Origin: Halalkalicoccus jeotgali B3
GTDB lineage: Archaea; Halobacteriota; Halobacteria; Halobacteriales; Halalkalicoccaceae
DNA: 64,000 nucleotides
NCBI RefSeq assembly: GCF_000196895.1
Contig: NC_014297.1
Coordinates: forward strand, 310,001 to 374,000
Reading direction: 5' to 3'
In this document: positions 1 to 64,000 of the stretch, one piece after another
Position numbering within the stretch: position 1 is the first letter of the stretch
How the letters are laid out: every line of letters starts with the position of its first letter
Translations under genes and position numbers: made by a program
Notes under the pieces: generated by a model
Database searches by the model: none
Told to the model about the DNA's origin: nothing
The model's input: the letters and a program-made list of their open reading frames with translations, nothing else

Positions 1-259
1 TCGCGGTGACGACGCTCCAGTCGTAGCCCTCGAAGTCGATGAACCCGTAGACGCCGTGTTTGCCGGGGTTGACACCGGTGTACATCGAGGGCCACGCGCT
101 CGGTGTCCAGGGAGGGATCTGCGATTCGAGGGGCGCGCTGACACCCTCCTCGATAAGCGATTCGAGGTGCGGTATACTATCGGTCTCCGAGAGTCGGTCG
201 AAGACCGGCTGACAGGCGGCGTCGATCCCGATCAACAGCGTGTCCAGTCGGTCGCTCAT
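1..259 (-). CDS. Alkaline-phosphatase-fold phosphodiesterase / nucleotide pyrophosphatase-like protein (5' part only)
   Basis: The first 86 residues are present; the rest lies beyond the window edge. The N-terminus reads LLIGIDAA, the first metal-binding Asp (about residue 13) of the type I phosphodiesterase / nucleotide pyrophosphatase family. It is followed by PPWTPSAWPSMYTGVNPGKH, the region that carries the Thr/Ser nucleophile and the NPGKHG turn typical of the haloarchaeal members. In this family two metals support hydrolysis of phosphodiester or phosphate-ester bonds; the substrate of this group is not established. It lies downstream of the GT-C-like membrane gene on the same strand, so a role in surface-polymer or lipid-carrier metabolism is an inference. 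The ATG is the first good start, and its ATGA overlaps the stop of a 25-codon open frame upstream (256-333). Confidence 0.8.
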   Translation of the reverse strand, partial: MSDRLDTLLIGIDAACQPVFDRLSETDSIPHLESLIEEGVSAPLESQIPPWTPSAWPSMYTGVNPGKHGVYGFIDFEGYDWSVVTA

Positions 260-361
260 CGTCGATCCGTACGTCCGGTGTAGTTCGGTTCGTCTGATCG
301 GTCCATCGTCGTCGACGTATCGGGTGAGTTCATGATCAGTTTCGTCAGCGTGTAGTCGTCC

Positions 362-2365
362 TCAGGTGTCGGTTTCGCCGCCGCCGAGGTCGGTACCGGT
401 GTTCGCATCGCTATCGACCTCCCACGTGGCAGTACACATCGTCACGTCGCCGTTGTCGTAAGCGTAGTGTCGCTCGGCACCGCAGAGTTCGTTCCTGCTC
501 ATCTCGGGGGTTACGCTCCGATCGTTCTCGCTGACGAAGAACGATCCGCCGGTGGTCTGATAGTCGCGGTATATCAGCGTCTCGGTGTTCCGGAGCCCCT
601 CGTCGGTGACGTTTGCTGCGACACTGGGTCCGGGTCCGGCCCGCGAGAACACGGTGTTGTACGGGTGGTCGGTGTTGTACGTCTCGTCCTCCGCGATCGG
701 TCTGATGTCGCCGATCGTCTCGACGGCGTTCAGCTCGGGGGCGGTGTAACTGTATTTCGTCTGTGTTCCCTCGAATCGAGGGTTGTCGATCGTCCCGTCA
801 GTCGCGGTAAACGCGACCATCGGGAACGCAAGCGCGAAGACGAGCAACACCACGAGGATGACCGGCGTAGTGAGGCGCCGGGCGAGATACGCGAGACCGA
901 CCGCCGCCAGAAGCGCCATCGGCGCTGTGAGAAACGCGTACCACCGCTGGGGGATGAACGTCCGGATCCCGAACATCGGGAACCCGAAGATGAACACGAG
1001 CATGACGACGATCGACGCGCCACACATAACCGCTCCGTGGGAGATGTTTCGCCGTCTGAGCACGTAAAAGCAACCAACGACCGCGAAGACGAACACCAAG
1101 AGGAACACCGCGGCGTCGATGTACTGGACCGCCTGTTCAAGCACCGTCGGGGCGGACGCCGCCTGCGCCCCCCGATCGCTCGTAATGTCGCCGAGACCGG
1201 CCGATTCCTCGAGCGTGACCCGGAAGAAGCTGAACGTCGTCGCGAGGAACGTATCGCCGTTGTACGGTGTCAGCGACCACATGAACGTGATGAAACCCAA
1301 ATCAAACGCCAAGAGGCCGGTGAGGCTCACCGAGTCGCCGCTCCCATGGGTGTACCCCTGAAACCGGTTCGGCGGTGAGAGCAACTCGAATCGCAACAGG
1401 AGGTGTGCGAGCAACCCCGCTCCCGTCAACACGAGCATGATGAACGCCGATATCTGGTGGGTGAGAATGGTCGCGACGCTGAGGACGACGATCAGGACGA
1501 ACTCCCGCCCTCCCGGGTTGACGTCGAGTACCCGGACGAGCAGGTAGAACACCCCGAGAAAGAAGACGAGTCCGAGTCCCGTCGGGATCAGATGGATCGA
1601 CCATTCGACGGTGTGGGCCGACATCGCAAAGACCGCGACCGCGAACAGACTCCAGCGCGCCGAGACGAAGAGTCGAGTCGTGATATAGAGGAAGACCGAC
1701 GAGATCGCCATCCCGAAGCCGACTGAGAGGAACAGTCCGTTGCGAACCGAGACGTCCGCGAGGAGACTCGTCGCGACGACGGCGAGGTGAAACAGCGGTG
1801 CGGCGTAGTACTTGCCACCTTCGAGGATGTCGAGCGAGTTGGTTTCGGCGATCGTCACCGAATATGAGGCGACGTGGGACCAGACGTCGATCCCGGTGTA
1901 CCCCGGCGTCGTCAGCAGGGAGACGTACCGGATCGTGAAGGCGAACGCCACGATCTGGACCAACAGCAACCACGGTACGAAGTCACGTTCGCGCGTGAAG
2001 AATATCTGGAGGAAGAGGCCGGCCCCCACCACGGTTGCAATGGTGTAGAACGCGGGTGTGCGTGCGCCCTGATAGAGTCCGAGACCGATCAACAGCGCCG
2101 TGCCCAGTATCGTCAGGCTCGGGAGCAACCGCCCGGCCCAGGTCGGGAACGCGGGCAACCCTTCAGTGTTGCTGGTGCGAACCGCGAGCAAGAACAGTCC
2201 CGAGGCGATCGTCATCGCGACGGGGATCGCCACGATGTAGAAGTTCGAGGCGAGCAACCGCAACGGAAGCAACACGACGGCGAGGACGAGCGCGAGGACC
2301 GCACCCAACACGTCGAATCGCTGGGTCGAGAGCCAGCCGTAGATACGGCCGGAGCTACCCGCCAC
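362..2365 (-). CDS. Large multi-pass membrane protein, GT-C glycosyltransferase-like
   Basis: This protein has 667 residues. It has a dense series of hydrophobic segments from about residue 18 to 500 and a hydrophilic C-terminal domain of about 130 residues, rich in Asp, Thr and Asn, probably outside the cell. An extracytoplasmic loop near residues 152-165 reads TPGYTGIDVWSHV, an acidic residue next to SH after the early membrane segments. This resembles the first-loop acidic motif of GT-C enzymes (PMT, AglB-like), which transfer sugars from polyprenyl-phosphate donors. The exact family is not recognised. It sits downstream of the deacetylase/LpxD pair on the same strand and close to a dolichol-phosphate-sugar-type GT2 gene, so transfer or polymerisation of surface glycan is a reasonable inference. 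A non-catalytic membrane role cannot be excluded. Confidence 0.75.
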   Translation of the reverse strand: MAGSSGRIYGWLSTQRFDVLGAVLALVLAVVLLPLRLLASNFYIVAIPVAMTIASGLFLLAVRTSNTEGLPAFPTWAGRLLPSLTILGTALLIGLGLYQGARTPAFYTIATVVGAGLFLQIFFTRERDFVPWLLLVQIVAFAFTIRYVSLLTTPGYTGIDVWSHVASYSVTIAETNSLDILEGGKYYAAPLFHLAVVATSLLADVSVRNGLFLSVGFGMAISSVFLYITTRLFVSARWSLFAVAVFAMSAHTVEWSIHLIPTGLGLVFFLGVFYLLVRVLDVNPGGREFVLIVVLSVATILTHQISAFIMLVLTGAGLLAHLLLRFELLSPPNRFQGYTHGSGDSVSLTGLLAFDLGFITFMWSLTPYNGDTFLATTFSFFRVTLEESAGLGDITSDRGAQAASAPTVLEQAVQYIDAAVFLLVFVFAVVGCFYVLRRRNISHGAVMCGASIVVMLVFIFGFPMFGIRTFIPQRWYAFLTAPMALLAAVGLAYLARRLTTPVILVVLLVFALAFPMVAFTATDGTIDNPRFEGTQTKYSYTAPELNAVETIGDIRPIAEDETYNTDHPYNTVFSRAGPGPSVAANVTDEGLRNTETLIYRDYQTTGGSFFVSENDRSVTPEMSRNELCGAERHYAYDNGDVTMCTATWEVDSDANTGTDLGGGETDT

Positions 2366-2407
2366 GGTCTTGCCCTCGCGTGTGTCCTCGGATACGGAAT
2401 GGCTGGA

Positions 2408-3178
2408 TCATTCGTTCGTATCGTAGTGAAACTCGTCTACGTTATACATCTTATCAACGAGCTGCTCGTGCATAAATCGTCGCGTTCGTCCCAGTTCGCG
2501 ATCGACCTCTCCAGCGAGTCGCGTCTCGAAGTCGGCGTCTTCGGCGCCCCAGAGCCCGGGATGGGTGAGGATCTGGAGCTTCTCGGGTCGCTCCCCGGAC
2601 AGCGGGTGCTGATCGCGCCAGCGCTGGTTCGAGTCCCCGAGGTAGGCGATATCGGTGAAAAAGCGCTCCTCGTAGGTGCTGATAAAGCCCTCGAACGATC
2701 GTCGGAAGAGCCACTCGTCGGGGCGGTGAAACGAGACCGCCTCGCTCACGTCGCCGAGCAGGCCAGACAGGGCTTCGCGTTCGGCGAGGACTCGCTCGGT
2801 GACCGCGGCCGACGGTGCCTCGCCGTTCCAGTACTGATGGGTGCTGAAGTGGACGCCGACGGTGTGGCCCATCGATTGGAGTTCCTCGAGGGCCGCCCTG
2901 ACCGGCTTGTAGAAGACGTTGTACAGCGGACAGGTGAGCAACACGAAGTAGGTCGACTCGATGCCGAGGTCGGCTTCGATCCGTCCCATTCGCAGGGCCT
3001 TTCGTGGCGCGAAGTCGATGTCGTGGCGGACGATCATCTCGCCGGCCGAGAGCGATTCGTCGTAGTCGGCGGGGGTGTAGCCCGAGTCGAGGAGTTCGCT
3101 GAGAAACCGTTCGTACCAGTCGTAGGTAAACTCGACCGTCGCCGCCGACGGTCGATCGGAGGGTCTGTGTGTGGTCAT
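2408..3178 (-). CDS. Cytosolic polysaccharide deacetylase-fold (NodB-like) protein
   Basis: This 256-residue protein has no signal peptide. It carries the NodB metal site in recognisable form: RHDIDF at residues 51-56 (catalytic and metal Asp) and GVHFSTH at 108-114, giving the H-x3-H pair, with a further His at about 151 in SFHRPDEW. Family members remove N- or O-acetyl groups from sugars, and cytosolic versions often act on nucleotide- or lipid-linked sugars. Its start codon overlaps the stop of the LpxD-like gene by 4 bases (ATGA at 3175-3178), so the two are translationally coupled. An N-acyltransferase and a deacetylase made together suggest acyl exchange on an amino sugar (inference). 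Confidence 0.8.
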   Translation of the reverse strand: MTTHRPSDRPSAATVEFTYDWYERFLSELLDSGYTPADYDESLSAGEMIVRHDIDFAPRKALRMGRIEADLGIESTYFVLLTCPLYNVFYKPVRAALEELQSMGHTVGVHFSTHQYWNGEAPSAAVTERVLAEREALSGLLGDVSEAVSFHRPDEWLFRRSFEGFISTYEERFFTDIAYLGDSNQRWRDQHPLSGERPEKLQILTHPGLWGAEDADFETRLAGEVDRELGRTRRFMHEQLVDKMYNVDEFHYDTNE

Positions 3179-3999
3179 TGGTCTGTGATGGGGCGTGCCG
3201 GCGTGCCGACGACGGTCGTACCGTCGGGAACGTCCGAGAGGACGCCCGCGTTCATGCCGATTTCGGCGTCGTCCCCGATCGCGACGTCGGTCGCGACCGA
3301 GACGTGCGGGTGGACCGTCACGCGCCGTCCGACGGTCGCACCGCCGGAAAACCCCGATCCGTAGGCGACGGTCGTGTCCCGACCAATCCGGACTTGGTGG
3401 GCGAGGTGGACCTGCCCGCTTAGCTTCGCGCCGCGTTCGACGACCGTCTCGTCGAAGACGGCCCGGTCGATCGAGGCGTTCGGACCGATCTCAACGTCAT
3501 TTTCGATTACCACGCCACCTTGATGTATCTGCCGATGCAAGCGATCCGACCCGTCGCGTGCGAAGCCGAACCCCTCGCTTCCGAGGACCGCCCCCGCACG
3601 GAGCGTACAGTCGTCGCCGATCTCGACGCAGTCGTCGACGTGGACGTGTGGACCGATCACGACCCGCTTTCCGACCCGTGCCCCATCGGCGACGGTCGCG
3701 GTCGGATGGATCCGCGTCTCGTCCGGTCGGTTCATGAAGAACTCGTTTGCGATCCGCACGAACGCGAGCTTCGGTTCGCGGGCGAGCACGAGCGTTCTCG
3801 ATTCGGGCGCGTCGATCCCCGGTGGGCAGACGATCACGCCCGCATCCGACTCGTGGACGTAGGTCGGATCGTCGTAGATACAGAACGCGAAATCGTCGGA
3901 ACCGGCGGTATCCAGCGCATCGAGGCCCGTCACCGTCCGTTCGGGACCGACGTGTTCGCCGTCGACGAACGCGGCGATCTCCGTTGAACTGAGAGACAC
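3175..3999 (-). CDS. LpxD-like hexapeptide-repeat acyltransferase
   Basis: This 274-residue protein has two parts. Residues 1-85 resemble the LpxD N-terminal uridine-binding domain (a TGLDALDTAGSDDFAF segment followed by an alpha/beta core). From about residue 95 to the end it is a left-handed beta-helix of hexapeptide repeats (IHPTATV, IGPHVHV, IGPNASI and others). The catalytic His of LpxD is kept in HLAHQVRIG (His201). Bacterial LpxD moves 3-hydroxyacyl groups to UDP-3-O-acyl-glucosamine for lipid A, which haloarchaea do not make. The enzyme here therefore probably acylates or acetylates an amino-sugar nucleotide for the surface polymer (inference). It is first in an overlapping operon with the deacetylase and has a TATA box about 30 bp upstream. 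Confidence 0.82.
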   Translation of the reverse strand: MSLSSTEIAAFVDGEHVGPERTVTGLDALDTAGSDDFAFCIYDDPTYVHESDAGVIVCPPGIDAPESRTLVLAREPKLAFVRIANEFFMNRPDETRIHPTATVADGARVGKRVVIGPHVHVDDCVEIGDDCTLRAGAVLGSEGFGFARDGSDRLHRQIHQGGVVIENDVEIGPNASIDRAVFDETVVERGAKLSGQVHLAHQVRIGRDTTVAYGSGFSGGATVGRRVTVHPHVSVATDVAIGDDAEIGMNAGVLSDVPDGTTVVGTPARPITDQ

Positions 4000-4029
4000 G
4001 GTAGTCTACTCGCAGATGGTTTCGGGAGG

Positions 4030-4041
4030 TATTTTATTATC
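4030..4041 (-). promoter_or_regulatory. TATA box for the LpxD-like/deacetylase operon
   Basis: The TTTATTATC block, read as GATAATAAA on the minus strand, lies about 34 bp in front of the LpxD-like start. This spacing fits an archaeal TATA box with a leaderless or very short leader. The same block precedes glmU and the Asp-rich protein gene. Confidence 0.55.
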
Positions 4042-4173
4042 CCGACGCTAACGCCGCCTGTCGAAGCGAGCGCGCCGGCTACGGCGGAGACGGGCCGCGG
4101 GCCGTGAGGGCGATACTCCCTCCATAACCAAGAGCCGTGACCGGGGCGCTACCGACAGAGCACCTGCATACCT

Positions 4174-5136
4174 ATGTATAACGACAAGACGATCGCCGCC
4201 GTCATCCCGGCGTACAACGAGGAGCCGTTCATCGGCGAGGTCCTCGAAACCCTCCCCGAGTTCATCGACCGCGCATACGTGATCGACGACCGTTCGACCG
4301 ACGACACGTGGGGTGAGATCCAACGCAAGGCAGAGGCGGTCAACGAGGAGGGCGAAACCACCCTCGATCGCGTGGTCCCCATCCGCCACGCCGAGAACAA
4401 GGGCGTCGGCGGCGCGATCAAGACCGGCTATCTCCACGCGCTCGACGACGAGATGGAGGTCACGACCGTCATCGCGGGCGACGGCCAGACTGAACCCGAC
4501 ATCGTCGAGCGGATCGTCAGACCCGTCGCCGAGGAAAAGGCCGAGTACTCGAAGGGTAACCGTCTTCTGGGGGCCGAGCGCCGCGACATGCCGCTGTTCC
4601 GGCAGGTCGGTAACTTCACCCTAACGCTGATCACGAAGATCGCAAGCGGTTACTGGAAGATCATGGACCCACAGAACGGTTCGACCGCGATCTCCTATGA
4701 GGCCCTCGACAAGGTCGGAATCGAGGAGATGTACGAGGACTACGGCTACTGTAACGACCTGCTCGTTCGTCTGAACGCCAAGAACATGCGCGTCGCGGAC
4801 GTCAAGCGCCGTGCGGTCTACAAGGACGAGGAAAGCGACATCGACTACAAGACCTACATCCCGAAGGTCTCGGGGCTGCTCCTCAAGGACTTCCTCTGGC
4901 GCCTGCGCGTGAAGTACCTGATCCGAGACTTCCACCCGCTCGCGCTCTTCTATTACGTTGGTGCGGCCTCGGCGGGTGCCGGGGTACTGTCGGCGCTGAA
5001 GGCGGCGCTCGACCGGGAGGGGACCTCCCGGGGGACCTCGCTCGTCCTGTTCGTCGTCGGCTGGCTGTTCATGCTGCTGGCGATGGTCTTCGATATGGAG
5101 GAAAGCGAGGACCTCGAGGTTCTCCTGTACGACTGA
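4174..5136 (+). CDS. GT2 glycosyltransferase, dolichol-phosphate-sugar synthase type with two C-terminal membrane helices
   Basis: This 320-residue protein has a GT-A fold: AAVIPAYNEEPFIGEVL at residues 8-24, a VIDDRSTDDT acidic motif at 36-45 and the catalytic AGDGQTEPD motif at 101-109. Two hydrophobic helices at about 255-277 and 288-307 resemble the membrane anchor of dolichyl-phosphate glucose or mannose synthases. The family loads a sugar from a nucleotide donor onto a polyprenyl phosphate on the cytoplasmic face. That product is the donor used by GT-C enzymes such as the 667-residue membrane protein nearby. It is divergent from the LpxD-like operon across 174 bp. The sugar specificity cannot be read from the sequence. 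Confidence 0.85.
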   Translation: MYNDKTIAAVIPAYNEEPFIGEVLETLPEFIDRAYVIDDRSTDDTWGEIQRKAEAVNEEGETTLDRVVPIRHAENKGVGGAIKTGYLHALDDEMEVTTVIAGDGQTEPDIVERIVRPVAEEKAEYSKGNRLLGAERRDMPLFRQVGNFTLTLITKIASGYWKIMDPQNGSTAISYEALDKVGIEEMYEDYGYCNDLLVRLNAKNMRVADVKRRAVYKDEESDIDYKTYIPKVSGLLLKDFLWRLRVKYLIRDFHPLALFYYVGAASAGAGVLSALKAALDREGTSRGTSLVLFVVGWLFMLLAMVFDMEESEDLEVLLYD

Positions 5137-5235
5137 GTGCCCTTGCGGTGCCGTCGGCCGTCTCGAACGCACGCAACGCTGATCGAAGGCAACCGACGGA
5201 AGGAAAGACCGTCCGAGTGAGTCGAGTCCGACAGT

Positions 5236-6339
5236 TCAGTACTCGAAGACGTCGTAGCGGCCGTTGCCGCTGACACTCAGATCGTCGGTCTCGACCGAGC
5301 CCGCACCGCCCGTGACCGAGACGCCGTCCCGGACCGTTCCCGAGAGGTCCATGTCGACGTCGTGGATGCTCGCCGAGTCGACCCCGGGCATGACGCGGAT
5401 GGCTTCGGTCTGGTCAATGCTCATCTCGATGGAGACCTCCGAGACCTCGAGTCCCGACCCGCCGTCGAGTCGGATCGGGCGCTGGCCGCCGAAGCCGTCG
5501 ATGTCCTCATCGTAGACGAACTCCGTCCCTTCGATCGAACTCCCGTCGCCGCCCAGACGGACCCCCGCGACGTTGGCGTTCTCGACGCGTCCACCCTCGA
5601 CGTGGACGGTTCCGTCGGCGCTGCTGTCGCCCTGTGAGCAGTAGATCCCGTTGTCGGGGAAGGGGCCGATCTGGATGTCCCGCAGGGTGACGGTGCCCTC
5701 GTGGTAGTTGCTTACCAGCAGGCCCGTCCCGCCCCGGCCACCGGAGACGTCCTCGCCGCCATCGGAGAGGTCGACGTTCTCGACGAGGCCCTCGCCGTCG
5801 CTCGATTGCATCCCGACGAGCATCGGACCTTTGCTGGGCGTGTCGTGTTTCCCGGAGACGGTGAGGTCACCCGCGTAGAGATCGTCGCCGGCCTGGAGTT
5901 CGAAGACCCGGCCGCCGGTGTTGTCGCCGCTGATGTCGGCGGTGAACCCCTCGACGTGGAGGTCGTCGATGGGGCTCCGATAGGTACCGAGTTTGAAGGT
6001 ATAATCATCGGTGGGGGCGACGCGGATGGTGGCGTCGTCGCCGACCATGCCGAACTGCTCGTAGCCCGCGATGCGGACGGTACCGTCGACGAGGTACTCG
6101 CCGGCGGGGAACTTCACGAGGGTGCCGTCGTCGGCGACGCGTTCGAGCGTCGACGTGATCGAGCTATCGCCGTCGTTGTCGGCCCCTGCCTCCACGATGT
6201 CCACTACCTCCGAGTATTCGGAGGTGTCTGCTGCACTCGCGATCGATCCGAGAAGTGGCGTTGCTGCAAGCCCCCCGATCGCACCGAGATAACCGCGTCT
6301 ACTGAATGAGTTGCGCGCTCCGTGGTCTTGCTCTCGCAT
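5236..6339 (-). CDS. Tat-exported right-handed beta-helix (pectate-lyase-like) protein
   Basis: This protein has 367 residues. The N-terminus has a twin-arginine signal (SFSRRGYLG followed by a hydrophobic stretch ending near SAADT, about residue 34). The mature part begins with an EAGADNDGDSSITSTLERV segment like the start of pectate-lyase/P22-tailspike-type beta-helices. It then continues as short beta-strand repeats rich in Asp, Gly and Ser, a parallel beta-helix (solenoid) pattern. Such proteins bind or cleave acidic polysaccharides. No catalytic set is identifiable, so binding rather than lyase activity is equally possible. Its place beside deacetylase and transferase genes suggests it acts on the cell's own surface polymer. 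Confidence 0.75.
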   Translation of the reverse strand: MREQDHGARNSFSRRGYLGAIGGLAATPLLGSIASAADTSEYSEVVDIVEAGADNDGDSSITSTLERVADDGTLVKFPAGEYLVDGTVRIAGYEQFGMVGDDATIRVAPTDDYTFKLGTYRSPIDDLHVEGFTADISGDNTGGRVFELQAGDDLYAGDLTVSGKHDTPSKGPMLVGMQSSDGEGLVENVDLSDGGEDVSGGRGGTGLLVSNYHEGTVTLRDIQIGPFPDNGIYCSQGDSSADGTVHVEGGRVENANVAGVRLGGDGSSIEGTEFVYDEDIDGFGGQRPIRLDGGSGLEVSEVSIEMSIDQTEAIRVMPGVDSASIHDVDMDLSGTVRDGVSVTGGAGSVETDDLSVSGNGRYDVFEY

Positions 6340-6677
6340 TTCGTTCCCATGACATGCTCCCCAGTCGGTAATTCTTTCGAAACCGCAATCGTCTCCATAG
6401 AATTCTCGATGGTTGATAGTATCGTGAACCGTTCGGGAGTGGTCGTCGACGATGGGTTCGTGAGGAGTGGTCGGCCGGTTCGCTTACGCTCCGAAAGCAA
6501 CAGAACCGACATTATCCCACTCGTACGGGATCGCTAACTGACGGATCGGTAGAGTACGCGGCCCGTCCCGGCAATTCTTGCAGGATCGGGTTCGACGGAC
6601 GCGATCGTTTTCGGCGGTAGCAGCTCCGCATATTATTCGATGTATAAATAAAGGTCGTGGCCCGGATATTACGGACG
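6340..6677. other. Intergenic region between divergent exported-protein genes
   Basis: These 338 bp separate the beta-helix gene (minus) from the deacetylase gene (plus). I see promoter-like AT-rich stretches near both ends but no convincing gene; the open frames here lack a start context and protein-like composition. Confidence 0.6.
6643..6650 (+). promoter_or_regulatory. TATA box for the Tat-exported deacetylase
   Basis: TATAAATA sits 28 bp in front of the ATG at 6678, the spacing expected for a leaderless haloarchaeal transcript. This supports 6678 rather than the in-frame start 21 bp upstream. Confidence 0.65.
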
Positions 6678-7805
6678 ATGACGCACACTACTGGCTTTCG
6701 CTCGGGTCGCCGGTCGTTCATGCGGGCGATCGGTGCGGGAGCGGCCACGATCGGCGTTTCCGGTCTGTCGGGCACCGCGGGTGCCCAAGAGGACGCCGAA
6801 CCGGCCGGGTATCTCTCGCTCATCTACGACGATGGCCCTGTCGAGGACTACGAGATGTATCGAGTCCATCAGCAATACGGCGTACCGGGGTGTACGGCGG
6901 CGTGTCCCGGTCTGCTCAACTCCTCCGAGAACTGGCTCAGTAGCGGGCAAGTTCTGGAGATGTCCGATAACGGCTGGGAGTTCATGTCCCATACGATCCG
7001 ACACCGCGCGCTCGGCGAGATACCGATCGTCGAGGATATCGCGACGGGCGATACCCGGATCTACCCCGAGGCGACCCTCCACGGCCGGTTCGAGGGCGAC
7101 CCGATCGTCGTCTTCGACGAGGAACTCGAGGCCGAAGCGACCGTCGCGGGCAACGGCGAGGACGATACCGGCCCGTACATCGAACTCGAATCGGGGATCG
7201 ACGAGAGTTTCACCGCCGGTTCCGACACCCGCGTTCGGTACACCGAGGAGTTCCTCCGACAGATCCTCACCGAGTCGAAGGCCGGGCTCGAAGAGTACGT
7301 CCGCGAGGACCAAGTCACGAACCTGATCTACCCCTACGAACGCGACGACGGGCTCGTCAGTGAGCTCGCCCCCGAGTACTACGTCGCGACCCCGACACGC
7401 GACGGGGTCGGTCTCAATCCCGAGTACAACCCCGATCCCTACGGCCTCGGTCGCCGCTACATGGAAACCGACCGGATGACCGAATCAGATATCGAGACGT
7501 TCCTCGACAACGTCGCCGAGGAACCCGATTACGGGATCCTCGCCGGTCACAGCGAGTACGACACCCTGCCGCCCGAACGGGTCGATTTCGTCCTCCAGCA
7601 GGCCCAAGAACGCAACATCCAGGTCGTCACCGTCCAGGAGGCGCTCGATATCTTCGGCGTCGCTCCCGAACCCGAACGCAACGTCGGCGGGAACGACTCC
7701 GAACCGAACAACGAGCCCGCTGGCGGCGGTAATGTCGAGGAGGACGAAGAATCGATGGGGTTCATCCAGCGCATTCTCGCCTTCTTCCGGTCGCTGTTCA
7801 ACTGA
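6678..7805 (+). CDS. Tat-exported polysaccharide deacetylase family protein
   Basis: This 375-residue protein starts at the ATG that follows a well-placed TATA box. It has a twin-arginine signal (GRRSFMRAIGAGAATIG) with cleavage near AGAQE. The NodB motifs are visible soon after: LIYDDGP (metal and catalytic Asp pair) and SHTIRH (the H-x3-H metal pair). Between them and the C-terminal part lies an insertion of about 100 residues, rich in beta-type and acidic sequence. The last 45 residues are an acidic Asn/Gly/Glu linker followed by a short hydrophobic tail (FIQRILAFFRSLF), perhaps a membrane contact. Expected role: removal of acetyl groups from extracellular polysaccharide. Confidence 0.82.
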   Translation: MTHTTGFRSGRRSFMRAIGAGAATIGVSGLSGTAGAQEDAEPAGYLSLIYDDGPVEDYEMYRVHQQYGVPGCTAACPGLLNSSENWLSSGQVLEMSDNGWEFMSHTIRHRALGEIPIVEDIATGDTRIYPEATLHGRFEGDPIVVFDEELEAEATVAGNGEDDTGPYIELESGIDESFTAGSDTRVRYTEEFLRQILTESKAGLEEYVREDQVTNLIYPYERDDGLVSELAPEYYVATPTRDGVGLNPEYNPDPYGLGRRYMETDRMTESDIETFLDNVAEEPDYGILAGHSEYDTLPPERVDFVLQQAQERNIQVVTVQEALDIFGVAPEPERNVGGNDSEPNNEPAGGGNVEEDEESMGFIQRILAFFRSLFN

Positions 7806-7893
7806 CCATTTTATTTAGTGTATTTATAATAACTTTATTTAGACTAGAAAACGTATAATAAATTACGGAGGAGCCCATAGGGACCGTAGGCGA

Positions 7894-8772
7894 TTGACGG
7901 TGACCAGTAACACAGATCGGGCACAACGGGTCGTCGATACCGTCGACCTCATCTCGAAGAAGTGGCATCCGGTGATCATACAGCGGCTCCTCGAGGCCGA
8001 ACCGTTGCGATTTAACGAACTCAAAGAGCGTATCGATGGCATCTCGGGGAAGGTCCTCACCGACAGTCTGGAGGATCTCACCGAGAGCGGGCTCCTGTCC
8101 CGGACGGTCGTGAGCGAGGCGCCAAAGCGAGTCGAATACGAACTCACGGATACGGGCCACGAGCTTCAGGACGCGCTCGAGGCGCTCGCCGCTTGGGGCG
8201 ACCGCCACCTCGATCCCGACCCCGACCCCGTGGTGTTGATCGTCGACGACGACCCCCGGCTCGTGCGGATGCACGCCAGTTGGCTCGAATCCGATTACAC
8301 CGTCGAACGGGCCTACGACGGCGAGGACGCGTTCAAAAAACTCGACGACTCGATCGACGCCGTGTTGCTCGATCGACGGATGCCCGGCATTGACGGCGAG
8401 GACGTCCTCGCACGGATCCGCGAGTGGAACCTCGATTGCGGGGTGATCATGCTTTCGGCCGTCGAGCCCGACTTCGATATCGTCGACATGGGCTTCGACG
8501 CCTACATCGTCAAACCCGGGTTCAGAGACGAGGTCCGCGAGACGGTCACCGACGTGCTCGCGCGGGACGTCCACGACGCCCCGCTCAGGGAGTATCTCGC
8601 CCTGTCGGCGAAGGAATCGCTGTTGCGCGCAGAGAAATCGGCGGCCGAACTCGAAGCCAGCGACGAGTACGACCGGCTTCGACGCCGTATCGAACGACTC
8701 GCATCACAACTGGACGATCCCGCCGACGCGGCCGACGACCCACAGCTCCAAGCGCTCCTCAACGACGCCTGA
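7894..8772 (+). CDS. HxlR-type HTH fused to a response-regulator receiver and HalX-like tail
   Basis: This protein has 292 residues and three parts. Residues 1-108 are an HxlR winged helix (KKWHPVIIQRLL, RFNELKERIDGISGKVLTDS, VEYELTDTGHEL, AAWGD). Residues about 112-225 are a receiver domain with the acidic pair IVDDDP, phospho-acceptor Asp in AVLLDRRMPG and the conserved Lys in YIVKPG. The C-terminal 65 residues are a helical HalX-like segment (DAPLREYLALSAKESLLRAE). The product should be a phosphorylation-controlled DNA-binding regulator with the DNA-binding domain N-terminal to the receiver, the reverse of most response regulators. The chosen start is TTG at 7894; GTG at 7900 is an alternative. 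An AT-rich promoter-like stretch precedes it. The partner kinase may be the product of the next gene. Confidence 0.8.
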   Translation: MTVTSNTDRAQRVVDTVDLISKKWHPVIIQRLLEAEPLRFNELKERIDGISGKVLTDSLEDLTESGLLSRTVVSEAPKRVEYELTDTGHELQDALEALAAWGDRHLDPDPDPVVLIVDDDPRLVRMHASWLESDYTVERAYDGEDAFKKLDDSIDAVLLDRRMPGIDGEDVLARIREWNLDCGVIMLSAVEPDFDIVDMGFDAYIVKPGFRDEVRETVTDVLARDVHDAPLREYLALSAKESLLRAEKSAAELEASDEYDRLRRRIERLASQLDDPADAADDPQLQALLNDA

Positions 8773-8918
8773 ATACCCCGTTTCGATCTCGCCGAGATAG
8801 TACGCTCGGATCGCGCGCCGTATGGGGTGGTCGTTCGCGACACGACGGCGTCCGAGCGGTTGTCCACAGTACGATCACTATTTTTACTATCTATGAATAA
8901 AAAATATAACTTGTCAGG

Positions 8919-9047
8919 ATGTACAATATCAACGTGACCCCGTCCCCGCCCGTCTCGACGCTCGCTGACGATCGGTTCCGCTCGGCCGACGATCGTCGCG
9001 AGGTGTTTCGCCCGCTGACCATGATCCGCGCGGACGGATCGACATGA
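8919..9047 (+). CDS. Possible 42-residue small ORF coupled to the hybrid kinase
   Basis: An ATG-initiated frame follows an A/T-rich promoter-like stretch (8880-8910). It encodes MYNINVTPSPPVSTL and continues to a TGA that overlaps the kinase ATG as ATGA. No homology is recognised. Stop-free frames of this length are common at this GC content, so it may be chance or a 5' leader ORF. Confidence 0.22.
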   Translation: MYNINVTPSPPVSTLADDRFRSADDRREVFRPLTMIRADGST

Positions 9048-10120
9048 ACGCCGATCCGGCGTTCGGGTCGGTCCTGTTGATCGAGGACAACCCCGGCGAC
9101 GCCAGACTCATCGAGGAGATGCTGCGTGAGTACCGTGACGACCCACCCATCGAGTTCGCCCACGAATCGTCGCTCGATGCCGGTCTCGACCGTCTCGTCG
9201 ACGTCGACCCGGACGTGTTGTTGCTCGACCTCCGCTTGTCCGATAGCACCGGTCTCGACACGCTCGAACGCGTCCTCGGGGCGACCGATACCGTTCCGGT
9301 GATCGTCCTGACTGGAATGCCCGAGGCGAGTCTCGGGATGGAGGCCGTCTCCTACGGCGCACAGGACTACCTCGTGAAGGACGACGTCACGCCGGAGGTC
9401 CTCGCGCGGGCGATCCGGTACTCCATCGAGCGAAAGAAGACCGAGCGCGAACTCAGGACGCGCACCCGGGAGCTCGCCATCCTCAACCAGCTCACCCGCC
9501 ACGACATCAGAAACGACATCAGCCTCGTCGTCGGGCGCGCCCGCGAGGTGACCGAGTACGTCGAACCGCGCGGCCAAGAGGCCGTCGACGAGATCATCCA
9601 ATCGAGCAACCACGTCCTCCAGTTGACCCGGACCGTCGGCGACATCGTCGAGACCGTCACCGACGACGAGGAGGTCGATCTCTATCCCGTCGTCCTCTCG
9701 CAGGTGCTCGCGACCGAGGTCGAGCGCGCCCAAGAGCTCTATCGGGACGTCGACCTCTCGATCGAGGGCGAGGTCGCGGGGCTTCGGGTGCGCGCGAACG
9801 ACCTCCTCTCGTCGGTCGTCGGCAACCTCATCAGCAACGCCATCTTCTACAACGACAAGGACGTTCCTACCGTCCGGCTCTCGGCCGACCCCACCGACGA
9901 GACGGTGGTCGTCCAGGTCGCCGACAACGGCCCCGGCATCCCCGACCGGCGCAAGGACCGGATCTTCGCCGAGGGCGAACAGGGCGAGGCGAGTTCGGGC
10001 ATGGGGATCGGACTCTCGCTGGTCGATCGCCTCGTCACCCGATATGACGGCGAGATCTGGGTCGAGGACAACGACCCCGAGGGATCGGTGTTCTGCGTCG
10101 AACTCCGACGGACCGGGTAG
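9044..10120 (+). CDS. Receiver-domain histidine kinase (REC-HisKA-HATPase)
   Basis: This protein has 358 residues and no membrane segment. An N-terminal receiver domain (residues 8-125) has VLLIEDNPGDA, the phospho-acceptor Asp62 in LLLDLRL and Lys112 in YLVKDD. It is joined to a kinase core. His153 in NQLTRHDIRNDIS is the likely phosphorylation site, and the ATP-binding domain shows NLISNAIFYND, DNGPGIPD and GMGIGLSLVD. No PAS or GAF sensor is present, so it probably relays a signal received through its receiver domain. It lies downstream of the HxlR-receiver regulator and upstream of a GT4 gene. Control of surface glycan genes by this pair is possible but untested. Confidence 0.87.
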   Translation: MNADPAFGSVLLIEDNPGDARLIEEMLREYRDDPPIEFAHESSLDAGLDRLVDVDPDVLLLDLRLSDSTGLDTLERVLGATDTVPVIVLTGMPEASLGMEAVSYGAQDYLVKDDVTPEVLARAIRYSIERKKTERELRTRTRELAILNQLTRHDIRNDISLVVGRAREVTEYVEPRGQEAVDEIIQSSNHVLQLTRTVGDIVETVTDDEEVDLYPVVLSQVLATEVERAQELYRDVDLSIEGEVAGLRVRANDLLSSVVGNLISNAIFYNDKDVPTVRLSADPTDETVVVQVADNGPGIPDRRKDRIFAEGEQGEASSGMGIGLSLVDRLVTRYDGEIWVEDNDPEGSVFCVELRRTG

Positions 10121-10212
10121 GATCGTTCCCTGCGATTACGATACTGATAATAACGTGTGCCCGCCGAGAAGACACAGGAGAATGACCGACGCGATCGATT
10201 CCAGTGACGACC

Positions 10213-11463
10213 ATGTCTGAACGCCTCGACGTCGCGTTCGTTCCCGCGGAGTGTCCCGGTAGCGACGGCACCGGCGCGACACACAGTTCGACGATCTACA
10301 TCGAACGCCTCTCCCATCACCACGACCTGACGGTGTACGTCTCGACCCAGATGGACGCCCGAGAAGCGACGCTCCCCGCACAGGACCGCGTCGAGTACGT
10401 GCTCCACGACCGCCTCCCGAAGCTCCCACACCCGATCTTCACGAAGATGGACGCCCTGCGCGAGGAGCGTGCCGCCCTCGAACGCCACGACCTGGTCCAC
10501 TCCTATTCTTCCGCCTTTATCCCCGTGCTCGCCGATCTGGACGTCCCGACGCTTCTCACGCTCAACTCCTACCTGCCCGTCTGCCCGAAGGCGGACATGA
10601 TGTACCACGGCGAGCGGAAGTGTTCGGGACCCGGCCAGCTGAAGTGTGCGACCTGCGTGCCCGCGACGGCGATGAAACGCCGTCAGGGACTCGAAGCCGA
10701 ACTCCGGCAGGGCTACGTCTCGATGGGTCAGATCCCGTTCGTCCGCTCCTCGATGGCTCACGCAGAGGAGATCACCGCCTACCACGCGCTCTCGCCCCAC
10801 CTGAAAGAGGACTACGCCGACCTGGGATTCCCAGCCGAGGCGACGACCGTCGTCCCGCACTTCTACGACGAGGGGTTCTACCGCCCGCGGGAGGGTCCCG
10901 CCGAACTCACCGAACCGATCACCGCGCTTTACGTCGGCGCGTTGCAGGACATCAAGGGCGTCGAGACCCTGATCCGGGCGCTCGCCCTGCTCCGGCGGAC
11001 CGGGCACGACGTCGAGTTGCAGGTCGCGGGTCGTGGCCCCCTCGAGGGGACGCTTCGGGAACTCGCGATTGACCTCGGGGTGAGCGACGCGATCACGTGG
11101 CTCGGCTACGTCGATCACGGCGAACTGCCCGATCTCTACCGTTCCTCGGACGTGTTCGTCTACCCGGGGATCATCGACGAGCCCTTCGGCCGGGTGATGC
11201 TCGAGGCGCTCGCGACCCACACGCCGATAGTGAGTGCGGACGTCGGGAGCATGGACTACATCATCGGCCCCGCCGGGACGCTCTTCGAACCCGGCGATCC
11301 CGAATCGCTCGCCGACGCCTTCGAGGCGCTCTGCGTGGAGTACGCCGACCACCGGGCGGCGATCCCCGAGCAGCTCGAACGCTTCGCACCAGAGACGGTG
11401 ATCGAATCGCTCGGGTCGCTCTATGCGGACGTCGCCACGAGTTTCTCGACCCGATCGACGTAA
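10213..11463 (+). CDS. GT4-family (group 1) glycosyltransferase
   Basis: This 416-residue protein starts at ATG 10213; a GTG lies 9 bp upstream in frame. It has a GT-B fold: an N-terminal acceptor-side domain with a Cys-rich insertion (VCPKAD then CSGPGQLKCATCVP, four Cys in about 35 residues, perhaps a metal site), and a C-terminal donor domain with YVGALQDIKGVETLIRAL and the EPFGRVMLEALATHTPIV nucleotide-sugar motif (EX7E). It is a retaining transferase using a nucleotide-sugar donor. The donor and acceptor are unknown; the setting suggests assembly of a surface oligosaccharide on the cytoplasmic face. Confidence 0.88.
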   Translation: MSERLDVAFVPAECPGSDGTGATHSSTIYIERLSHHHDLTVYVSTQMDAREATLPAQDRVEYVLHDRLPKLPHPIFTKMDALREERAALERHDLVHSYSSAFIPVLADLDVPTLLTLNSYLPVCPKADMMYHGERKCSGPGQLKCATCVPATAMKRRQGLEAELRQGYVSMGQIPFVRSSMAHAEEITAYHALSPHLKEDYADLGFPAEATTVVPHFYDEGFYRPREGPAELTEPITALYVGALQDIKGVETLIRALALLRRTGHDVELQVAGRGPLEGTLRELAIDLGVSDAITWLGYVDHGELPDLYRSSDVFVYPGIIDEPFGRVMLEALATHTPIVSADVGSMDYIIGPAGTLFEPGDPESLADAFEALCVEYADHRAAIPEQLERFAPETVIESLGSLYADVATSFSTRST

Positions 11464-11487
11464 CACGGAAACGCCATCGACGGGCCC

Positions 11488-12501
11488 TCAGTCCGCGAAG
11501 GTCAGGCGGGTCGTCTCGTCGGCGTTCTCGGGCGAGGGATCGTCGGGAACGTCGCCGTGATAGAGGAGGAACCAGACGTAGACGTCGCCGTCGGCCGTCG
11601 GGCCGGCTTCGTAGGCGACCTGGTCGGTTTCGTCGGCGTCGACGGTCGTCTCGAACCGATCGAGTTCCTCGGACCCGTCGACGCTCTCGACGGTCCGACC
11701 GTCATCGCTCAGTGTCACCTGTTGTTGGTAGACGACCGTGGTGTAGGTCACACGTTCGCCCTCGTGGTTTTCGATGGCGACGGTGATGGGGGCGGTTTCG
11801 CCCGCCGAGAGGTCAGTCGGGAGGTCGGTCGAAGTCAACTCACCCTCACCGTTCTCCGAGAGCAGGTAGAACTCGGTGTGGGGCTCCTCGTTCGGCAGCG
11901 AGGGGGCGGCGACGGCCATGTATGCGCCACCGACGAGCAATACGAGGACGCTAAACACCAGAAAGCCGTTCAAGAGGACGTGACGACCGCTTTCGGGCTC
12001 GAACGCACCGCGCGTCTCGCCCGGGCGCCGCGACTGGACGGTAAAGAGGCCGGTCAGGCCGCCGAGGTGGGCGCCGGCGGTCGGTCGATAGCGCTTTTCC
12101 CCGGGGAGTCTGGCACGCCGGAGGAGCCCCAGCAACGAGAACAGTACCGTCCAGGCGACGACGCCGACAGTGATCGGAAGGAGGGTGATTCCGTAGGGCG
12201 TGAAGTTCGCGACGTACGCGATCATCGCGACGAGCGCGAGACTCAACGCGATCGACAGGACGAGACGTTCGAGGGTGCCGAAGCCGGTTCCGTCGTCATC
12301 GGGGGCCTCGGGAAAGAGGCTGCTGATGAATGCGTACCCCGGTACCAACAGGACGAGCGGAAGCGCGAGCGCGACGCGGACGGGCGTAATGGAGATCCCC
12401 GACAGGATGCCGCCCGCGGCGAGCCCGCTGAACAGGAGGACCGTCAGCAGGTCACCCGTCCACTGGTGGACTCTCATTTCCGTCGCGTACGCGAGGCTCA
12501 T
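11488..12501 (-). CDS. DUF1616 membrane protein
   Basis: This 337-residue protein has four hydrophobic segments in the first 130 residues, including the VALALPLVLLVPGYAFISSLFP stretch characteristic of DUF1616. A cytoplasmic loop follows, then a fifth segment near residue 185. The remaining 140 residues form an extracellular beta-rich domain (ITVAIENHEGERVTYTTVVY), like a CARDB/NEW1-type fold. DUF1616 proteins are frequent in haloarchaeal surface-glycan clusters but have no proven reaction. It is convergent with the GT4 gene (24 bp apart) and divergent from the aminotransferase block. Confidence 0.82.
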   Translation of the reverse strand: MSLAYATEMRVHQWTGDLLTVLLFSGLAAGGILSGISITPVRVALALPLVLLVPGYAFISSLFPEAPDDDGTGFGTLERLVLSIALSLALVAMIAYVANFTPYGITLLPITVGVVAWTVLFSLLGLLRRARLPGEKRYRPTAGAHLGGLTGLFTVQSRRPGETRGAFEPESGRHVLLNGFLVFSVLVLLVGGAYMAVAAPSLPNEEPHTEFYLLSENGEGELTSTDLPTDLSAGETAPITVAIENHEGERVTYTTVVYQQQVTLSDDGRTVESVDGSEELDRFETTVDADETDQVAYEAGPTADGDVYVWFLLYHGDVPDDPSPENADETTRLTFAD

Positions 12502-12621
12502 TCAAAAACCCCCCGACAGTCCGCTTAGCTCCCAACCCTCGTTCGAGTTACCGAATCGACAGGAACTGCGCTCGGATCGGCGGTTTTTCCCGATTATGCA
12601 CCGCTATCGAAGGTTAATACG

Positions 12622-12629
12622 TTTATAAC
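12622..12629 (+). promoter_or_regulatory. TATA box for the diamino-uronic-acid sugar operon
   Basis: TTTATAAC within an AT-rich patch (12610-12632) is the only clear TATA-like block between the DUF1616 gene and the aminotransferase gene. It lies about 190 bp in front of the aminotransferase ATG and 60 bp in front of a small ORF, implying a leader of some 160 nt if used. Confidence 0.45.
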
Positions 12630-12689
12630 AAAGGCCACGACACACTAGGCAGGTAACGAGCGCGGGATCTCGCCCGCACAGGTTCCACC

Positions 12690-12818
12690 ATGCAACTGAC
12701 CCCACACCAATCCGCGACGACGGCCGAGAGGCCGAGCGCGGAACACGATTACAGCCAGTCCGGTCCGACGCTCGCTGCCCCCGTCGACGACGTACACGCT
12801 CGCGGGGGGCGTCGATGA
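12690..12818 (+). CDS. Possible 42-residue leader ORF before the aminotransferase gene
   Basis: An ATG-initiated frame in the long leader begins MQLTPHQSATTAER and ends with a TGA overlapping the aminotransferase ATG (ATGA at 12815-12818). The composition (Ser, Ala, Thr, Asp, Arg) is unremarkable and no homologue is recognised. It could couple translation, or be a chance open frame. Confidence 0.25.
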   Translation: MQLTPHQSATTAERPSAEHDYSQSGPTLAAPVDDVHARGGRR

Positions 12819-13903
12819 TCCCGATCGCGAACCCAGACATCGGGGACGACGAGCGCGAGGCCGTCGACGAGGTCCTCGAGTCGGGATATATCGCCAGCGG
12901 CGACGTCGTCACCGACTTCGAAGCGGAGTTCGCCGACTTTTGTGGCGCCGATCGCGGCGTCGCGACCGCCAACGGCACCGCCGCCCTCCACGCCGCCTGC
13001 GAGGCGCTCGACGTTCGCGGCGAGGCGGTGATCACGACGCCCTTTTCGTTCGTCGCGACCGGCAACTCGATCCGACTGGCCGGCGGCGAGCCGGTCTTTG
13101 CCGACATCGACCCCGAGACTTACACGCTCGATCCTGACGCCGTCGAGTCGATCCTCCGCGAGCGCGAGGACGTCGCGGCGATCATGCCGGTCCACCTCTA
13201 CGGGCTACCGGCGGACATGGAGCGCTTCGTAGAACTCGGAGCGAAGTACGACGTCGCGATCATCGAAGACGCCGCCCAGGCCCACGGTGCGAGTGTCGAC
13301 GGCACGCGGGTCGGATCGCTCGGGGACGTAGCCTGCTTTTCGTTTTACCCGACGAAGAACATGACGACCGGCGAGGGGGGAATGGTAACGACGGACGACC
13401 CCGAGATCGAAACGGCGATCAGACAGTTCATCAACCACGGTCGCGACGGGAGCGCCCAGTACGCCCACACCACGGTCGGGCACAACCTGCGGTTGACGAA
13501 CATCGCCGCGGCCCTCGGACGCGTTCAACTAGAGCGCCTCCCCAAGTTCACCGAGGCTCGACGGGAAAACGCACGTCTGCTCGACGAGGGACTGGTCGAT
13601 ACCGCAGTCGAGACGCCGACGGTGCCCGAGGGAACCAGACACGTCTACCATCAGTATACGGTCCGGACCGAGGACCGCGACGCCCTCCAGAGCGCACTCG
13701 AGGAAGGAGGCGTCGACAGCAAGATCTACTACCCGACGTGCATCCACGAACTGGCGGCCTACGAGGGCTACAGCGCGGCCGTTCCGAACGCGACGCGCGC
13801 GGCGGCGGAAGTCCTTTCGCTGCCGGTCCACCCGAACGTCTCATCGGACGACGTGGATCGGATCGTTGAAGCCGTCGCGGACGCAGGAGTACAACATGTC
13901 TGA
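12815..13903 (+). CDS. DegT/DnrJ/EryC1/StrS-family PLP aminotransferase (WbpE-like)
   Basis: This 362-residue protein has the family layout: an IASGDVVTDFEAEFADFCG region, PLP-binding Asp in AIIEDAAQAHGA and the PLP Lys181 in SFYPTKNMTTGEGG. These enzymes transfer an amino group to a 3- or 4-keto nucleotide sugar. The neighbours are a WbpB-like oxidoreductase and a WbpD-like acetyltransferase. The best-supported role is therefore WbpE, converting a UDP-3-keto-GlcNAcA-type intermediate to the 3-amino sugar with glutamate as donor (inference from context and family). The gene overlaps the next by 8 bp (ATGTCTGA), so the first two genes are coupled. Confidence 0.9.
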   Translation: MIPIANPDIGDDEREAVDEVLESGYIASGDVVTDFEAEFADFCGADRGVATANGTAALHAACEALDVRGEAVITTPFSFVATGNSIRLAGGEPVFADIDPETYTLDPDAVESILREREDVAAIMPVHLYGLPADMERFVELGAKYDVAIIEDAAQAHGASVDGTRVGSLGDVACFSFYPTKNMTTGEGGMVTTDDPEIETAIRQFINHGRDGSAQYAHTTVGHNLRLTNIAAALGRVQLERLPKFTEARRENARLLDEGLVDTAVETPTVPEGTRHVYHQYTVRTEDRDALQSALEEGGVDSKIYYPTCIHELAAYEGYSAAVPNATRAAAEVLSLPVHPNVSSDDVDRIVEAVADAGVQHV

Positions 13904-14873
13904 GCAACCGCCGATCCGCGCGGGCGTCATCGGCGTCGGTAGCATGGGCCAGAACCACGCCCGCGTGTACCGAGAACTCCCCGAAACACAACTCGTCGGC
14001 GTTCATGACGTGGACATGGAGCAAGCCGGGTCGGTGGCCGATGCGTTCGGAACGGCCGCCATGGGGATGGATGCCCTCCTCGAGGGGGTCGACATGGTCT
14101 CGATCGCGGTACCGACCCAGTTTCACTACGACACTGCCCGCGAGTGCATCGAGGCGGGTGTAAGCGTTCTCGTCGAGAAACCCTTCGTCGAGGACCTCGA
14201 GAACGGCCGTCGGCTGATCGAACTGGCCGAGCAACGAAACGCCGTCCTGCAGGTAGGCCACATCGAACGGTTCAACCCCGCGGTAATGACGCTGCAGGAC
14301 TTGCTCGACGACCTCGAGATCATCGCGATGGAAGCGCGCCGACTCGGCCCGCCGGTCGACCGCGATATCGAGGACACTGCGGTAATGGATCTGATGATCC
14401 ACGACATCGACATTCTGCTGTCCCTGCTCGATGAGGACGTCCGCGACGTCTACGGGGCGGGGACCCGCAAATCGAACTACGCCACGGCGACGATCCAGAC
14501 GCCCTCCGGACGGATCGGACAACTCACCGCGAGTCGAGTCACCCAACAGAAGGTCCGTGAACTGACCATCACCGCCGAAAACTGCCGCGTGATCGTCGAC
14601 TATATCGACCAGTCCATCGAGATCACCCGCCAGTCGCTCCCCGAGTACGTCAAACAGGAGGGCTTTCGCTATCGCCACGAGAACATCGTCGAACAGGTCC
14701 TCGTCGAACGGCGCGAACCCCTGAAAAACGAGCTCTCGGCGTTCGCCGAGGCCGTCCGCACCGGCTCCGAACCCGTCGTTACCGGCGAGGACGGCCTACA
14801 GGCCCTTTCGCTTGCCCGCCAGATCGACGAACTCGCCGCCAGCGAGAGGAGCACGCCAACGGACGTCGCATAA
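13896..14873 (+). CDS. Gfo/Idh/MocA-family oxidoreductase (WbpB-like)
   Basis: This 325-residue protein starts at the ATG overlapping the aminotransferase stop. An N-terminal Rossmann domain has GVIGVGSMGQNHARVY, followed by the diagnostic EKPF motif (Glu94-Lys95-Pro96) and VGHIERFNPAV at the start of the C-terminal alpha/beta domain. In bacteria WbpB oxidises the 3-OH of UDP-GlcNAcA with NAD and works in tandem with WbpE. The adjacent, overlapping aminotransferase reproduces that arrangement. Length and motifs fit the family, and no key residue is missing as far as I can see. Confidence 0.88.
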   Translation: MSEQPPIRAGVIGVGSMGQNHARVYRELPETQLVGVHDVDMEQAGSVADAFGTAAMGMDALLEGVDMVSIAVPTQFHYDTARECIEAGVSVLVEKPFVEDLENGRRLIELAEQRNAVLQVGHIERFNPAVMTLQDLLDDLEIIAMEARRLGPPVDRDIEDTAVMDLMIHDIDILLSLLDEDVRDVYGAGTRKSNYATATIQTPSGRIGQLTASRVTQQKVRELTITAENCRVIVDYIDQSIEITRQSLPEYVKQEGFRYRHENIVEQVLVERREPLKNELSAFAEAVRTGSEPVVTGEDGLQALSLARQIDELAASERSTPTDVA

Positions 14874-14991
14874 TGGAACTTATGTATACACTACTAAATA
14901 CATCGGGAGACGATAGTCTCCTATAACCCTATATGACTGGAACAATGCTCCCCACACCCATCACACGCCCGAACGGCGGGAGGGTCGCCGG

Positions 14992-15585
14992 ATGACCGAA
15001 ACGCGCGTCGAACTCGGTGAGGACTGTGTGATCGACGATCCCGATTCCGTGGGGTATCTCCACGACGAGTCGGCCGATCCCGCCGTCATCGGCGATCGGG
15101 CACGCATCCGCAAGGGTACCATCGTCTACGCCGACACGGAGATCGGCGACGATTTCATTACGGGCCACAACGCTCTCGTGCGCGAGAAGACGACGATCGG
15201 TGACGGCGTGATCGTCGGCACTGACACCGTCATCGACGGTACCACGGAGATCGGCTCGCACGTCAGCCTCCAGACCGGGGTTTACGTCCCGACGGACACG
15301 ACCATCGGGTCGAACGTCTTCGTCGGCCCGCGTGCGGTGATGACGAACGATCCCTACCCCGTCCGACGGGAGGTCGATCTCGTGGGGCCGACCCTCGAGG
15401 ACGGCGTCTCGGTCGGCGCGAACGCGACGATCCTCCCGGGTGTTCGTATCGGTGCCGGTTCGTTCGTCGCGGCCGGTGCGACCGTCACCGAGGACGTCCC
15501 GCCCCACACCCTCGCGCTCGGAACGCCCGCCCGGAATCGAGACCTTCCCGAGTCCCTCTCGGGGGAGAACCTACTCAATGAGTAA
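14992..15585 (+). CDS. Left-handed beta-helix N-acetyltransferase (WbpD-like)
   Basis: This 197-residue protein consists of hexapeptide repeats from about residue 25 to 165 (IGDRARI, IGDDFIT, IGDGVIV, IGSHVSL, IGSNVFV), then AAGATVTEDVPPHTLALGTPAR, the usual acetyl-CoA-binding end of the xenobiotic/WbpD acyltransferase group. An insert with NDPYPVRREVD in the middle is typical of WbpD/QdtC-type sugar N-acetyltransferases. Expected reaction: acetylation of the 3-amino group of UDP-GlcNAc3N-uronate. A 118-bp gap separates it from the oxidoreductase, with a small inverted repeat (14905-14922) and a 20-residue open frame ending ATGA at its start. Its last 8 bp overlap the next gene. Confidence 0.87.
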   Translation: MTETRVELGEDCVIDDPDSVGYLHDESADPAVIGDRARIRKGTIVYADTEIGDDFITGHNALVREKTTIGDGVIVGTDTVIDGTTEIGSHVSLQTGVYVPTDTTIGSNVFVGPRAVMTNDPYPVRREVDLVGPTLEDGVSVGANATILPGVRIGAGSFVAAGATVTEDVPPHTLALGTPARNRDLPESLSGENLLNE

Positions 15586-16966
15586 CACAGCACGGAGCGC
15601 TCCGGCGCTCTACGACTCCGCGGCATCGACGGACGAACAACGCACTGCGCTGACGAGCGGCGAGATCCCGGTCGCGGTCTACGGGCTCGGCAAGATGGGA
15701 CTGCCCCTCGCGTCGGTGTACGCCGACGTGACCGGCAACGTCACCGGGATGGACGTCGATCCCGAGGTCGTCGAGGGTGTCAACGCCGGCGAGAACCACA
15801 TCGTCGGCGAACCCGGCCTCTCGGAGCTCGTCAGCGAGGTCGTCGACCGGGGCGCGCTGTCGGCGACGACCGACGGATCGACGGCCGCGAGCGAGGCCCG
15901 GATCCACGTCGTGATCGTTCCGACCCTAGTCGACGAGAACAGCAACCCCGACCTCTCGGTCGTCGAATCGGTGATGGAACAGATCGCCTCGGGACTCAAA
16001 GCGGGCGATCAGGTCATCCTCGAATCGACGGTCCCGCCCCGCACCTGCCGGGACGTCGTCGCGCCGTTGCTCGCCGCCGAAAGCGGGCTGGATCGCGAGG
16101 AGTTCGGTGTCGCGTTCTGCCCCGAACGCACCGCGAGCGGGCGGGCGATCGAGGACATCCGCGGGGCCTACCCGAAGATCGTCGGCGGGATCGACGACGA
16201 GAGCACGCGCGTGGCCGAACTGATCTACGGCGAGATCAACTCCCAAGAGATCATCCCCGTCTCGGACGCGACGACCGCGGAGGCGGTCAAGGTGTTCGAA
16301 GGGGTGTATCGCGACGTCAACATCGCGCTCGCGAACGAGCTGACGAAACACGCCGAGGAACTGGAGATCAGCGTTCTGGAGGCGATTCAGGCCGCGAACA
16401 CCCAGCCGTTCTGCGACCTGCACATCCCCGGTGCGGGCGTCGGGGGCCACTGTATCCCCTACTACCCGCACTTCTTAATCCAGATGTTCGACGCCGACTC
16501 GCGGCTGATGGAGTTGTCCCGCGAGATCAACGACACGATGCCGGCCTACACCGCGGAACTCGCCCTCTCCGGGCTGACGAAGCACGGAAAGGAGACCGAG
16601 GGAAGCGACGTGCTCGTCCTCGGGCTGACCTATCGGGCCGGCGTCGACGAGCTGCGTGCAACGCCCGCGATGGGCGTGATCGAACGCCTGGCGGGTGCGG
16701 GCGCGAACGTCACCGCAGTCGATCCGATCACTGACACGACGGAACTGTTCGAGAACGCGGGTGCGGCGGTCGTGTCGCTCGAAGACGCACGCGAGCGAAC
16801 CTACGACGCGGTCGTCTTGGTGACCGCACAGGAAGCGTTCGAGGACCTCGAAATACCTGCACTGGCGGCCGACGACCCGCTGGTGGTCGTCGACGGCCGG
16901 CAGGCCCTTTCGCAACTACAGAATGAACACGGAATCTACTACAGAGGAATCGGTATCAATGCCTGA
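15578..16966 (+). CDS. UDP-N-acetylhexosamine 6-dehydrogenase (WbpA/WecC family), first copy
   Basis: This 462-residue protein starts at ATG 15578, overlapping the acetyltransferase stop. The NAD-binding fold is VAVYGLGKMGLPLAS (residues 33-47), the catalytic Lys238 lies in EAVKVFEGVYRDVN, and the catalytic Cys292 lies in GVGGHCIPYYP. The enzyme oxidises C6 of a UDP-sugar to the uronic acid with two NAD. It differs from its neighbour copy in having GKMG in the Rossmann loop and YYP after the catalytic Cys, suggesting a different substrate. One of the two copies is expected to act on UDP-GlcNAc (WbpA) to feed the WbpB/E/D steps. Confidence 0.9.
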   Translation: MSNTARSAPALYDSAASTDEQRTALTSGEIPVAVYGLGKMGLPLASVYADVTGNVTGMDVDPEVVEGVNAGENHIVGEPGLSELVSEVVDRGALSATTDGSTAASEARIHVVIVPTLVDENSNPDLSVVESVMEQIASGLKAGDQVILESTVPPRTCRDVVAPLLAAESGLDREEFGVAFCPERTASGRAIEDIRGAYPKIVGGIDDESTRVAELIYGEINSQEIIPVSDATTAEAVKVFEGVYRDVNIALANELTKHAEELEISVLEAIQAANTQPFCDLHIPGAGVGGHCIPYYPHFLIQMFDADSRLMELSREINDTMPAYTAELALSGLTKHGKETEGSDVLVLGLTYRAGVDELRATPAMGVIERLAGAGANVTAVDPITDTTELFENAGAAVVSLEDARERTYDAVVLVTAQEAFEDLEIPALAADDPLVVVDGRQALSQLQNEHGIYYRGIGINA

Positions 16967-18254
16967 ACCACTCGGAGACACGGTCTGTCTCGTCGGCCTC
17001 GGCTACGTCGGGCTGCCGCTTGCGAGCGCCTTCGACGAGGAAGGCCTCGACGTGATCGGCTACGACGTCGACGATGAGAAGATCGCCGGACTCTCGGCGG
17101 GACGTGATCCCACCGGCGAGATCGGCGACGACGCCGTCGCAAACAGCACCATCGAGTTCACCACCGATCCGGCGGACATCGAACGCGCCGACTACGTCAT
17201 CATCACGGTGCCGACTCCGGTCGACAGTATGAAAAACCCCGACCTCGGGTTCATCGAGGCCGCGGGGCGAACCGTCGGTGAACATCTCGCGAGCGATGCG
17301 ACCGTCGTTCTCGAATCGACGGTCTATCCGGGCGTGACTCGGGACGTCCTCGGACCCACGATCGAGGAAGCGTCGGGGTTAACCCAGAGAGAGGGGTTCA
17401 ACATGGGCTACTCGCCCGAGCGCCTCTCGCCTGGCACCGACAAGAGTCTCCGTGAGGTCAAGAAGATCGTTAGCGGCGACTCCGAGGAAACCCTCGCGGA
17501 TCTGGCCGCCCTCTACGGTCGGATCATCGACGCCGGGCTGTACGAGGCGCCGACGATCGAAACTGCCGAGGCCGCGAAGGTCCTCGAGAACGTCCAGCGG
17601 GACGTCAACATCGCGGTCGTCAACGAGCTCGCGCTGATCTGCGATCACATGGGGTTGGATACGAGGGAAGTGATCGACGCGGCGGCCTCGAAGTGGAACT
17701 TCCACGAGTACACTCCGGGGCTCGTCGGCGGACACTGTATCCCCGTCGACCCCCTGTTTCTGGTCCATGGGTCCGAACGCGCGGGCTACTCCCCGAAGCT
17801 GATTCTCCAGGCCCGCGAGGTCAACGAGTACATGCCCAAGCACACGGCCGAGCTCACGCTGAAGGCGCTCAACGAGTCGGGGAAAGTGCTTCAGGACAGT
17901 CGACTGGTCGTCCTCGGGTTGGCATACAAGCCAAACGTCGGGGACCTGCGGACCTCCGAGATCGGCGGCGTCATCACGACGCTCGCGGAGTACGGTATCG
18001 AGTGTGACGGCTACGACCCCCTCGCTCCGGACGACCGGATCCGTGACTCGTTCGGGATCGATCCGCTCCCCGAGCTCGATTTCGAGGGTGCAGACGGGAT
18101 CGTCCTGGCGACACCACACGACGCGATCCTTGAGAACTTCGACCTCTCGGCGGCGAAAGAACAGCTCGCCGAGAACCCGGTGTTCATCGACGTGAAGGGC
18201 GTACTGGACGACGAGGAGGTCACGGAGGCTGGGTATGCCTACCGAAAACTCTGA
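16959..18254 (+). CDS. UDP-N-acetylhexosamine 6-dehydrogenase (WecC/WbpA family), second copy
   Basis: This 431-residue protein starts at ATG 16959, which has GAGG about 12 bp upstream and an 8-bp overlap with the previous gene; an in-frame ATG at 16923 is an alternative. Rossmann motif VCLVGLGYVGLPLAS (residues 9-23), catalytic Lys207 in AAKVLENVQRDVN and Cys260 in LVGGHCIPVDP are all present, as is the GLAYKPNVGDLR region near the C-terminus. This copy is closer in its visible motifs to UDP-ManNAc dehydrogenase (WecC) than the first. Having two dehydrogenases back to back suggests two different uronic acids in the final glycan. Confidence 0.9.
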   Translation: MPEPLGDTVCLVGLGYVGLPLASAFDEEGLDVIGYDVDDEKIAGLSAGRDPTGEIGDDAVANSTIEFTTDPADIERADYVIITVPTPVDSMKNPDLGFIEAAGRTVGEHLASDATVVLESTVYPGVTRDVLGPTIEEASGLTQREGFNMGYSPERLSPGTDKSLREVKKIVSGDSEETLADLAALYGRIIDAGLYEAPTIETAEAAKVLENVQRDVNIAVVNELALICDHMGLDTREVIDAAASKWNFHEYTPGLVGGHCIPVDPLFLVHGSERAGYSPKLILQAREVNEYMPKHTAELTLKALNESGKVLQDSRLVVLGLAYKPNVGDLRTSEIGGVITTLAEYGIECDGYDPLAPDDRIRDSFGIDPLPELDFEGADGIVLATPHDAILENFDLSAAKEQLAENPVFIDVKGVLDDEEVTEAGYAYRKL

Positions 18255-19278
18255 GCGCCTGCTGGTCGCGATCCAGCACCCCGCACACGTCCACTTCTAT
18301 CGGCACGCGATCCGCGAGCTTGAGGACGATCACGAGATTTCGATCGTCGTGCGCGATTCGGAGGTCGCAACAGACCTACTCGACGCGTACGGTTTCGAGT
18401 ACGAGGTGATCGGGAGATCCGGATCCGGGCTCAGGCTGATCGCCTCGCAGGCACTGTACGAGGCGAAGATGCTCCGGCGCGCCCGCGAGTTCCAGCCGGA
18501 CGTGATGAGTGCGATCGGCGGATCGGCGGTCGCTCACGTTGCGCGCGCGGTCGGCGCGAAGAGTGTCGTCTTCACCGACACCGAACACGCGACGTTGACC
18601 AACCGGCTGATGGCTCCCTTCGCCGACGAGATCTGGACACCCGAGTGTTTTCACGCGGACTTCGGTGACAAGCAGGTCCGGTATCCGGGCTATCACGAAC
18701 TCGCCTACCTCCACCCCGACCGGTTCACGCCCGACGAATCGATCCGTAACGACGTCGGGCTCGAGGAGGACGACCGATACGTCGTCCTTCGGCTGGTCTC
18801 CTGGGAGGCCTCCCACGACGCGGGCGCGGGCGGGATCGACGACGTCGGCGACGTGGTCGATCGCCTCGAAGCCACGGGTGCGACGGTCCTGATCACTGCC
18901 GAAGGGGACCTACCGGCACGCGTGCGCGATCGTCAAGTCGACATCGAGCCACATCGCATGCACGATCTCCTGGCGGGTGCGACGCTGTTCGTCGGTGAGG
19001 GGGCGACGATGGCCGCCGAGAGCGCGGTACTCGGGACCCCCGCGGTCTACGTCAACACGCTCCGGATGGGCTATACCGACGAACTCGAGGCGCGATACGG
19101 ACTGTTGTACAACTGTCAGGGCGCTTTCCGACACCGAATGGCGATCCAGACCGCCGAATCGATTCTCTCGGGCGAGGAAGGTCGCGACTGGGCGGACGCG
19201 CGTGCCCGGCTCCTCGAGGAGAAGGTGGATACGACGACCGTGATCCACAACGCACTCACCGGGAATGGCTTCGATTGA
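18235..19278 (+). CDS. DUF354 protein, GT-B-like fold
   Basis: This 347-residue protein overlaps the dehydrogenase end by 20 bp. It has the DUF354 pattern: QHPAHVHFYRHAIREL near the N-terminus, AIGGSAVAHVARAVGAKSVV in the middle, and GEGATMAAESAVLGTPAVYV in the C-terminal half, which resembles the donor-side loop of GT-B enzymes and of UDP-GlcNAc 2-epimerases. DUF354 members have no firmly assigned reaction. Given its place after the uronic-acid genes and before a GT4, a glycosyltransferase role, or replacement of the WbpI-type epimerase that is otherwise absent from this block, are both possible (inference). Confidence 0.82.
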   Translation: MPTENSERLLVAIQHPAHVHFYRHAIRELEDDHEISIVVRDSEVATDLLDAYGFEYEVIGRSGSGLRLIASQALYEAKMLRRAREFQPDVMSAIGGSAVAHVARAVGAKSVVFTDTEHATLTNRLMAPFADEIWTPECFHADFGDKQVRYPGYHELAYLHPDRFTPDESIRNDVGLEEDDRYVVLRLVSWEASHDAGAGGIDDVGDVVDRLEATGATVLITAEGDLPARVRDRQVDIEPHRMHDLLAGATLFVGEGATMAAESAVLGTPAVYVNTLRMGYTDELEARYGLLYNCQGAFRHRMAIQTAESILSGEEGRDWADARARLLEEKVDTTTVIHNALTGNGFD

Positions 19279-20191
19279 AGTCCTGCAGTTGGTGACGACG
19301 CCTCGATCGTTCTTCGACCAGCAGGTGCGTGCGCTCGAAGAGCGCGGTGTCGACTGTACGGTCCTCGAGGTCCCCCGTCCCCAGAGCGGTCGGGGACCGG
19401 CGGACTTCGCTCGCTTCTATCAGCGGGTTCTTGGTGAAACCGTTCTGGGCGACTACGATCTCGTTCACGCGAACTACGGGTTGGTCGGTCCGCTCGCCCT
19501 CGCACAGCCCGTCCGTCCGGTTGTTCTTTCGATCTGGGGCTCCGAAGTCATGGGGTTCTCGGACCGGCTCGACCGGATCACGCGCGTTGCCGCTCGGCAC
19601 AGTGACGCCGTGATCGCACCTTCGATGCCGGTTTCACGTGAACTCGATCGACCCCATACCGTTATCCCGTTCGGCGTCGACACCGACCTGTTTCGTCCCA
19701 TCGATCGGGACGAAGCGCGCGACTACCTCGGCTGGGATCGTGACGCCCGAATCGTCCTGTTTCCGTACGACCCCGATAGACCGGTAAAGAACCATCCGCT
19801 CGCGAAACGCGTCGTCGATCGTCTCTCGGTCGAGGCCGAACTACGGACCGTGTCAGGGCTGGCGTATGAGGAGATGCCGTACGTGATGAACGCGAGCGAC
19901 GCGCTGCTCGTGACTTCGGAGCGCGAAAGCGGGCCGATGGTGATCAAGGAGGCCGCAGCCTGCAATCTCCCGGTCGTCTCGACCGACGTCGGGTTCGCAC
20001 GTGACGTCCTGGCCGGTGTTTCGAACTGTTACATCGGCGAGTCCGCCGCCGACCTCGCCCGCGGTCTCGATTCGATCCTTGATCGCCGTATACGGACCGA
20101 CAGTCGGGCTACGATCGGAAGACTGGGTGTCGATGAGATGGGCGATCGACTCCTTATGCTCTATACAACTCTCCTCCGTCTCGATTCGTGA
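19265..20191 (+). CDS. GT4-family (group 1) glycosyltransferase
   Basis: This protein has 308 residues, somewhat short for GT4. It overlaps the DUF354 gene by 14 bp. The N-terminal domain has YDLVHANYGLVGPLALA, then IWGSEVMGF and VIPFGVDTDLFRPIDR. The donor domain has the ESGPMVIKEAAACNLPVVST motif (EX7E type) near residue 220. It should add a sugar from a nucleotide donor during oligosaccharide assembly. It is the last gene of the co-directional block that begins at 12.8 kb. Confidence 0.87.
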   Translation: MASIEVLQLVTTPRSFFDQQVRALEERGVDCTVLEVPRPQSGRGPADFARFYQRVLGETVLGDYDLVHANYGLVGPLALAQPVRPVVLSIWGSEVMGFSDRLDRITRVAARHSDAVIAPSMPVSRELDRPHTVIPFGVDTDLFRPIDRDEARDYLGWDRDARIVLFPYDPDRPVKNHPLAKRVVDRLSVEAELRTVSGLAYEEMPYVMNASDALLVTSERESGPMVIKEAAACNLPVVSTDVGFARDVLAGVSNCYIGESAADLARGLDSILDRRIRTDSRATIGRLGVDEMGDRLLMLYTTLLRLDS

Positions 20192-20401
20192 GCCGCGTTT
20201 CGTTACCATCTCTCGTATCCGCGCGAAACGGTCGGCTGTACTAGGCTACCGCTACCTACTACCTCATTAGCGAGATCCGGTGTCGGCCGTACCCCGAAAA
20301 CACCGCAATGAAAGGCGACACGCACCGATATTTCGTCAGTTGACCGTGACTTATTGGGTGCTTAGAAGGATCAGTCTCGGAGACTCTCCTCTATGTAGAA
20401 C

Positions 20402-20448
20402 GATTTGAAACGGTCTAAAACTACGTGGAACAACAGCCGGTTTATTAT
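20402..20448 (+). promoter_or_regulatory. Promoter and possible operator of the DUF7344 gene
   Basis: TTTATTAT at 20441-20448 lies 30 bp before the DUF7344 start and is a good TATA box. Immediately upstream, at 20405-20421, an AT-rich block reads TTGAAACGGTCTAAAAC; its repeated A-tracts about one helical turn apart look like a regulator site. The preceding 200 bp back to the GT4 stop hold nothing I can name. Confidence 0.5.
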
Positions 20449-20477
20449 GCATCGGCCAATATGGTTCAGACGACGAA

Positions 20478-21053
20478 ATGATGTCGACCGTCAATGCGGA
20501 GCAAACCTCCTCAAGCGACACTGACGTTACGGAGGTCGCTCCACCCGAACGTTCTCTCTCGAAGGACGACACGTTTCATATTCTTCAGAACGAGCGTCGT
20601 CGCCGTGTGCTGCAGTACCTTTCGGACACCGAAGGGACTGTCGACATGCGTGATATCGCAGAACAGGTCGCCGCGTGGGAACACGACACGACAGTACAGC
20701 AGCTCACGTCCAACCAACGTCAACGTGTGTACATCGCGCTGTATCAATCCCACCTCCCGAAACTCGCCGATTTCGACCTCATTACCTACAACCGGAGTCG
20801 GGGCGTCGTCGAGCGAACGCCACTCGCAAATCAGGTGACACACTACCTCCAAGAAACCGACGAGGATTCGACCGGCGAACTCGACGACGGGAAGTGGACG
20901 CGCTATTACGGCGGAGCGACCGTCCTCAGTATCGCGCTCGTGACGCTCGCGTGGTTCGGGACCCCGCCGATCGGCAGTCTCCAACTGGCGACGCTGATAA
21001 CCGCGATCTACGCCGTCGTAACCGTGGGGCTGATGCGCTCGTCTACCGACTGA
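20478..21053 (+). CDS. DUF7344 membrane-associated HTH protein
   Basis: This protein has 191 residues. Residues 28-130 match the haloarchaeal DUF7344 winged-helix domain (DTFHILQNERRRRVLQYL, MRDIAEQVAAWEHD, QRVYIALYQSHLPKLADFDLI, YNRSRGVVERT). Two hydrophobic helices follow, at about 145-162 and 166-185. Such proteins probably regulate transcription from the membrane, but no target is known. It is 22 bp upstream of another membrane HTH gene, so the two likely form an operon. Two adjacent ATG codons (20478, 20481) are possible starts. Confidence 0.8.
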   Translation: MMSTVNAEQTSSSDTDVTEVAPPERSLSKDDTFHILQNERRRRVLQYLSDTEGTVDMRDIAEQVAAWEHDTTVQQLTSNQRQRVYIALYQSHLPKLADFDLITYNRSRGVVERTPLANQVTHYLQETDEDSTGELDDGKWTRYYGGATVLSIALVTLAWFGTPPIGSLQLATLITAIYAVVTVGLMRSSTD

Positions 21054-21075
21054 GAAGACGGTCCATACACGTCAC

Positions 21076-21645
21076 ATGAGGCCACCGACCACGACGGAAA
21101 TCGCCGTTTCGATGCTTGTTCGGTATCCGAGTAGCGACCGGTTCACTCGGAGCCGCCGGACCGACGAGTACCGGCGTCGATCCGTCGTCGGGTTCTGGGT
21201 GGCGCCGGTGTTAATGCAGTTCACGCCGGGGGTCGATTGTATGCTCGCTCTCGTCGTTGGTCTGTTCGGCGGTATGTTGGCGGGGCTGACCATGTCGCAT
21301 ATGGGGGGCGACGAAGGAACAGCGACTCTCGAAGACGACCGATCCGGGACGACTCCGATGCGTTCTACAGACTCCACCGAACCATCCGAGCACTCGGTTG
21401 AGGCTGCCGATCCCATATTAACCGACGACGAGCGTATCGTCCGCTTGCTGATCTCGAACGGGGGTCGAATGAAACAGTCCCGAATCGTCGACGAAACCGG
21501 CTGGTCGAAAGCAAAGGTGAGTCGCCTCCTCTCGTCGATGGAGGACGAAAAGCGAATCGCAAAGCGCACCCTCGGCAGGGAGAACGTTATCCTCCTCGAT
21601 ACGACCGACGGGCCGTACGCTTCTGTCGGTCGTTCCGAAGGGTGA
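21076..21645 (+). CDS. Membrane-anchored winged-helix regulator (DUF7343-like C-terminus)
   Basis: This protein has 189 residues. A basic N-terminal segment precedes two short hydrophobic stretches (about 37-50 and 55-75). An acidic, low-complexity linker follows, then a C-terminal HTH of about 65 residues (DDERIVRLLISNGGRMKQ, IVDETGWSKAKVSRLLSSM, RIAKRTLGRENVILL). That HTH is clearly similar to the C-terminus of the regulator at 53.7 kb (GRMKQATIVIETDWSNAKVS). It is a likely membrane-tethered regulator. The first 35 residues are poorly protein-like, so the true start could be further in. Confidence 0.7.
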   Translation: MRPPTTTEIAVSMLVRYPSSDRFTRSRRTDEYRRRSVVGFWVAPVLMQFTPGVDCMLALVVGLFGGMLAGLTMSHMGGDEGTATLEDDRSGTTPMRSTDSTEPSEHSVEAADPILTDDERIVRLLISNGGRMKQSRIVDETGWSKAKVSRLLSSMEDEKRIAKRTLGRENVILLDTTDGPYASVGRSEG

Positions 21646-21957
21646 TTCCCCGCTTCACAGCCGGGTTAGCTGCTTGATAACGGGGGGCCGGTTCCGGTGT
21701 CGTCCGCCCTTCACCGTCGCTTTCCCCACCGGTTCTCAGGTCTTCCCGATCGGGCCTCTACGTATACCGTCGGCGGACGGCGACCCCGTTCGGTAGGGTT
21801 TTAGTCTGCGTATAGTAATGCATACGAGAACAGTTCTATCGAATAGATGTCCGATGTTTGCCCCGTTGCATGAACTCCCTCCAACCATGACCTCGAACGT
21901 TCCCCCCCACCGAGACGAAGCGCCGACAACCAACCCCGGCGAGCGAGGTGAACTGAG
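21646..21957. other. Intergenic region before glmS
   Basis: In these 312 bp I find no gene. There is a T-rich/AT-rich patch at 21797-21830 that could hold the glmS promoter. A short ATG-initiated frame at 21887 runs into glmS out of frame and is not convincing. No glmS ribozyme is expected in archaea and none is seen. Confidence 0.6.
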
Positions 21958-23769
21958 ATGTGCGGAATAATCGCCTGCGTCGGTTCGACCAACGCCGTCG
22001 ATACCGTTCTGACCGGCCTCCAAAACCTCGAATACCGCGGATACGACTCTGCCGGTCTGGCGATCCAGAACGATACCGATCTGGTGGTCCGAAAGCGCGC
22101 CGGCAAGATCAGCGATCTCACGGGCGGGTTCGTTCGGGAACTCCCCGACGGTGTCTCCGGGATCGGCCACACCCGCTGGAGCACCCACGGCCCGCCGACC
22201 GACGCCAACGCCCATCCCCATACGAGCGCCTCGGGGACGGTCGCTGTGGTTCACAACGGCATCATCTCCAACTACGAGGCTCTTCGCGCGGAACTCGAAG
22301 GACTCGGGTACGCCTTCCGGAGCGACACCGACACCGAAGTGATCCCCCATCTCGTCGAGCATTACCTCGACGACGGCTACGACAGCGACCAAGCGTTCAG
22401 AAAGACAATCGAACGTCTGGAAGGGAGTTACGCGATCGCTCTCATGATCGAGGGCGAGGACACCGTTCGCGCGGCGAGACAGGGATCGCCCCTCGTGGTC
22501 GGGCTTCACGACGACGCCTACTATCTAGCTAGCGACGTGCCCGCGTTCCTCGAATTCACTGACGAAGTGATCTATCTGGAGGACGGTGACGTCGTCACCG
22601 TTGGGGAGGGCTCACTCTCGATCACCGACCTCGATGGTACTCCCCTTTCCCGGGAGATCGACACTGTCGACTGGGACCCCGAGGAAACGGGCAAGGGCGG
22701 CTACGATCACTACATGCACAAGGAAATCGAGAGCCAGCCCGAGTCGCTCTCGAACACGATCCGCGGGCGGATCGATCCCGAGACGCCTGCCGTCCGTCTC
22801 GACGGGTTCCCTGCCGGCTGTTTCGAGGGCGTCTCGGAGGTCCACTTCGTCGCCTGCGGTACATCTTATCACGCGGCGCTATACGGCGCACGCCTCCTCG
22901 AGGAGGCGAACGTCCGGGTTCGTACGTCTCGAGCCAGCGAGTTCACCGGGCGAGTCCCCGACCCGGAGGGGACGCTTGTCGTCGCGGTCACCCAAAGTGG
23001 TGAGACTGCCGACACCCTCGGTGCGCTCAGGACGGCCAGCGAGGCCGGTGCCAGGACGCTCGCGCTGACGAACGTCGTCGGCTCGACCGTCGCTCGTGAG
23101 GCGGACGAGGTACTCTACATCCGCGCTGGCCCCGAGATCGGCGTCGCCGCCACCAAGACCTTCTCCTCGCAGGTCGTCACGCTCGCCCTGCTCGTCGAAC
23201 GGCTCCGGGAAGACATCGAGGGGGCGACCGAACGCGAGGATTCCGAAGCCTTCCTCGAAGCACTCTCGGTGCTTCCCAACCAGATCGAGGAGGTGATCCG
23301 GACCTCGCGGGCCGAGGCACTCAGCGCGAAGTACAACGACCGCGGCGCGTACTTCTTTATCGGGCATGCCCTCCAGCATCCGGTCGCGCTCGAAGGAGCC
23401 CTGAAGTTCAAGGAGATCACCTACGAGCACGCCGAAGGCTTCGCTGCGGGCGAGCTCAAACACGGCCCGCTTGCACTCGTCACACCGGGAACTCCGATCT
23501 TTGCGCTGTTCGACGGGAAACACGACGAGAAAACCCACACGAACGCCAAGGAAGCCCAGGCTCGCGGCGCCGAGATCATCGCCATCACCGCGCGCGAGCG
23601 CACCGCAGGGTTCGCCGACGACGTACTGGTGATCCCCGATACGCATCCGGACCTCAGTGGGTTGCTCGCGAACGTTCAACTCCAGTTCGTCTCCTACTAC
23701 ACCGCACGGCTCCTCGATCGCCCCATCGACAAACCCCGCAACCTCGCGAAAAGCGTCACCGTCGAGTAA
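21958..23769 (+). CDS. glmS: Glutamine--fructose-6-phosphate aminotransferase (isomerising)
   Basis: This is a full-length 603-residue enzyme. It starts MCGIIACVG with the catalytic Cys2 of the N-terminal glutaminase domain, followed by GYDSAGLAI and GIGHTRWSTHG. Two SIS domains follow, with VACGTSYHAALYG, AVTQSGETADTL, FIGHALQHPVALEGALKFKE and EGFAAGELKHGPLAL, and the C-terminus ends DKPRNLAKSVTVE as expected. The reaction forms glucosamine-6-phosphate from fructose-6-phosphate and glutamine, the first step toward UDP-GlcNAc. GlmM and GlmU are encoded about 6 kb downstream on the other strand, so the precursor pathway sits inside the glycan locus. Confidence 0.96.
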   Translation: MCGIIACVGSTNAVDTVLTGLQNLEYRGYDSAGLAIQNDTDLVVRKRAGKISDLTGGFVRELPDGVSGIGHTRWSTHGPPTDANAHPHTSASGTVAVVHNGIISNYEALRAELEGLGYAFRSDTDTEVIPHLVEHYLDDGYDSDQAFRKTIERLEGSYAIALMIEGEDTVRAARQGSPLVVGLHDDAYYLASDVPAFLEFTDEVIYLEDGDVVTVGEGSLSITDLDGTPLSREIDTVDWDPEETGKGGYDHYMHKEIESQPESLSNTIRGRIDPETPAVRLDGFPAGCFEGVSEVHFVACGTSYHAALYGARLLEEANVRVRTSRASEFTGRVPDPEGTLVVAVTQSGETADTLGALRTASEAGARTLALTNVVGSTVAREADEVLYIRAGPEIGVAATKTFSSQVVTLALLVERLREDIEGATEREDSEAFLEALSVLPNQIEEVIRTSRAEALSAKYNDRGAYFFIGHALQHPVALEGALKFKEITYEHAEGFAAGELKHGPLALVTPGTPIFALFDGKHDEKTHTNAKEAQARGAEIIAITARERTAGFADDVLVIPDTHPDLSGLLANVQLQFVSYYTARLLDRPIDKPRNLAKSVTVE

Positions 23770-23852
23770 GTTCGAACCGGACTGTCGGTTTCCTTCCACC
23801 AACAGGAGATAACGGTAAGATACATCGTTCTCCTCCCTGTAGATCCGCCAGC

Positions 23853-25547
23853 ATGAAGACGGAGTTGTTCGGGGTGTTCGGCGACCGCGAGCAGTTCGCG
23901 CGATTTCGATCCCCGGCCGAATTCGATCGACTCCTCGGCGGAGAGTCGGTTACCGTCGGTATTCGTGATCCTCATCTCGACGTCCCGAACCGAACGTCGG
24001 TCCATCGAGCACCCGATGGGTTCTGTGTCGTCTGGGGAGAGGTGTTCGCACCCGAGGGAGTCGAACGACCGGCTTCGACGTGGCTGTTCGACCGCTACGC
24101 CACGGAAGGAAACGACGCCGTCGAAGGGCTGAACGGATCGTACGTCGGGGTCATCGAATGCGACGGTGACTCGCTCGTTTTCACCGATCCGATCCACTCC
24201 CGGGAGTGTTTCTACACCGACACCCCCGTTCGCTGTTTCGGGACTGACACGGCGGAACTGACGCGGGTGATCCCCTCGCCGACGCTGGACTGCCGTGGTC
24301 TCTGCGAGTTCGTCCATTTCGGGTTGACGTTCGGCGAGACGACGACCATCGAACAGCTCCGACGGCTCCCCTTCGACAGCTGTCTCTTTCCCGATGCGAT
24401 CGAACCGCTCTCACGGTTCGTCTACGAACCGAGATCGTTCGACTACACCGAGGAACTCGCGGCCCGTCTCGAACGGGCTATCGATCGGCGCGCGGCGTAT
24501 CCCGGCACGAGTGGAATGTTGATGAGCGCCGGGTTCGACTCGCGTGTTTTGCTCGCGAGACTTCCCGAGGTCGACGTCTGTTACACCCTGGGAACGCCCC
24601 GAACGCCCGAGGTGCGGGTCGCACGCAAGGTGGCCAGCCAGTACGGAACCCGACACGAGACGCTGCTCGTCAACGAGAGCTACCTCGCCGTCGATCCCGA
24701 CATCGTTCAGTACACGAACGGCATCCGCGAATCGGTCCACATCCATCACCGGGGAAACACGGCGGAGATCACGGCGGACGTGATCTATCACGGCCTGTTT
24801 CTCGATACGTTGTTGCGGGGACGGTTCGTCCCTCACGATACCGTCCACCTCGACGTCATCGATCGTGACTTCCCGCTACCGCGGCTCGATCCGGACCCTG
24901 ATATCGACCGTCACTTCGCGAGCAAGTTCGGCTTTTACGGTGATACTGACCGACCGCTGATCGACTGCCCCGAGATCGACGCAGACACGTCCGAACAGTT
25001 CCTCAAGGATACGATCGCCCGCCACTACAAGCGTGGCTTCGATCGGGCGGATTCGAGGTACAACGCCATGGCGTTGCTCGGTATCAAGGCGAAATCCGCG
25101 CTTCCATTCAAGACTCATCTCGCCGATCAGTTCCTCGAGAGCTTTGTCGCGGCCGACTCCGAACTCGTCGACTGGCACCTCACGACGCCGCCCGAACACA
25201 GGAACGACCGGACCTACCAGAAGGCGTTGCGGATGATCGATCCGGAGATCTTCCGGTATCGCCCGCCCGATCGTCCACATCGGTCCTATCAACTCAATCA
25301 GATGGAGAAGTACCTCCGGAAGAAACTCCCCGGGGTCAGCCCCTTCGGAACGCCGTGGCCCGATCGGGATCAGATCTACGACGAGAACGACCTCGACACG
25401 CGTCTGTTCGCGGGACGACCCGATATTCAGGCCCTCCCGCCCCGCATAAAGCTCCGGATCAACGATGCCCGGATGTGGCTCGAATACGCCCGCGGTGAGA
25501 CGGCCGAAAAGCCCTACGACTTCGTCAGGTCCGAACCCACCCTTTGA
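23853..25547 (+). CDS. Asparagine synthetase-like protein lacking the glutaminase Cys
   Basis: This protein has 564 residues. The C-terminal part has the AANH/PP-loop ATP-binding site of asparagine synthetase B in slightly changed form, SAGFDS at 225-230 instead of SGGLDS. The N-terminal region (about 1-190) has the layout of an Ntn glutaminase domain (DGFCVVWGEVF, LNGSYVGVIE, VFTDPIHSRECFYT) but begins MKTELFGV, with no Cys at position 2. It therefore should not hydrolyse glutamine in the usual way and would need free ammonia or another nucleophile. AsnB-like proteins in bacterial O-antigen loci (WbpS type) amidate uronic acids; the neighbouring uronic-acid genes make that the favoured role (inference). 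It lies 83 bp after glmS. Confidence 0.82.
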   Translation: MKTELFGVFGDREQFARFRSPAEFDRLLGGESVTVGIRDPHLDVPNRTSVHRAPDGFCVVWGEVFAPEGVERPASTWLFDRYATEGNDAVEGLNGSYVGVIECDGDSLVFTDPIHSRECFYTDTPVRCFGTDTAELTRVIPSPTLDCRGLCEFVHFGLTFGETTTIEQLRRLPFDSCLFPDAIEPLSRFVYEPRSFDYTEELAARLERAIDRRAAYPGTSGMLMSAGFDSRVLLARLPEVDVCYTLGTPRTPEVRVARKVASQYGTRHETLLVNESYLAVDPDIVQYTNGIRESVHIHHRGNTAEITADVIYHGLFLDTLLRGRFVPHDTVHLDVIDRDFPLPRLDPDPDIDRHFASKFGFYGDTDRPLIDCPEIDADTSEQFLKDTIARHYKRGFDRADSRYNAMALLGIKAKSALPFKTHLADQFLESFVAADSELVDWHLTTPPEHRNDRTYQKALRMIDPEIFRYRPPDRPHRSYQLNQMEKYLRKKLPGVSPFGTPWPDRDQIYDENDLDTRLFAGRPDIQALPPRIKLRINDARMWLEYARGETAEKPYDFVRSEPTL

Positions 25548-25549
25548 GT

Positions 25550-26278
25550 TCACCCACTCGCGCCGAAGATCGGGCTCCCACCATCGTCGTTACTGCCCCC
25601 ATCGGTCGTCCCGTTAGTGTCCGTTCCATCGGTTCCGCCGCCGTCACCGCCGTCGGTCGTATCGCCCCCGTCCGATCCCTCGACGTCGCCCGTCTCACCG
25701 TCGTCGGTCCCTTCTGAGCCATCATCCGTCTCGTTCCCCGCGCCCGCGCCGCCGGCCCCACCGTCGTCGCCGCTACCGAAGACGGGCTCTTCGGTGCCTC
25801 CGCCGTCCGTTTCGTTGCTGGTGTCGGTTTCATCCTCCTCGACCGGCGTGTCACCGTCCCCGTCGCTACCGTCGCTCGGCTCGCTCTCTTCATCCCCCTC
25901 GCCCTCCGTCGGCGGGGCCGATTCGTCGTCGTCTCCACTTACACCGTCGTCGTCGCCGTCTCCACCATCGCCGTCCTCGCTACCGTCTCCGATTTCGGTC
26001 GTTTCCCCGTCGCTCGCGTCTGTCTCGCCCGCTCCGTCCGAGCCATCGGAGCTATCGCTGTCCGCCGGCGGCCCCTCGGAGTCGTCGTCGGTCGGAACCG
26101 GACTCGACGACAGATCCCCCCCCGGTAGTCCGGCGGTGATCGCGAGGCCGACGACGAACAGACCCACTCCGAGTACGAGCAACGCCCGCTGGACCGTGAC
26201 CTGATCGAGGCGTGTCGTGACGGACGATGAGCCTGTCGTCGCGAAACAGGCGTTTCTCGGGAGCGAGGCAGCCCACAT
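25550..26278 (-). CDS. Asp/Gly/Thr-rich low-complexity surface protein with one membrane helix
   Basis: This protein has 242 residues. After a short N-terminal segment there is one strong hydrophobic helix (ALLVLGVGLFVVGLAITAGL, about 32-51). The remaining 190 residues are almost entirely Asp, Gly, Glu, Ser and Thr in irregular repeats (DGSDGDGDT, GGDGGGTDGTD). A disordered, highly acidic extracellular or cell-wall-spanning tail is likely, and its Thr/Ser density makes it a candidate for O-glycosylation. It has a good TATA box 27 bp upstream. Its 3' end abuts the asparagine-synthetase-like gene tail to tail (2 bp gap). No function can be assigned. Confidence 0.65.
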   Translation of the reverse strand: MWAASLPRNACFATTGSSSVTTRLDQVTVQRALLVLGVGLFVVGLAITAGLPGGDLSSSPVPTDDDSEGPPADSDSSDGSDGAGETDASDGETTEIGDGSEDGDGGDGDDDGVSGDDDESAPPTEGEGDEESEPSDGSDGDGDTPVEEDETDTSNETDGGGTEEPVFGSGDDGGAGGAGAGNETDDGSEGTDDGETGDVEGSDGGDTTDGGDGGGTDGTDTNGTTDGGSNDDGGSPIFGASG

Positions 26279-26304
26279 TACTGTCCAGTACTATTCCCCG
26301 TCGC

Positions 26305-26323
26305 TTTATTATCGATTCGATAA
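26305..26323 (-). promoter_or_regulatory. TATA box with overlapping inverted repeat
   Basis: TTTATTATC (GATAATAAA on the minus strand) lies 27 bp before the Asp-rich protein start. It overlaps a perfect inverted repeat, TTATCGA-T-TCGATAA at 26309-26323, a possible operator where a repressor would block TBP binding. Confidence 0.55.
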
Positions 26324-26343
26324 AGAATGCGTGTCTGTGCCAT

Positions 26344-26361
26344 ACGCTGCGTACGCAGTGT
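26344..26361. repeat. Palindrome downstream of the flippase gene
   Basis: CTGCGTACGCAG (26347-26358) is a perfect 12-bp palindrome, extended outward by a G:T and two Watson-Crick pairs. It lies 34 bp past the flippase stop and before the next promoter. It could be a protein-binding site or an RNA processing/termination hairpin. Confidence 0.4.
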
Positions 26362-26394
26362 GGGTAGTTAAGTCCTCGACGAATTCCACCGCCG

Positions 26395-27990
26395 TCATCC
26401 GGTCTCGTCGGTGCCGCCGAAGAGTCGTTGGATCGTCGAGGCGTGTCGGCCCAGCGGTCCCGGCAGTCCACGGAGGATCTGAGTGACCTCCGAGGGATCG
26501 ATCGCCCGGGTCACGAGCGTCAGCACCCCGTAAACGATCAGTCCGGTAGGAGGGACGACCACGAACGCGATCAGGGCCGCGTCGATCGGGAGTCCCGTCT
26601 CCGTCAGGGGCAGGCCCACGGTGGCCAGCGGCGACTGGATCAGCGCGTCGATTCCGAGCGCGAGCCCGAGGAGAACGGCGCCGGTGATCGCGACGGTCGT
26701 CGAGATACGGATCGGGCGGATGTCCCCGAGCGGGTTGTACCCGATCGTCCGCGCCCCCCAGAGGTGGAACATCGGCAACGAGAGGTAGCCAAGCGAGGTC
26801 GCGATGGCGGCCCCTTCGATCCCGAACCGGGGAATCAGCGCGACGTTCAACAGGAGGTTCATCACCGCGGTCCCGCCGGTCGCGAGGATCATGATCCGCA
26901 TGTCCCCGCGCGCGTGGCTGACCGAGAGGATCGGGCGGGCGACAGCGAAGCCGACCGTGCCGGGCAACAACAACAACAGCGGCGTGATCGTCGGCTCGAA
27001 GGCCGCCCCGTAGTATCGGGGGACGAACTTCGTGGCGAGGACGGCGATCCCGATCGCCAGCAGCGCCGTCAACAACAGCGTATAGCGGGTCGCCTTCGAG
27101 GCCAGCGAGGTAATCCGCTCGATCCGATCGCGGTGCCACAGCTCGGAGGCCGACTGGATCATCACCGACTGAACCGCCTTGGGCGCGAGCCAGAGGAACT
27201 CCGCGAGCACGAGCGCCGCCTTGTAGTAGCCCACCTGCGCCTCGGTCGTATAGGCCTGGAGCATCAGGATGTCGACGTGATACAGCGACGTGAGCAGGAA
27301 GATGTAGACGATCGATAGGTTGTTGAAGCTCAATAGTTCCCGGCGGGGGAAGCTCTCGGGAGGGCGCTCGAAGATCGCCGAAAACGAGACGTGTCTCGAC
27401 AGTCCGATGAACCCGATCACCGTCACGAGCGCGTCCCCGAGGATGTGACCCATGAGGACGCCCGAGACGCCGTAGCCGAGGTACGCAAAGGAGATCGCGA
27501 AGACGAAGAAGAACACCTTCTGTGCCACGAACAGGGGTTCCGAGAGGTGTTCGAGCTTCAGTCCCAGCAGCGAGCGACGCGTGTACTCGCGGAACTGCGC
27601 CATAATCGTGACGACCGCCAGCAGGAAGAAGAACTGGGCGTAGTCTTCCCCAAGGGTGGCGTCGATGAGCCCGGTCTGGGCGGCCGCGAGCAATAGCGCG
27701 CTCGCCGCGAGCGCGAACGCCGTCGCGAGCCGGAAATAGAACCCGAAGACGTTGTCGTGCCAGTCCGGATCCTCGCGGTCCTCGGCGAGGTACTTGCGGG
27801 TCCCGCTGTCGACCCCCGAGCTCACAGCGATCATCAGGATCGCGAACACCGACATCACCGTCGCGTACGTGCCGTACTGGGACGGGCCGAGGATCCGGAC
27901 GAGGACCGGCGTCATCAACGCTCCGACGAACGTACCGGCGACGTTCGCGCCGGCGATGGAGAGGAACGCGGTGATGAGTGTTCGTTTCAT
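26395..27990 (-). CDS. Wzx/AglR-type oligosaccharide flippase
   Basis: This 531-residue polytopic protein of the MOP/polysaccharide-biosynthesis superfamily has about 14 hydrophobic helices. It begins with the typical LITAFLSIAGANVAGTFVG and VLVRILGPSQYGTYATVMSVF, and the middle shows YYKAALVLAEFLWLAPKAVQ. Members flip polyprenyl-linked oligosaccharides across the membrane; in Haloferax, AglR has been linked to dolichol-phosphate-mannose flipping. It is the third gene in the minus-strand series glmM-glmU-flippase, 53 bp after glmU, so co-expression with UDP-GlcNAc synthesis is likely. The last 15 residues form a hydrophilic tail. Confidence 0.9.
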   Translation of the reverse strand: MKRTLITAFLSIAGANVAGTFVGALMTPVLVRILGPSQYGTYATVMSVFAILMIAVSSGVDSGTRKYLAEDREDPDWHDNVFGFYFRLATAFALAASALLLAAAQTGLIDATLGEDYAQFFFLLAVVTIMAQFREYTRRSLLGLKLEHLSEPLFVAQKVFFFVFAISFAYLGYGVSGVLMGHILGDALVTVIGFIGLSRHVSFSAIFERPPESFPRRELLSFNNLSIVYIFLLTSLYHVDILMLQAYTTEAQVGYYKAALVLAEFLWLAPKAVQSVMIQSASELWHRDRIERITSLASKATRYTLLLTALLAIGIAVLATKFVPRYYGAAFEPTITPLLLLLPGTVGFAVARPILSVSHARGDMRIMILATGGTAVMNLLLNVALIPRFGIEGAAIATSLGYLSLPMFHLWGARTIGYNPLGDIRPIRISTTVAITGAVLLGLALGIDALIQSPLATVGLPLTETGLPIDAALIAFVVVPPTGLIVYGVLTLVTRAIDPSEVTQILRGLPGPLGRHASTIQRLFGGTDETG

Positions 27991-28043
27991 GAACTGGGTT
28001 CTGATCGTACCGCCACCGTCGTTATCAACTTCCTGTTACGTCC

Positions 28044-29225
28044 TCAGCGGTCCCGCCGAACCGATTCGCCCGGCGTCGTCGTTGCGCCGCCCGAGAGGAT
28101 AACACCGGGTGCGAGACTCGTGTTGATCGCCGTCTTCGCGCCGTGACCGACGACGACGCCGAACTTCCGTCGACCGGTCGAGACCCGCTCGCCCTTGACG
28201 GTGAGTTTGACGTCCTCGCCGTCGTGACGTAGGTTCGCGACGTTCGTCCCGGCGCCGAAGTTCACGTTCCGGCCCAGAACGCTGTCCCCGACGTAGGTGA
28301 GGTGTGGAACGTTCGTCCCGCGCATGATCACGCTGTTTTTGACCTCCACCGATTGGCCGACGTGAACGTCTCCCTCCAGAAGGGTCGCCCCGCGGATGTA
28401 GGCGTTCGGACCGACCGAACAGCCGGGACCGACGTAGGCGGGACCCTCGATGGTCACGCCCGACTGGACCGTCGCGCCCTCCTCGATCACGACCGCACCC
28501 TCTATCGTGGCGTCGGGGGCGACCTCGCCATCGATGCGGCGACTTCCCTCCGCCAACAGGAGTTCGTTCGCTTCGAGCAGTTCCCACGGGCGCCCGACGT
28601 CCATCCAGCGTTCGAGTTCGACGGGCGTCACGTCGTGGTCTTCGATCACGCGCGCGAGGACGTCCGTGAGTTCGTGCTCGCCCCGCTCGCTCATCGGCAC
28701 GTCGAGGAACTCTCGGGCTTCGGCGGGGAAGAGATAGACGCCCGCGTTCGCGAGGTTCGTCGGCGGTTCGGTGGGCTTTTCGATGATGTCGGTTACCCGG
28801 CCGCTTTCGGTCGAGAGTACGCCGTAATTCGAGGGGTTCTCGACCTCGAAGACGCCGATTGCGGGTCCGTTCGCGAACAGCTCGGCGATGCTCTCGGGGT
28901 CGTAGAGGTTGTCGCCGTTGAGGACGGCGAACGCCTCGGTGAGGTGCTCGCGAGCCGCCCGGACCGCGTGGGCGGTTCCCAGCTGCTCGTCCTGGGTGGC
29001 GTAGCTGACCGGCACCCCACGATAGGTCTCGCCGAAGTACGACTCGACGACCTCGGCCATGTAGCCCGTCACGAAGACCAGTTCGTCCGCGCCGCCGGCG
29101 ACCGCCGCGTCGGCGACGTGGGCCGCGATCGGCCTGCCGGCGACCGGCAACATCGGTTTCGGGACGGACTCAGAAAGGGGCCGAAGGCGGGTTCCCTGAC
29201 CCGCCGCGAGGATTACGGTTTGCAT
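28044..29225 (-). CDS. glmU: Bifunctional sugar-1-phosphate nucleotidylyltransferase / acetyltransferase (GlmU)
   Basis: This protein has 393 residues. The N-terminal pyrophosphorylase domain shows LAAGQGTRLRPLSESVPKPM, FAVLNGDNLYD and IIEKPTEPPTN. From about residue 250 it is a left-handed beta-helix of hexapeptide repeats (ATIEGAVVIEEG, PAYVGPGCSVGPNAYI, VVGHGAKTAINTSL) that can carry the acetyltransferase site. In archaea this type acetylates glucosamine-1-phosphate and then forms UDP-GlcNAc. It is shorter than bacterial GlmU but typical for haloarchaea. A dTDP-glucose-type specificity is a less likely alternative given glmS and glmM nearby. Confidence 0.88.
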   Translation of the reverse strand: MQTVILAAGQGTRLRPLSESVPKPMLPVAGRPIAAHVADAAVAGGADELVFVTGYMAEVVESYFGETYRGVPVSYATQDEQLGTAHAVRAAREHLTEAFAVLNGDNLYDPESIAELFANGPAIGVFEVENPSNYGVLSTESGRVTDIIEKPTEPPTNLANAGVYLFPAEAREFLDVPMSERGEHELTDVLARVIEDHDVTPVELERWMDVGRPWELLEANELLLAEGSRRIDGEVAPDATIEGAVVIEEGATVQSGVTIEGPAYVGPGCSVGPNAYIRGATLLEGDVHVGQSVEVKNSVIMRGTNVPHLTYVGDSVLGRNVNFGAGTNVANLRHDGEDVKLTVKGERVSTGRRKFGVVVGHGAKTAINTSLAPGVILSGGATTTPGESVRRDR

Positions 29226-29250
29226 TGTCTGGTGGTTTCTCTGTATCGGG

Positions 29251-29260
29251 CTTTATTATC
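29251..29260 (-). promoter_or_regulatory. TATA box for glmU
   Basis: CTTTATTATC, giving GATAATAAAG on the minus strand, lies 26-35 bp before the glmU ATG. This allows glmU (and the flippase) to be transcribed independently of glmM. Confidence 0.55.
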
Positions 29261-29304
29261 CGTCGGTTAATGGATGGCGATTCGTGCTCCGCCGCGGGCG
29301 GTGT

Positions 29305-30645
29305 TCACACGCTTCGCCGTGCCTCCTCGACGAGTTCCAGTGCAATCTCTCTGAGTTCCTCGGCGCGCTCCTCTCGGCGGGATTCGGCCGTGACGCGGAT
29401 CAACGGCTGGGTCCCGCTGGCCCGGAGCAGGAACCAGCCGTCCGAAAAGCCGGCGCGAACCCCGTCGATCGTGAGCAGGTCGGCATCGGGGTAGGCCTCC
29501 GGGACCGCCGCGGCGACGCGTTCCATCACCGCCCCCTTTCTGTCGGTTTCGATGTTGTCCCGGCGCAGGTGTGGCGAGACGACGCCGTCGACGAGTTCCG
29601 ACAGCGGCGTCTCGCGTGCCGTCGCCGCGAGTTTGCAGGCCGCGAGCGGCCCGTCGGGACAGAGCGTCTCGTCGGGCCAGATCCACGCGCCGCTTGGCTC
29701 GCCGCCGAAAACGACGTCGGGTTCGGTCGCGCGTTCGGCGACGTGGACGTCGCCCACGCGGGTGTGGGTAACCGACGCGCCGATCTTTCCCACCTCGTCC
29801 TCGACGACGAGGCTGGTATCGACCGGGACGGCCACCCGCGTCCCTTCGCGTGCGGCCTCGCGTGCGAACAGCGCGAGCAACACGTCCTTCGGGACGAACC
29901 GACCCCGTTCGTCGACCGCCATCATCCGGTCGGCGTCGCCGTCGTGGGCGATCCCCAGATCGGCGTCGGTTTCTCCGACCCGCGCACAGAGCGCCTCGCA
30001 GTTCTCCGCGGTCGGTTCCGAGGGCCGGTTGGGAAAGCTGCCGTCGGGGTCGGCGTTCATCGCCTCGACATCGCAACCGAGGCGTTCGAGGGCGGTGACG
30101 GTGACGCCGCCCGCCCCGTTACCCAGGTCGACGACGGCCGAGAGTCCCTCGAGCGAGTCGGCTCCGCCGACCGACGCCACGAGATCTGCGGCGTGGCGTT
30201 CGGTGGCGTCCTCGACGGTCGTCCGACCGCCGCCGTCGTCCCACCCACTGAGGTCGTACTCGCCTGACTCGATCCGGCTTTCGATCCGTTCGGCTTGTCC
30301 GGCGTCGAAGGCCTGTCCCGAGGGGTTCCAGAGCTTGAGCCCGTTGTCCTCCGGTGGGTTATGCGAGGCGGTTATCACGATTCCCGCGTCGGCTCCCTCG
30401 CGGCTGACGGCCCGTGCAAGCGTCGGCGTCGCGACCATACCCGCATCGAGCACGTCCGCACCACACTCGCGAGCACCCGCCGTAGTGCCGTCGAGGAGCC
30501 ACTCGCCGCTCGCACGCGGGTCGCGCCCGATCACGATTCGTTCGGCGCCCTCGGTAGCGACGGCCCGACCGACTGAGAGCGCGAGATCGCCGGTGACGAC
30601 GTCGCCGACCGGTCCACGGATACCACTCGTCCCGAAGAGATTCAT
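29305..30645 (-). CDS. glmM: Phosphoglucosamine mutase (phosphohexomutase family)
   Basis: This 446-residue protein starts at MNLFGTSGIRG, the canonical N-terminus of the family; an upstream in-frame extension is not protein-like. The catalytic phosphoserine is Ser94 in ITASHNPPEDNG, the metal loop is HDGDADRMMAVD, the sugar loop is FGGEPSGAW, and the phosphate-binding end is LRASGTQPLIRVTAES. It interconverts hexosamine-6-phosphate and hexosamine-1-phosphate, the step between GlmS and GlmU. Family motifs cannot fully separate GlmM from ManB-type mutases, but the glmU neighbour 79 bp downstream supports GlmM. Confidence 0.88.
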   Translation of the reverse strand: MNLFGTSGIRGPVGDVVTGDLALSVGRAVATEGAERIVIGRDPRASGEWLLDGTTAGARECGADVLDAGMVATPTLARAVSREGADAGIVITASHNPPEDNGLKLWNPSGQAFDAGQAERIESRIESGEYDLSGWDDGGGRTTVEDATERHAADLVASVGGADSLEGLSAVVDLGNGAGGVTVTALERLGCDVEAMNADPDGSFPNRPSEPTAENCEALCARVGETDADLGIAHDGDADRMMAVDERGRFVPKDVLLALFAREAAREGTRVAVPVDTSLVVEDEVGKIGASVTHTRVGDVHVAERATEPDVVFGGEPSGAWIWPDETLCPDGPLAACKLAATARETPLSELVDGVVSPHLRRDNIETDRKGAVMERVAAAVPEAYPDADLLTIDGVRAGFSDGWFLLRASGTQPLIRVTAESRREERAEELREIALELVEEARRSV

Positions 30646-31029
30646 GACGGACCGTGGTTGGTCCCGCTCGGTACTATAACAACCGGTGTTCGACTCGACC
30701 GTTCCGTCAGTGGCGCCAAACCCGTCGTTAACGTCCAACTAAAACGGACGGGTGGCCGAATCCGATCCCGAGAAGCCGTGTCCTCACGGTGGCTCTCGAC
30801 CGGCGGATCGACCTATATCGATCGTCTCCACGACTGCTTCCGGCCACGTTCGACACCAGGTGCCCGTGTCGTATGACCACGTTAATCGTAATATTCGTAC
30901 GACCTATTCCCTGCCTATTCGGGCGCTTACTCCCCCGATTCTGACGGTTGTGCGCCCGCATTTATGTGTTGTCTAAGTGACTTTCAATCCGAATAGCAAA
31001 GAGTGCTCAGTACATATACGGAGACGACA
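30646..31029. other. Divergent intergenic region between glmM and the lipoprotein deacetylase
   Basis: These 384 bp hold no supported gene. AT-rich blocks at 30880-30910 and 30955-30970 could be promoters for the rightward gene, which also has a GGAG motif at 31019-31022, just before its ATG. Confidence 0.55.
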
Positions 31030-32331
31030 ATGGTAGACAGTTCAAACCGACGCCAATTTCTCACGGCAGTCGGTGTCGGCTCTCTTGGCCTCGCTGGGTG
31101 TACGGACATGCTCGGAAGCGGCGAGACCGACAACAACGGCAACGGCAACGGGGGCGGTGGAAACGGGAGCGGTGGCGGGTCGGGTGGGACGAACGGCGAG
31201 GAGACACAAGCCACCCCACCGATCACGGATGCCGGGGAACTGATCGACGACTTCGAGGACGCCGAAAGCTGGACGCCGATGGACGAGAGCAACGTCGCTG
31301 GCGACGGTGAAGCGGCGCTCACCGGAAGTCAGGCGCTCCGGATCGAGAACCAAGGGACGACTGCCGGGGTTTTCCAGGCCTTTCCCGACGGGCTCGACGT
31401 CTCGGGGAACCACCTCTCGTTGGCCATCAGGGTCGAATCGCCCCGGCCGACCCGCGTCAGGCTCGAAATCGACGCGCCAGCCCGGGCCGACCAGCTCTGG
31501 ACGTCCCGGACGGTGCTTAGCTCCCACGAGGGATGGTTCCGAATGGACGCCGGTTGGACCGGTCAGCGCGGCGAACCGAACCTGGGGAACATCCAGGAGA
31601 TGCGGATCTACGTTCAGGGCCAAGAAGAACAGGAGATCCGCTTCTGGATCGACGACCTGCGGATGACGCCCGCGGGCGATCAGGGCTACGTCATCCTCAG
31701 CTTCGACGACGGTGCCGCGAGCCAGTACGAGCGTGCCTTCCCGATCCTCGAGGAGTACGGTTATCAGGGTGCCGCGGCGGTCATCCCGGACTCGCTCAAC
31801 CGTCCACAGCGACTCTCGATCGACCAGCTCCGCGAGATGCGCGACGCCGGTTGGGACATCTCCTCGCATCCCGACCCGGGATCGGGCCTGACGGAGGTCG
31901 ACCTCGAGGAGGCCCGGAACACGATCGAATCCTCCTTCGAGTACCTCACAAATCGTGGCTTTCCCGACGGCGCTCGACACATGTTCGTTCCGTACCACGA
32001 CATCAATCAGGAGGTGATGGAGATCGTCAGCGAGTACCACGAGAGCTGTTTTTACTTCGCCGGCAACAACAGCAATGCCCCGCCGACGGATCCGTTGTAC
32101 CTTTCCCGAGTCGACATGCACGACGTCGAAGGGTTTACGAGCCTCATCGACATGGCCGCACAGCACAACCAGCTCGCGGTCGGACTCGCCCACGGCGTCC
32201 AGCCCGAAGACGCAGAAGAGGACGACCCGCTGGCGGACATCACGACCGAGCAACTGCGCGAGGTGCTCGATTACATCGAACAGAGCGACGTCGAAGTGAT
32301 CACGCCCTCCCAGCTCATCGATAACGTCTGA
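31030..32331 (+). CDS. Tat lipoprotein with polysaccharide deacetylase domain
   Basis: This protein has 433 residues. The N-terminus is a twin-arginine lipoprotein signal: SNRRQFLTAVGVGSLGLAGC with the lipobox LAGC. A Gly/Asn-rich spacer of about 35 residues follows. Residues about 75-215 form a beta-sandwich like a carbohydrate-binding domain (IDDFEDAESWTP, FWIDDLRMTP). The C-terminal NodB-like domain starts with VILSFDDGAASQYE; its second motif reads SSHPDPGSG, where the usual second His of H-x3-H is not obvious, so metal binding may differ. It would be lipid-anchored outside the cell, trimming surface polysaccharide. It is divergent from glmM. Confidence 0.83.
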   Translation: MVDSSNRRQFLTAVGVGSLGLAGCTDMLGSGETDNNGNGNGGGGNGSGGGSGGTNGEETQATPPITDAGELIDDFEDAESWTPMDESNVAGDGEAALTGSQALRIENQGTTAGVFQAFPDGLDVSGNHLSLAIRVESPRPTRVRLEIDAPARADQLWTSRTVLSSHEGWFRMDAGWTGQRGEPNLGNIQEMRIYVQGQEEQEIRFWIDDLRMTPAGDQGYVILSFDDGAASQYERAFPILEEYGYQGAAAVIPDSLNRPQRLSIDQLREMRDAGWDISSHPDPGSGLTEVDLEEARNTIESSFEYLTNRGFPDGARHMFVPYHDINQEVMEIVSEYHESCFYFAGNNSNAPPTDPLYLSRVDMHDVEGFTSLIDMAAQHNQLAVGLAHGVQPEDAEEDDPLADITTEQLREVLDYIEQSDVEVITPSQLIDNV

Positions 32332-32363
32332 CGACTGTCGGACCTTTTTATCGTCTTAGGTAG

Positions 32364-32374
32364 GGTATAATAAT
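32364..32374 (+). promoter_or_regulatory. TATA box for the small membrane protein gene
   Basis: GGTATAATAAT lies about 75 bp before ATG 32444, leaving a leader of about 45 nt that carries a strong GGAGGG ribosome-binding site (32431-32436). Confidence 0.5.
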
Positions 32375-32443
32375 GTGGCCGGCACCCTTCAGACCGGTCG
32401 TGAGCGGACGCTCGTCTTCGCCCCGACCGCGGAGGGACGCCTA

Positions 32444-32596
32444 ATGGCGGTCTTCGAACTCTCGGTGACGTTTTTCGCCCTCGCCCTCGCGGGCATCGTC
32501 GCTACCACTCGGACCGCAACGAGCGTTTGGCTGTCGCGTACCCGCTGGATCAGCGCCGCCTGTATCGTACTGGGAATCTTATCGCTGTTGGTGTAA
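32444..32596 (+). CDS. Small two-helix membrane protein
   Basis: This protein has 50 residues and two hydrophobic segments (FELSVTFFALALAGIVATT and WISAACIVLGILSLLV) joined by a short basic loop. The ATG at 32444 is preceded by GGAGGG at a spacing of 7 nt, a stronger start than the GTG at 32375 that would extend the frame. Its stop codon directly abuts the stop of the HalOD1 gene on the other strand, with no gap. Function unknown. Confidence 0.6.
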   Translation: MAVFELSVTFFALALAGIVATTRTATSVWLSRTRWISAACIVLGILSLLV

Positions 32597-32872
32597 TCAC
32601 ACGGTATACAGCGTGATCTCCCCGGTCGCGGAGAGACAGATCAGATAGCCCGCCAACTCGAAGGTGAATTGTCCCGACCGGTCGCTCGTGGACGCAAACA
32701 GCGTGTTCAGCGCGTCCGGATCGACGACCTCCGAGATTCTGACGTCTAAGTCCATCGGATCGGTGTCTTCGGCGGCGGCGATGGCCTCGATGATCGCTGT
32801 CGTGAACTCTTCGTGTCGGTCGGGTCGTACGGTGGAGACGGTCGACGTTTCGTCGAGCGAACTCGTACTCAT
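32597..32872 (-). CDS. HalOD1 output-domain protein
   Basis: This 91-residue protein is counted from ATG 32872; ATGs at 32878 and 32923 are alternatives. The sequence matches the haloarchaeal HalOD1 domain: VSTVRPDRHEEFTTAIIEAI, then AEDTDPMDLDVRISEVVDPDALNTLF and TFELAGYLICLSATGEITLY. HalOD1 is predicted to be an output domain in haloarchaeal signalling. As a stand-alone domain it may interact with other regulators. It is convergent and directly adjacent to the small membrane protein gene. Confidence 0.78.
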   Translation of the reverse strand: MSTSSLDETSTVSTVRPDRHEEFTTAIIEAIAAAEDTDPMDLDVRISEVVDPDALNTLFASTSDRSGQFTFELAGYLICLSATGEITLYTV

Positions 32873-32942
32873 ACCCATCGGGACGGGATCACGAACCATG
32901 ACCCTCGCGAACGTGTGGCTCACTCGCCCGGTTACCGGTCCG

Positions 32943-33557
32943 TTAGGCGGGAACGAACTCCGATACGTAGAGGTGGTTGAGCATGACGTAGGTGACGACC
33001 CCGAGGGTCAGACTCAGGATCCACGTCCCGGCGGCGATCCGTCCGACCGTCGCATGGCGCGTCTCGGTGAGTTCACTCGGCGTGTGGGTCAGTCCGAGGA
33101 CGATCGCGTACAGCACCAGCGGCACCGCGAGCACCGAGAGGACGATGTGGATCGCGAGCATGACCAGATACGCCGGATAGACCCACTCCCAGAGCGGAAC
33201 CCACCCGTACTGGCTGGCGAGCACGAAGTGCTTCTCCCCCCCGCCCCCGACCTTCGGGAGATACAGGAGCAGAAAGAGCACGATCAGGACAAACGATAGC
33301 ACCATCGCGCTACGGTGTCTGTCGACCTTGCCACGCCGGATCCAGTACCAACCGAGCGCAAGCGATACCGTCGCGACCGTGTTGACGAGTGCGATCGCGT
33401 GGGAGAGTAGATCGACACCGGCTTCGCCGATGTCGGGATACAGCGGAACGACGCCGGCGAACGTCCCGATGACGAGCGTGTAGCCGAGCGCCGTGAGCAC
33501 GAGCGCCGCTGCCAGCGGGCGGTCGTGTGCCCGCCGCCGAACGTCTGCCGTTGCCAT
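32943..33557 (-). CDS. DUF420 membrane protein
   Basis: This 204-residue protein has about six hydrophobic helices. It matches DUF420, with conserved His residues in LLSHAIALVN, HRSAMVLSF and AIHIVLSVLAVPL. DUF420 proteins often accompany haem-copper oxidase assembly or cytochrome genes, and the His pattern would allow haem or metal binding. No oxidase gene is visible nearby, so the role stays open. Confidence 0.82.
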   Translation of the reverse strand: MATADVRRRAHDRPLAAALVLTALGYTLVIGTFAGVVPLYPDIGEAGVDLLSHAIALVNTVATVSLALGWYWIRRGKVDRHRSAMVLSFVLIVLFLLLYLPKVGGGGEKHFVLASQYGWVPLWEWVYPAYLVMLAIHIVLSVLAVPLVLYAIVLGLTHTPSELTETRHATVGRIAAGTWILSLTLGVVTYVMLNHLYVSEFVPA

Positions 33558-33675
33558 ACCGGGGGTTCGGCCGCGGACGCTAAATGACCTCCCATTTCAC
33601 TCGCGGGGTTCCAAACCCGAGAATACCCGATACTGGCGACTTCGGTCGCCCGCCGTCAGTCCCGCAGGAACGAAT

Positions 33676-33747
33676 GGGACCGCCCGGATTTGAACCGGGG
33701 TCAACGGCACCCAAGGCCGCAAGGATACCAAGCTACCCCACGGTCCC
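33676..33747 (-). tRNA. tRNA-Pro (anticodon TGG)
   Basis: On the minus strand the sequence folds as a full cloverleaf. Acceptor GGGACCG pairs with CGGTCCC. The D arm is GGGTAGCTTGGTATCC, the anticodon stem is GCGGC/GCCGT, and the loop is CTTGGGT with anticodon TGG. The T arm carries GGTTCAAATCC. CCA is not encoded. It decodes CCA (and possibly other CCN) codons. Confidence 0.95.
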
Positions 33748-33815
33748 GTACCCACCCTTTTCCTGCCGTCAACGAAAGCGTTTCGTTCTTATCCCGGGCC
33801 TCCTTCTCGTCGGAC

Positions 33816-34097
33816 ATGGTTACCGGTCTCGAAGTCGTGATTCTTGCCGCGGTCGTCGTCCTCCTGTTGGGATCATATCGCGTCATCCACACCGTCCGGC
33901 CGTTTATTGTCAACGCGGTCGTCGGCCTCGTCGCCCTGATTCTGGCGTCGATGTTCGGGTTCGGCGTCGAGATCACGCCGATCGTCCTCCTGATCGTCGC
34001 GATCGGGGGGGTTCCGGGTGCGTTACTGGTCGTGTTGCTCGCGTACCTGGGCATCGCCTTCACACCGATCACGCTGGTGATCACCGGACTCCTCTGA
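33816..34097 (+). CDS. BofA/SigmaK-processing-regulator family small membrane protein
   Basis: This 93-residue protein starts at ATG 33816, since the upstream frame runs through the tRNA gene. It has three hydrophobic segments, with RVIHTVRPFIVNAVVGLVAL and GVPGALLVVLLAYLGIAF characteristic of the archaeal pro-sigmaK processing inhibitor BofA-like family. In Bacillus BofA restrains the site-2 protease SpoIVFB. A site-2 protease homologue is encoded 4.5 kb away at 38.3 kb, so an analogous pairing can be proposed but is not shown. Confidence 0.78.
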   Translation: MVTGLEVVILAAVVVLLLGSYRVIHTVRPFIVNAVVGLVALILASMFGFGVEITPIVLLIVAIGGVPGALLVVLLAYLGIAFTPITLVITGLL

Positions 34098-34181
34098 CCC
34101 CGAATCACCATCTATGGCGTGCATAACGCCGCTCTAGCGACTCCATACCTATCCCCGGTGCGACACTCTCTCATCGTGAGA

Positions 34182-34307
34182 ATGTGGCTCGCCGTCCTCG
34201 CCCTCGTGTGGCTCCTCTGGCTCGTCGTGGTTATCGGCCTGCTCGTCGCCGAAGGCCGGCGGGACGCCGTCCCCGTCGGCTCGGTCGATCCCACCTCACA
34301 GGGCTGA
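34182..34307 (+). CDS. Small single-helix membrane protein
   Basis: This protein has 41 residues from ATG 34182 (GTG 34158 or ATG 34119 would lengthen it). One strong hydrophobic helix (MWLAVLALVWLLWLVVVIGL) is followed by a short polar tail. No family is recognised. It is convergent with the helicase gene, 5 bp away. Confidence 0.45.
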   Translation: MWLAVLALVWLLWLVVVIGLLVAEGRRDAVPVGSVDPTSQG

Positions 34308-34312
34308 ACCGA

Positions 34313-36382
34313 TCACCCCTCCTCGCCGTGGAGTTCCATCTCTGCGACGATGTCGAGCGGATCGTCTCCCTTTCTGATCCCGTCGAGGATCTTGAACGCC
34401 TCGTCGGGTGCGAGGAAATGTCGGGTGATGGCCCGTCCCAAGGGAGTGGGCTCGAGTCCGTCGATAAAACCGTATTCCAGTAGCTTGCCGATCGCGTGAG
34501 TGGTCGGGATCTCCCCGATCATCCGGTCGTTGAGCGATTTCGCGCGCTTGCCGCCGACGGTCACGTTCGCGAGTGTCTCCTCGATCGCCGCCGACTCGTC
34601 GTACTGGGTGCGAACTGGCTCCATCTCGTCTTTCAGCAGGGTGAAGGCGACCTCGTCCTCGGTCCCTTCCATGCTGTTGTGATAGCTACAGTCGGGCTCG
34701 ACGAGCAGGTAGACCGTCCCGCGGTCGTGGTAGTCGGGCCGGCCCGCACGTCCGAGCATCTGGTGGAACTCCTGGACCGAGAGCCACTCGATGCCCATCG
34801 CCAGCGAGTCGAAGATCACCTGCGAGGCCGGGAAGTCCACCCCTGCAGCCAGTGCCGCGGTGGTGACGACCGCCGAGAGCTCCTGGTCTGCGAACATCCG
34901 CTCGACCTTCTTGCGCCGGCCGTAATCCAACCCAGCGTGATACGGTGCGGCGTTGTACTCGATCTTCCGGCTGATCTCGTGACAGCGCCGCCGGGAGTTC
35001 GTGAAGACGATCGTCTGGCCGCGATAGCCCTTCGAGGACTCGCGGTCGAACTCCCGCTTGACGAGCCGGTTCTCGATGCGGGGCTTTTCGGCCCCGTCCG
35101 CGAAGGTGAGGTGGCGCTCGATCGGAATTGGCCGTTCTTCGAACTCGATCAGCCGTGCGTCGAGCTTTCGGGCGAGCCACTCGGGGTTGCCGACGGTCGC
35201 CGAGAGGTAGATCCACTGGGCACCCGAGTACCCGCTTCCGGACTGTGATCGCTGCTCGCAGTAGTCCTTCAGTCGGGCGATCAGCCCGTCCAGCCGGTGG
35301 CCCCGCTCGCCCTCCTTTAGGGTGTGGACCTCGTCGATGACGACCGTTCCGACGTCGCCCAGATCCCGCCCCGTTCGGAGCGCGTGGTCGATCCCCTCGT
35401 AGGTGCCGACGATTACGTCCGCGCCGGGATCGAATCGATTGCCGTCGTCCCGGACCCGGCTCGCGCCCACCCGCAGGGTGACGTCCACGAGGTCGCCGTA
35501 CTCGTCGCGAAAGTCCTCGTGTTTCTGGTTCGCGAGCGCCACCAGGGGTACGAGAAAGAGCATCTTCCCCTCGCCCTGTAACACGCGGTCGACCCCGGCC
35601 ATCTCCCCGACCAGCGTCTTGCCGGTCGCCGTCGCCGAAACCACTAGCTGATCGTCGCCTTTCGCCTGCGGGCCCCCGAACAGCCCGTTCTCGACGGCGA
35701 GGCTCTGGACCGGCAGGAGGTCCTCGAAGCGCCCCTCCAATAGCGTCTGTAGATCCGGATGTAGATCCAGCGAGGAGACGGGAACGGAGTCGACCTCGTC
35801 GGTCGTGGCGCTGATCTCGTCGAACTTCGTGAGATCGGGGTCCAGTTGGCCCTGCAGCAGATTCGTGATCCGATTCAGGTCCTGCACTTCGAGCAGCAGG
35901 TCTTTCAGGCGCTCTTCTGCCGCGCCCGTCACCCCGCCCGCATAGGAGAGTTCCCGTTCGAGTTCGAGGAACGCACAGTCCGGACAGATCTGCTCACGCC
36001 CGGTCTCGATCGCCGTCCCGTCGGTGATCGGGGAGTATCGTCCCGCCGAGGCACAGAGCCGGCAGGTCCTGACGACACGTGCGTCGAGCTGGTAACCCGA
36101 GAGCATCTCCCGGAGCTCCTCGCGGCCCTTCCGGGACGTCTGCTCGGAGATGCGGATCCGCTCGGCCCCGCGGGCGAACTCGACGAACTCCTCCGGGCTG
36201 CGCGGCTCCTGGGTCGAGTCGCGCTTGATGCGGAACTTCCCGGGGCGGGGACCTGCGCTCGTCTCCTTGAGCCCGAGAACGGCCTGAAACAGTCGCTCGT
36301 CGTTCCTGATGGGCACGGCGAGGTACTCGTCGCCGGTCTCGTGGAGGAAGAGCGTCCCGACCCGCTGGCGCTGCGTTGACAC
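34313..36382 (-). CDS. Archaeal SF2 DEAD/DEAH (Ski2/Hel308-like) helicase with N-terminal zinc-binding domain
   Basis: This protein has 689 residues. Residues 1-180 form an archaeal N-terminal extension with two CxxC pairs (Cys107/110 and Cys133/136), likely a zinc site. The helicase core follows: Q-motif-like LLPVQSLAVENGL, Walker A SATATGKT (249-256), DEVH (350-353), LSATVGN and the second RecA domain with IVFTNSRRRCHEI, TTAALAAGVDFPA and QMLGRAGRPDYHDRG. A C-terminal part of about 130 residues resembles the Hel308/Ski2 winged helix. It is ATP-dependent, probably acting on DNA or RNA. No N-terminal nuclease is visible. A TATA-like CACAAATACC lies about 25 bp upstream. Confidence 0.88.
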   Translation of the reverse strand: MSTQRQRVGTLFLHETGDEYLAVPIRNDERLFQAVLGLKETSAGPRPGKFRIKRDSTQEPRSPEEFVEFARGAERIRISEQTSRKGREELREMLSGYQLDARVVRTCRLCASAGRYSPITDGTAIETGREQICPDCAFLELERELSYAGGVTGAAEERLKDLLLEVQDLNRITNLLQGQLDPDLTKFDEISATTDEVDSVPVSSLDLHPDLQTLLEGRFEDLLPVQSLAVENGLFGGPQAKGDDQLVVSATATGKTLVGEMAGVDRVLQGEGKMLFLVPLVALANQKHEDFRDEYGDLVDVTLRVGASRVRDDGNRFDPGADVIVGTYEGIDHALRTGRDLGDVGTVVIDEVHTLKEGERGHRLDGLIARLKDYCEQRSQSGSGYSGAQWIYLSATVGNPEWLARKLDARLIEFEERPIPIERHLTFADGAEKPRIENRLVKREFDRESSKGYRGQTIVFTNSRRRCHEISRKIEYNAAPYHAGLDYGRRKKVERMFADQELSAVVTTAALAAGVDFPASQVIFDSLAMGIEWLSVQEFHQMLGRAGRPDYHDRGTVYLLVEPDCSYHNSMEGTEDEVAFTLLKDEMEPVRTQYDESAAIEETLANVTVGGKRAKSLNDRMIGEIPTTHAIGKLLEYGFIDGLEPTPLGRAITRHFLAPDEAFKILDGIRKGDDPLDIVAEMELHGEEG

Positions 36383-36403
36383 TGGCGGCCCTACGAGCGC
36401 GAG

Positions 36404-36413
36404 GTATTTGTGC
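36404..36413 (-). promoter_or_regulatory. TATA-like box of the helicase gene
   Basis: CACAAATACC on the minus strand lies 22-31 bp before the ATG, with spacing typical of leaderless transcripts. Confidence 0.4.
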
Positions 36414-36439
36414 CTGTCACTCTCCGGGCGTTCGGGTAC

Positions 36440-37252
36440 TCAGAACACGACGAGCCAGCCCACTGCGATCACACACGTCGCGAGCGCGATAGGGGCCCCG
36501 ACGGCAACCAGCCGGCCGATCGACAGCGAGACTCCACGCTGGGCGGCGGTTTCGAGGACGATCAGCGTCGCCGCGCTCCCGATCGGCGTCGCGTTGCCCG
36601 CGAGGGTCGAGACCGCCGCCAGCAGGAGCCACCCGGTCGGATCGGAGGTCGTCTCCGACAGCAGGATCACCGCCGGGACGTTGCTCACGACGTTCGAGAG
36701 GACGAACGTCCCGGCCGCGAACGCCAGCGGCCCGTCGAGCCGGGCGAGGGCGGTCTCGACGACTGTCCCCGACAGCGATCCCACGAGAACGAACATCCCG
36801 GCGAACAGGACGAGGATCCCCCAGTCGATCCAGCCGATGAGCTCGGTGCCGGGGACTCGGTCGACCGCCCGGACGAGGATCGGCGTCAGTAACAACACCG
36901 TCGCGTCGTTGAGCGCGATCGCCGAAAGTCCCGCCGCAGCGAGCAGCGTCCCGAGCACTAGTTGCCGGCTCGTCCGCAGGCGCGTGACGAGGACCGTCCC
37001 GACCCATCCGTAGAACCCGCTCATCGCCAGCGCCTCGACGTGGAGCATCATCCCGAACAGCAACAACAGCGTATCGGCGTGGACGCTCGCGAGCGCGTCG
37101 TCGGGCGAGATCGCCCCGACGGCGACGACGACGACGGCGCCGAACGCCGCCGTGACCGACCGGTCGAGGGGGATCCGACCCAACCGCCGGACGAACAACA
37201 GCCCGAAGGTCCCGACGACGATACCGATCGTGAGCGGGCTCGAGGCCATCAC
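36440..37252 (-). CDS. Short SLC13/ArsB-NhaD-type anion permease, apparently lacking its central helices
   Basis: This protein has 270 residues where ion-transporter superfamily members usually have about 400 or more. The N-terminal half is typical (VTAAFGAVVVVAVGAIS, HADTLLLLFGMMLHVEAL, LSAIALNDATVLLLTPIL). The C-terminal half also matches (WGILVLFAGMFVLVGSL, LSNVVSNVPAVILL, STLAGNATPIGSAATLIVLE). Between them the segment that normally carries the first GNPQN-like re-entrant loop and two or three helices seems absent: LVRAVDRVPG leads straight into the start of the second repeat. It is either a natural short form or an in-frame deletion product. The frame is open throughout and I see no stop or frameshift. 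Confidence 0.7.
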   Translation of the reverse strand: MMASSPLTIGIVVGTFGLLFVRRLGRIPLDRSVTAAFGAVVVVAVGAISPDDALASVHADTLLLLFGMMLHVEALAMSGFYGWVGTVLVTRLRTSRQLVLGTLLAAAGLSAIALNDATVLLLTPILVRAVDRVPGTELIGWIDWGILVLFAGMFVLVGSLSGTVVETALARLDGPLAFAAGTFVLSNVVSNVPAVILLSETTSDPTGWLLLAAVSTLAGNATPIGSAATLIVLETAAQRGVSLSIGRLVAVGAPIALATCVIAVGWLVVF

Positions 37253-37316
37253 CTGCGAGGTCGGGCAAGAGGACGAAACCGGTGTCGATGCGCGCGAGGC
37301 GTCCGGCGACTGAACG

Positions 37317-37343
37317 CTTTTTACTATCGCTAGCTAACGTTAG
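37317..37343 (+). promoter_or_regulatory. Promoter and palindrome before the universal stress gene
   Basis: CTTTTTACTATC (37317-37328) is a TATA-like block 20-30 bp before the ATG. CTAACGTTAG at 37334-37343 is a perfect 10-bp palindrome at the likely transcription start, a possible operator. Confidence 0.45.
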
Positions 37344-37345
37344 TC

Positions 37346-38251
37346 ATGGCTACCGGCGCAGCATCGGGCGACGGGACGACGAACGGCGCGTACAGGTTGA
37401 TCGTCGCCGTCGGGGATCCGAGCTACTCTACTCAACTGGTCCGGACCGCCGTCGACATCGCACGTGCGCAGGGCGGCGAGGTGATGGTCATCACCGTTGT
37501 CCACAAACCCCACGACTCGCCGTTTTCGGTCTTCTCCGACGAGGCGATCAGGACCGAGTTCGCGGGCGACCGCCGCGAGATACTCGAGAACGCGCTCGCG
37601 GTCGCCGACGATACCGTCCCGGTCGACGGCCGTGTCGTCGTCGGGACCGACGTGGCCCGCGCGATCCGGTCTGCGGTCGCGGAACTCGGCGCTGACGCGT
37701 TGCTGGTCGGCTGGCACGGCCGGCCTCGCAGGGGTGGAATCGTCCTCGGCTCGACCATCGACGACCTCCTGCGTCGGATCGACTGTGACGTGCTCGTCGA
37801 GCGGATCGGGCCGACCGCTGACGGCGTCGAACGCGTCCTGTTGCCGGTCGCGGGCGGCCCGCACCTCTCGCTTGCGGCGAGCGTCGCGGAAGCGATCGCC
37901 GGAGCCAATGACGCGACGGTGGTCGTGTTGTCGGTGGTCGCCCCGAGCGCCGACGAGGCCGAACGGGAAACCGCCCGCGGGCACATCGAGGAGGCGACTG
38001 ACCTGCTCTCGGTTCCGATCGAAACAGAACTCTTGGAGGCAAGCGGGGTCGAGGACGCCGTCGTCGAGGCTGCCGCCGAGTGTGATCTCGTCGTCTTCGG
38101 GGCGACCAGACGCGGGGTGGTGCGGCGCCGACTCGTCGGGTCGGTCCCCCAAGCCGTTGGGCGCCGTTCGAATCGGACTGTGATCGTCGCCCGACGACGC
38201 CTCGATCGGTCGCTCTTCGGTCGGTTGGCCGGTCGTCTGTGGGACCGCTGA
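37346..38251 (+). CDS. Universal stress protein with two UspA domains
   Basis: This protein has 301 residues and two tandem Usp folds. The first starts YRLIVAVGDPSYSTQLVRTAVDIA (residues 17-40) and ends with ADALLVGWHGRPRRGGIVLGSTIDDLLRR. The second starts VERVLLPVAGGPHLSLAASVAEA and ends with DLVVFGATRRGVVRRRLVGSV. The G-2x-G-9x-G(S/T) nucleotide pattern is present in the first domain and partly in the second. It probably has a stress-related ATP- or nucleotide-binding role. It is divergent from the short permease gene. Confidence 0.86.
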   Translation: MATGAASGDGTTNGAYRLIVAVGDPSYSTQLVRTAVDIARAQGGEVMVITVVHKPHDSPFSVFSDEAIRTEFAGDRREILENALAVADDTVPVDGRVVVGTDVARAIRSAVAELGADALLVGWHGRPRRGGIVLGSTIDDLLRRIDCDVLVERIGPTADGVERVLLPVAGGPHLSLAASVAEAIAGANDATVVVLSVVAPSADEAERETARGHIEEATDLLSVPIETELLEASGVEDAVVEAAAECDLVVFGATRRGVVRRRLVGSVPQAVGRRSNRTVIVARRRLDRSLFGRLAGRLWDR

Positions 38252-38270
38252 CCCCCGGTCGGCCGGATGT

Positions 38271-38280
38271 GTTTTATACG
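38271..38280 (+). promoter_or_regulatory. TATA box of the site-2 protease gene
   Basis: GTTTTATACG lies 24-33 bp in front of the ATG at 38304, consistent with a leaderless transcript. Confidence 0.55.
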
Positions 38281-38303
38281 TCTGCTTCCCCAATCTCCCA
38301 GCA

Positions 38304-39533
38304 ATGTTCAAGAGTTTCCGGATCGGTTCGCTTTTCGGGATTCCGATCAAGTTAGACGTGTCTTTTCTGCTGATCCTCCCGGTCTTCGCGTGGCTGATCG
38401 GTGCACAGATCGAACTCCTCGTGGGCCCGCTGAATGCGGTCTTCGGCCGAGGGCTCGACGCCGCGGCTCTCACCGCCGGCTCCCGGCCGTGGATCCTCGG
38501 TCTCACGGCCGCGATCGGCCTGTTCGTCGGCGTCGTCTTACACGAACTGGGGCACTCCCTCGTCGCGATCCGCTATGGCTACCCGATCGACTCGATCACG
38601 CTGTGGATCTTCGGGGGATTGGCCCAGCTCACCGACCAACCCGAGGACTGGAAACAGGAGTTTCTCATCGCTATCGCCGGCCCCATCGTCAGCGTCCTCG
38701 TGGGTATCGGCTCGTATCTGCTCCTGTTTATCGTCCCGTCCGGGTTCGACGGGGCCGTCTTCGTACTCGCGTATCTCGCCCTGTTGAACGTCGCGCTCGC
38801 GGGGTTCAACATGTTGCCGGCGTTCCCAATGGACGGCGGGCGCGTCCTGCGGGCACTGCTCGCGCGGAACCGACCCTTCGCGCGTGCGACCCAGATCGCA
38901 GCCGAGGTCGGTAAACTGTTCGCGTTGCTCATGGGCCTGTTCGGCCTGTTGCAGCTCAACGTCATCCTCATTGGCATCGCCTTTTTCGTCTACATCGCCG
39001 CCTCGGGCGAAGCCCAGCAGACCGTCCTGAACGCCGCCTTCGAGGGTGTTCGGGTCGAGGACATCATGACCTCGGACGAGGAAGTCGACAGCGTCTCGCC
39101 CGAGACGTCGGTCGCCGACCTCCTCGAACGCATGTTCTCCGAGCGCCATACCGGCTACCCGGTGATGGAGAACGGACGGCTCGCGGGGATCGTCACCCTC
39201 TCCGACGCCCGCGAGGTCGAACCCGTCGAGCGGGACGCCTACACCGTCGATGACGTAATGACCACGGAGTTGGAGACGATCGCGCCCGACGCCGAGGCGA
39301 TGGAGGCGCTCAACCGGATGCAACAACTGAGGATCGGTCGGCTACTCGTCCTCGAGGACGACCGGCTGGTGGGCCTGATCTCCCGGACCGACCTGATGAC
39401 CGCGCTCAACATCATCAAGTCGAGTGGCTCGATCGAGACTTCCCGGCGGGCGACCGACGACCCCGGTCGATCCGCCCGTACCTCGAATCCCGACCGGGAC
39501 GGGACCCCCGAGTCGGATCGGCGCTGGGAGTAG
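38304..39533 (+). CDS. Site-2 protease family membrane metalloprotease with CBS pair
   Basis: This protein has 409 residues. About six hydrophobic helices carry the zinc site: HELGHS (His80, Glu81, His84) and the third ligand in NMLPAFPMDGGRVLRALL (Asp177). Residues about 248-365 form two CBS domains (VEDIMTSDEEVDSVSPETS and VDDVMTTELETIAPDAEA), which bind adenine nucleotides and could regulate activity. The tail of about 40 residues is hydrophilic. SpoIVFB-type members cut membrane-bound regulators. Candidate substrates in this window are the membrane-anchored HTH proteins (speculative). It is convergent with hsp20, 10 bp apart. Confidence 0.9.
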   Translation: MFKSFRIGSLFGIPIKLDVSFLLILPVFAWLIGAQIELLVGPLNAVFGRGLDAAALTAGSRPWILGLTAAIGLFVGVVLHELGHSLVAIRYGYPIDSITLWIFGGLAQLTDQPEDWKQEFLIAIAGPIVSVLVGIGSYLLLFIVPSGFDGAVFVLAYLALLNVALAGFNMLPAFPMDGGRVLRALLARNRPFARATQIAAEVGKLFALLMGLFGLLQLNVILIGIAFFVYIAASGEAQQTVLNAAFEGVRVEDIMTSDEEVDSVSPETSVADLLERMFSERHTGYPVMENGRLAGIVTLSDAREVEPVERDAYTVDDVMTTELETIAPDAEAMEALNRMQQLRIGRLLVLEDDRLVGLISRTDLMTALNIIKSSGSIETSRRATDDPGRSARTSNPDRDGTPESDRRWE

Positions 39534-39543
39534 CTCCATCGGC

Positions 39544-39960
39544 TCAGTCGATGTCGATCCGCGAGCCGTCGTCTGCGGGCCGTTCGTGGGTCGGAAGGTG
39601 AACCTCGAGGACGCCGTTGCGGTAGCTCGCGGTGATCTCCTCGACGATCACATCCCCGACGTGGAGTCGCTCGTGGACGTGGCGGGTGTGACGTTCGGCG
39701 GTCGTCCCGTCGTCGCTGGCGCTCTTGTGGGTTGCCTCGATCGAGACGACGCCGTCGTCGTATCGGAGGTCGATCTCTTCCTTCTCGAAGCCCGGCACGT
39801 CGGCCAGAAGGACGTACCCCTCCTCGTCCGTATCGAGACTCAGGTTGAGGTCACGCTGTCCGCCCATCGTCGGGTGGTCGTCCCAGCCGCTCCACATCGT
39901 TCGGCCCATCTGTTCGAACAGTCGATCCATTTCATCGAAGGGGTATCGTCGCATTGCCAT
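39544..39960 (-). CDS. Hsp20/alpha-crystallin small heat-shock protein
   Basis: This 138-residue protein is counted from ATG 39960 (another ATG at 39954). It has an N-terminal arm with PFDEMDRLFEQMGRTM, then an alpha-crystallin domain (LNLSLDTDEEGYVLLADVPGFEKEEIDLRYDDGVVSI). The end is ASYRNGVLEVHLP, which contains the GVLEV variant of the conserved G-x-L motif. It is an ATP-independent chaperone binding unfolded proteins. The promoter region contains CTATATC at 39991-39997, about 35 bp upstream. Confidence 0.9.
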   Translation of the reverse strand: MAMRRYPFDEMDRLFEQMGRTMWSGWDDHPTMGGQRDLNLSLDTDEEGYVLLADVPGFEKEEIDLRYDDGVVSIEATHKSASDDGTTAERHTRHVHERLHVGDVIVEEITASYRNGVLEVHLPTHERPADDGSRIDID

Positions 39961-39990
39961 TTCGATCAATTATACTGATTGTCCGCGGTT

Positions 39991-39997
39991 CTATATC
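39991..39997 (-). promoter_or_regulatory. TATA-like box of hsp20
   Basis: GATATAG on the minus strand lies about 31-37 bp in front of ATG 39960. A second AT-rich block, AATTATACTGATT at 39968-39980, lies between it and the start. Confidence 0.4.
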
Positions 39998-40059
39998 TCG
40001 CTTTCGAGAGTCCTGTTAGCACTCGCAGGACGATTTACTCGATTCCGAATCGCAGTAAC

Positions 40060-40068
40060 TTCTTATGG
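40060..40068 (+). promoter_or_regulatory. TATA-like box of the DUF7557 gene
   Basis: TTCTTATGG lies 23-31 bp before the ATG at 40091, the usual leaderless spacing. Confidence 0.4.
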
Positions 40069-40090
40069 CAAGCGGTTGTATAGTTGGGTG

Positions 40091-40219
40091 ATGCCAGAGA
40101 TCACCGTCTCCGACTCGCTGTACCGACAGCTCGAAAACGCCTCCGACGAAGGGGACTTCGAGTCGGCGCTGTGGGAGATGACCTACCTGTTCCAGCGCGG
40201 TAACGACCCCTCGGAGTAG
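40091..40219 (+). CDS. Small DUF7557-like protein
   Basis: This protein has 42 residues and begins MPEITVSDSLYRQLENAS, the pattern of a short beta strand followed by a helix seen in haloarchaeal DUF7557 proteins, which resemble antitoxin or ribbon-helix-helix N-termini. The second half (FESALWEMTYLFQRGND) replaces the usual helix. No toxin gene is adjacent. A TATA-like box at the right distance supports expression. Confidence 0.65.
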   Translation: MPEITVSDSLYRQLENASDEGDFESALWEMTYLFQRGNDPSE

Positions 40220-40289
40220 TCGCTCGTTTCGTATCGTTGATCCCACCCGTCCCCAGCCGTTGGCTCTTTCGGTGAGAGTCACTCCTGTC

Positions 40290-40320
40290 GGGTTCGTGGA
40301 ATCGAACCCCGGTCGCTCGG
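40290..40320 (-). other. tRNA 3'-end-like fragment
   Basis: Read on the minus strand this stretch contains GACCGGGGTTCGATTCCACG, which looks like a T arm (GGTTCGATTCC core) followed by an acceptor-like AACCCG. One stem pair is mismatched, and no D arm or anticodon arm is found upstream. It lies about 65 bp beyond the tRNA-His gene's 3' end. It may be a decayed tRNA piece or an old integration scar. Confidence 0.3.
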
Positions 40321-40385
40321 CCCGCTATAGATTCGATCGTCCCGTATTGTCCACCGCTGGTCGCGAAGTCGCTCGCCGCGAGAAG

Positions 40386-40459
40386 GTCCAGGTGCGAGAA
40401 TTGAACCCGCGTCTCAGCCTCCACAAGGCTGAAGGATAGGCCACTACCCCAACCCGGAC
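40386..40459 (-). tRNA. tRNA-His (anticodon GTG) with encoded G-1
   Basis: The cloverleaf on the minus strand has an 8-bp acceptor, GTCCGGGT pairing with ACCTGGAC. This includes the extra G-1 opposite C73 that identifies tRNA-His. The anticodon stem is CAGCC/GGCTG and the loop TTGTGGA gives anticodon GTG. The T arm has GGGTTCAATTC. CCA is not encoded. Confidence 0.95.
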
Positions 40460-40541
40460 ACATCCATCCCTACTCGTCCTGTGGCTGAAATACGTTACGA
40501 CTTCAGAACGCTTTTTCGCACCGCTGGCGTACCCCGATCTA

Positions 40542-40997
40542 GTGGCCATCACCGACAAGATCTACGTCAAGAACCACCGTCAACTCGCCTCCCAACTCGA
40601 CACCTCGATTCCCAAGGGAGCGTTCAAGGGGGCGACGCTCGACCTCCTCTTTCAAGGCGACGGACTGGAGAAACTCGACGAGGCCTCCCGTGAGCGGGTG
40701 CTGGATTTCGCACAGGACTTCCTCGATTGTGGCTGCGATACCAACCCCTACTGTGGCCACCCGGAACAGAAGTTCATGCGCTATCTCCTCGAACTCCGCG
40801 CCGGAGGGCTCGGCCCCGAGGCGATCGTCGATGTGATGAGCGACGACTACATGGTGTACGCCTACCCCGGTGACGTCCTCTCGTTTCTCGACGATTCAGT
40901 CAGAACGCTCGAAGCGATCGAGGCGCTCGCGGACGTCGAGGGGAACACGGAGATCGAGCACGCGGCAGGAACGAAAAAACGCGAGCTGTCGGGCTAA
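40542..40997 (+). CDS. Conserved haloarchaeal protein with a Cys/His cluster
   Basis: This 151-residue protein starts at GTG 40542 (MAITDKIYVKNHRQLASQLD). The middle holds DCGCDTNPYCGHPEQKF, a C-x-C-x5-C-x-H arrangement that could bind zinc or another metal. After it comes a helical region (KFMRYLLELRAGGLGPEAIV, YPGDVLSFLDDSVRTLEAIE). I recall near-identical proteins across haloarchaea as a DUF family (possibly DUF5814, not certain) without known function. It overlaps the convergent ribbon-helix-helix gene by 4 bp at the stops. Confidence 0.75.
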   Translation: MAITDKIYVKNHRQLASQLDTSIPKGAFKGATLDLLFQGDGLEKLDEASRERVLDFAQDFLDCGCDTNPYCGHPEQKFMRYLLELRAGGLGPEAIVDVMSDDYMVYAYPGDVLSFLDDSVRTLEAIEALADVEGNTEIEHAAGTKKRELSG

Positions 40998-41401
40998 CCC
41001 AGCCTGTAGCTGTCGGCTTTCTTTCCGTTTTCCCGGTCTAGCTCCTCTAAGTGGACGACATCGCTGACGTCCTCGTCGTCGAGCTGCTGACGAAGCTGCG
41101 TGATGTAGCGTTTGTGTTCGTCGAGCTGATCACGAAGGTGTTCGGCTTCGAGTTCGAGGCGTTCGTGCTCGCGAATGAAGCTCTTCGGTACCTCGACTTT
41201 CGGCGGGAACTCGTCTGCGGTTTCGCCGGCGAGTTCGTGCTCGGGAACCACTTGCACCTGGCCGTCGTGGGCAACCAGCGTATCGACGTAGTCGCGAAAC
41301 ACTGCCGACAGCGAGATGTCACGCTCCTCTGCGATCTCTCTGAGCGTCTCGAAGACGTCTTCGTTGACGCGAAACGAGATCGTCTTGTTCTTGTTGCCCA
41401 T
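40994..41401 (-). CDS. Ribbon-helix-helix regulator with C-terminal coiled coil
   Basis: This 135-residue protein starts at ATG 41401. Residues 1-45 form a CopG-type ribbon-helix-helix domain (KTISFRVNEDVFETLREIAE, DISLSAVFRDYVDTLV). Residues about 70-120 are strongly helical and heptad-like (EHERLELEAEHLRDQLDEHKR), a coiled coil for dimerisation or partner contact. It probably binds DNA; the target is unknown. It lies downstream of the rpa3-rpap3 genes and a small ORF on the same strand and could be cotranscribed. Confidence 0.8.
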   Translation of the reverse strand: MGNKNKTISFRVNEDVFETLREIAEERDISLSAVFRDYVDTLVAHDGQVQVVPEHELAGETADEFPPKVEVPKSFIREHERLELEAEHLRDQLDEHKRYITQLRQQLDDEDVSDVVHLEELDRENGKKADSYRLG

Positions 41402-41439
41402 TCTACCCTTTGTTCGTTCGTAACACACTTAATGGTTCG

Positions 41440-41667
41440 TCAGACGAGCGGTTGCTCCGCCGATATCTCGCGCACTCGCTCGCTTCTCTCGGCTGGCCGG
41501 CCGTCGGTTTCACTCGGCTCGTCCCGTTTTGCCGTCGCTCGGTCCTCCGCGTCCCCGCTCGGTGAGACGCCCATTTCGGCGTAGACCTCTTTCCAACCGG
41601 CGCTCGGGGAGGTTCGGCTGTTCGTCGTATCGATACGCTCTTGTCTCTCTTCGGGTTCGGTTTGCAT
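41440..41667 (-). CDS. Small acidic hypothetical protein
   Basis: This protein has 75 residues, rich in Glu, Arg, Ser and Thr, with a central segment AGWKEVYAEMGVSPSGDA that looks protein-like, unlike the frames around it. No family is recognised. It lies between rpap3 (105 bp) and the ribbon-helix-helix gene (38 bp) on the same strand. A GACGCC/GGCGTC hairpin at 41708-41727 separates it from rpap3. A chance open frame remains possible. Confidence 0.42.
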   Translation of the reverse strand: MQTEPEERQERIDTTNSRTSPSAGWKEVYAEMGVSPSGDAEDRATAKRDEPSETDGRPAERSERVREISAEQPLV

Positions 41668-41772
41668 GGGCTGATAGTCGGCCCTGTTCGGGTGGTAGTG
41701 ACACCCGGACGCCTCGGTTCTGGCGTCACTTTCGGGCGTGTGAGTCGAATCAGTCGAAAACGGTTCTCGTGG

Positions 41773-42384
41773 CTACGCCGTGGTTTCGGCGGTCTCCTCG
41801 TTCTCGCCGGTTTCCTCGCTCCCCTCGACGCTTTCGAGCGCCGAAAGCAGGTTCTGCTGGTAGTTCTCGACCGGCAGGTCGTACTCCTCGCGAGCCATCG
41901 CGGCGTACTCGTTTGCCTCCTCATCGAACGCTTCGATGCGCTCGATGGTCCGTTCTGCGGTCTCGACGACCCAGCGATCACGAGTACCGACGTCGACTTC
42001 GGTGATCGACTCCGGCCGAACCGAGACGTTCACGTCGCCCTCGTCGGTCTCGTAGGTGCGCGGCTTGCCGACGATCGCGACGTACGCCGGCGGCTCGACC
42101 TCCCGCAGGAAGTTCGCGGCTTCGGGCTGGTATTGGCCGGCGTAGACGAAAAAGGTCCCGGTGGGGTCGACGATCCGACCCTGCCAGTACTCGCTGTCCT
42201 CGCCGACGTCGCTTTTCTCGGTCAGCGTTCCGACGATAAACACGCGGTTGGCCCGCGCGCCCGTCGGAAGCAAGGCGTACAGCGGTGCGCGCTCGTCGTC
42301 GCTCTCTTTGAACGTGTAGCCGGCGTCGTTGAACTCGCTTGCGAACACGCGCTGGGCGAGCTCGCGGGTGGGTGCTTGGCTCAT
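41773..42384 (-). CDS. rpap3: RPA-associated protein (Rpap3-like)
   Basis: This protein has 203 residues. It matches the haloarchaeal RPA-associated protein family (COG3390): REVAKRVF-like REL-AQRVFASEFNDAGYTF at the start, then an OB-fold core (NRVFIVGTLTEKSDVG, WQGRIVDPTGTFFVYAGQYQ, FLREVEPPAYVAIVGKPRTY) and a helical acidic tail. In Haloferax volcanii Rpap3 acts with Rpa3 in single-strand DNA binding and DNA repair. The gene starts immediately after the rpa3 stop with no gap, so the pair is cotranscribed and probably coupled. Confidence 0.9.
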   Translation of the reverse strand: MSQAPTRELAQRVFASEFNDAGYTFKESDDERAPLYALLPTGARANRVFIVGTLTEKSDVGEDSEYWQGRIVDPTGTFFVYAGQYQPEAANFLREVEPPAYVAIVGKPRTYETDEGDVNVSVRPESITEVDVGTRDRWVVETAERTIERIEAFDEEANEYAAMAREEYDLPVENYQQNLLSALESVEGSEETGENEETAETTA

Positions 42385-43314
42385 TTAGATCGACCTCGCT
42401 TTGATCAGCGTCTCTTCGGGATCGGTCGGCCCGCCCAGTTCCTCGACTGCGTCGGCGAGCACGTACCGCCCGAACGTCGGGCCGCGGACGCGGTAGTAGC
42501 GCCCGAGCAGCTTGCCCCTGATTTCGTCGGCGACGACCGTCGTATCGAGTGCGTCCATCGCCATCTGCTTGGCTTCGTCCAGGCCGATCTCGGCGACCTC
42601 TTCGGTTGCTTCCTTATCGAAGATCACTTCCTGGACCTCCCGACCGTCGTCGAGAACGCCCTTGATTCGGAGGTCGAACTCGCCTTCGACCTCGCCGTGT
42701 TCCGAACACCGCCCGTTCTGGAGGACGCGCGTACAGCCCTCCTCGGGACAGCGCTTGATCAGGCCCGAGCCCGACTGCACGTCGACGAACGCGCCCTCGA
42801 TCTCGGTTTCGTCGTCGCCGACTTCGAGCTCCTCGTCGAGTTCGCTGATCCCGGTCGTCCGGTTGAGCTTTACCGAGAACTGGCCCTGATACTCGTCGGT
42901 GACGACGTTCTCCAATCGATAGACTCCGTCCTCTTCGAGTTCGGGCAGGTCCGATTTGGCCCACTTGGTGAACTTCAGCGTGCCGGAGGGATCGCCCAGC
43001 AGTCCCACTTGGGCGATCGAGTCGCTTCGGGGTTCCCAGAGGTCGACGACTTTGACCGTGAGGTCGACCCACTGTTCTGCGGCGTCGATTTCGGTAAGCT
43101 GAACCTCGCTGTTCGACCCGCCGCCGAGGGAGTCGCGATCCAACCCCGCCTCGTCGAGGTAGTGGTTCGTCACGCTTCGACGGGCTTCCTCCGCGGGGAT
43201 CTTGTACTCGGTGACGAGCGTTTCGAGCCGAGACTCGACCTCGTCGGTACTGATATCGAGGTGCTCGGAGAACTGGTCCGCTATGCTTTCCGCGTGCTGT
43301 CGCAGGTCTGTCAT
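42385..43314 (-). CDS. rpa3: Replication protein A, Rpa3 type (single-strand DNA-binding protein)
   Basis: This protein has 309 residues, matching the length of haloarchaeal Rpa3. A helical N-terminus (1-65) precedes an OB fold (residues about 75-165: VDLTVKVVDLWEPRSDSIAQ, GLLGDPSGTLKFTKWAKSD). A zinc-finger region follows with CPEEGCTRVLQNGRCSEHG, then a C-terminal OB-like part ending in YYRVRGPTFGRYVLADAVEE. It binds single-stranded DNA in replication and repair. It is followed without a gap by rpap3. A strong TATA box lies about 60 bp upstream. Confidence 0.92.
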   Translation of the reverse strand: MTDLRQHAESIADQFSEHLDISTDEVESRLETLVTEYKIPAEEARRSVTNHYLDEAGLDRDSLGGGSNSEVQLTEIDAAEQWVDLTVKVVDLWEPRSDSIAQVGLLGDPSGTLKFTKWAKSDLPELEEDGVYRLENVVTDEYQGQFSVKLNRTTGISELDEELEVGDDETEIEGAFVDVQSGSGLIKRCPEEGCTRVLQNGRCSEHGEVEGEFDLRIKGVLDDGREVQEVIFDKEATEEVAEIGLDEAKQMAMDALDTTVVADEIRGKLLGRYYRVRGPTFGRYVLADAVEELGGPTDPEETLIKARSI

Positions 43315-43371
43315 GGTCTCACTGTCTCCGCTTCGTTTTCAATGGGAGACATACCGCTGTTGGTGCCCGAT

Positions 43372-43382
43372 GGTATAAAAAG
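43372..43382 (-). promoter_or_regulatory. TATA box of the rpa3-rpap3 operon
   Basis: CTTTTTATACC on the minus strand lies 58-68 bp in front of rpa3, implying a leader of about 30 nt that contains a GTCTCCC/GGGAGAC-like segment. Confidence 0.55.
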
Positions 43383-43478
43383 TTCCGCGAGCGGGGTGAA
43401 AGTGATCCATCGACGATCCGACGCACGCGATTCTGCCGTGCCCGACGGGTCTTTGTGTGGCGGTCCTGTAGCGACCAT

Positions 43479-43739
43479 ATGACTCGTCGGGGTATGGATC
43501 GGTTCGTGCGAACGACCCTTCGTGAGGCGGGGCGACGCTACGAGAGGGCCCGTCGCGATTACGAGGACGCACGGGGTTCCGTTTTCGCCGACGAGGCGAG
43601 AATCGTCTGTCGACGATACGCGGAGAAACGTACCGTCGAACTCGACGAGAACGAACGCCCCGACTGCTACGATGCCGGCCACCCTGACTGCGAAGGCTGC
43701 GTCGAGGACCTCGACGACGGGACGATCGAAACCTGGTAA
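43479..43739 (+). CDS. DUF7091 family protein
   Basis: This 86-residue protein starts at ATG 43479. The sequence has a basic helical N-terminus (MDRFVRTTLREAGRRYERAR), an IVCRRYAEKRTVELD strand region and a Cys/His tail (CYDAGHPDCEGCVEDLDDG) ending in ETW. It corresponds to haloarchaeal DUF7091. The C-x6-C-x2-C/His tail may bind metal. Function unknown. It is divergent from rpa3 and overlaps no other supported gene. Confidence 0.75.
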   Translation: MTRRGMDRFVRTTLREAGRRYERARRDYEDARGSVFADEARIVCRRYAEKRTVELDENERPDCYDAGHPDCEGCVEDLDDGTIETW

Positions 43740-44335
43740 CCGACCTCGTTGAACAAGCGGGATCGTTGCTGTACTCCATCGATATATCGATAACGACGAT
43801 ATAGAATACGGCTGCCGGCGAGTATCGTCCGCCAGTGTCTGAACGGAGCCTCTCTGAATCGGGCGTCGATCCTCTAGCCGATCGGATCCGGATCAGTTCT
43901 ATAAGCCTCGTTCCGGACACCGTCTCTCGTCCATCCCCCGCGAGACGACCCGTCGATACAGGGGAGAGTAGCACAGGAGGACCTCGTCCCGGGTCGAAAC
44001 CCGGTCGGACGACTCGGACGAGTCGGACGTAAATCGCCCGCCCGTCGTGACCTCGTGGAGCCGATCCGAATGCAGTTTGTGCCCCCACGGTTCCCGTATC
44101 GGTTCCTAGACGGGGGTCGCTGCCAGGCATCTCTTCTAAGCCTCTGTTTCGGACTCACTCCAGATACCTCGATAGCCGACCAACGCGTTCGCGATCGCCT
44201 GTAGTTACGAACGACAGAAAACATACATGACTTGAATACAGACTTAAACGTGAGAATATAACGCTGCCGATACAGTCATTTATTTGTAATATTCCACCCA
44301 CAAGCTATTCATGTACGTACAAATACAATTTGAAT
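43740..44335. other. Gene-free region with palindrome and imperfect direct repeats
   Basis: In these 596 bp I find no convincing gene or RNA. A perfect 14-bp palindrome, ATCGATATATCGAT, lies at 43778-43791. Two similar stretches (43896-43929 and 44128-44161) share TTCT..AAGCCTC.GTT.CGGAC. The last 110 bp turn AT-rich and lead into the island; TGTACGTACA at 44312-44321 is another palindrome. I looked for SRP RNA, RNase P RNA and tRNA signatures and saw none. Confidence 0.55.
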
Positions 44336-44656
44336 ATGTGGATAGATTTTCTTCCGTATTGGTTTGTTGTCAATCTTGATGTAATTGGGTTAATCGTTCT
44401 AGGTTTTCTCGTTGAAAAACACTATGTTAGCCGTCCAGTGATAATTGCTAATTCAATTGCGATAAATCTCCACGCGTGGAGAATGGGGTCCCCTCCACGA
44501 TGGTTAGTGTGGTATGCTAATATAGGACTCATTATAGGAGCAGTAGCGCTTTTTACATATGCCGCTAATGAACAGATGAATAGTCGCTACTATGAAGCAT
44601 CTCACCTATATTCTTCGATGGTTGTTGCAGGTGTAGTCTTAGTCACAATATTATAA
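44336..44656 (+). CDS. Orphan membrane protein in the AT-rich island
   Basis: This 106-residue protein starts at ATG 44336. Three hydrophobic segments are visible: FVVNLDVIGLIVLGFLVE, WLVWYANIGLIIGAVALFTY and MVVAGVVLVTIL. Between the first and second is a polar stretch with HAWRMGSPPR. Codon use is A/T-ending and unlike its neighbours, indicating recent acquisition. No family is recognised. Confidence 0.55.
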   Translation: MWIDFLPYWFVVNLDVIGLIVLGFLVEKHYVSRPVIIANSIAINLHAWRMGSPPRWLVWYANIGLIIGAVALFTYAANEQMNSRYYEASHLYSSMVVAGVVLVTIL

Positions 44657-44828
44657 TTCCAAAATACCTGTATTAGTGAGTGTTTTTTACTGCTTCTTTG
44701 CTCTTCTAACTATCCAATACTATATTATTCTGTATCAAGGGTCACAGCCAGTTCCTGTTCAATGAGATTCAAGATGGCGTCTGCCGTGAAGTTTGAGAAC
44801 GTTTCTGTAACCTGCAAGAACAACTCTC

Positions 44829-45191
44829 GTGCTACTACCGCCGAGAGAAGGGTATGATTCGAAGCAAGCATTCATCACAAACCTAGAGGTAGACGATGAG
44901 ATTGGACTGGATCGCCGAATAACAGAACAGAAAATCACCCAATATACTGCGAGAGGCGGTATCGAGACCTCTTATAAGAAGATCAAGGATTTTGCAGCGT
45001 GGACAACGTCCAAGGCGTTTGAGGTCCGGTTGTTTCACTTCGGGATGGCTGTTCTCCTCTACAATATGTGGTTATTAGTGGATTTCTTAGTTCAAGCAAC
45101 AGTCTACGATGAGTTCAGACCAAAACCTCGATTGACTGCTAAGCGGTTTTTAGATTTTGTTGATCAGAGGTTGAGAACATTACTTGGATAA
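44829..45191 (+). pseudogene. Transposase 3' fragment (IS4-like DDE superfamily)
   Basis: Only about 115 C-terminal residues remain. YDSKQAFITNLEVDDEIGLD, YTARGGIETSYKKIKDFAAW and LFHFGMAVLLYNMWLLVDFL match the C-terminal third of haloarchaeal IS4-type transposases, including the catalytic Glu region (GGIETSYKKIK, the YREK-like motif). The N-terminal two thirds with the first two catalytic Asp residues are missing. The sequence before codon 8 continues in another frame (CYYRREKG), suggesting a frameshift as well as truncation. It cannot be active. Confidence 0.78.
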
Positions 45192-45458
45192 TGGCGGTCG
45201 TGTTCGCCTCTGAGTAGCTGCATCACTCTTCTCTCGGCTTGTATTCTTACTTCCAATATGTGAATAAATAGTATGTAGCTATGCGGATAGTTTCTATCGG
45301 GTAGTAGCTGCTGTTTTTCCAGAGTTTGAGAGATATTTCCAGAAATGCCATGCCTGATATCTATGACCTTCGCAACTACAGGATCGCTATTTCCTATCGT
45401 GGTTAGGAGTTTATCGAGCGGGATGCTGGATCCGTATCACGAGAGTGATCACAGAAGA

Positions 45459-45935
45459 TCAGTCGAGTTCCTGCCGGCGGACGCGTACGGTGCCGTCGAT
45501 GGTGACGCCGACGAGGAGGTCGCGTTTGACCTCGCGTCCGCTCACCGCGTCGCCCGCGGCGTCGCTGACCGATTTCATCAGTTCCGGTGCGGTCTGATTC
45601 ACCTTGACGTCGGCGTCGTCGCAGGCGGCATACACTCGCGAGGGAATGTCATAGAGGTCGACTCCGGCGGCGACATCGACGCGGACCGGGGCGTTGAGCG
45701 CTTCGGCGAACGCGATGGTTTCGCGGGCCTTCTCGACGTTCGTCCGAGCGCTCGTTTCGATACTGGAGACGTTCGCGCGGGACGTACCGAGTCGCTGGGC
45801 GATATCGGCCTGGGGAACGTCGCGCTCGCGCAGTGCGAGGACCTCGGCCTGGCGCCGGGTCAGAACGTTCCGGTCGGCCTCGAATCCCACCTGATCGAGC
45901 AGCGCGTCGATATCGTAGTCGTTCGCCTCGTTCAT
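45459..45935 (-). CDS. Tfx family DNA-binding protein
   Basis: This 158-residue protein starts at ATG 45935. The N-terminal HTH is NVLTRRQAEVLALRERDVPQADIAQRLGTSRANVSSIE (positions about 22-59), typical of the Tfx family, whose founder regulates a molybdenum formylmethanofuran dehydrogenase operon in Methanothermobacter. The C-terminal part (APVRVDVAAGVDLYDIPSRV, ELMKSVSDAAG) is the family's own alpha/beta domain. The target in this organism is unknown. It is 10 bp downstream of the TRAM gene on the same strand, so the two likely form one transcript. Confidence 0.87.
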   Translation of the reverse strand: MNEANDYDIDALLDQVGFEADRNVLTRRQAEVLALRERDVPQADIAQRLGTSRANVSSIETSARTNVEKARETIAFAEALNAPVRVDVAAGVDLYDIPSRVYAACDDADVKVNQTAPELMKSVSDAAGDAVSGREVKRDLLVGVTIDGTVRVRRQELD

Positions 45936-45945
45936 GGCGAGTCCG

Positions 45946-46407
45946 CTATGCGCCCCAGAAGTTGTCCCGACTGCCGAGTCGTTCGCGGTCCGGTTTGGAC
46001 GCCGACCCGTTGTCCTCCTCGCGCTCCCCATCGCGTTCGTCCCCCTCGTCGTCTGCCCCGTTCTCGTCGGGCTCGAGGGGTAACCGTTCGATCTCCTCGC
46101 CGCGCGCGTGGTTCGAGTGGACCCTCGTTACCTTCACGCGAGCGCGGGCGACCGGCAGGATGCCGTCGACCATCACGATGAACCCGTCCTCGGTCCGGCC
46201 CACGCCGGCCCCGCTCTCGTGCATGTCGTCGACCTCGATGACGACTTCCTCGCCGGGTTGGACGGGCTGTTGTTTCAGTTCGCGGATCGGCTGGTTGTAG
46301 TGGTTACACCACTCCGCGCCACCGCGATCACCGTAGTGTTGACACCCCATCCCGGCGATTCGCTCCGAATAGCTCGGGCACTCGTCTGCGAGCGGACAGT
46401 CCGGCAT
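45946..46407 (-). CDS. TRAM domain protein with N-terminal Cys cluster
   Basis: This 153-residue protein starts at MPDCPLADECPSY. Four Cys residues in the first 40 residues (CPLADEC, GCQHYG, WCNHY) could form a metal site. Residues about 48-105 are a TRAM RNA-binding domain (PVQPGEEVVIEVDDMHESGA, GRTEDGFIVMVDGILP, ARVKVTRV). The tail is a long acidic, disordered stretch ending GSRDNFWGA. Small TRAM proteins act as RNA chaperones in methanogens; a similar role here is an inference. Confidence 0.85.
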   Translation of the reverse strand: MPDCPLADECPSYSERIAGMGCQHYGDRGGAEWCNHYNQPIRELKQQPVQPGEEVVIEVDDMHESGAGVGRTEDGFIVMVDGILPVARARVKVTRVHSNHARGEEIERLPLEPDENGADDEGDERDGEREEDNGSASKPDRERLGSRDNFWGA

Positions 46408-46498
46408 ACGGAGAGGTAGCAAAGCGGCGGGCTAAACGCTTACGACCCACCTTTTACTGCGCGCCCGCCTTCGGCTCGCTGGCGAACGGTGGATCATC

Positions 46499-46546
46499 AC
46501 CAGAACGCCAGCGTTCTGGTTACAGCTGGAAAGCTCTGCTTTCCGG
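46499..46546. terminator. Two consecutive hairpins between two minus-strand genes
   Basis: ACCAGAACGC-CA-GCGTTCTGGT (46499-46520) is a perfect 10-bp stem with a 2-nt loop, too tight to form fully but clearly palindromic. GGAAAGC-TCT-GCTTTCC (46528-46544) is a 7-bp stem. They lie in the 223-bp gap between the radical SAM stop and the TRAM start. They could end or process the radical SAM transcript or bind a protein. Confidence 0.4.
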
Positions 46547-46630
46547 CGACAAAACGCGGCTCGTTCCCGTTGGTCACTCGCTACGACCGCTCGCTCACGT
46601 CGTTCGCGGAGAGAACGTGGTCGAACCGTA

Positions 46631-47623
46631 CTACGCCAACGGCGTCCGCTCGACGACGGTCCCGTCATAAGTCGGGTACTGCTCGACGATCTCGCCCTCG
46701 GTCAGGTCTCCCTCCTCGACCATCTCCTCTAGGAGCCACCACGCGAGTTCGACGTGGTCGGACTTGGCGATATAGAACTCCTCGGGTACGCCGAGGTCGC
46801 GCAGCCGGGCCTCCTGTTCCCACGTCTTGCCGTAGACCAGGGTTCCGTCGTCGGTGATCTCGTCGAACTCCCTTCGAATATTTCGGGCCATTCGCTTCAG
46901 ACGGTTGCGGTGCTGGGCGGCGTCCTTGAACACGCTCGTACAGAAATATACCCTTGGGTGGTCGCCCATCTCCTCGAGGATCGCCTTCGAGCCCTCGACG
47001 GCACTCATGTGGCCCTCTTCGAGTTCGTAGCCCTCCTCCTGCATTCTCCGATAATTGCCGTCGCTCATCTCGAACTGGTTGATGTTACAGAAGTCCGCCG
47101 CGCCCTCGTCGAGGAAGTCCAGAAACTCCGACTCGGCGCGGATCCCCGGGATCTCGAACGCAGGAGTAAGCCCCTCCTCGCGGGCGATATGCAGGATCTC
47201 CTCCCACTCGGTGCCGTGCATCTCCCCCCAGAGTTCGAGCGGTGGGTGAAAGCGGATCTCGTCGAGGCCGGCCTCGCTGAGTCGGCGCATGTTCTCCCGA
47301 CCGCCCGTGATGCCCGTATAGAGGTGGGTGTGGTGCTCGGCGCCGAACTCGTCTTTGAGCAGGCGCAGGTACCGACAGGTCTTCTCCATCGCCTCCTGGG
47401 GTTCGCCGCCCGTCAGCGAGGTGCCAAGCGCGTCCATGCGTTTTGCCTCCTCGATCACGTCGGTATCGCTCTCGACGGGCCGTTCGTTGGCGTACACTTG
47501 GGTGACGTTTTTCCTGTTTTCCCCCAAGGGACAGTAAAAGCAGTCGCGCTGGTCGCAGTAGCCGTAGACGAACAGCACCATCTTTCCCCCTTCGGCGCAC
47601 TGTTCACAGCCCTTGGAGATCAT
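46631..47623 (-). CDS. Uncharacterised radical SAM protein (COG2108-like)
   Basis: This protein has 330 residues. Three Cys for a [4Fe-4S] cluster appear as CDQRDCFYC (Cys23, 28, 31), that is C-x4-C-x2-C rather than the usual C-x3-C-x2-C. A SAM-binding GGEP motif follows in LGTSLTGGEPQEAM. Two further Cys (Cys6, Cys9) precede the cluster. The rest is a TIM-barrel-type radical SAM core (HTHLYTGITGGRENMRRLSE, EIRFHPPLELWG) and a C-terminal alpha-helical part. The family is common in euryarchaea and has no proven reaction. Confidence 0.84.
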   Translation of the reverse strand: MISKGCEQCAEGGKMVLFVYGYCDQRDCFYCPLGENRKNVTQVYANERPVESDTDVIEEAKRMDALGTSLTGGEPQEAMEKTCRYLRLLKDEFGAEHHTHLYTGITGGRENMRRLSEAGLDEIRFHPPLELWGEMHGTEWEEILHIAREEGLTPAFEIPGIRAESEFLDFLDEGAADFCNINQFEMSDGNYRRMQEEGYELEEGHMSAVEGSKAILEEMGDHPRVYFCTSVFKDAAQHRNRLKRMARNIRREFDEITDDGTLVYGKTWEQEARLRDLGVPEEFYIAKSDHVELAWWLLEEMVEEGDLTEGEIVEQYPTYDGTVVERTPLA

Positions 47624-47864
47624 TCAACAGGGATAGCGTCCCCGTCCACAAAAGCCGACCGATCCTGGAACGGCTTGTGGCCTCCCGACGGGGATTACCC
47701 CGATTCCCGTAGCTTGGGTGTGTCATTAGTTTCGGCCGGTGATCGACCGATCCGTCGGGTTCGAGGTGGTGTTCGACTGCGCACGCGGGGCCTATCGGCA
47801 CGTCAGGGAGTGCCCATCAGGGGGACGGTCACGACGGTTTCGACCGATCGCCGGCCCCGAAGGT

Positions 47865-47872
47865 CCTTATTC
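47865..47872 (+). promoter_or_regulatory. TATA-like box of the DUF373 gene
   Basis: CCTTATTC lies 23-30 bp before the ATG at 47895. The rest of the 271-bp gap upstream shows no gene. Confidence 0.4.
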
Positions 47873-47894
47873 ACCCGCGGCATAGCCCCACCCG

Positions 47895-48980
47895 ATGCTG
47901 CTGGTGCTGTGTGTCGACCTCGACGACGACATCGGTCGGAAGACCGGCTTCGATACCCCGGTCGTCGGCCGCGAGGCCTGCGAGACCGCCGCCGTTGCGC
48001 TCGCTACCGCCGACCCGGAGGATTCGGACGTCAACGTCCTCTTTCAGGGCGTCCACCTCCACGACCAACTGATAAGCGAGGGCGAGGCCTGCGAGGTCGC
48101 CGCCATCACCGGCAACGCGAAGGCCGATGTGGGTGCCAACCGCGAGGTCGGCAACGAGCTCGACCGGGTGCTCGCGGGGCTCGCGACCGGCGAGTCGGTC
48201 TCGGCGATCATCGTCACCGACGGCGCCCAGGACGAGAGCGTCATCCCGGTGATCCGCTCGCGCGTTCCGGTCGATGGGGTCCGACGGGTCGTCGTCCGGC
48301 AGGCTCAGGACCTCGAATCGATGTACTACACGATCAAGCAGGTGCTGAACGACCCCGAAACCAGGGGAACGATCCTCATCCCGCTGGGAATCTTGCTCCT
48401 GATCTACCCGCTGGTCGCGGTCGCCGACCTGCTCGGCCTTCCCAGTAGCAGCCTCGGGGTGCTCTCGGCGCTGTTGGGCCTCTACGTCCTGTTTCGGGGG
48501 CTCGGCCTCGAGGAGACCGTCGACGAGTACGCAGAACGCGGCCGCCGGCTGCTGTATACCGGTCGAGTGACCCTGATCACGTACGTCGTGGCCGCCGCGC
48601 TGTTGTTCATCGGCGGGGTCGGCGGACTCGAATCCTTAGAGCGCGCTCGTGCGGGGGCGGCGCTTGGCACCGGCAGCGTGATCGCCGCGCTGGTCTACGG
48701 CGCGATCCAGTGGTTCGCGGCCGCCGGCATCACCTCCAGTCTGGGCCAGATCACCGACGAGTACCTCGCCGGTCGCTTCGAGTGGCGATACCTCAACGCG
48801 CCGTTTTACGTCGTCTCGATCGCGGTCGTGCTCCACGCCGTCAGCGCGTTCGTGCTGGGCTATCAGGACCTGCCCTACGTCGCGATCGCGCTCACGATCG
48901 GCACGCTACTGGGGCTTGCGAGCACGCTGACCTTCGCCATCGCCGAATCGAGAATGGAACGCCGGGCCGAGCCGACCTGA
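47895..48980 (+). CDS. DUF373 membrane protein
   Basis: This protein has 361 residues. A cytosolic N-terminal domain of about 150 residues (LLVLCVDLDDDIGRKTGFDT, FQGVHLHDQLISEGEACEVA, IIVTDGAQDESVIPVI) is followed by six hydrophobic helices, the DUF373 architecture. The N-terminal Asp-rich strand recalls a phosphatase or TOPRIM-like metal site, but no activity is known. It ends 5 bp before the convergent zinc-ribbon gene. Confidence 0.86.
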   Translation: MLLVLCVDLDDDIGRKTGFDTPVVGREACETAAVALATADPEDSDVNVLFQGVHLHDQLISEGEACEVAAITGNAKADVGANREVGNELDRVLAGLATGESVSAIIVTDGAQDESVIPVIRSRVPVDGVRRVVVRQAQDLESMYYTIKQVLNDPETRGTILIPLGILLLIYPLVAVADLLGLPSSSLGVLSALLGLYVLFRGLGLEETVDEYAERGRRLLYTGRVTLITYVVAAALLFIGGVGGLESLERARAGAALGTGSVIAALVYGAIQWFAAAGITSSLGQITDEYLAGRFEWRYLNAPFYVVSIAVVLHAVSAFVLGYQDLPYVAIALTIGTLLGLASTLTFAIAESRMERRAEPT

Positions 48981-48985
48981 GCGTT

Positions 48986-49252
48986 TCAGGCCCGGAGTCG
49001 TTTGGGCGGTTTGAGCCACGCGCTGGCCGCGCGGACCCACGCGGACCACGCCCGCGTGATCGGGAGTTGTTCGCGTTCGCGCTCGGTGAGCAGGGCCTCG
49101 CAGTCGGGACAGCGGTACTCGACGCTCGTTGCGCGTTCGCGGACGGTCCAGTCGCCCTCGATCGGGCTCCGGTGGTCGCAGGCCGGGCAGAACAACACGG
49201 ATTTCCTGTCGGGCGGGCCGTCGGGGTCGATCGCGTGAACGGGTCGCGTCAT
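48986..49252 (-). CDS. Small zinc-ribbon-like protein
   Basis: This 88-residue protein has two CxxC pairs: FCPACDHRSP at about 22-26 and YRCPDCEALL at about 47-51, spaced as a zinc ribbon. An HAIDPDG N-terminus precedes them and a basic/Trp-rich C-terminus (RAWSAWVRAASAWLKPPKRL) follows. Similar short haloarchaeal proteins exist without known function. It lies 57 bp downstream of the prenyl synthase gene on the same strand. Confidence 0.7.
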   Translation of the reverse strand: MTRPVHAIDPDGPPDRKSVLFCPACDHRSPIEGDWTVRERATSVEYRCPDCEALLTEREREQLPITRAWSAWVRAASAWLKPPKRLRA

Positions 49253-49309
49253 TGGACGAGCGTACGGTCCCAGTGGATAAAACTCCGTTGGGTAGATGGG
49301 AAATACGAT

Positions 49310-50152
49310 CTATCGTTCACGAATAACTACGAACTCCGCGAGGTCCTGTAAGTATTCGTGGGCCCGTTCGTCGGCGACTTCGACCCGCGAGAGCGCATCG
49401 AGTGCTGCCTCCGAGTGGTCGTGGGCGCGTTCGTTGGCCTCTTCGGGGCCGAGGTCGGTCACCTGCAACAGCGAGGGCCGTTCCATCTCGTCGTCCTGGC
49501 CGGTGGGCTTGCCTAGGTCGTCGGCGTCGGCAGTCGCGTCGAGCACGTCGTCGCGGATCTGGAAGGCGATCCCCACCCGCTCTGCGTACTCGCCGACGGC
49601 CTCGACGGTAACGGCATCGGCGTCGGCGGCGATCGCCCCGAGTTCGGCCGCGGCGCGAAACAGCGCGCCGGTCTTCCGGCGCGCGAGCTCCATGTATTCG
49701 GCCTCGGTCTCGGGACGGGCGACCAGTTCCGTGGCCTCGCCCTCCCCGAGTTCGACCATCGCCTCGGTGACCGCCTGGGTCGCACGCGGGTCCGAGGAGA
49801 ACAGCGCGAAGGCCTCGCCCAACTGGGCGTCGCTGCCGACGATCGCCGGACCGTAGCCGTAGCGGGTCCACGCGCTCTCGACGCCCCGTCGCATCGCCGA
49901 GCGGTCGATGATGTCGTCGATCACCAGCGAGGCGTTGTGGACGAGTTCGATCCCCACCCCGAAGCCGACGGCGTCGTCGGGCTCGCCGCCGACGGCCTCA
50001 CAGACCAGCACGGTCACCGTCGGGCGGACGCGCTTGCCGCCCGACAGTGCCGTGTGACCGACCTCCTCGGCCAGACCGTCGGGTTCGACCGACCCGACGA
50101 CCGACTCCAGGCGCTCGTCGACGAGCGCCCGCCGCCGTTCGAGATACTCCAT
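49310..50152 (-). CDS. idsA: Polyprenyl (geranylgeranyl-type) diphosphate synthase
   Basis: This protein has 280 residues. GGKRVRP (38-44), the first Asp-rich motif DDIID (79-83) and the second, RDDVLD near 200, are present, so metal-dependent chain elongation is likely. The product would be a C15-C20 or longer prenyl diphosphate for ether lipids, quinones or carrier lipid. Compared with typical members the region after the first motif is unusual: GSDAQLGEAFALF replaces the GDALLAKAF segment and GEGEATEL occupies the place of the GQ...D element. It may be a specialised paralogue. Confidence 0.86.
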   Translation of the reverse strand: MEYLERRRALVDERLESVVGSVEPDGLAEEVGHTALSGGKRVRPTVTVLVCEAVGGEPDDAVGFGVGIELVHNASLVIDDIIDRSAMRRGVESAWTRYGYGPAIVGSDAQLGEAFALFSSDPRATQAVTEAMVELGEGEATELVARPETEAEYMELARRKTGALFRAAAELGAIAADADAVTVEAVGEYAERVGIAFQIRDDVLDATADADDLGKPTGQDDEMERPSLLQVTDLGPEEANERAHDHSEAALDALSRVEVADERAHEYLQDLAEFVVIRER

Positions 50153-50241
50153 TAGCGGCCCCTCGGGCCGGTCGAGGCAAGTAGATGACGGATCGACGCT
50201 CGATACCGGCGGTTGATCTCCCCGGTACTCCTACACGGTCT

Positions 50242-50937
50242 ATGGACCTTTCCGTTGCCCTCGCGTTCGGATGGCGCCACCTCCTGTTCGCCAACTGGCC
50301 GGTCGACGCCGATCGGCTCGACGCGCACCTCCCCGAGGCGCTGTCGGTCCAGACCCACGACGGGGATGGCTGGCTGTCGGTCGTCCCCTTTGTCAACGTC
50401 GACGTCCGGCCGCGCGGGTTCCCCCGACGCGCGGGGATCGAACTCCCCGAACTCAACCTGCGGACCTACGTCACCCACGGGGGCGAACCGGGGGTCTACT
50501 TCTTCAGCCTCGACGCACAGGGGGTCGCGAGCGTCCTCGGGGCGCGCCTGTTCCACCGGCTTCCGTACTACTACGCCCGGATCGACTGGCGTGACACCGA
50601 CGACGGGATCGAGTTTTCGAGTCGGCGGCTCCATCCCGGCGACCGGCCCGCCCACTTCCGGGCGACCTACCGGCCCACCGGCGACCCCTTCGAACCCGAA
50701 CCCGGCTCGCGGGCGGCGTTTCTCACCGACCGCAGTCGCCTCTACACGCAGGGCGCCGACGGGGCCGTCCGCCACACCGACGTCGACCACGAACCCTGGC
50801 GACTCCGCCCCGCGAGTGCGACCATCACGACGAACACGCTGTTTTCGGCAAACGGGTTCGTCCGGCCCGACGCCGAGCCCGTCTGTTATTACAGCCCCGG
50901 GCTGGCGGTCACCACGACCGGAAGCGAGCGCGCCTGA
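50242..50937 (+). CDS. DUF2071 (YqjF-like) protein
   Basis: This 231-residue protein is counted from ATG 50242; an in-frame ATG at 50185 would sit in the promoter of the divergent prenyl synthase gene. The sequence follows DUF2071: WRHLLFANWPVDADRLDAHL, WLSVVPFVNVDVRPRGFPR, ELNLRTYVTHGGEPGVYFFS, FHRLPYYYARIDW and a C-terminal PVCYYSPGLAVTTTGSER. The fold resembles acetoacetate decarboxylase-like proteins. No function is proven. Confidence 0.85.
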   Translation: MDLSVALAFGWRHLLFANWPVDADRLDAHLPEALSVQTHDGDGWLSVVPFVNVDVRPRGFPRRAGIELPELNLRTYVTHGGEPGVYFFSLDAQGVASVLGARLFHRLPYYYARIDWRDTDDGIEFSSRRLHPGDRPAHFRATYRPTGDPFEPEPGSRAAFLTDRSRLYTQGADGAVRHTDVDHEPWRLRPASATITTNTLFSANGFVRPDAEPVCYYSPGLAVTTTGSERA

Positions 50938-50941
50938 GCGC

Positions 50942-51751
50942 TTACACCCCGAGAAACACCAACATCCGCCGCTCGACGGTCGGTTTGTGGGTGAGAAAGA
51001 CGCCGTGTCCCGCGCCATCGATCACGTCCAGTTCGGCTTCGGGGATGGCGTCGGCGGTCTCGCCGAGGATCGGGGGCGGGAACAGTCGGTCGTCCCCGCC
51101 CCCGAGTACCAGGGTTCGCGCCTCGATCCTGCGGAGCCCGCCCCGTCCGTCGTAGTCCAACAGCGCCTCGAAGGAGGTCCAGGCGTCCGACGCGACCGCC
51201 GGCCGCGGGTGCGTGAGGCGCCCAACTGAAGCGATTGCCGGCGGATAAAAGAGCCCCCGCCAGTCGCTGTACGTCTCGGCGGCCAGCTTTGCGCGGATCG
51301 CCCCCCACTCGTTGTCGTACGCCCGGCGGCGCAACTCGTCGACGAGCGCGCGTCCCGCTTCCGAGAGGCGTGCGCCCGTGGCCATGAGCACGAGTTCCTC
51401 GACGCGCTCGGGGTGCTCGGCGGCGAGTCGCTGGGCGATACACCCGCCCATCGAGAGCCCCCAGACCGTCGCCGCATCGAACTCCCGTCCGATGAGTGTC
51501 GCGTAGTCGTCGGCCATGTCCCGGATCGTCGTTCCCGCCGCGAGCCCGCGCGGTCGGCTGATCACGTAGACAGTGTACTCGTTTCCGAACCGGTGGTAGT
51601 ACCGGCGCAGAAACCGAACGGCCACCCGCGAGTAGGTCCCGTCGAACAGCGCGTCGGTCACACCGGGGAGGACCACCAACACCCGCGGGCCGTCACCGAC
51701 GCGGGCGTACGGAACCTCCTCCGAAAACCGTCCCGTCGCCCCCCGATCCAT
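50942..51751 (-). CDS. Alpha/beta hydrolase
   Basis: This protein has 269 residues. The nucleophile elbow is GLSMGG (about 98-103), the acid lies in GGGDDRLFPP and the catalytic His in GAGHGVFL near the C-terminus, so the triad is complete. The N-terminal core has RVLVVLPGVTDALFDGTYS. It is probably an esterase or lipase-type enzyme; the substrate is unknown. It is convergent with the DUF2071 gene (4 bp gap) and 30 bp downstream of etfA on the same strand, so it may share the etf transcript. Confidence 0.85.
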   Translation of the reverse strand: MDRGATGRFSEEVPYARVGDGPRVLVVLPGVTDALFDGTYSRVAVRFLRRYYHRFGNEYTVYVISRPRGLAAGTTIRDMADDYATLIGREFDAATVWGLSMGGCIAQRLAAEHPERVEELVLMATGARLSEAGRALVDELRRRAYDNEWGAIRAKLAAETYSDWRGLFYPPAIASVGRLTHPRPAVASDAWTSFEALLDYDGRGGLRRIEARTLVLGGGDDRLFPPPILGETADAIPEAELDVIDGAGHGVFLTHKPTVERRMLVFLGV

Positions 51752-51781
51752 GCCCTACGGAGAGGGCCGACCGTCAAAAAC

Positions 51782-52747
51782 CTAGCCCGACTCCTCGAAC
51801 TCGCCGATCAGCGCGGGGACGACGTCGAAGAGGTCGTCGACGATGCCGTAATCGGCGATGTCGAAGATCGGCGCGTCGGGGTCGGTGTTGATCGCGACGA
51901 TGGTCTCCGCACCCTTCATCCCGGCGACGTGCTGGACCGCCCCGGAGATCCCGATGGCGATGTAGACCTCCGGCGTGACGGTCTTTCCCGACTGACCGAC
52001 CTGCCTGTTTTTGGGCAGCCAGCCGCTGTCGACGATGGGCCGGGAGGCCGACAGCGTCGCGTCCAGCGCGTCGGCCAACTCCTCGACGAGTTCGATGTTC
52101 TCCTCCTCCTCGATACCCCGCCCGACCGAGACGAGCACCTCGGCGTCGCCGATGTCGACGTCGCCCCCACCGACCTCCTCGAAGCCGGTGACGGTCGTAT
52201 GGACCGCCGACTCGTCGATCTCGATCTCCGCCTCGCGGACCTCGGCGTCCCCGCTCGCGCTCGCGCCGGGCCACTCGCCCCCGCGGATCATTACTACTGT
52301 CCGCTCGGCGTCGACCTCGACGGTCGTCTCGACCTTCGAGCCGTACATCTCGCGGGTCGCCGTGAGGGTGTCGCCGTCGATCTCGGCGTCGATCACGTCG
52401 GTCACGAGCGGGCGGTCCAGTCGGGCGGCGACGGCGGGGCCGTAATCCAGTCCGTTGACGGAGTTCGGTAGCAGGACGACCGTCGGATCGAGCTCCGCCG
52501 CGAGCGCGTCGGTGACCTGCGTGTAGACGTCGTGGTTGAACTCCGCGCCGTCGGTCACGGTGTGGACGACATCGACGCCCTCCCTCGAGAGCGTGCGGGC
52601 GAACTCCTCGACCTGCCCGCTGATGACCGCGACGTGGAGCTCTTCACCGAGGTCGTCGGCCAGTTCGCGGCCCGCACCGATCAGCTCGTCGCTCACGTCC
52701 CGGAGCTCGCCCCGTCGGTGTTCGGCGATCGCCAGAACGCCGCTCAT
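51782..52747 (-). CDS. etfA: Electron transfer flavoprotein alpha subunit
   Basis: This protein has 321 residues. The N-terminal domain starts [20 protein letters not shown]. The C-terminal FAD-binding domain is clear: [44 protein letters not shown] and [20 protein letters not shown]. With EtfB it carries electrons from acyl-CoA dehydrogenases or other flavoenzymes to the membrane quinone pool. It follows etfB through a 58-bp spacer that exactly holds a 21-residue ORF. A GGAGG ribosome site sits in the loop of an 8-bp hairpin directly before the ATG. Confidence 0.95.
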
Positions 52748-52809
52748 CGGTTCTCACCCTCCGTGAGAACGACGACGACGCTGTGCGCCCAGCGTACACC
52801 GGTAGTCAT
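52744..52809 (-). CDS. Possible 21-residue ORF bridging etfB and etfA
   Basis: The frame opens with ATG overlapping the etfB stop (ATGA) and closes with TGA overlapping the etfA start (ATGA), filling the spacer exactly. It encodes [21 protein letters not shown]. It could relay ribosomes from etfB to etfA and so balance subunit amounts. It may instead be a chance frame; no peptide evidence is available. Confidence 0.35.
   Translation of the reverse strand: MTTGVRWAHSVVVVLTEGENR
52750..52770 (-). promoter_or_regulatory. Hairpin presenting the etfA ribosome-binding site
   Basis: On the minus strand GTTCTCAC-GGAGG-GTGAGAAC forms an 8-bp stem whose 5-nt loop is a perfect Shine-Dalgarno sequence, ending 2 nt before the etfA ATG. 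A stem that displays rather than hides the site is unusual and may set etfA translation. Confidence 0.5.
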
Positions 52810-53585
52810 TGTGCGCCCACCCCCTTCTCACGGAGGACGCCCGCCAGTTGGACGGCGGTGTCCTCGGCGCTGCCCTCGAAGACCGTCGCCGTGCTCTCGA
52901 CTTCCGGCTCGTACATCCTCGTGAGGCGCAGGTCGCTTTCGATTCCGTCGAGCCCGAGCGAGGCGAGGTCCTCCACTGCGATCTCCTTGCTTTGGGCCTG
53001 TCGGATCCCCCGCAGACTCGCGTAGCGTGGCTCGTTGATCCCGGTCTGGATGGTCAAAACGGCGGGCGTCTCGACGTCGGTCAACTCCTCGACGCCGCCT
53101 TCGAGTTCGCGGTGGACGTGGGCGAGATCGTCGTCGAGTTCGAGATCGTTGACGACGGCGGCCCACGGGTAGTCGATCGCGGCCGCAAGCGAGACGCCGG
53201 TCGCGCCGAACATCGCGTCGCCGGTCTGGACGCCCGTGAGAATCAGATCCGGCGTCTCCTCGGCGACGACCGCCCGCAGGATCTCGGTCTTGACGCCGAC
53301 GTCGAGCAGCCCGTCGAGGGAATCGTCCCACACCCGGATCGCGCGATCCGCACCCTTCGCGAGCGCCATGCGGATCGTCTCCTCGCTTCGCTCGGGACCG
53401 ACGGTCACCGTGACCACCTCGTCGGCCATACCCTCTTCTGCGAGCTGGACGGCCTCCTCGACGGCGTAGTCGTCCCATTCGTTCAGGTCGTATTCGAGGT
53501 ACCGCTCATCGATGGCGGTCCCGTCGATTTCGAAGTCCTCCTCGACGGTCCCCACCTCCGCGACGGTCACGAGAACCTTCATCAT
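52806..53585 (-). CDS. etfB: Electron transfer flavoprotein beta subunit
   Basis: This protein has 259 residues and begins MMKVLVTVAEVGTVEEDFEI (two adjacent ATG codons). Typical EtfB elements are present: YDLNEWDDYAVEEAVQLAEE, VTVGPERSEETIRMALAKGA, LTGVQTGDAMFGATGVSLAA and TIQTGINEPRYASLRGIRQA, the last being the signature segment (the AMP-binding side). It forms a heterodimer with EtfA. It is the first gene of the etf operon and has a good TATA box 30 bp upstream. Confidence 0.95.
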   Translation of the reverse strand: MMKVLVTVAEVGTVEEDFEIDGTAIDERYLEYDLNEWDDYAVEEAVQLAEEGMADEVVTVTVGPERSEETIRMALAKGADRAIRVWDDSLDGLLDVGVKTEILRAVVAEETPDLILTGVQTGDAMFGATGVSLAAAIDYPWAAVVNDLELDDDLAHVHRELEGGVEELTDVETPAVLTIQTGINEPRYASLRGIRQAQSKEIAVEDLASLGLDGIESDLRLTRMYEPEVESTATVFEGSAEDTAVQLAGVLREKGVGAQ

Positions 53586-53614
53586 CGTTGCTTCACCCCC
53601 CGCGGTGGTAAACG

Positions 53615-53625
53615 TTTTCTATAGC
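53615..53625 (-). promoter_or_regulatory. TATA box of the etf operon
   Basis: GCTATAGAAAA on the minus strand lies 30-40 bp in front of etfB. Confidence 0.5.
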
Positions 53626-53680
53626 GCCGGCCGGAATCGGAGTCCGAGTCGGCTAAGTGCGCCCGAGAGGGCCCCGTGGC

Positions 53681-54775
53681 TCACTCCTCCTCGACGAGGG
53701 TGATGAGGTTCTCACGGCCGATCCGTAGCTTCTCGATCTCGCCGTCTTCTTCCATCAACGAGAGCAACTGGGAGACCTTCGCGTTCGACCAGTCGGTCTC
53801 GATGACGATCGTCGCCTGTTTCATCCGCCCGTCGTTGACTTCGAGCAGTCGGATCACGCGCTCTTCGTCCGAGAGCAACTCCTCGTCGACGCCGGCGAAG
53901 GGGTCCGGGTCGGGATCCGGTGTCGACACCGGATCGGACTTCGCATCCCGATCGGTCCCCTCCTCGGGGCCGGGTGCGGGCGTGAGCAACGGCATCCACC
54001 CGCGGTCGCCGCCGTCGGTCGTCGCAAAGGGGGCGTCGTCCCCACGCCGTGAGAGGACCAACACCAACAGGACGATGGCCCCGACCAGTCCGGCGCCGAG
54101 CCCGACCGTCAGCACCGAGAGGTCCCCGTCGGTCCCGTCGCCCGCGACGAGCGTCGCGGTCGGCTGTCCCGGTTCGAACTGCTGGGGCCCCTCCCAGACG
54201 ACCGTCCCGTCGTCGAGCGCCGCCTCGGGGGTGACGCTCTTGACGGCGTAGCCCTCCGGCGCGCGGATAACGAGGCGCTGGTCCTCGGACAGCGAGGGGA
54301 GCCACGTCTCGTCGTCGATCACGAAGCTGTCGCCGAACTCCATCTCGCCGCCGCTCGCGTCGACGAACCCCTCCCAGGTGAACGAGAGCCGCAGAATACC
54401 CGTGCTGGCCGTCGATTCTGCATCGCGTTCGACGTCCTCGATCGCCATCTCGCGGTCGGTTTCGTTCTCGCCGGCGGCCGCGAGACGCTCGAAGACCTCG
54501 ACCGAGAGCGCGCCGTCTACCTCCCCGTTCTCGAAGTCCTCTGCGAGGCGATCGAAGGCGGTCCGATCCGCCTCGGTTTCGAGGGCGATCCGCTTGGAGA
54601 CGTCCACGTTCGCGTCGCCGTCCTCGGTCAGCGTGATCTCGATCGTCTGGGAGCTGTTGTTGGCGTTCGAGGACGTATCGCCGGTCTGTCCCGCCGCCGG
54701 CTCCGCGCCGACGGTCAGGCCCCCGACGAGAGCCACCAGACAGAGGCCGCATACGACGGCGACGGACACCCGCAT
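53681..54775 (-). CDS. Exported-domain, membrane-anchored winged-helix regulator (DUF7345/DUF7343 type)
   Basis: This 364-residue protein starts at ATG 54775. The N-terminal signal peptide (VSVAVVCGLCLVALVGGLTV, cleavage near AAGQT) leads to an extracellular domain of about 190 residues (IEITLTEDGDANVDVSKRIA, ILRLSFTWEGFVDASGGEME). One membrane helix follows (LTVGLGAGLVGAIVLLVLVL), then an acidic linker and a C-terminal HTH (SDEERVIRLLEVNDGRMKQA, ETDWSNAKVSQLLSLMEEDG). The arrangement is that of a one-component sensor that signals straight to DNA. The HTH closely resembles that of the protein at 21.1 kb. It is divergent from a secreted protein gene that it might control. Confidence 0.82.
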   Translation of the reverse strand: MRVSVAVVCGLCLVALVGGLTVGAEPAAGQTGDTSSNANNSSQTIEITLTEDGDANVDVSKRIALETEADRTAFDRLAEDFENGEVDGALSVEVFERLAAAGENETDREMAIEDVERDAESTASTGILRLSFTWEGFVDASGGEMEFGDSFVIDDETWLPSLSEDQRLVIRAPEGYAVKSVTPEAALDDGTVVWEGPQQFEPGQPTATLVAGDGTDGDLSVLTVGLGAGLVGAIVLLVLVLSRRGDDAPFATTDGGDRGWMPLLTPAPGPEEGTDRDAKSDPVSTPDPDPDPFAGVDEELLSDEERVIRLLEVNDGRMKQATIVIETDWSNAKVSQLLSLMEEDGEIEKLRIGRENLITLVEEE

Positions 54776-54921
54776 ACAGTAGCGTGGTTGCCGGGGGGAG
54801 AAAATGCTTTCCATGCTAAATAAACCGGCGCACAACGATCTCGAAATCCGATAGTTTCAAATATCAAGACATTATTCTATGCCGGATTACTTTTGTACTA
54901 GAAGGGTTATACGTGATCTAC

Positions 54922-56160
54922 ATGTCTCGGCTGCCCGCGCTGGTCCTCACGGCAATTCTGGTCTGTTCGCTGCCCGCCCTTGGCGTTCCGGGAGCGATCG
55001 GTCAGTCGCCGGCCCCCGCGATCGGTTCGCCGGCGGGAGCCCAGCCGGCCATCGAGGGAGGGTCGATCGACTGGCTCGCGTTGTCGGAGGGACCGGCCGC
55101 CAGCGGCGAGGGCTACGTCGCGATCGACTTCGGGGCGACCCTCGCGGACGATTCGAGCCGGCTAGAGGCGCGCTACGACGAACACCGCGTCGATGCCCGG
55201 ATCGAGAACGCCGACTCCGACGCCCAGCGGCGGGCGATCATCCGTGAGGAGTCGGATCAACTGGAGGAGTCGGTCGCCCAACTCCGAGAACGCGAGCGGG
55301 CCGCGTACGCGGCGTATTACGAGAGCCAGCGGACCGAGCGGGACCTGCTCGCGGAGCTGGCCGTGATCCACACCAACGCGGTCGCCCTCGAGGCGGCGGT
55401 GGCCTCGATCGAGGACCACGACGCCACCACCCCGGGCGTCTCGCTCGACGGCGAACTGGAGGAGATGGAGGTCGCCACGCGCACGATGCAGGGACCGGTC
55501 CGCGAGCGGGTCGCGGCGATGATCCACGGCGAGGCCGAGCCGACCCGGGTCCACGTCGAGAGCGACGGCGACGGGGTCGTTCTCGCGCTCATCGAGGGCG
55601 AGCAGTTCCACCGTGAAGCCCACCGGCTCGGCAATCGCGATACCGACGCCGAGGCCCAGTACACGAGCCTCGGGGAGTCAGAAGAGCGCATCGCGGAACT
55701 CTATCCCTCGGTCTTCTCGGAGGCCCGCTGGAGTTACAGCGAGGTCGGCCACGGCACCCATCGGGGGACCGCCAACCATCCGCAGGGCTCGCTGACGGTG
55801 TTTCTCGACACCGCGACCGGCGACGTCTACCGCGAGTTCCAGACGCTCCGGCTCGACCGACTCGACACGGAGACTGCCGTCGTCGAAACCGGGGACGGCG
55901 TGACCGTCACGGTCGGCCTGACCGCCCCGGGCGGGCCGGCGAAAGTGATGGTGACCGCGACCGGAAGCGGCGCAGCGCTCTCCGGGGAGGTGACGCTCAA
56001 CGACCGGGTCGTCGGGGAGACCGACGACGGGACGGTCTGGTTCGTCGCCCCCCGCGATTCGGTGACCGGCGCGGTGAACGCCGGCGGCGAGGAAATCGAG
56101 TTCACGGTCCCGGGCGACAGCGCCGATCAGGAGAGCGCACGCGCCACCGAAGGTTCATAA
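54922..56160 (+). CDS. Secreted helical protein (DUF7096/DUF7094-like)
   Basis: This 412-residue protein starts at ATG 54922 (a GTG lies 9 bp upstream). A signal peptide (LPALVLTAILVCSLPALGVPG) is followed by a long helical, coiled-coil-like region of about 130 residues (EARYDEHRVDARIENADSDA, LEESVAQLRERERAAYAAYY) and then a beta-rich C-terminal part (PQGSLTVFLDTATGDVYREF, TVTVGLTAPGGPAKVMVTAT). Similar haloarchaeal proteins are known as DUF7096/DUF7094 without function. It lies 24 bp before a pilin-like gene, suggesting a shared surface role. Confidence 0.75.
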   Translation: MSRLPALVLTAILVCSLPALGVPGAIGQSPAPAIGSPAGAQPAIEGGSIDWLALSEGPAASGEGYVAIDFGATLADDSSRLEARYDEHRVDARIENADSDAQRRAIIREESDQLEESVAQLRERERAAYAAYYESQRTERDLLAELAVIHTNAVALEAAVASIEDHDATTPGVSLDGELEEMEVATRTMQGPVRERVAAMIHGEAEPTRVHVESDGDGVVLALIEGEQFHREAHRLGNRDTDAEAQYTSLGESEERIAELYPSVFSEARWSYSEVGHGTHRGTANHPQGSLTVFLDTATGDVYREFQTLRLDRLDTETAVVETGDGVTVTVGLTAPGGPAKVMVTATGSGAALSGEVTLNDRVVGETDDGTVWFVAPRDSVTGAVNAGGEEIEFTVPGDSADQESARATEGS

Positions 56161-56184
56161 CCCGTCGGAGGACCACCGGGGGTC

Positions 56185-56649
56185 GTGGAACGAGCAGTCT
56201 CCCCCGTCATCGGCGTCGTCCTGCTGGTCGCCTGTACGGTGCTGTTGAGCGCGACCGTCGGCGCGATGGTGCTGGCCTACGAGCCTGCCGAACCGGCCTC
56301 GACGGTCGTCGTCAGCGGCGCGGTCGACGCCGACGGGAACGAACTCACACTCATCCTCGATCGGGGTGGCCCCCTCGACACTCGGGAGCTCTCGGTCGTC
56401 GTCGAAGTCGACGGCGAGCCCCTCGAAACACAGCCGACGGTGCCCGCCTACTCCCAGAGCGGCTTTACCGGCTTCCCGAGTGGCCCCTTCAACGCCGGGA
56501 CCGATCCGGAGTGGAACCGGGGCGAGTCTGCGAGCCTCACGGTCGCGAAGACGACGAACGGCCCCCAACCCGTCCCCGGCAGCAGCGTCGAGGTTCGGAT
56601 CTACGAGAACGACCTTCCCGTCGCCACCGTCGAGGCGACAGCCGAATGA
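56185..56649 (+). CDS. Archaeal type IV pilin-like protein
   Basis: This 154-residue protein starts at GTG 56185. The N-terminus ERAVSPVIGVVLLVACTVLL is a class III (prepilin) signal: a short charged leader, cleavage before the SPVIG hydrophobic helix, as in haloarchaeal PilA proteins (DUF1628). The remainder is a beta-rich head domain (STVVVSGAVDADGNELTLIL, ASLTVAKTTNGPQPVPGSSV). It should be processed by PibD and built into a pilus-like or surface structure. It is cotranscribed with the upstream secreted protein gene. Confidence 0.87.
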   Translation: MERAVSPVIGVVLLVACTVLLSATVGAMVLAYEPAEPASTVVVSGAVDADGNELTLILDRGGPLDTRELSVVVEVDGEPLETQPTVPAYSQSGFTGFPSGPFNAGTDPEWNRGESASLTVAKTTNGPQPVPGSSVEVRIYENDLPVATVEATAE

Positions 56650-56658
56650 GTCGGTGAC

Positions 56659-57279
56659 TCACTCGGTGACGTGCGCGACCGAGGTGATCGCGATGTCGGG
56701 GTCGTAGGAGGGGCCCATCAGTCGGTGTTCGACGTCTTCGAAGCCCGCCTCGGCGAACATCCGGTCGGCCTCCTCGGCGTCGTAAAACAGCATGATCGAG
56801 TCGGCGACCTTCTGCATGAGTCCGCTCTTGGGGTAGTTCGGGCCGACGACGAGCACCTCTCCGCCGGGCGCGGTGATCCGCTTGATCTCCCGGAGGGCCG
56901 CGACGGGATCGGGCCAGTACTCGATCGAGCCCGACGACCAGACGACGTCGAAGCTGTCGTCCGCGAAGGGGAGGCGTTCTGCGTCGCCGAGATAGAACGA
57001 CACGGGATCGTGTTTGCCGAGTTTCGCCCAGGCCTTCTCGAGTTGGTGGGGGCTCTGATCGAGCCCGTGGACGTCCTCGGCGTGTTCGAGCAGCCCCTCG
57101 GTGGCAAAGCCGGTGCCACAGCCCACATCGAGAACGCGGTCGTCGGGATCGATGTCGAGCATCGAGAGGGCCTGTCCGCGCATCTGTTCGTTCCAGATGA
57201 AGGGGTTGACCCGGTCGTAGACCTTCGAGAGGTACTTGTAGAACAGCCGCGCGCGTGCCTTGTCTTCGAGGACTCCCAT
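56659..57279 (-). CDS. SAM-dependent quinone-ring methyltransferase (MPBQ/MSBQ type, probable menaquinone methylation)
   Basis: This 206-residue protein starts at ATG 57279. The SAM site is VLDVGCGTGFATEGLLEH, followed by GLDQSPHQLEKAWAK, WSSGSIEYWPDPVAALREI and VVGPNYPKSG. These segments resemble plastid MPBQ/MSBQ methyltransferases (VTE3) more than the UbiE/MenG group, and the N-terminal YKYLSKVYDRVNPFIWNEQM also fits. Haloarchaea use menaquinone, so the likely reaction is methylation of demethylmenaquinone or a related quinone (inference). A TATA box lies about 28 bp upstream. It is divergent from the ATP synthase operon. Confidence 0.85.
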   Translation of the reverse strand: MGVLEDKARARLFYKYLSKVYDRVNPFIWNEQMRGQALSMLDIDPDDRVLDVGCGTGFATEGLLEHAEDVHGLDQSPHQLEKAWAKLGKHDPVSFYLGDAERLPFADDSFDVVWSSGSIEYWPDPVAALREIKRITAPGGEVLVVGPNYPKSGLMQKVADSIMLFYDAEEADRMFAEAGFEDVEHRLMGPSYDPDIAITSVAHVTE

Positions 57280-57302
57280 TGGCGGCGCGTTCGGGCCGGG
57301 TT

Positions 57303-57311
57303 CATATATAC
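57303..57311 (-). promoter_or_regulatory. TATA box of the quinone methyltransferase gene
   Basis: GTATATATG on the minus strand lies 24-32 bp in front of ATG 57279. Confidence 0.6.
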
Positions 57312-57402
57312 TGTTGGCTGTCGACCCGATAGCAGGTTCCGCCGGGCAATGCCGTCGATTCGAGTCTTCCAGGACCGGACGCGCCGTAGTTTTCGCAACT
57401 CC

Positions 57403-57410
57403 CTTATAGC
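57403..57410 (+). promoter_or_regulatory. TATA-like box of the ATP synthase operon
   Basis: CTTATAGC lies 31-38 bp before the atpH ATG, and CCTCCTG at 57426-57432 follows it. Confidence 0.45.
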
Positions 57411-57440
57411 CCGTCATGCAACCTTCCTCCTGATTACAGT

Positions 57441-57773
57441 ATGCCGAGGCCAGAGGTTTTAGACCGGATCAAAGAGGCCGAAGCTGAGGCCGACGAGATC
57501 GTCGCCGAGGCCGAACGCGAGCGCGAACAGCGCATCGCCGAGGCCCGCGCCCGAGCGGAGGAGATCCGCGAGGAGGCCCGCGAGGGGGCGAGCGATCTCG
57601 CCGAAACACGCCTCGCGGAGGCCCGCGAGGAGATCGAGACCGAACGCGAGCGGATCCTGACGCGAGGCGACGAGGAACGCGAGGAACTCGAGGCCCGCTC
57701 GGCCGAGCACAAAGACGAGGTCGTCGAGTTCGTCGTCTCACGGTTCGAGGAGGCGGTGCATGCTCAGACCTGA
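57441..57773 (+). CDS. atpH: A-type ATP synthase subunit H (peripheral stalk)
   Basis: This 110-residue protein is almost wholly charged helix (EAEAEADEIVAEAEREREQR), a continuous right-handed-type coiled coil of the AhaH/stalk family that pairs with subunit E and contacts subunit I. It is the first gene of the operon and overlaps atpI by 14 bp. Confidence 0.9.
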   Translation: MPRPEVLDRIKEAEAEADEIVAEAEREREQRIAEARARAEEIREEAREGASDLAETRLAEAREEIETERERILTRGDEEREELEARSAEHKDEVVEFVVSRFEEAVHAQT

Positions 57774-60003
57774 GCGGATGAGCAAGGTCTCGGTGACCGG
57801 CTCGAAACGCGTCATGGACGAGGCCATCGAGACGATCCACGGGCTCAACCTCGTCCACATGGTCGATTACGACGACCGGTGGGCGGGCTTTCGGCCCGGC
57901 GACCCCGCCGACGAGGCCGAATCGATCTCCGAGAAACTCGTGACGGTCCGCTCGATCGAGAGCATCCTCGACGTCGAGGAGGAGGACGGCGGTCCGAGCC
58001 GGATCGTCACCGACGAGGAGATCGACGCCGAGATCGAGGACGTACGCGGGCGCGTCAACGAACTCGACGATCGCCGGGTCGCGTTGCGAGAGGAGCGCCG
58101 CGAGATCGACGACCGCCTCTCCTCGGTCCGTCCGTTCGCCGCCCTGGGGATCGATCTGGACCTGCTGTCGGGCTATGACTCCCTCGAAACGCGGGTCGTC
58201 GAGGGAAACGAGGCCGCGATCGAGGAAGCGCTCTCGTCGGCCGAGGGCGTCGAGGAGTTCGAGACGTTCGCCGAGGAGGGCGTCGTCGCGATCTTCGCCC
58301 ACCCCACGGCGGGCCACGAGGACGTCCTCGAGGACGCGCTCGTCGGCCTCGAAGTCACGCCGCTTTCGGTCCCCGACGCCGAGTCGAGTCCCGAGGAGTA
58401 CGTCGCCGACCTCGAACGCCGCAAGAGGGAGATCGACGAGGAGCTCTCGGAGCTCGACGGCGAGATCGAGGAGCTGAAACTCGACGTCGCGGGCTTCCTG
58501 CTCGCGGTCGAAGAGCAGCTCACGATCGACGTCGAGAAGGCCGAAGTCCCCCTCTCGTTCGCGACGACGGACCGCTCCTTTATCGCTGAGGGGTGGGTCC
58601 CGACCGAGCGTTACGGCGACCTCGAAAGCGCCCTCGAGGCCGACCTGGGCGAGCACGTCGAGTGCGAGGAGCTCGAACGGGTCGACTACGACGACGTCGC
58701 CTCCGGGCACGGCCACGCCCACGGCGAGGACCCCAGCGACGCCGGCGACGGCGATCGCCAGTCCGCGACCGCGGCCGACGGCGAGGGTCAGTCCGCCGAG
58801 GTTCGCCCCGACGGCGGGCGAAGCGCGAGCGAGTCGAGTATGCACGGCGACGAGCCGCCGGTCGTTCAGGACAACCCCGGCTACGCGAAGCCGTTCGAGT
58901 CGCTGGTCAGCATCATCAACCGGCCCAAGTACTCCGAGTTCGACCCGACGATCTTCCTGTTTCTGACGTTCCCCGCGTTCTTCGGGTTCATGATCGGGGA
59001 CGTCGGCTACGGCATCCTCTATATGGCGATGGGCTACGGGCTCTATCGGGGCTTCGACAGCGACATGCTCCGCAGCCTGGGCGGTATCGGCATCTGGGCC
59101 GGTATCTTCACCTTCGTCTTCGGTATCCTCTACGGTGAGATATTCGGCTTCCATATCATCGCCGACGTGCTCTGGGGCGGCTCCGCGCCCATCCACAAGG
59201 GACTCCAGCCCTACCACGGCAACTGGGCGTTGGGCTGGCTCGTCCTGAGCCTCCTGATCGGCATGCTCCACTTGGCGATCGGGTGGGTCCTGGACTTCGT
59301 CGAGAACTACCAGAGCCACGGCTTCGGTGATGCACTCGGTGAGAGCGGCTCGTGGCTGCTGATGCTCTTTGGCGTCTGGGGGTGGATCTTCGCCGGCACA
59401 CCTCCCTTCGGCGCCGCACCCAGTCTGCTGTACGGTTCCGAGAGCGTCTTCGCCGGCAATCCGTTCCCGCTTGGCTTTGCTGGCTTCCCGACGGTAGTCG
59501 GCTTCGTGGGCCTGGCGGCGTTCTTCGCCGGCCTTGTCCTCTTGGTGCGGGCAGACCCCGTCGAGGGCGTCGAGTTCCTGAACGTCTTGGTCAACGTCCT
59601 CTCGTACACCCGGATCGCCGCGGTCCTGCTGGCGAAAGCCGGAATGGCCTTCGTCGTCAACCTGCTCGTCTTCGGCGTCTTCGTGGTCGGGGAGGGCGAG
59701 GAGGCCGAGTGGCACTTCGGGACCGGCCACGCCCCGAGCTACTACCTCGAACAGGGGACCTACCACGGACACGAAGTCACCGAGGTCATGTTCGGCGGTC
59801 TGTTCCACTCGGGCGTCGGCGGCATTCTGGCGGGCATCCTCATCCTCGTCGTCGGCCACCTGTTCGTGCTTGTGTTGGGTGTCACGAGTGCCGGCCTGCA
59901 GGCAGTCCGTCTGGAGTACGTCGAGTTCTTCGGGAAGTTCTACGACGGCGGCGGGGAGAGCTACGAGCCGTTCGGTCACGACCGGTCCCACACGACCGAG
60001 TAG
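57760..60003 (+). CDS. atpI: A-type ATP synthase subunit I (membrane stator, a-subunit homologue)
   Basis: This protein has 747 residues. The cytoplasmic N-terminal half (about 1-385) has long helical segments (VNELDDRRVALREERREID, LERRKREIDEELSELDGEIE) and an acidic, His-rich low-complexity insert at about 310-360. The C-terminal half has about eight membrane helices, with NRPKYSEFDPTIFLFLTFPA, GFMIGDVGYGILYM and the proton-path Arg region LNVLVNVLSYTRIAAVLLAK. The end is LEYVEFFGKFYDGGGESYEP. It forms the stator half-channel facing the K ring. Confidence 0.94.
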   Translation: MLRPERMSKVSVTGSKRVMDEAIETIHGLNLVHMVDYDDRWAGFRPGDPADEAESISEKLVTVRSIESILDVEEEDGGPSRIVTDEEIDAEIEDVRGRVNELDDRRVALREERREIDDRLSSVRPFAALGIDLDLLSGYDSLETRVVEGNEAAIEEALSSAEGVEEFETFAEEGVVAIFAHPTAGHEDVLEDALVGLEVTPLSVPDAESSPEEYVADLERRKREIDEELSELDGEIEELKLDVAGFLLAVEEQLTIDVEKAEVPLSFATTDRSFIAEGWVPTERYGDLESALEADLGEHVECEELERVDYDDVASGHGHAHGEDPSDAGDGDRQSATAADGEGQSAEVRPDGGRSASESSMHGDEPPVVQDNPGYAKPFESLVSIINRPKYSEFDPTIFLFLTFPAFFGFMIGDVGYGILYMAMGYGLYRGFDSDMLRSLGGIGIWAGIFTFVFGILYGEIFGFHIIADVLWGGSAPIHKGLQPYHGNWALGWLVLSLLIGMLHLAIGWVLDFVENYQSHGFGDALGESGSWLLMLFGVWGWIFAGTPPFGAAPSLLYGSESVFAGNPFPLGFAGFPTVVGFVGLAAFFAGLVLLVRADPVEGVEFLNVLVNVLSYTRIAAVLLAKAGMAFVVNLLVFGVFVVGEGEEAEWHFGTGHAPSYYLEQGTYHGHEVTEVMFGGLFHSGVGGILAGILILVVGHLFVLVLGVTSAGLQAVRLEYVEFFGKFYDGGGESYEPFGHDRSHTTE

Positions 60004-60039
60004 CTCCCCAGCGGACTCTCTCGAGTCCTATGCTACAAG

Positions 60040-60127
60040 TTTACGTGGAGTACAGCGGATCTGCGCCGTCTTTTTTAACAAGTTTTATGATGGCACTGGG
60101 GCGAACTACGGACTGTTCGGGTACTGA
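60040..60127 (+). pseudogene. Vestigial copy of an atpI 3' end
   Basis: Within the 146-bp gap between atpI and atpK one frame reads VFFNKFYDGTGANYGLFGY followed by a stop (60068-60127). It is clearly homologous to the true atpI end VEFFGKFYDGGGESYEPFGH about 130 bp upstream. Upstream of VFF the similarity decays (LRGVQRIC for LQAVRLEY), probably by frameshift. It is more A/T-rich than the functional copy, with different codons, so it is an old or foreign duplicate rather than a recent one. It has no start codon and should not be expressed. Confidence 0.65.
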
Positions 60128-60149
60128 AACCCACCACACGAGATCCATC

Positions 60150-60413
60150 ATGTACGAAATCGCCAACGCACTCGCGGACGCAGTTGTACTGCAAGCAGAG
60201 ACCGGCGGCAGCCCGGCTATCGAGAACACGGGGCTGGCGGCGCTCGCGGTCGGACTGGCGGCGCTGGGTGCGGGCTACGCGGAACGCGGCATCGGCAGCG
60301 CGGCGATGGGCGCGATCGCGGAGGATCGAGATCTGTTCGGTCTCGGGCTGATCCTGACAGTCCTGCCCGAGACGCTCGTGATCCTCGCGCTGGTCGTCGT
60401 GTTCGTCGCCTGA
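60150..60413 (+). CDS. atpK: A-type ATP synthase subunit K (proteolipid ring)
   Basis: This 87-residue protein starts at ATG 60150. Two membrane helices are visible: GLAALAVGLAALGAGYAERGIGSAAMG and the second, LGLILTVLPETLVILALVVVF, with the ion-binding Glu in LPETLVI. This one-hairpin c-subunit forms the rotating ring. It is preceded by the atpI remnant and followed 21 bp later by atpE. Confidence 0.94.
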   Translation: MYEIANALADAVVLQAETGGSPAIENTGLAALAVGLAALGAGYAERGIGSAAMGAIAEDRDLFGLGLILTVLPETLVILALVVVFVA

Positions 60414-60434
60414 ACACCCCCTTTCCCTTCATCA

Positions 60435-61016
60435 ATGAGTTTAGAAACGGTCGCAGAGGACATTCGGGAGGAAGCCCGCGCGCGGGCCCGCGAGATCGAA
60501 GCGGACGCCGAGGAACGAGCCGAGGCTATCGTCGCCGAGGCCGAGGCCGACGCCGCGGAGATCGAAGCCGAGCGAGAGCGCGAGGTCGAACGCGAGATCG
60601 CCCAGGAGCGCGAACAGCGCCTCTCGAGTGCGAACCTCCAAGCCAAACAGAAACGCCTCGAAGCCCGCCGAGACGTCCTCGAGGACGTCCGCGAGCGGGT
60701 CGAAGCGGAGATCGCGGGGATCGAGGGCGAGCGCCGCGAGGAGCTTACGGATGAGTTGCTCGCCGCGGCCGCCGAGGAGTTCGACGAGGACGCATCGGTC
60801 GAGATCTACGGACGGGCCGACGACGAAGCGATGATCGCGGCGCTGCTCGAATCGTACGACGGCTACGAGTTCGCCGGCGAGTACGACTGTCTGGGCGGCG
60901 TCGTCGCCGAGAGCGAGGCCTCGCGGGTCCGTGTGAACAACACGTTCGACTCGGTGCTCGAGGACGTCTGGGAGGACAACCTCAAAGAGGCCAGCACCCG
61001 TCTGTTCGAGCAATGA
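60435..61016 (+). CDS. atpE: A-type ATP synthase subunit E (peripheral stalk)
   Basis: This protein has 193 residues. The first about 85 residues are a charged helix (EEARARAREIEADAEERAEA) that pairs with subunit H. The C-terminal domain (VEIYGRADDEAMIAALLESY, VVAESEASRVRVNNTFDSVL) is the globular head that caps subunit B. It overlaps atpC by 4 bp (ATGA). Confidence 0.93.
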   Translation: MSLETVAEDIREEARARAREIEADAEERAEAIVAEAEADAAEIEAEREREVEREIAQEREQRLSSANLQAKQKRLEARRDVLEDVRERVEAEIAGIEGERREELTDELLAAAAEEFDEDASVEIYGRADDEAMIAALLESYDGYEFAGEYDCLGGVVAESEASRVRVNNTFDSVLEDVWEDNLKEASTRLFEQ

Positions 61017-62092
61017 GTCCGAGAACGCGCACGATCGGGAGTTCGAACCCGGAGTACGTAAACGCCCGCGTTCGGGCTCGCCGCGCCGCGTTGTTCGACG
61101 AGGAGGAGTACCGCAAGCTGGTCCGGATGGGACCGAGCGAGATCGCCCGGTTCATGGAGGAGACCGAGTACGAAAGCGAGATCAACGCGCTGGGCGCACG
61201 CCACAGCGGCGTCGACCTGATCGAATACGCCCTGCATGCGAACCTCGCAAAGCACTTCGACGACCTGTTGGACTGGGCCGAAGGACGACTGTACGAGTTC
61301 ATCGCGAACTACCTCCGGAAGTTCGACGCCTGGAACGTCAAGACGGTGATCCGCGGGATCTACGCCGACGCCAATCAGGAAACCATCGAGGCCGACCTGA
61401 TCCGCGCGGGCGAGCTCTCCGATCGGGAGGTCGACCGCCTGCTCGAGGCGCGTTCGATCGAGGACGTCGTCGACCAGCTTCAGGGGACGATCTTCGGCGA
61501 GCCCCTCGAAGCGGCCTACGAGGACTACGAGGCGACGAACACGCTCGTCCCCCTCGAGAACGCCGTCGACCGGACCTACTACGAACACATCCTCGACAAC
61601 GTCGGGTCGGTAAGCGGCGAGGCCGACGATCCGGTCACCCGCTACGTCGAGTTCCTGCAGGCAGAGATCGACTTCCGGAACGCCAGAAACGCGCTGCGGC
61701 TGGCGCGCACCGGTGCCGATATCGACCCCGGCGAGTACTTCATCGACGGCGGGACGCTGTTCGAGCGCCGCGAGATGTCGACGCTCGTGACCAACCGCGA
61801 GGAGTTGCTCGCCCGGATCGAGGAGAGCACCTACGGCAACCGGCTCGATGAGGCGCTCGTGGGGCTGCGCGATGCCGAAGGCGAGAGCCTGATCGCCTTC
61901 GAGCACGCGCTGGATACCGCGCTGTCGGCGTACGCAGACCGGCTCGCGAACCGCTACCCGATGACGATCGCCTCCGTGCTGTCGTACATCCTCGCAAAGG
62001 AGCGCGAGGTCGACAACATCCGGGCGATCGCCCGCGGGCGGGAGGCCGGACTCACAGAGGAGGAGATCACCGAGGAACTGGTGATACTATGA
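61013..62092 (+). CDS. atpC: A-type ATP synthase subunit C (rotor adaptor)
   Basis: This 359-residue helical protein of the V-type subunit d/C family has [40 protein letters not shown] and [26 protein letters not shown]-type end segments. It links the central stalk to the K ring. It is coupled by ATGA overlaps to atpE in front and atpF behind. Confidence 0.93.
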
Positions 62093-62415
62093 GCCAGGAG
62101 ATCGCCGCGATCGGCAGTCCAGAGTTCACGACCGGCTTCCGACTGGCCGGGGTGCGCGTCTTCGAGAACGTCCCCGACGACGAGAAGGAGGCCCAACTCG
62201 ACGAGGCCGTCTCGCGCGTGCTCGAACGCGACGAGGTCGGCATCGCGATCATGCACGAAGACGACCTCGAGTACCTCTCGCGGAACCTCCGACGGGATGT
62301 CGAGACGAGCGTCGAGCCGACGTTCGTCATGCTCGGGGGCGGTGCGGGAAGCGGCGGGCTGCGCGAGAAGATCAAACGCGCGATCGGTATCGACCTGATG
62401 GACGAGGACTCCTAA
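62089..62415 (+). CDS. atpF: A-type ATP synthase subunit F (central stalk)
   Basis: This 108-residue protein has a small alpha/beta fold: [51 protein letters not shown]. The C-terminal helix binds subunit D. It starts within atpC by an ATGA overlap, and a 35-bp gap separates it from atpA. Confidence 0.92.
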
Positions 62416-62450
62416 CTACTCTATTCCCTATACTACTACCACACAACACA

Positions 62451-64000
<1,550 letters not shown>

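Follow-up and report, generated by a model that had tools for sequence, protein, structure and literature searches.

Internal promoters and transcription start sites have been mapped inside haloarchaeal operons, by dRNA-seq in Haloferax volcanii (PMC4983044) and in the studies of H. salinarum cited there, and in haloarchaeal operon-like structures the widening of intergenic gaps has been described together with the gain of an internal promoter (PMC7760734). The atp genes are not mentioned in the main text of either paper. Haloarchaeal species are likewise known to exchange gene segments by homologous replacement, as in the case of leucyl-tRNA synthetase (PMC3436685), and the subject has been reviewed (PMC4500145).

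The locus considered here is the junction between atpI and atpK in the A-type ATP synthase operon (atpH, atpI, atpK, atpE, atpC, atpF) carried by the window, that is, the whole 64-kb stretch of DNA that was analysed, taken from a host genome of 3,698,650 bases across 7 contigs. The atpI product matches the solved V/A-ATPase subunit a/I, the stop codon of atpI occupies positions 60001-60003 and the ATG of atpK lies at 60151. The junction comprises the following features, those of transcription being predictions.

57760-60003, + strand: atpI, subunit a/I of the A-type ATP synthase, chimeric (from the open reading frame, mosaic identity and trees)
57760-58850, + strand: native N-terminal part of atpI, of Halalkalicoccus ancestry (from DNA identity and the N-domain tree)
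58851-60003, + strand: replaced membrane-domain part of atpI, Halorientalis-like (from the identity profile, tree and AU test)
60004-60073, + strand: spacer from the new atpI stop to the element, fast-evolving, 84% to H. paucihalophilus (G002)
60074-60120, + strand: conserved 47-bp promoter-like element of atpK, from the native atpI 3′ end, coding for FNKFYDGTGANYGLFG
60077-60082, + strand: putative BRE-like hexamer, AACAAG here and GGGAAG in the consensus (from its position in the element)
60084-60089, + strand: putative TATA-like box, TTTATG (from conservation)
60113-60115, + strand: predicted transcription start region, CTG before TTCGG (from spacing)
60115-60150, + strand: predicted atpK 5′ leader of ∼36 nt, including decayed atpI tail codons (from tail homology)
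60151-60413, + strand: atpK, c-ring proteolipid subunit

A single frame at 60074-60131 reads FFNKFYDGTGANYGLFGY-stop and is homologous to the AtpI C-terminus, as the original prediction had held. When atpI-atpK gaps were scanned with an AtpI C-terminal motif, the window scored 65 against a maximum of 33 among the reverse-complement controls (117 loci), and up to 42 of the 47 positions of the element agree in DNA with atpI ends that relatives retain in frame. The homology also extends downstream beyond the limits first given to it, where TGAAACCCACCACACGAG aligns with the codons of the RTHTTE tail in sister atpI genes. No convincing atpI match was found in the part of the gap that precedes the remnant (60004-60073), and a candidate upstream homology (LQVYVEY near 60031) was dropped because the alignment gives it no support. 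A second atpI copy was sought elsewhere in the genome and not found. Another genome, G300, contains two full-length AtpI matches (C2:790810-791862 and C4:179733-180803), which possibly indicates a second ATP synthase locus. A further member of the genus is Halalkalicoccus paucihalophilus DSM 24557 (L030); in H. paucihalophilus (G002) the gap differs by 2 bp and the remnant stop is read through (TGA to GGA). With the stop lost in G002, and with frame shifts and stops in other genera, a conserved small protein gene, which would have refuted the original prediction, was rejected: it is the DNA that is conserved, not the reading frame.

The atpI gene itself is a mosaic. Over 57,760-58,850 its DNA is 85-86% identical to both G004, a sister genome, and G002, and in an N-domain tree all seven Halalkalicoccus rows form one clade (100%). 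Over 58,851-60,003 the identity to G004 drops to 69.7%, from ∼85-90% in both flanks, and sisters other than G002 stand at 68-70%, but identity to G002 is 96.6%, compared with 86-89% in the flanks, which points to a foreign membrane-domain segment common to the window and G002. The left junction near 58,850 was placed by eye in 50-bp windows. In two membrane-domain trees the window atpI groups with Halorientalis (support 97-98%), and constraining the domain to other Halalkalicoccus was rejected (AU p = 0.0004). The half of the gene that encodes the membrane domain (about 58,850-60,003) ends in the GC-rich codons TTC TTC GGG AAG TTC TAC and comes from a Halorientalis-like donor; the N-terminal half is native, so that the proposed gene replacement with a foreign atpI stands for the former and fails for the latter.

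A tract of ∼1.6 kb (58851-60480), compared against L024, shows 95-97% identity to G002 between flanks of 86-89%, and this high similarity spans the element and atpK up to about 60,480. The tract was probably exchanged between the window and G002 lineages at a later time, after their split, carrying the element and atpK along. As a tract of 97% similarity covers the element, identity between the window and G002 is by itself no proof of selection and was not used as such.

The 47-bp element, whose pattern is TTTGGGAAGYTTTATGA-N25-TTCGG, occurs as a single copy in the host genome and is retained upstream of atpK across the order Halobacteriales. It was found in 100 of 103 loci picked by protein similarity, not by DNA, with scores of 19-21 of 21; a score of 19 was reached by none of 515 dinucleotide shuffles (top 18) and by none of 103 reverse complements. 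Two loci, L191 and L098, were excluded from later counts. The strict pattern matches 177 of 392 genomes of the order, nearly always singly, against 4 hits for the reversed control, and a search of the phylum outside the order returned few matches, one of which is an atpI coding end (G404) while the rest look unrelated.

Two arrangements of the element can be distinguished. In gap-type genomes it lies within the atpI-atpK gap without coding context and among very different spacers, and its position in these loci is locked to atpK and not to the atpI stop: the distance to the atpK ATG is 76.4 ± 5.5 bp (n = 103), and that to the atpI stop 139 ± 64 bp. In Haloquadratum (L077 and L101) and Halobaculum (L100) the gaps reach about 370-700 bp, and the element is still found ∼75 bp before atpK. 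In the overlap type the element forms part of the coding sequence at the end of atpI; this arrangement is seen in the sister Halalkalicoccus, in Natrialbaceae and in several further families (f1, f8, f10, f12, f13 and parts of f4, f6, and f17). In the comparison with sister species that had been suggested, four sister genomes have one atpI end, reading GAGTTCTTTGGGAAGTTTTATGAYGGCGGTGGKGAGAAYTACGAACCGTTCGG, with the element inside it and a gap of only 17-24 bp. Outside the overlap-type lineages a gap of 150-400 bp is typical at this place in most haloarchaeal genera, contrary to the supposition that spacing here is normally compact.

These distances bear on the view that the gap holds a functionless scar, decaying neutrally after tandem duplication or gene replacement. 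The partial replacement of atpI is real, and positions that matter for coding alone (the stop codon, frame, and tail) have decayed; a constant distance from atpK in ∼100 loci of many genera, with very different spacers between, is however unexpected of neutral scars, and for the element as a whole a scar is hardly credible and is rejected. Tandem duplication is not needed to explain the remnant.

Where the element overlaps atpI, it dictates the codons of that gene. In 20 overlap-type genes, which were chosen without the DNA pattern, the codons for F, F, and Y are TTT (20/20), TTT (20/20), and TAT (20/20) and those for G, E, and G are GGT (19/20), GAA (19/20), and GGA (20/20), despite a GC3 of 0.87 in overlap-type atpI. 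The sample of 78 gap-type genes encodes the same residues by TTC and TTC (77/77-78/78 each, one gene having Leu at the first site) and by TAC (42/44), with GGC as the glycine codon at the matching site (78 genes). A second count of overlap-type codons is partly circular, since some of its genomes were found by the DNA pattern. The codons track the element and not the protein, and this, more than any other finding, speaks for a function of the DNA itself. Further upstream, at codons 9 and 18 before the EFF motif, Leu is mostly encoded by TTA/CTA in overlap-type genera versus CTG/CTC in gap-type genera, in a sample partly selected by the DNA pattern; these sites perhaps represent an additional upstream element.

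Judged by its sequence, the element is probably an archaeal BRE/TATA promoter with a start region, driving atpK. The haloarchaeal core promoter consensus consists of a TATA-like TTWT and the BRE CGAAA (PMC4983044). TTTATG, which is invariant or nearly so across 45 gap-type genera, fits the TTWT consensus, and at the BRE position there is a purine-rich hexamer, GGGAAG (AACAAG in the window), that differs from the textbook CGAAA. The predicted start region lies ∼27 bp past the TATA centre, primary transcripts of a haloarchaeal core promoter being expected to begin 25-30 bp downstream, and a conserved block occupies element positions 39-47. A conserved secondary structure was sought in the element RNA and no consensus fold emerged, and an Rfam search with the element gave no match, so that a structured RNA was ruled out. 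It is the BRE-like hexamer, TTTATG, and the TTCGG block ∼27 bp on, together with the lack of an RNA fold or Rfam family, that lead to the element being taken as an atpK promoter.

The main rival to this reading takes the element for a signal in mRNA processing or in stability/translation between atpI and atpK, recognised in the transcript instead of serving as a promoter in the DNA. Among the processing sites conserved in H. salinarum and H. volcanii, rotary ATPase genes are enriched and positions lie near start and stop codons (PMC8303175). The atpI gene carries a conserved antisense processing site, and the conservation of the start region (element positions 39-47) and of some leader positions can be cited to the same effect. 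The strongest conservation nevertheless falls on the TATA-like box and the block just upstream, at a promoter-like spacing from the second block, and this, with the RNA searches above, renders an RNA signal unlikely. Alternatively, the element could be a site at which a dedicated transcription factor or chromatin protein binds in this operon, and not a core promoter. Its length and degree of conservation, which exceed those of ordinary core promoters, and its occurrence once per genome would suit such a site, as would the additional A/T-rich synonymous sites upstream in overlap genes, such as those at Leu codons 9 and 18. The TATA-like box, however, stands at a suitable spacing from a conserved start-like block, and by eye the element is not palindromic, which makes such a site quite unlikely.

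In Haloferax volcanii the ATP synthase genes show KAS-seq peaks in mid-operon, which the text does not place at the atpI-atpK gap (PMC10626798) and which are consistent with an atpK promoter. As atpI and atpK are also co-transcribed within the atp operon (PMC6490895), the predicted atpK promoter would be an additional one, and an extra transcript for the multi-copy c-ring subunit is a plausible use for it.

With regard to origin, bacterial and eukaryotic subunit a, Thermus and yeast a/I included, share the protein motif YVEFFGKFYxGGGxxxxPF, and the coding sequence therefore predates the predicted promoter, which would have grown inside it. In the proposed history the promoter would have arisen within the atpI 3′ coding end, a dual-use form that many haloarchaea retain. 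In the lineage of the window, a separate-type membrane segment from a Halorientalis-like donor would then have replaced the resident one, with its right join, as far as can be inferred, at or just before the element; with such a join the 3′ end of the resident atpI would stay behind as a free promoter, and it would have been kept because it carried the atpK promoter. The product seen in the window is what would be expected if a gap-type donor and an overlap-type resident had crossed over within the shared core or beside it. After release, coding-only positions would have drifted (the stop, GG to AC, CCG to CTG) while the core promoter positions stayed.

The identity of the resident sequence can be read from the element. 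Its agreement with overlap-type ends at 42/47 positions, as against 26-30/47 with the gap elements of Halorientalis, indicates that it is resident sequence and not the donor's, and bears out the derivation of the remnant from an older resident atpI. The closest matches are in Natrialbaceae (AAC at positions 4-6) and not in the sister species (GGG), and the resident sequence could thus itself be an earlier exchange. It could be supposed that the gap element arrived with the Halorientalis-like donor, whose relatives do carry a gap element, and that its likeness to the resident atpI end reflects the shared ancestry of all such elements. The poor agreement with Halorientalis elements, the overlap-type codon register kept over the full stretch, and the atpI tail homology make this very improbable. 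That 60074-60120 is the promoter of atpK and later genes, born inside the atpI 3′ coding end and freed by the Halorientalis-like replacement of the membrane segment, can be proposed with good confidence.

Mapped onto the membrane-domain tree, the overlap/gap label changes eight times, at least five of these changes being forced by well-supported branches; the tree gives no direction. Recent freeings that keep coding sense include the window and G002 (FNKFYDGTGANYGLFG), G330 (FGKFYDDSGAKYELFG), f8 g81 (FGKFYEGRRVKYHLFG), f8 g61/g92 (FQKFYGGSVDRYEPLG), and two G003 contigs. CCG (Pro) has become CTG in three recent freeings, CTG being the common form in free elements, and is retained in 26/26 overlap-type genera; the shift after freeing fits a release from protein constraint. 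The G003 bin contains two atpI-atpK junctions, L028 (C52, 9684-10250) and L029 (C1, 1-300), each with a freed remnant before atpK; on C1 the atpI membrane half is near f8 g61/g92 and atpK is Natrialbaceae-like. Either the bin mixes two organisms or replacement took place twice. A more general history is offered tentatively, in which the promoter of an essential operon originated, early in the haloarchaea, inside the coding end of the gene before it, has governed codon choice there ever since, and was freed several times independently by horizontal replacement of that gene, with the element perhaps anchoring the right-hand crossover homology.

The locus would supply a predicted promoter, conserved and probably order-wide, for the subunit of the proton-channel ring in haloarchaeal ATP synthase, and with it a likely explanation of how one operon yields far more K subunits than other components. 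The locus also constitutes a natural experiment, in which the same promoter occurs with and without protein-coding duty in near relatives and both the cost of dual coding and the return to promoter consensus after release become measurable. What looks like the scar of a gene can turn out to be functional, and gene replacement in archaeal operons would be shaped by regulatory sequence within coding regions; if the element does anchor the crossover, the atpI end would be a place where replacements are steered by regulatory sequence.

Like the internal promoters of H. volcanii (PMC4983044), the element sits within an operon, sometimes in the preceding gene, an arrangement in which the downstream gene is expressed separately. 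Unlike them, it is a single element that can be followed through an entire order, to which codon choice conforms and which has switched repeatedly between embedded and free forms. It differs also from the gap widening with promoter gain described previously (PMC7760734), in that the promoter would already have been present in the coding end, and a new gene end placed in front of it would have created the gap. The replacement of the atpI membrane segment resembles known haloarchaeal cases (PMC3436685; PMC4500145) in being a transfer from a distant genus with a mosaic product, although here one protein domain was swapped and an embedded regulatory sequence would have had to be kept.
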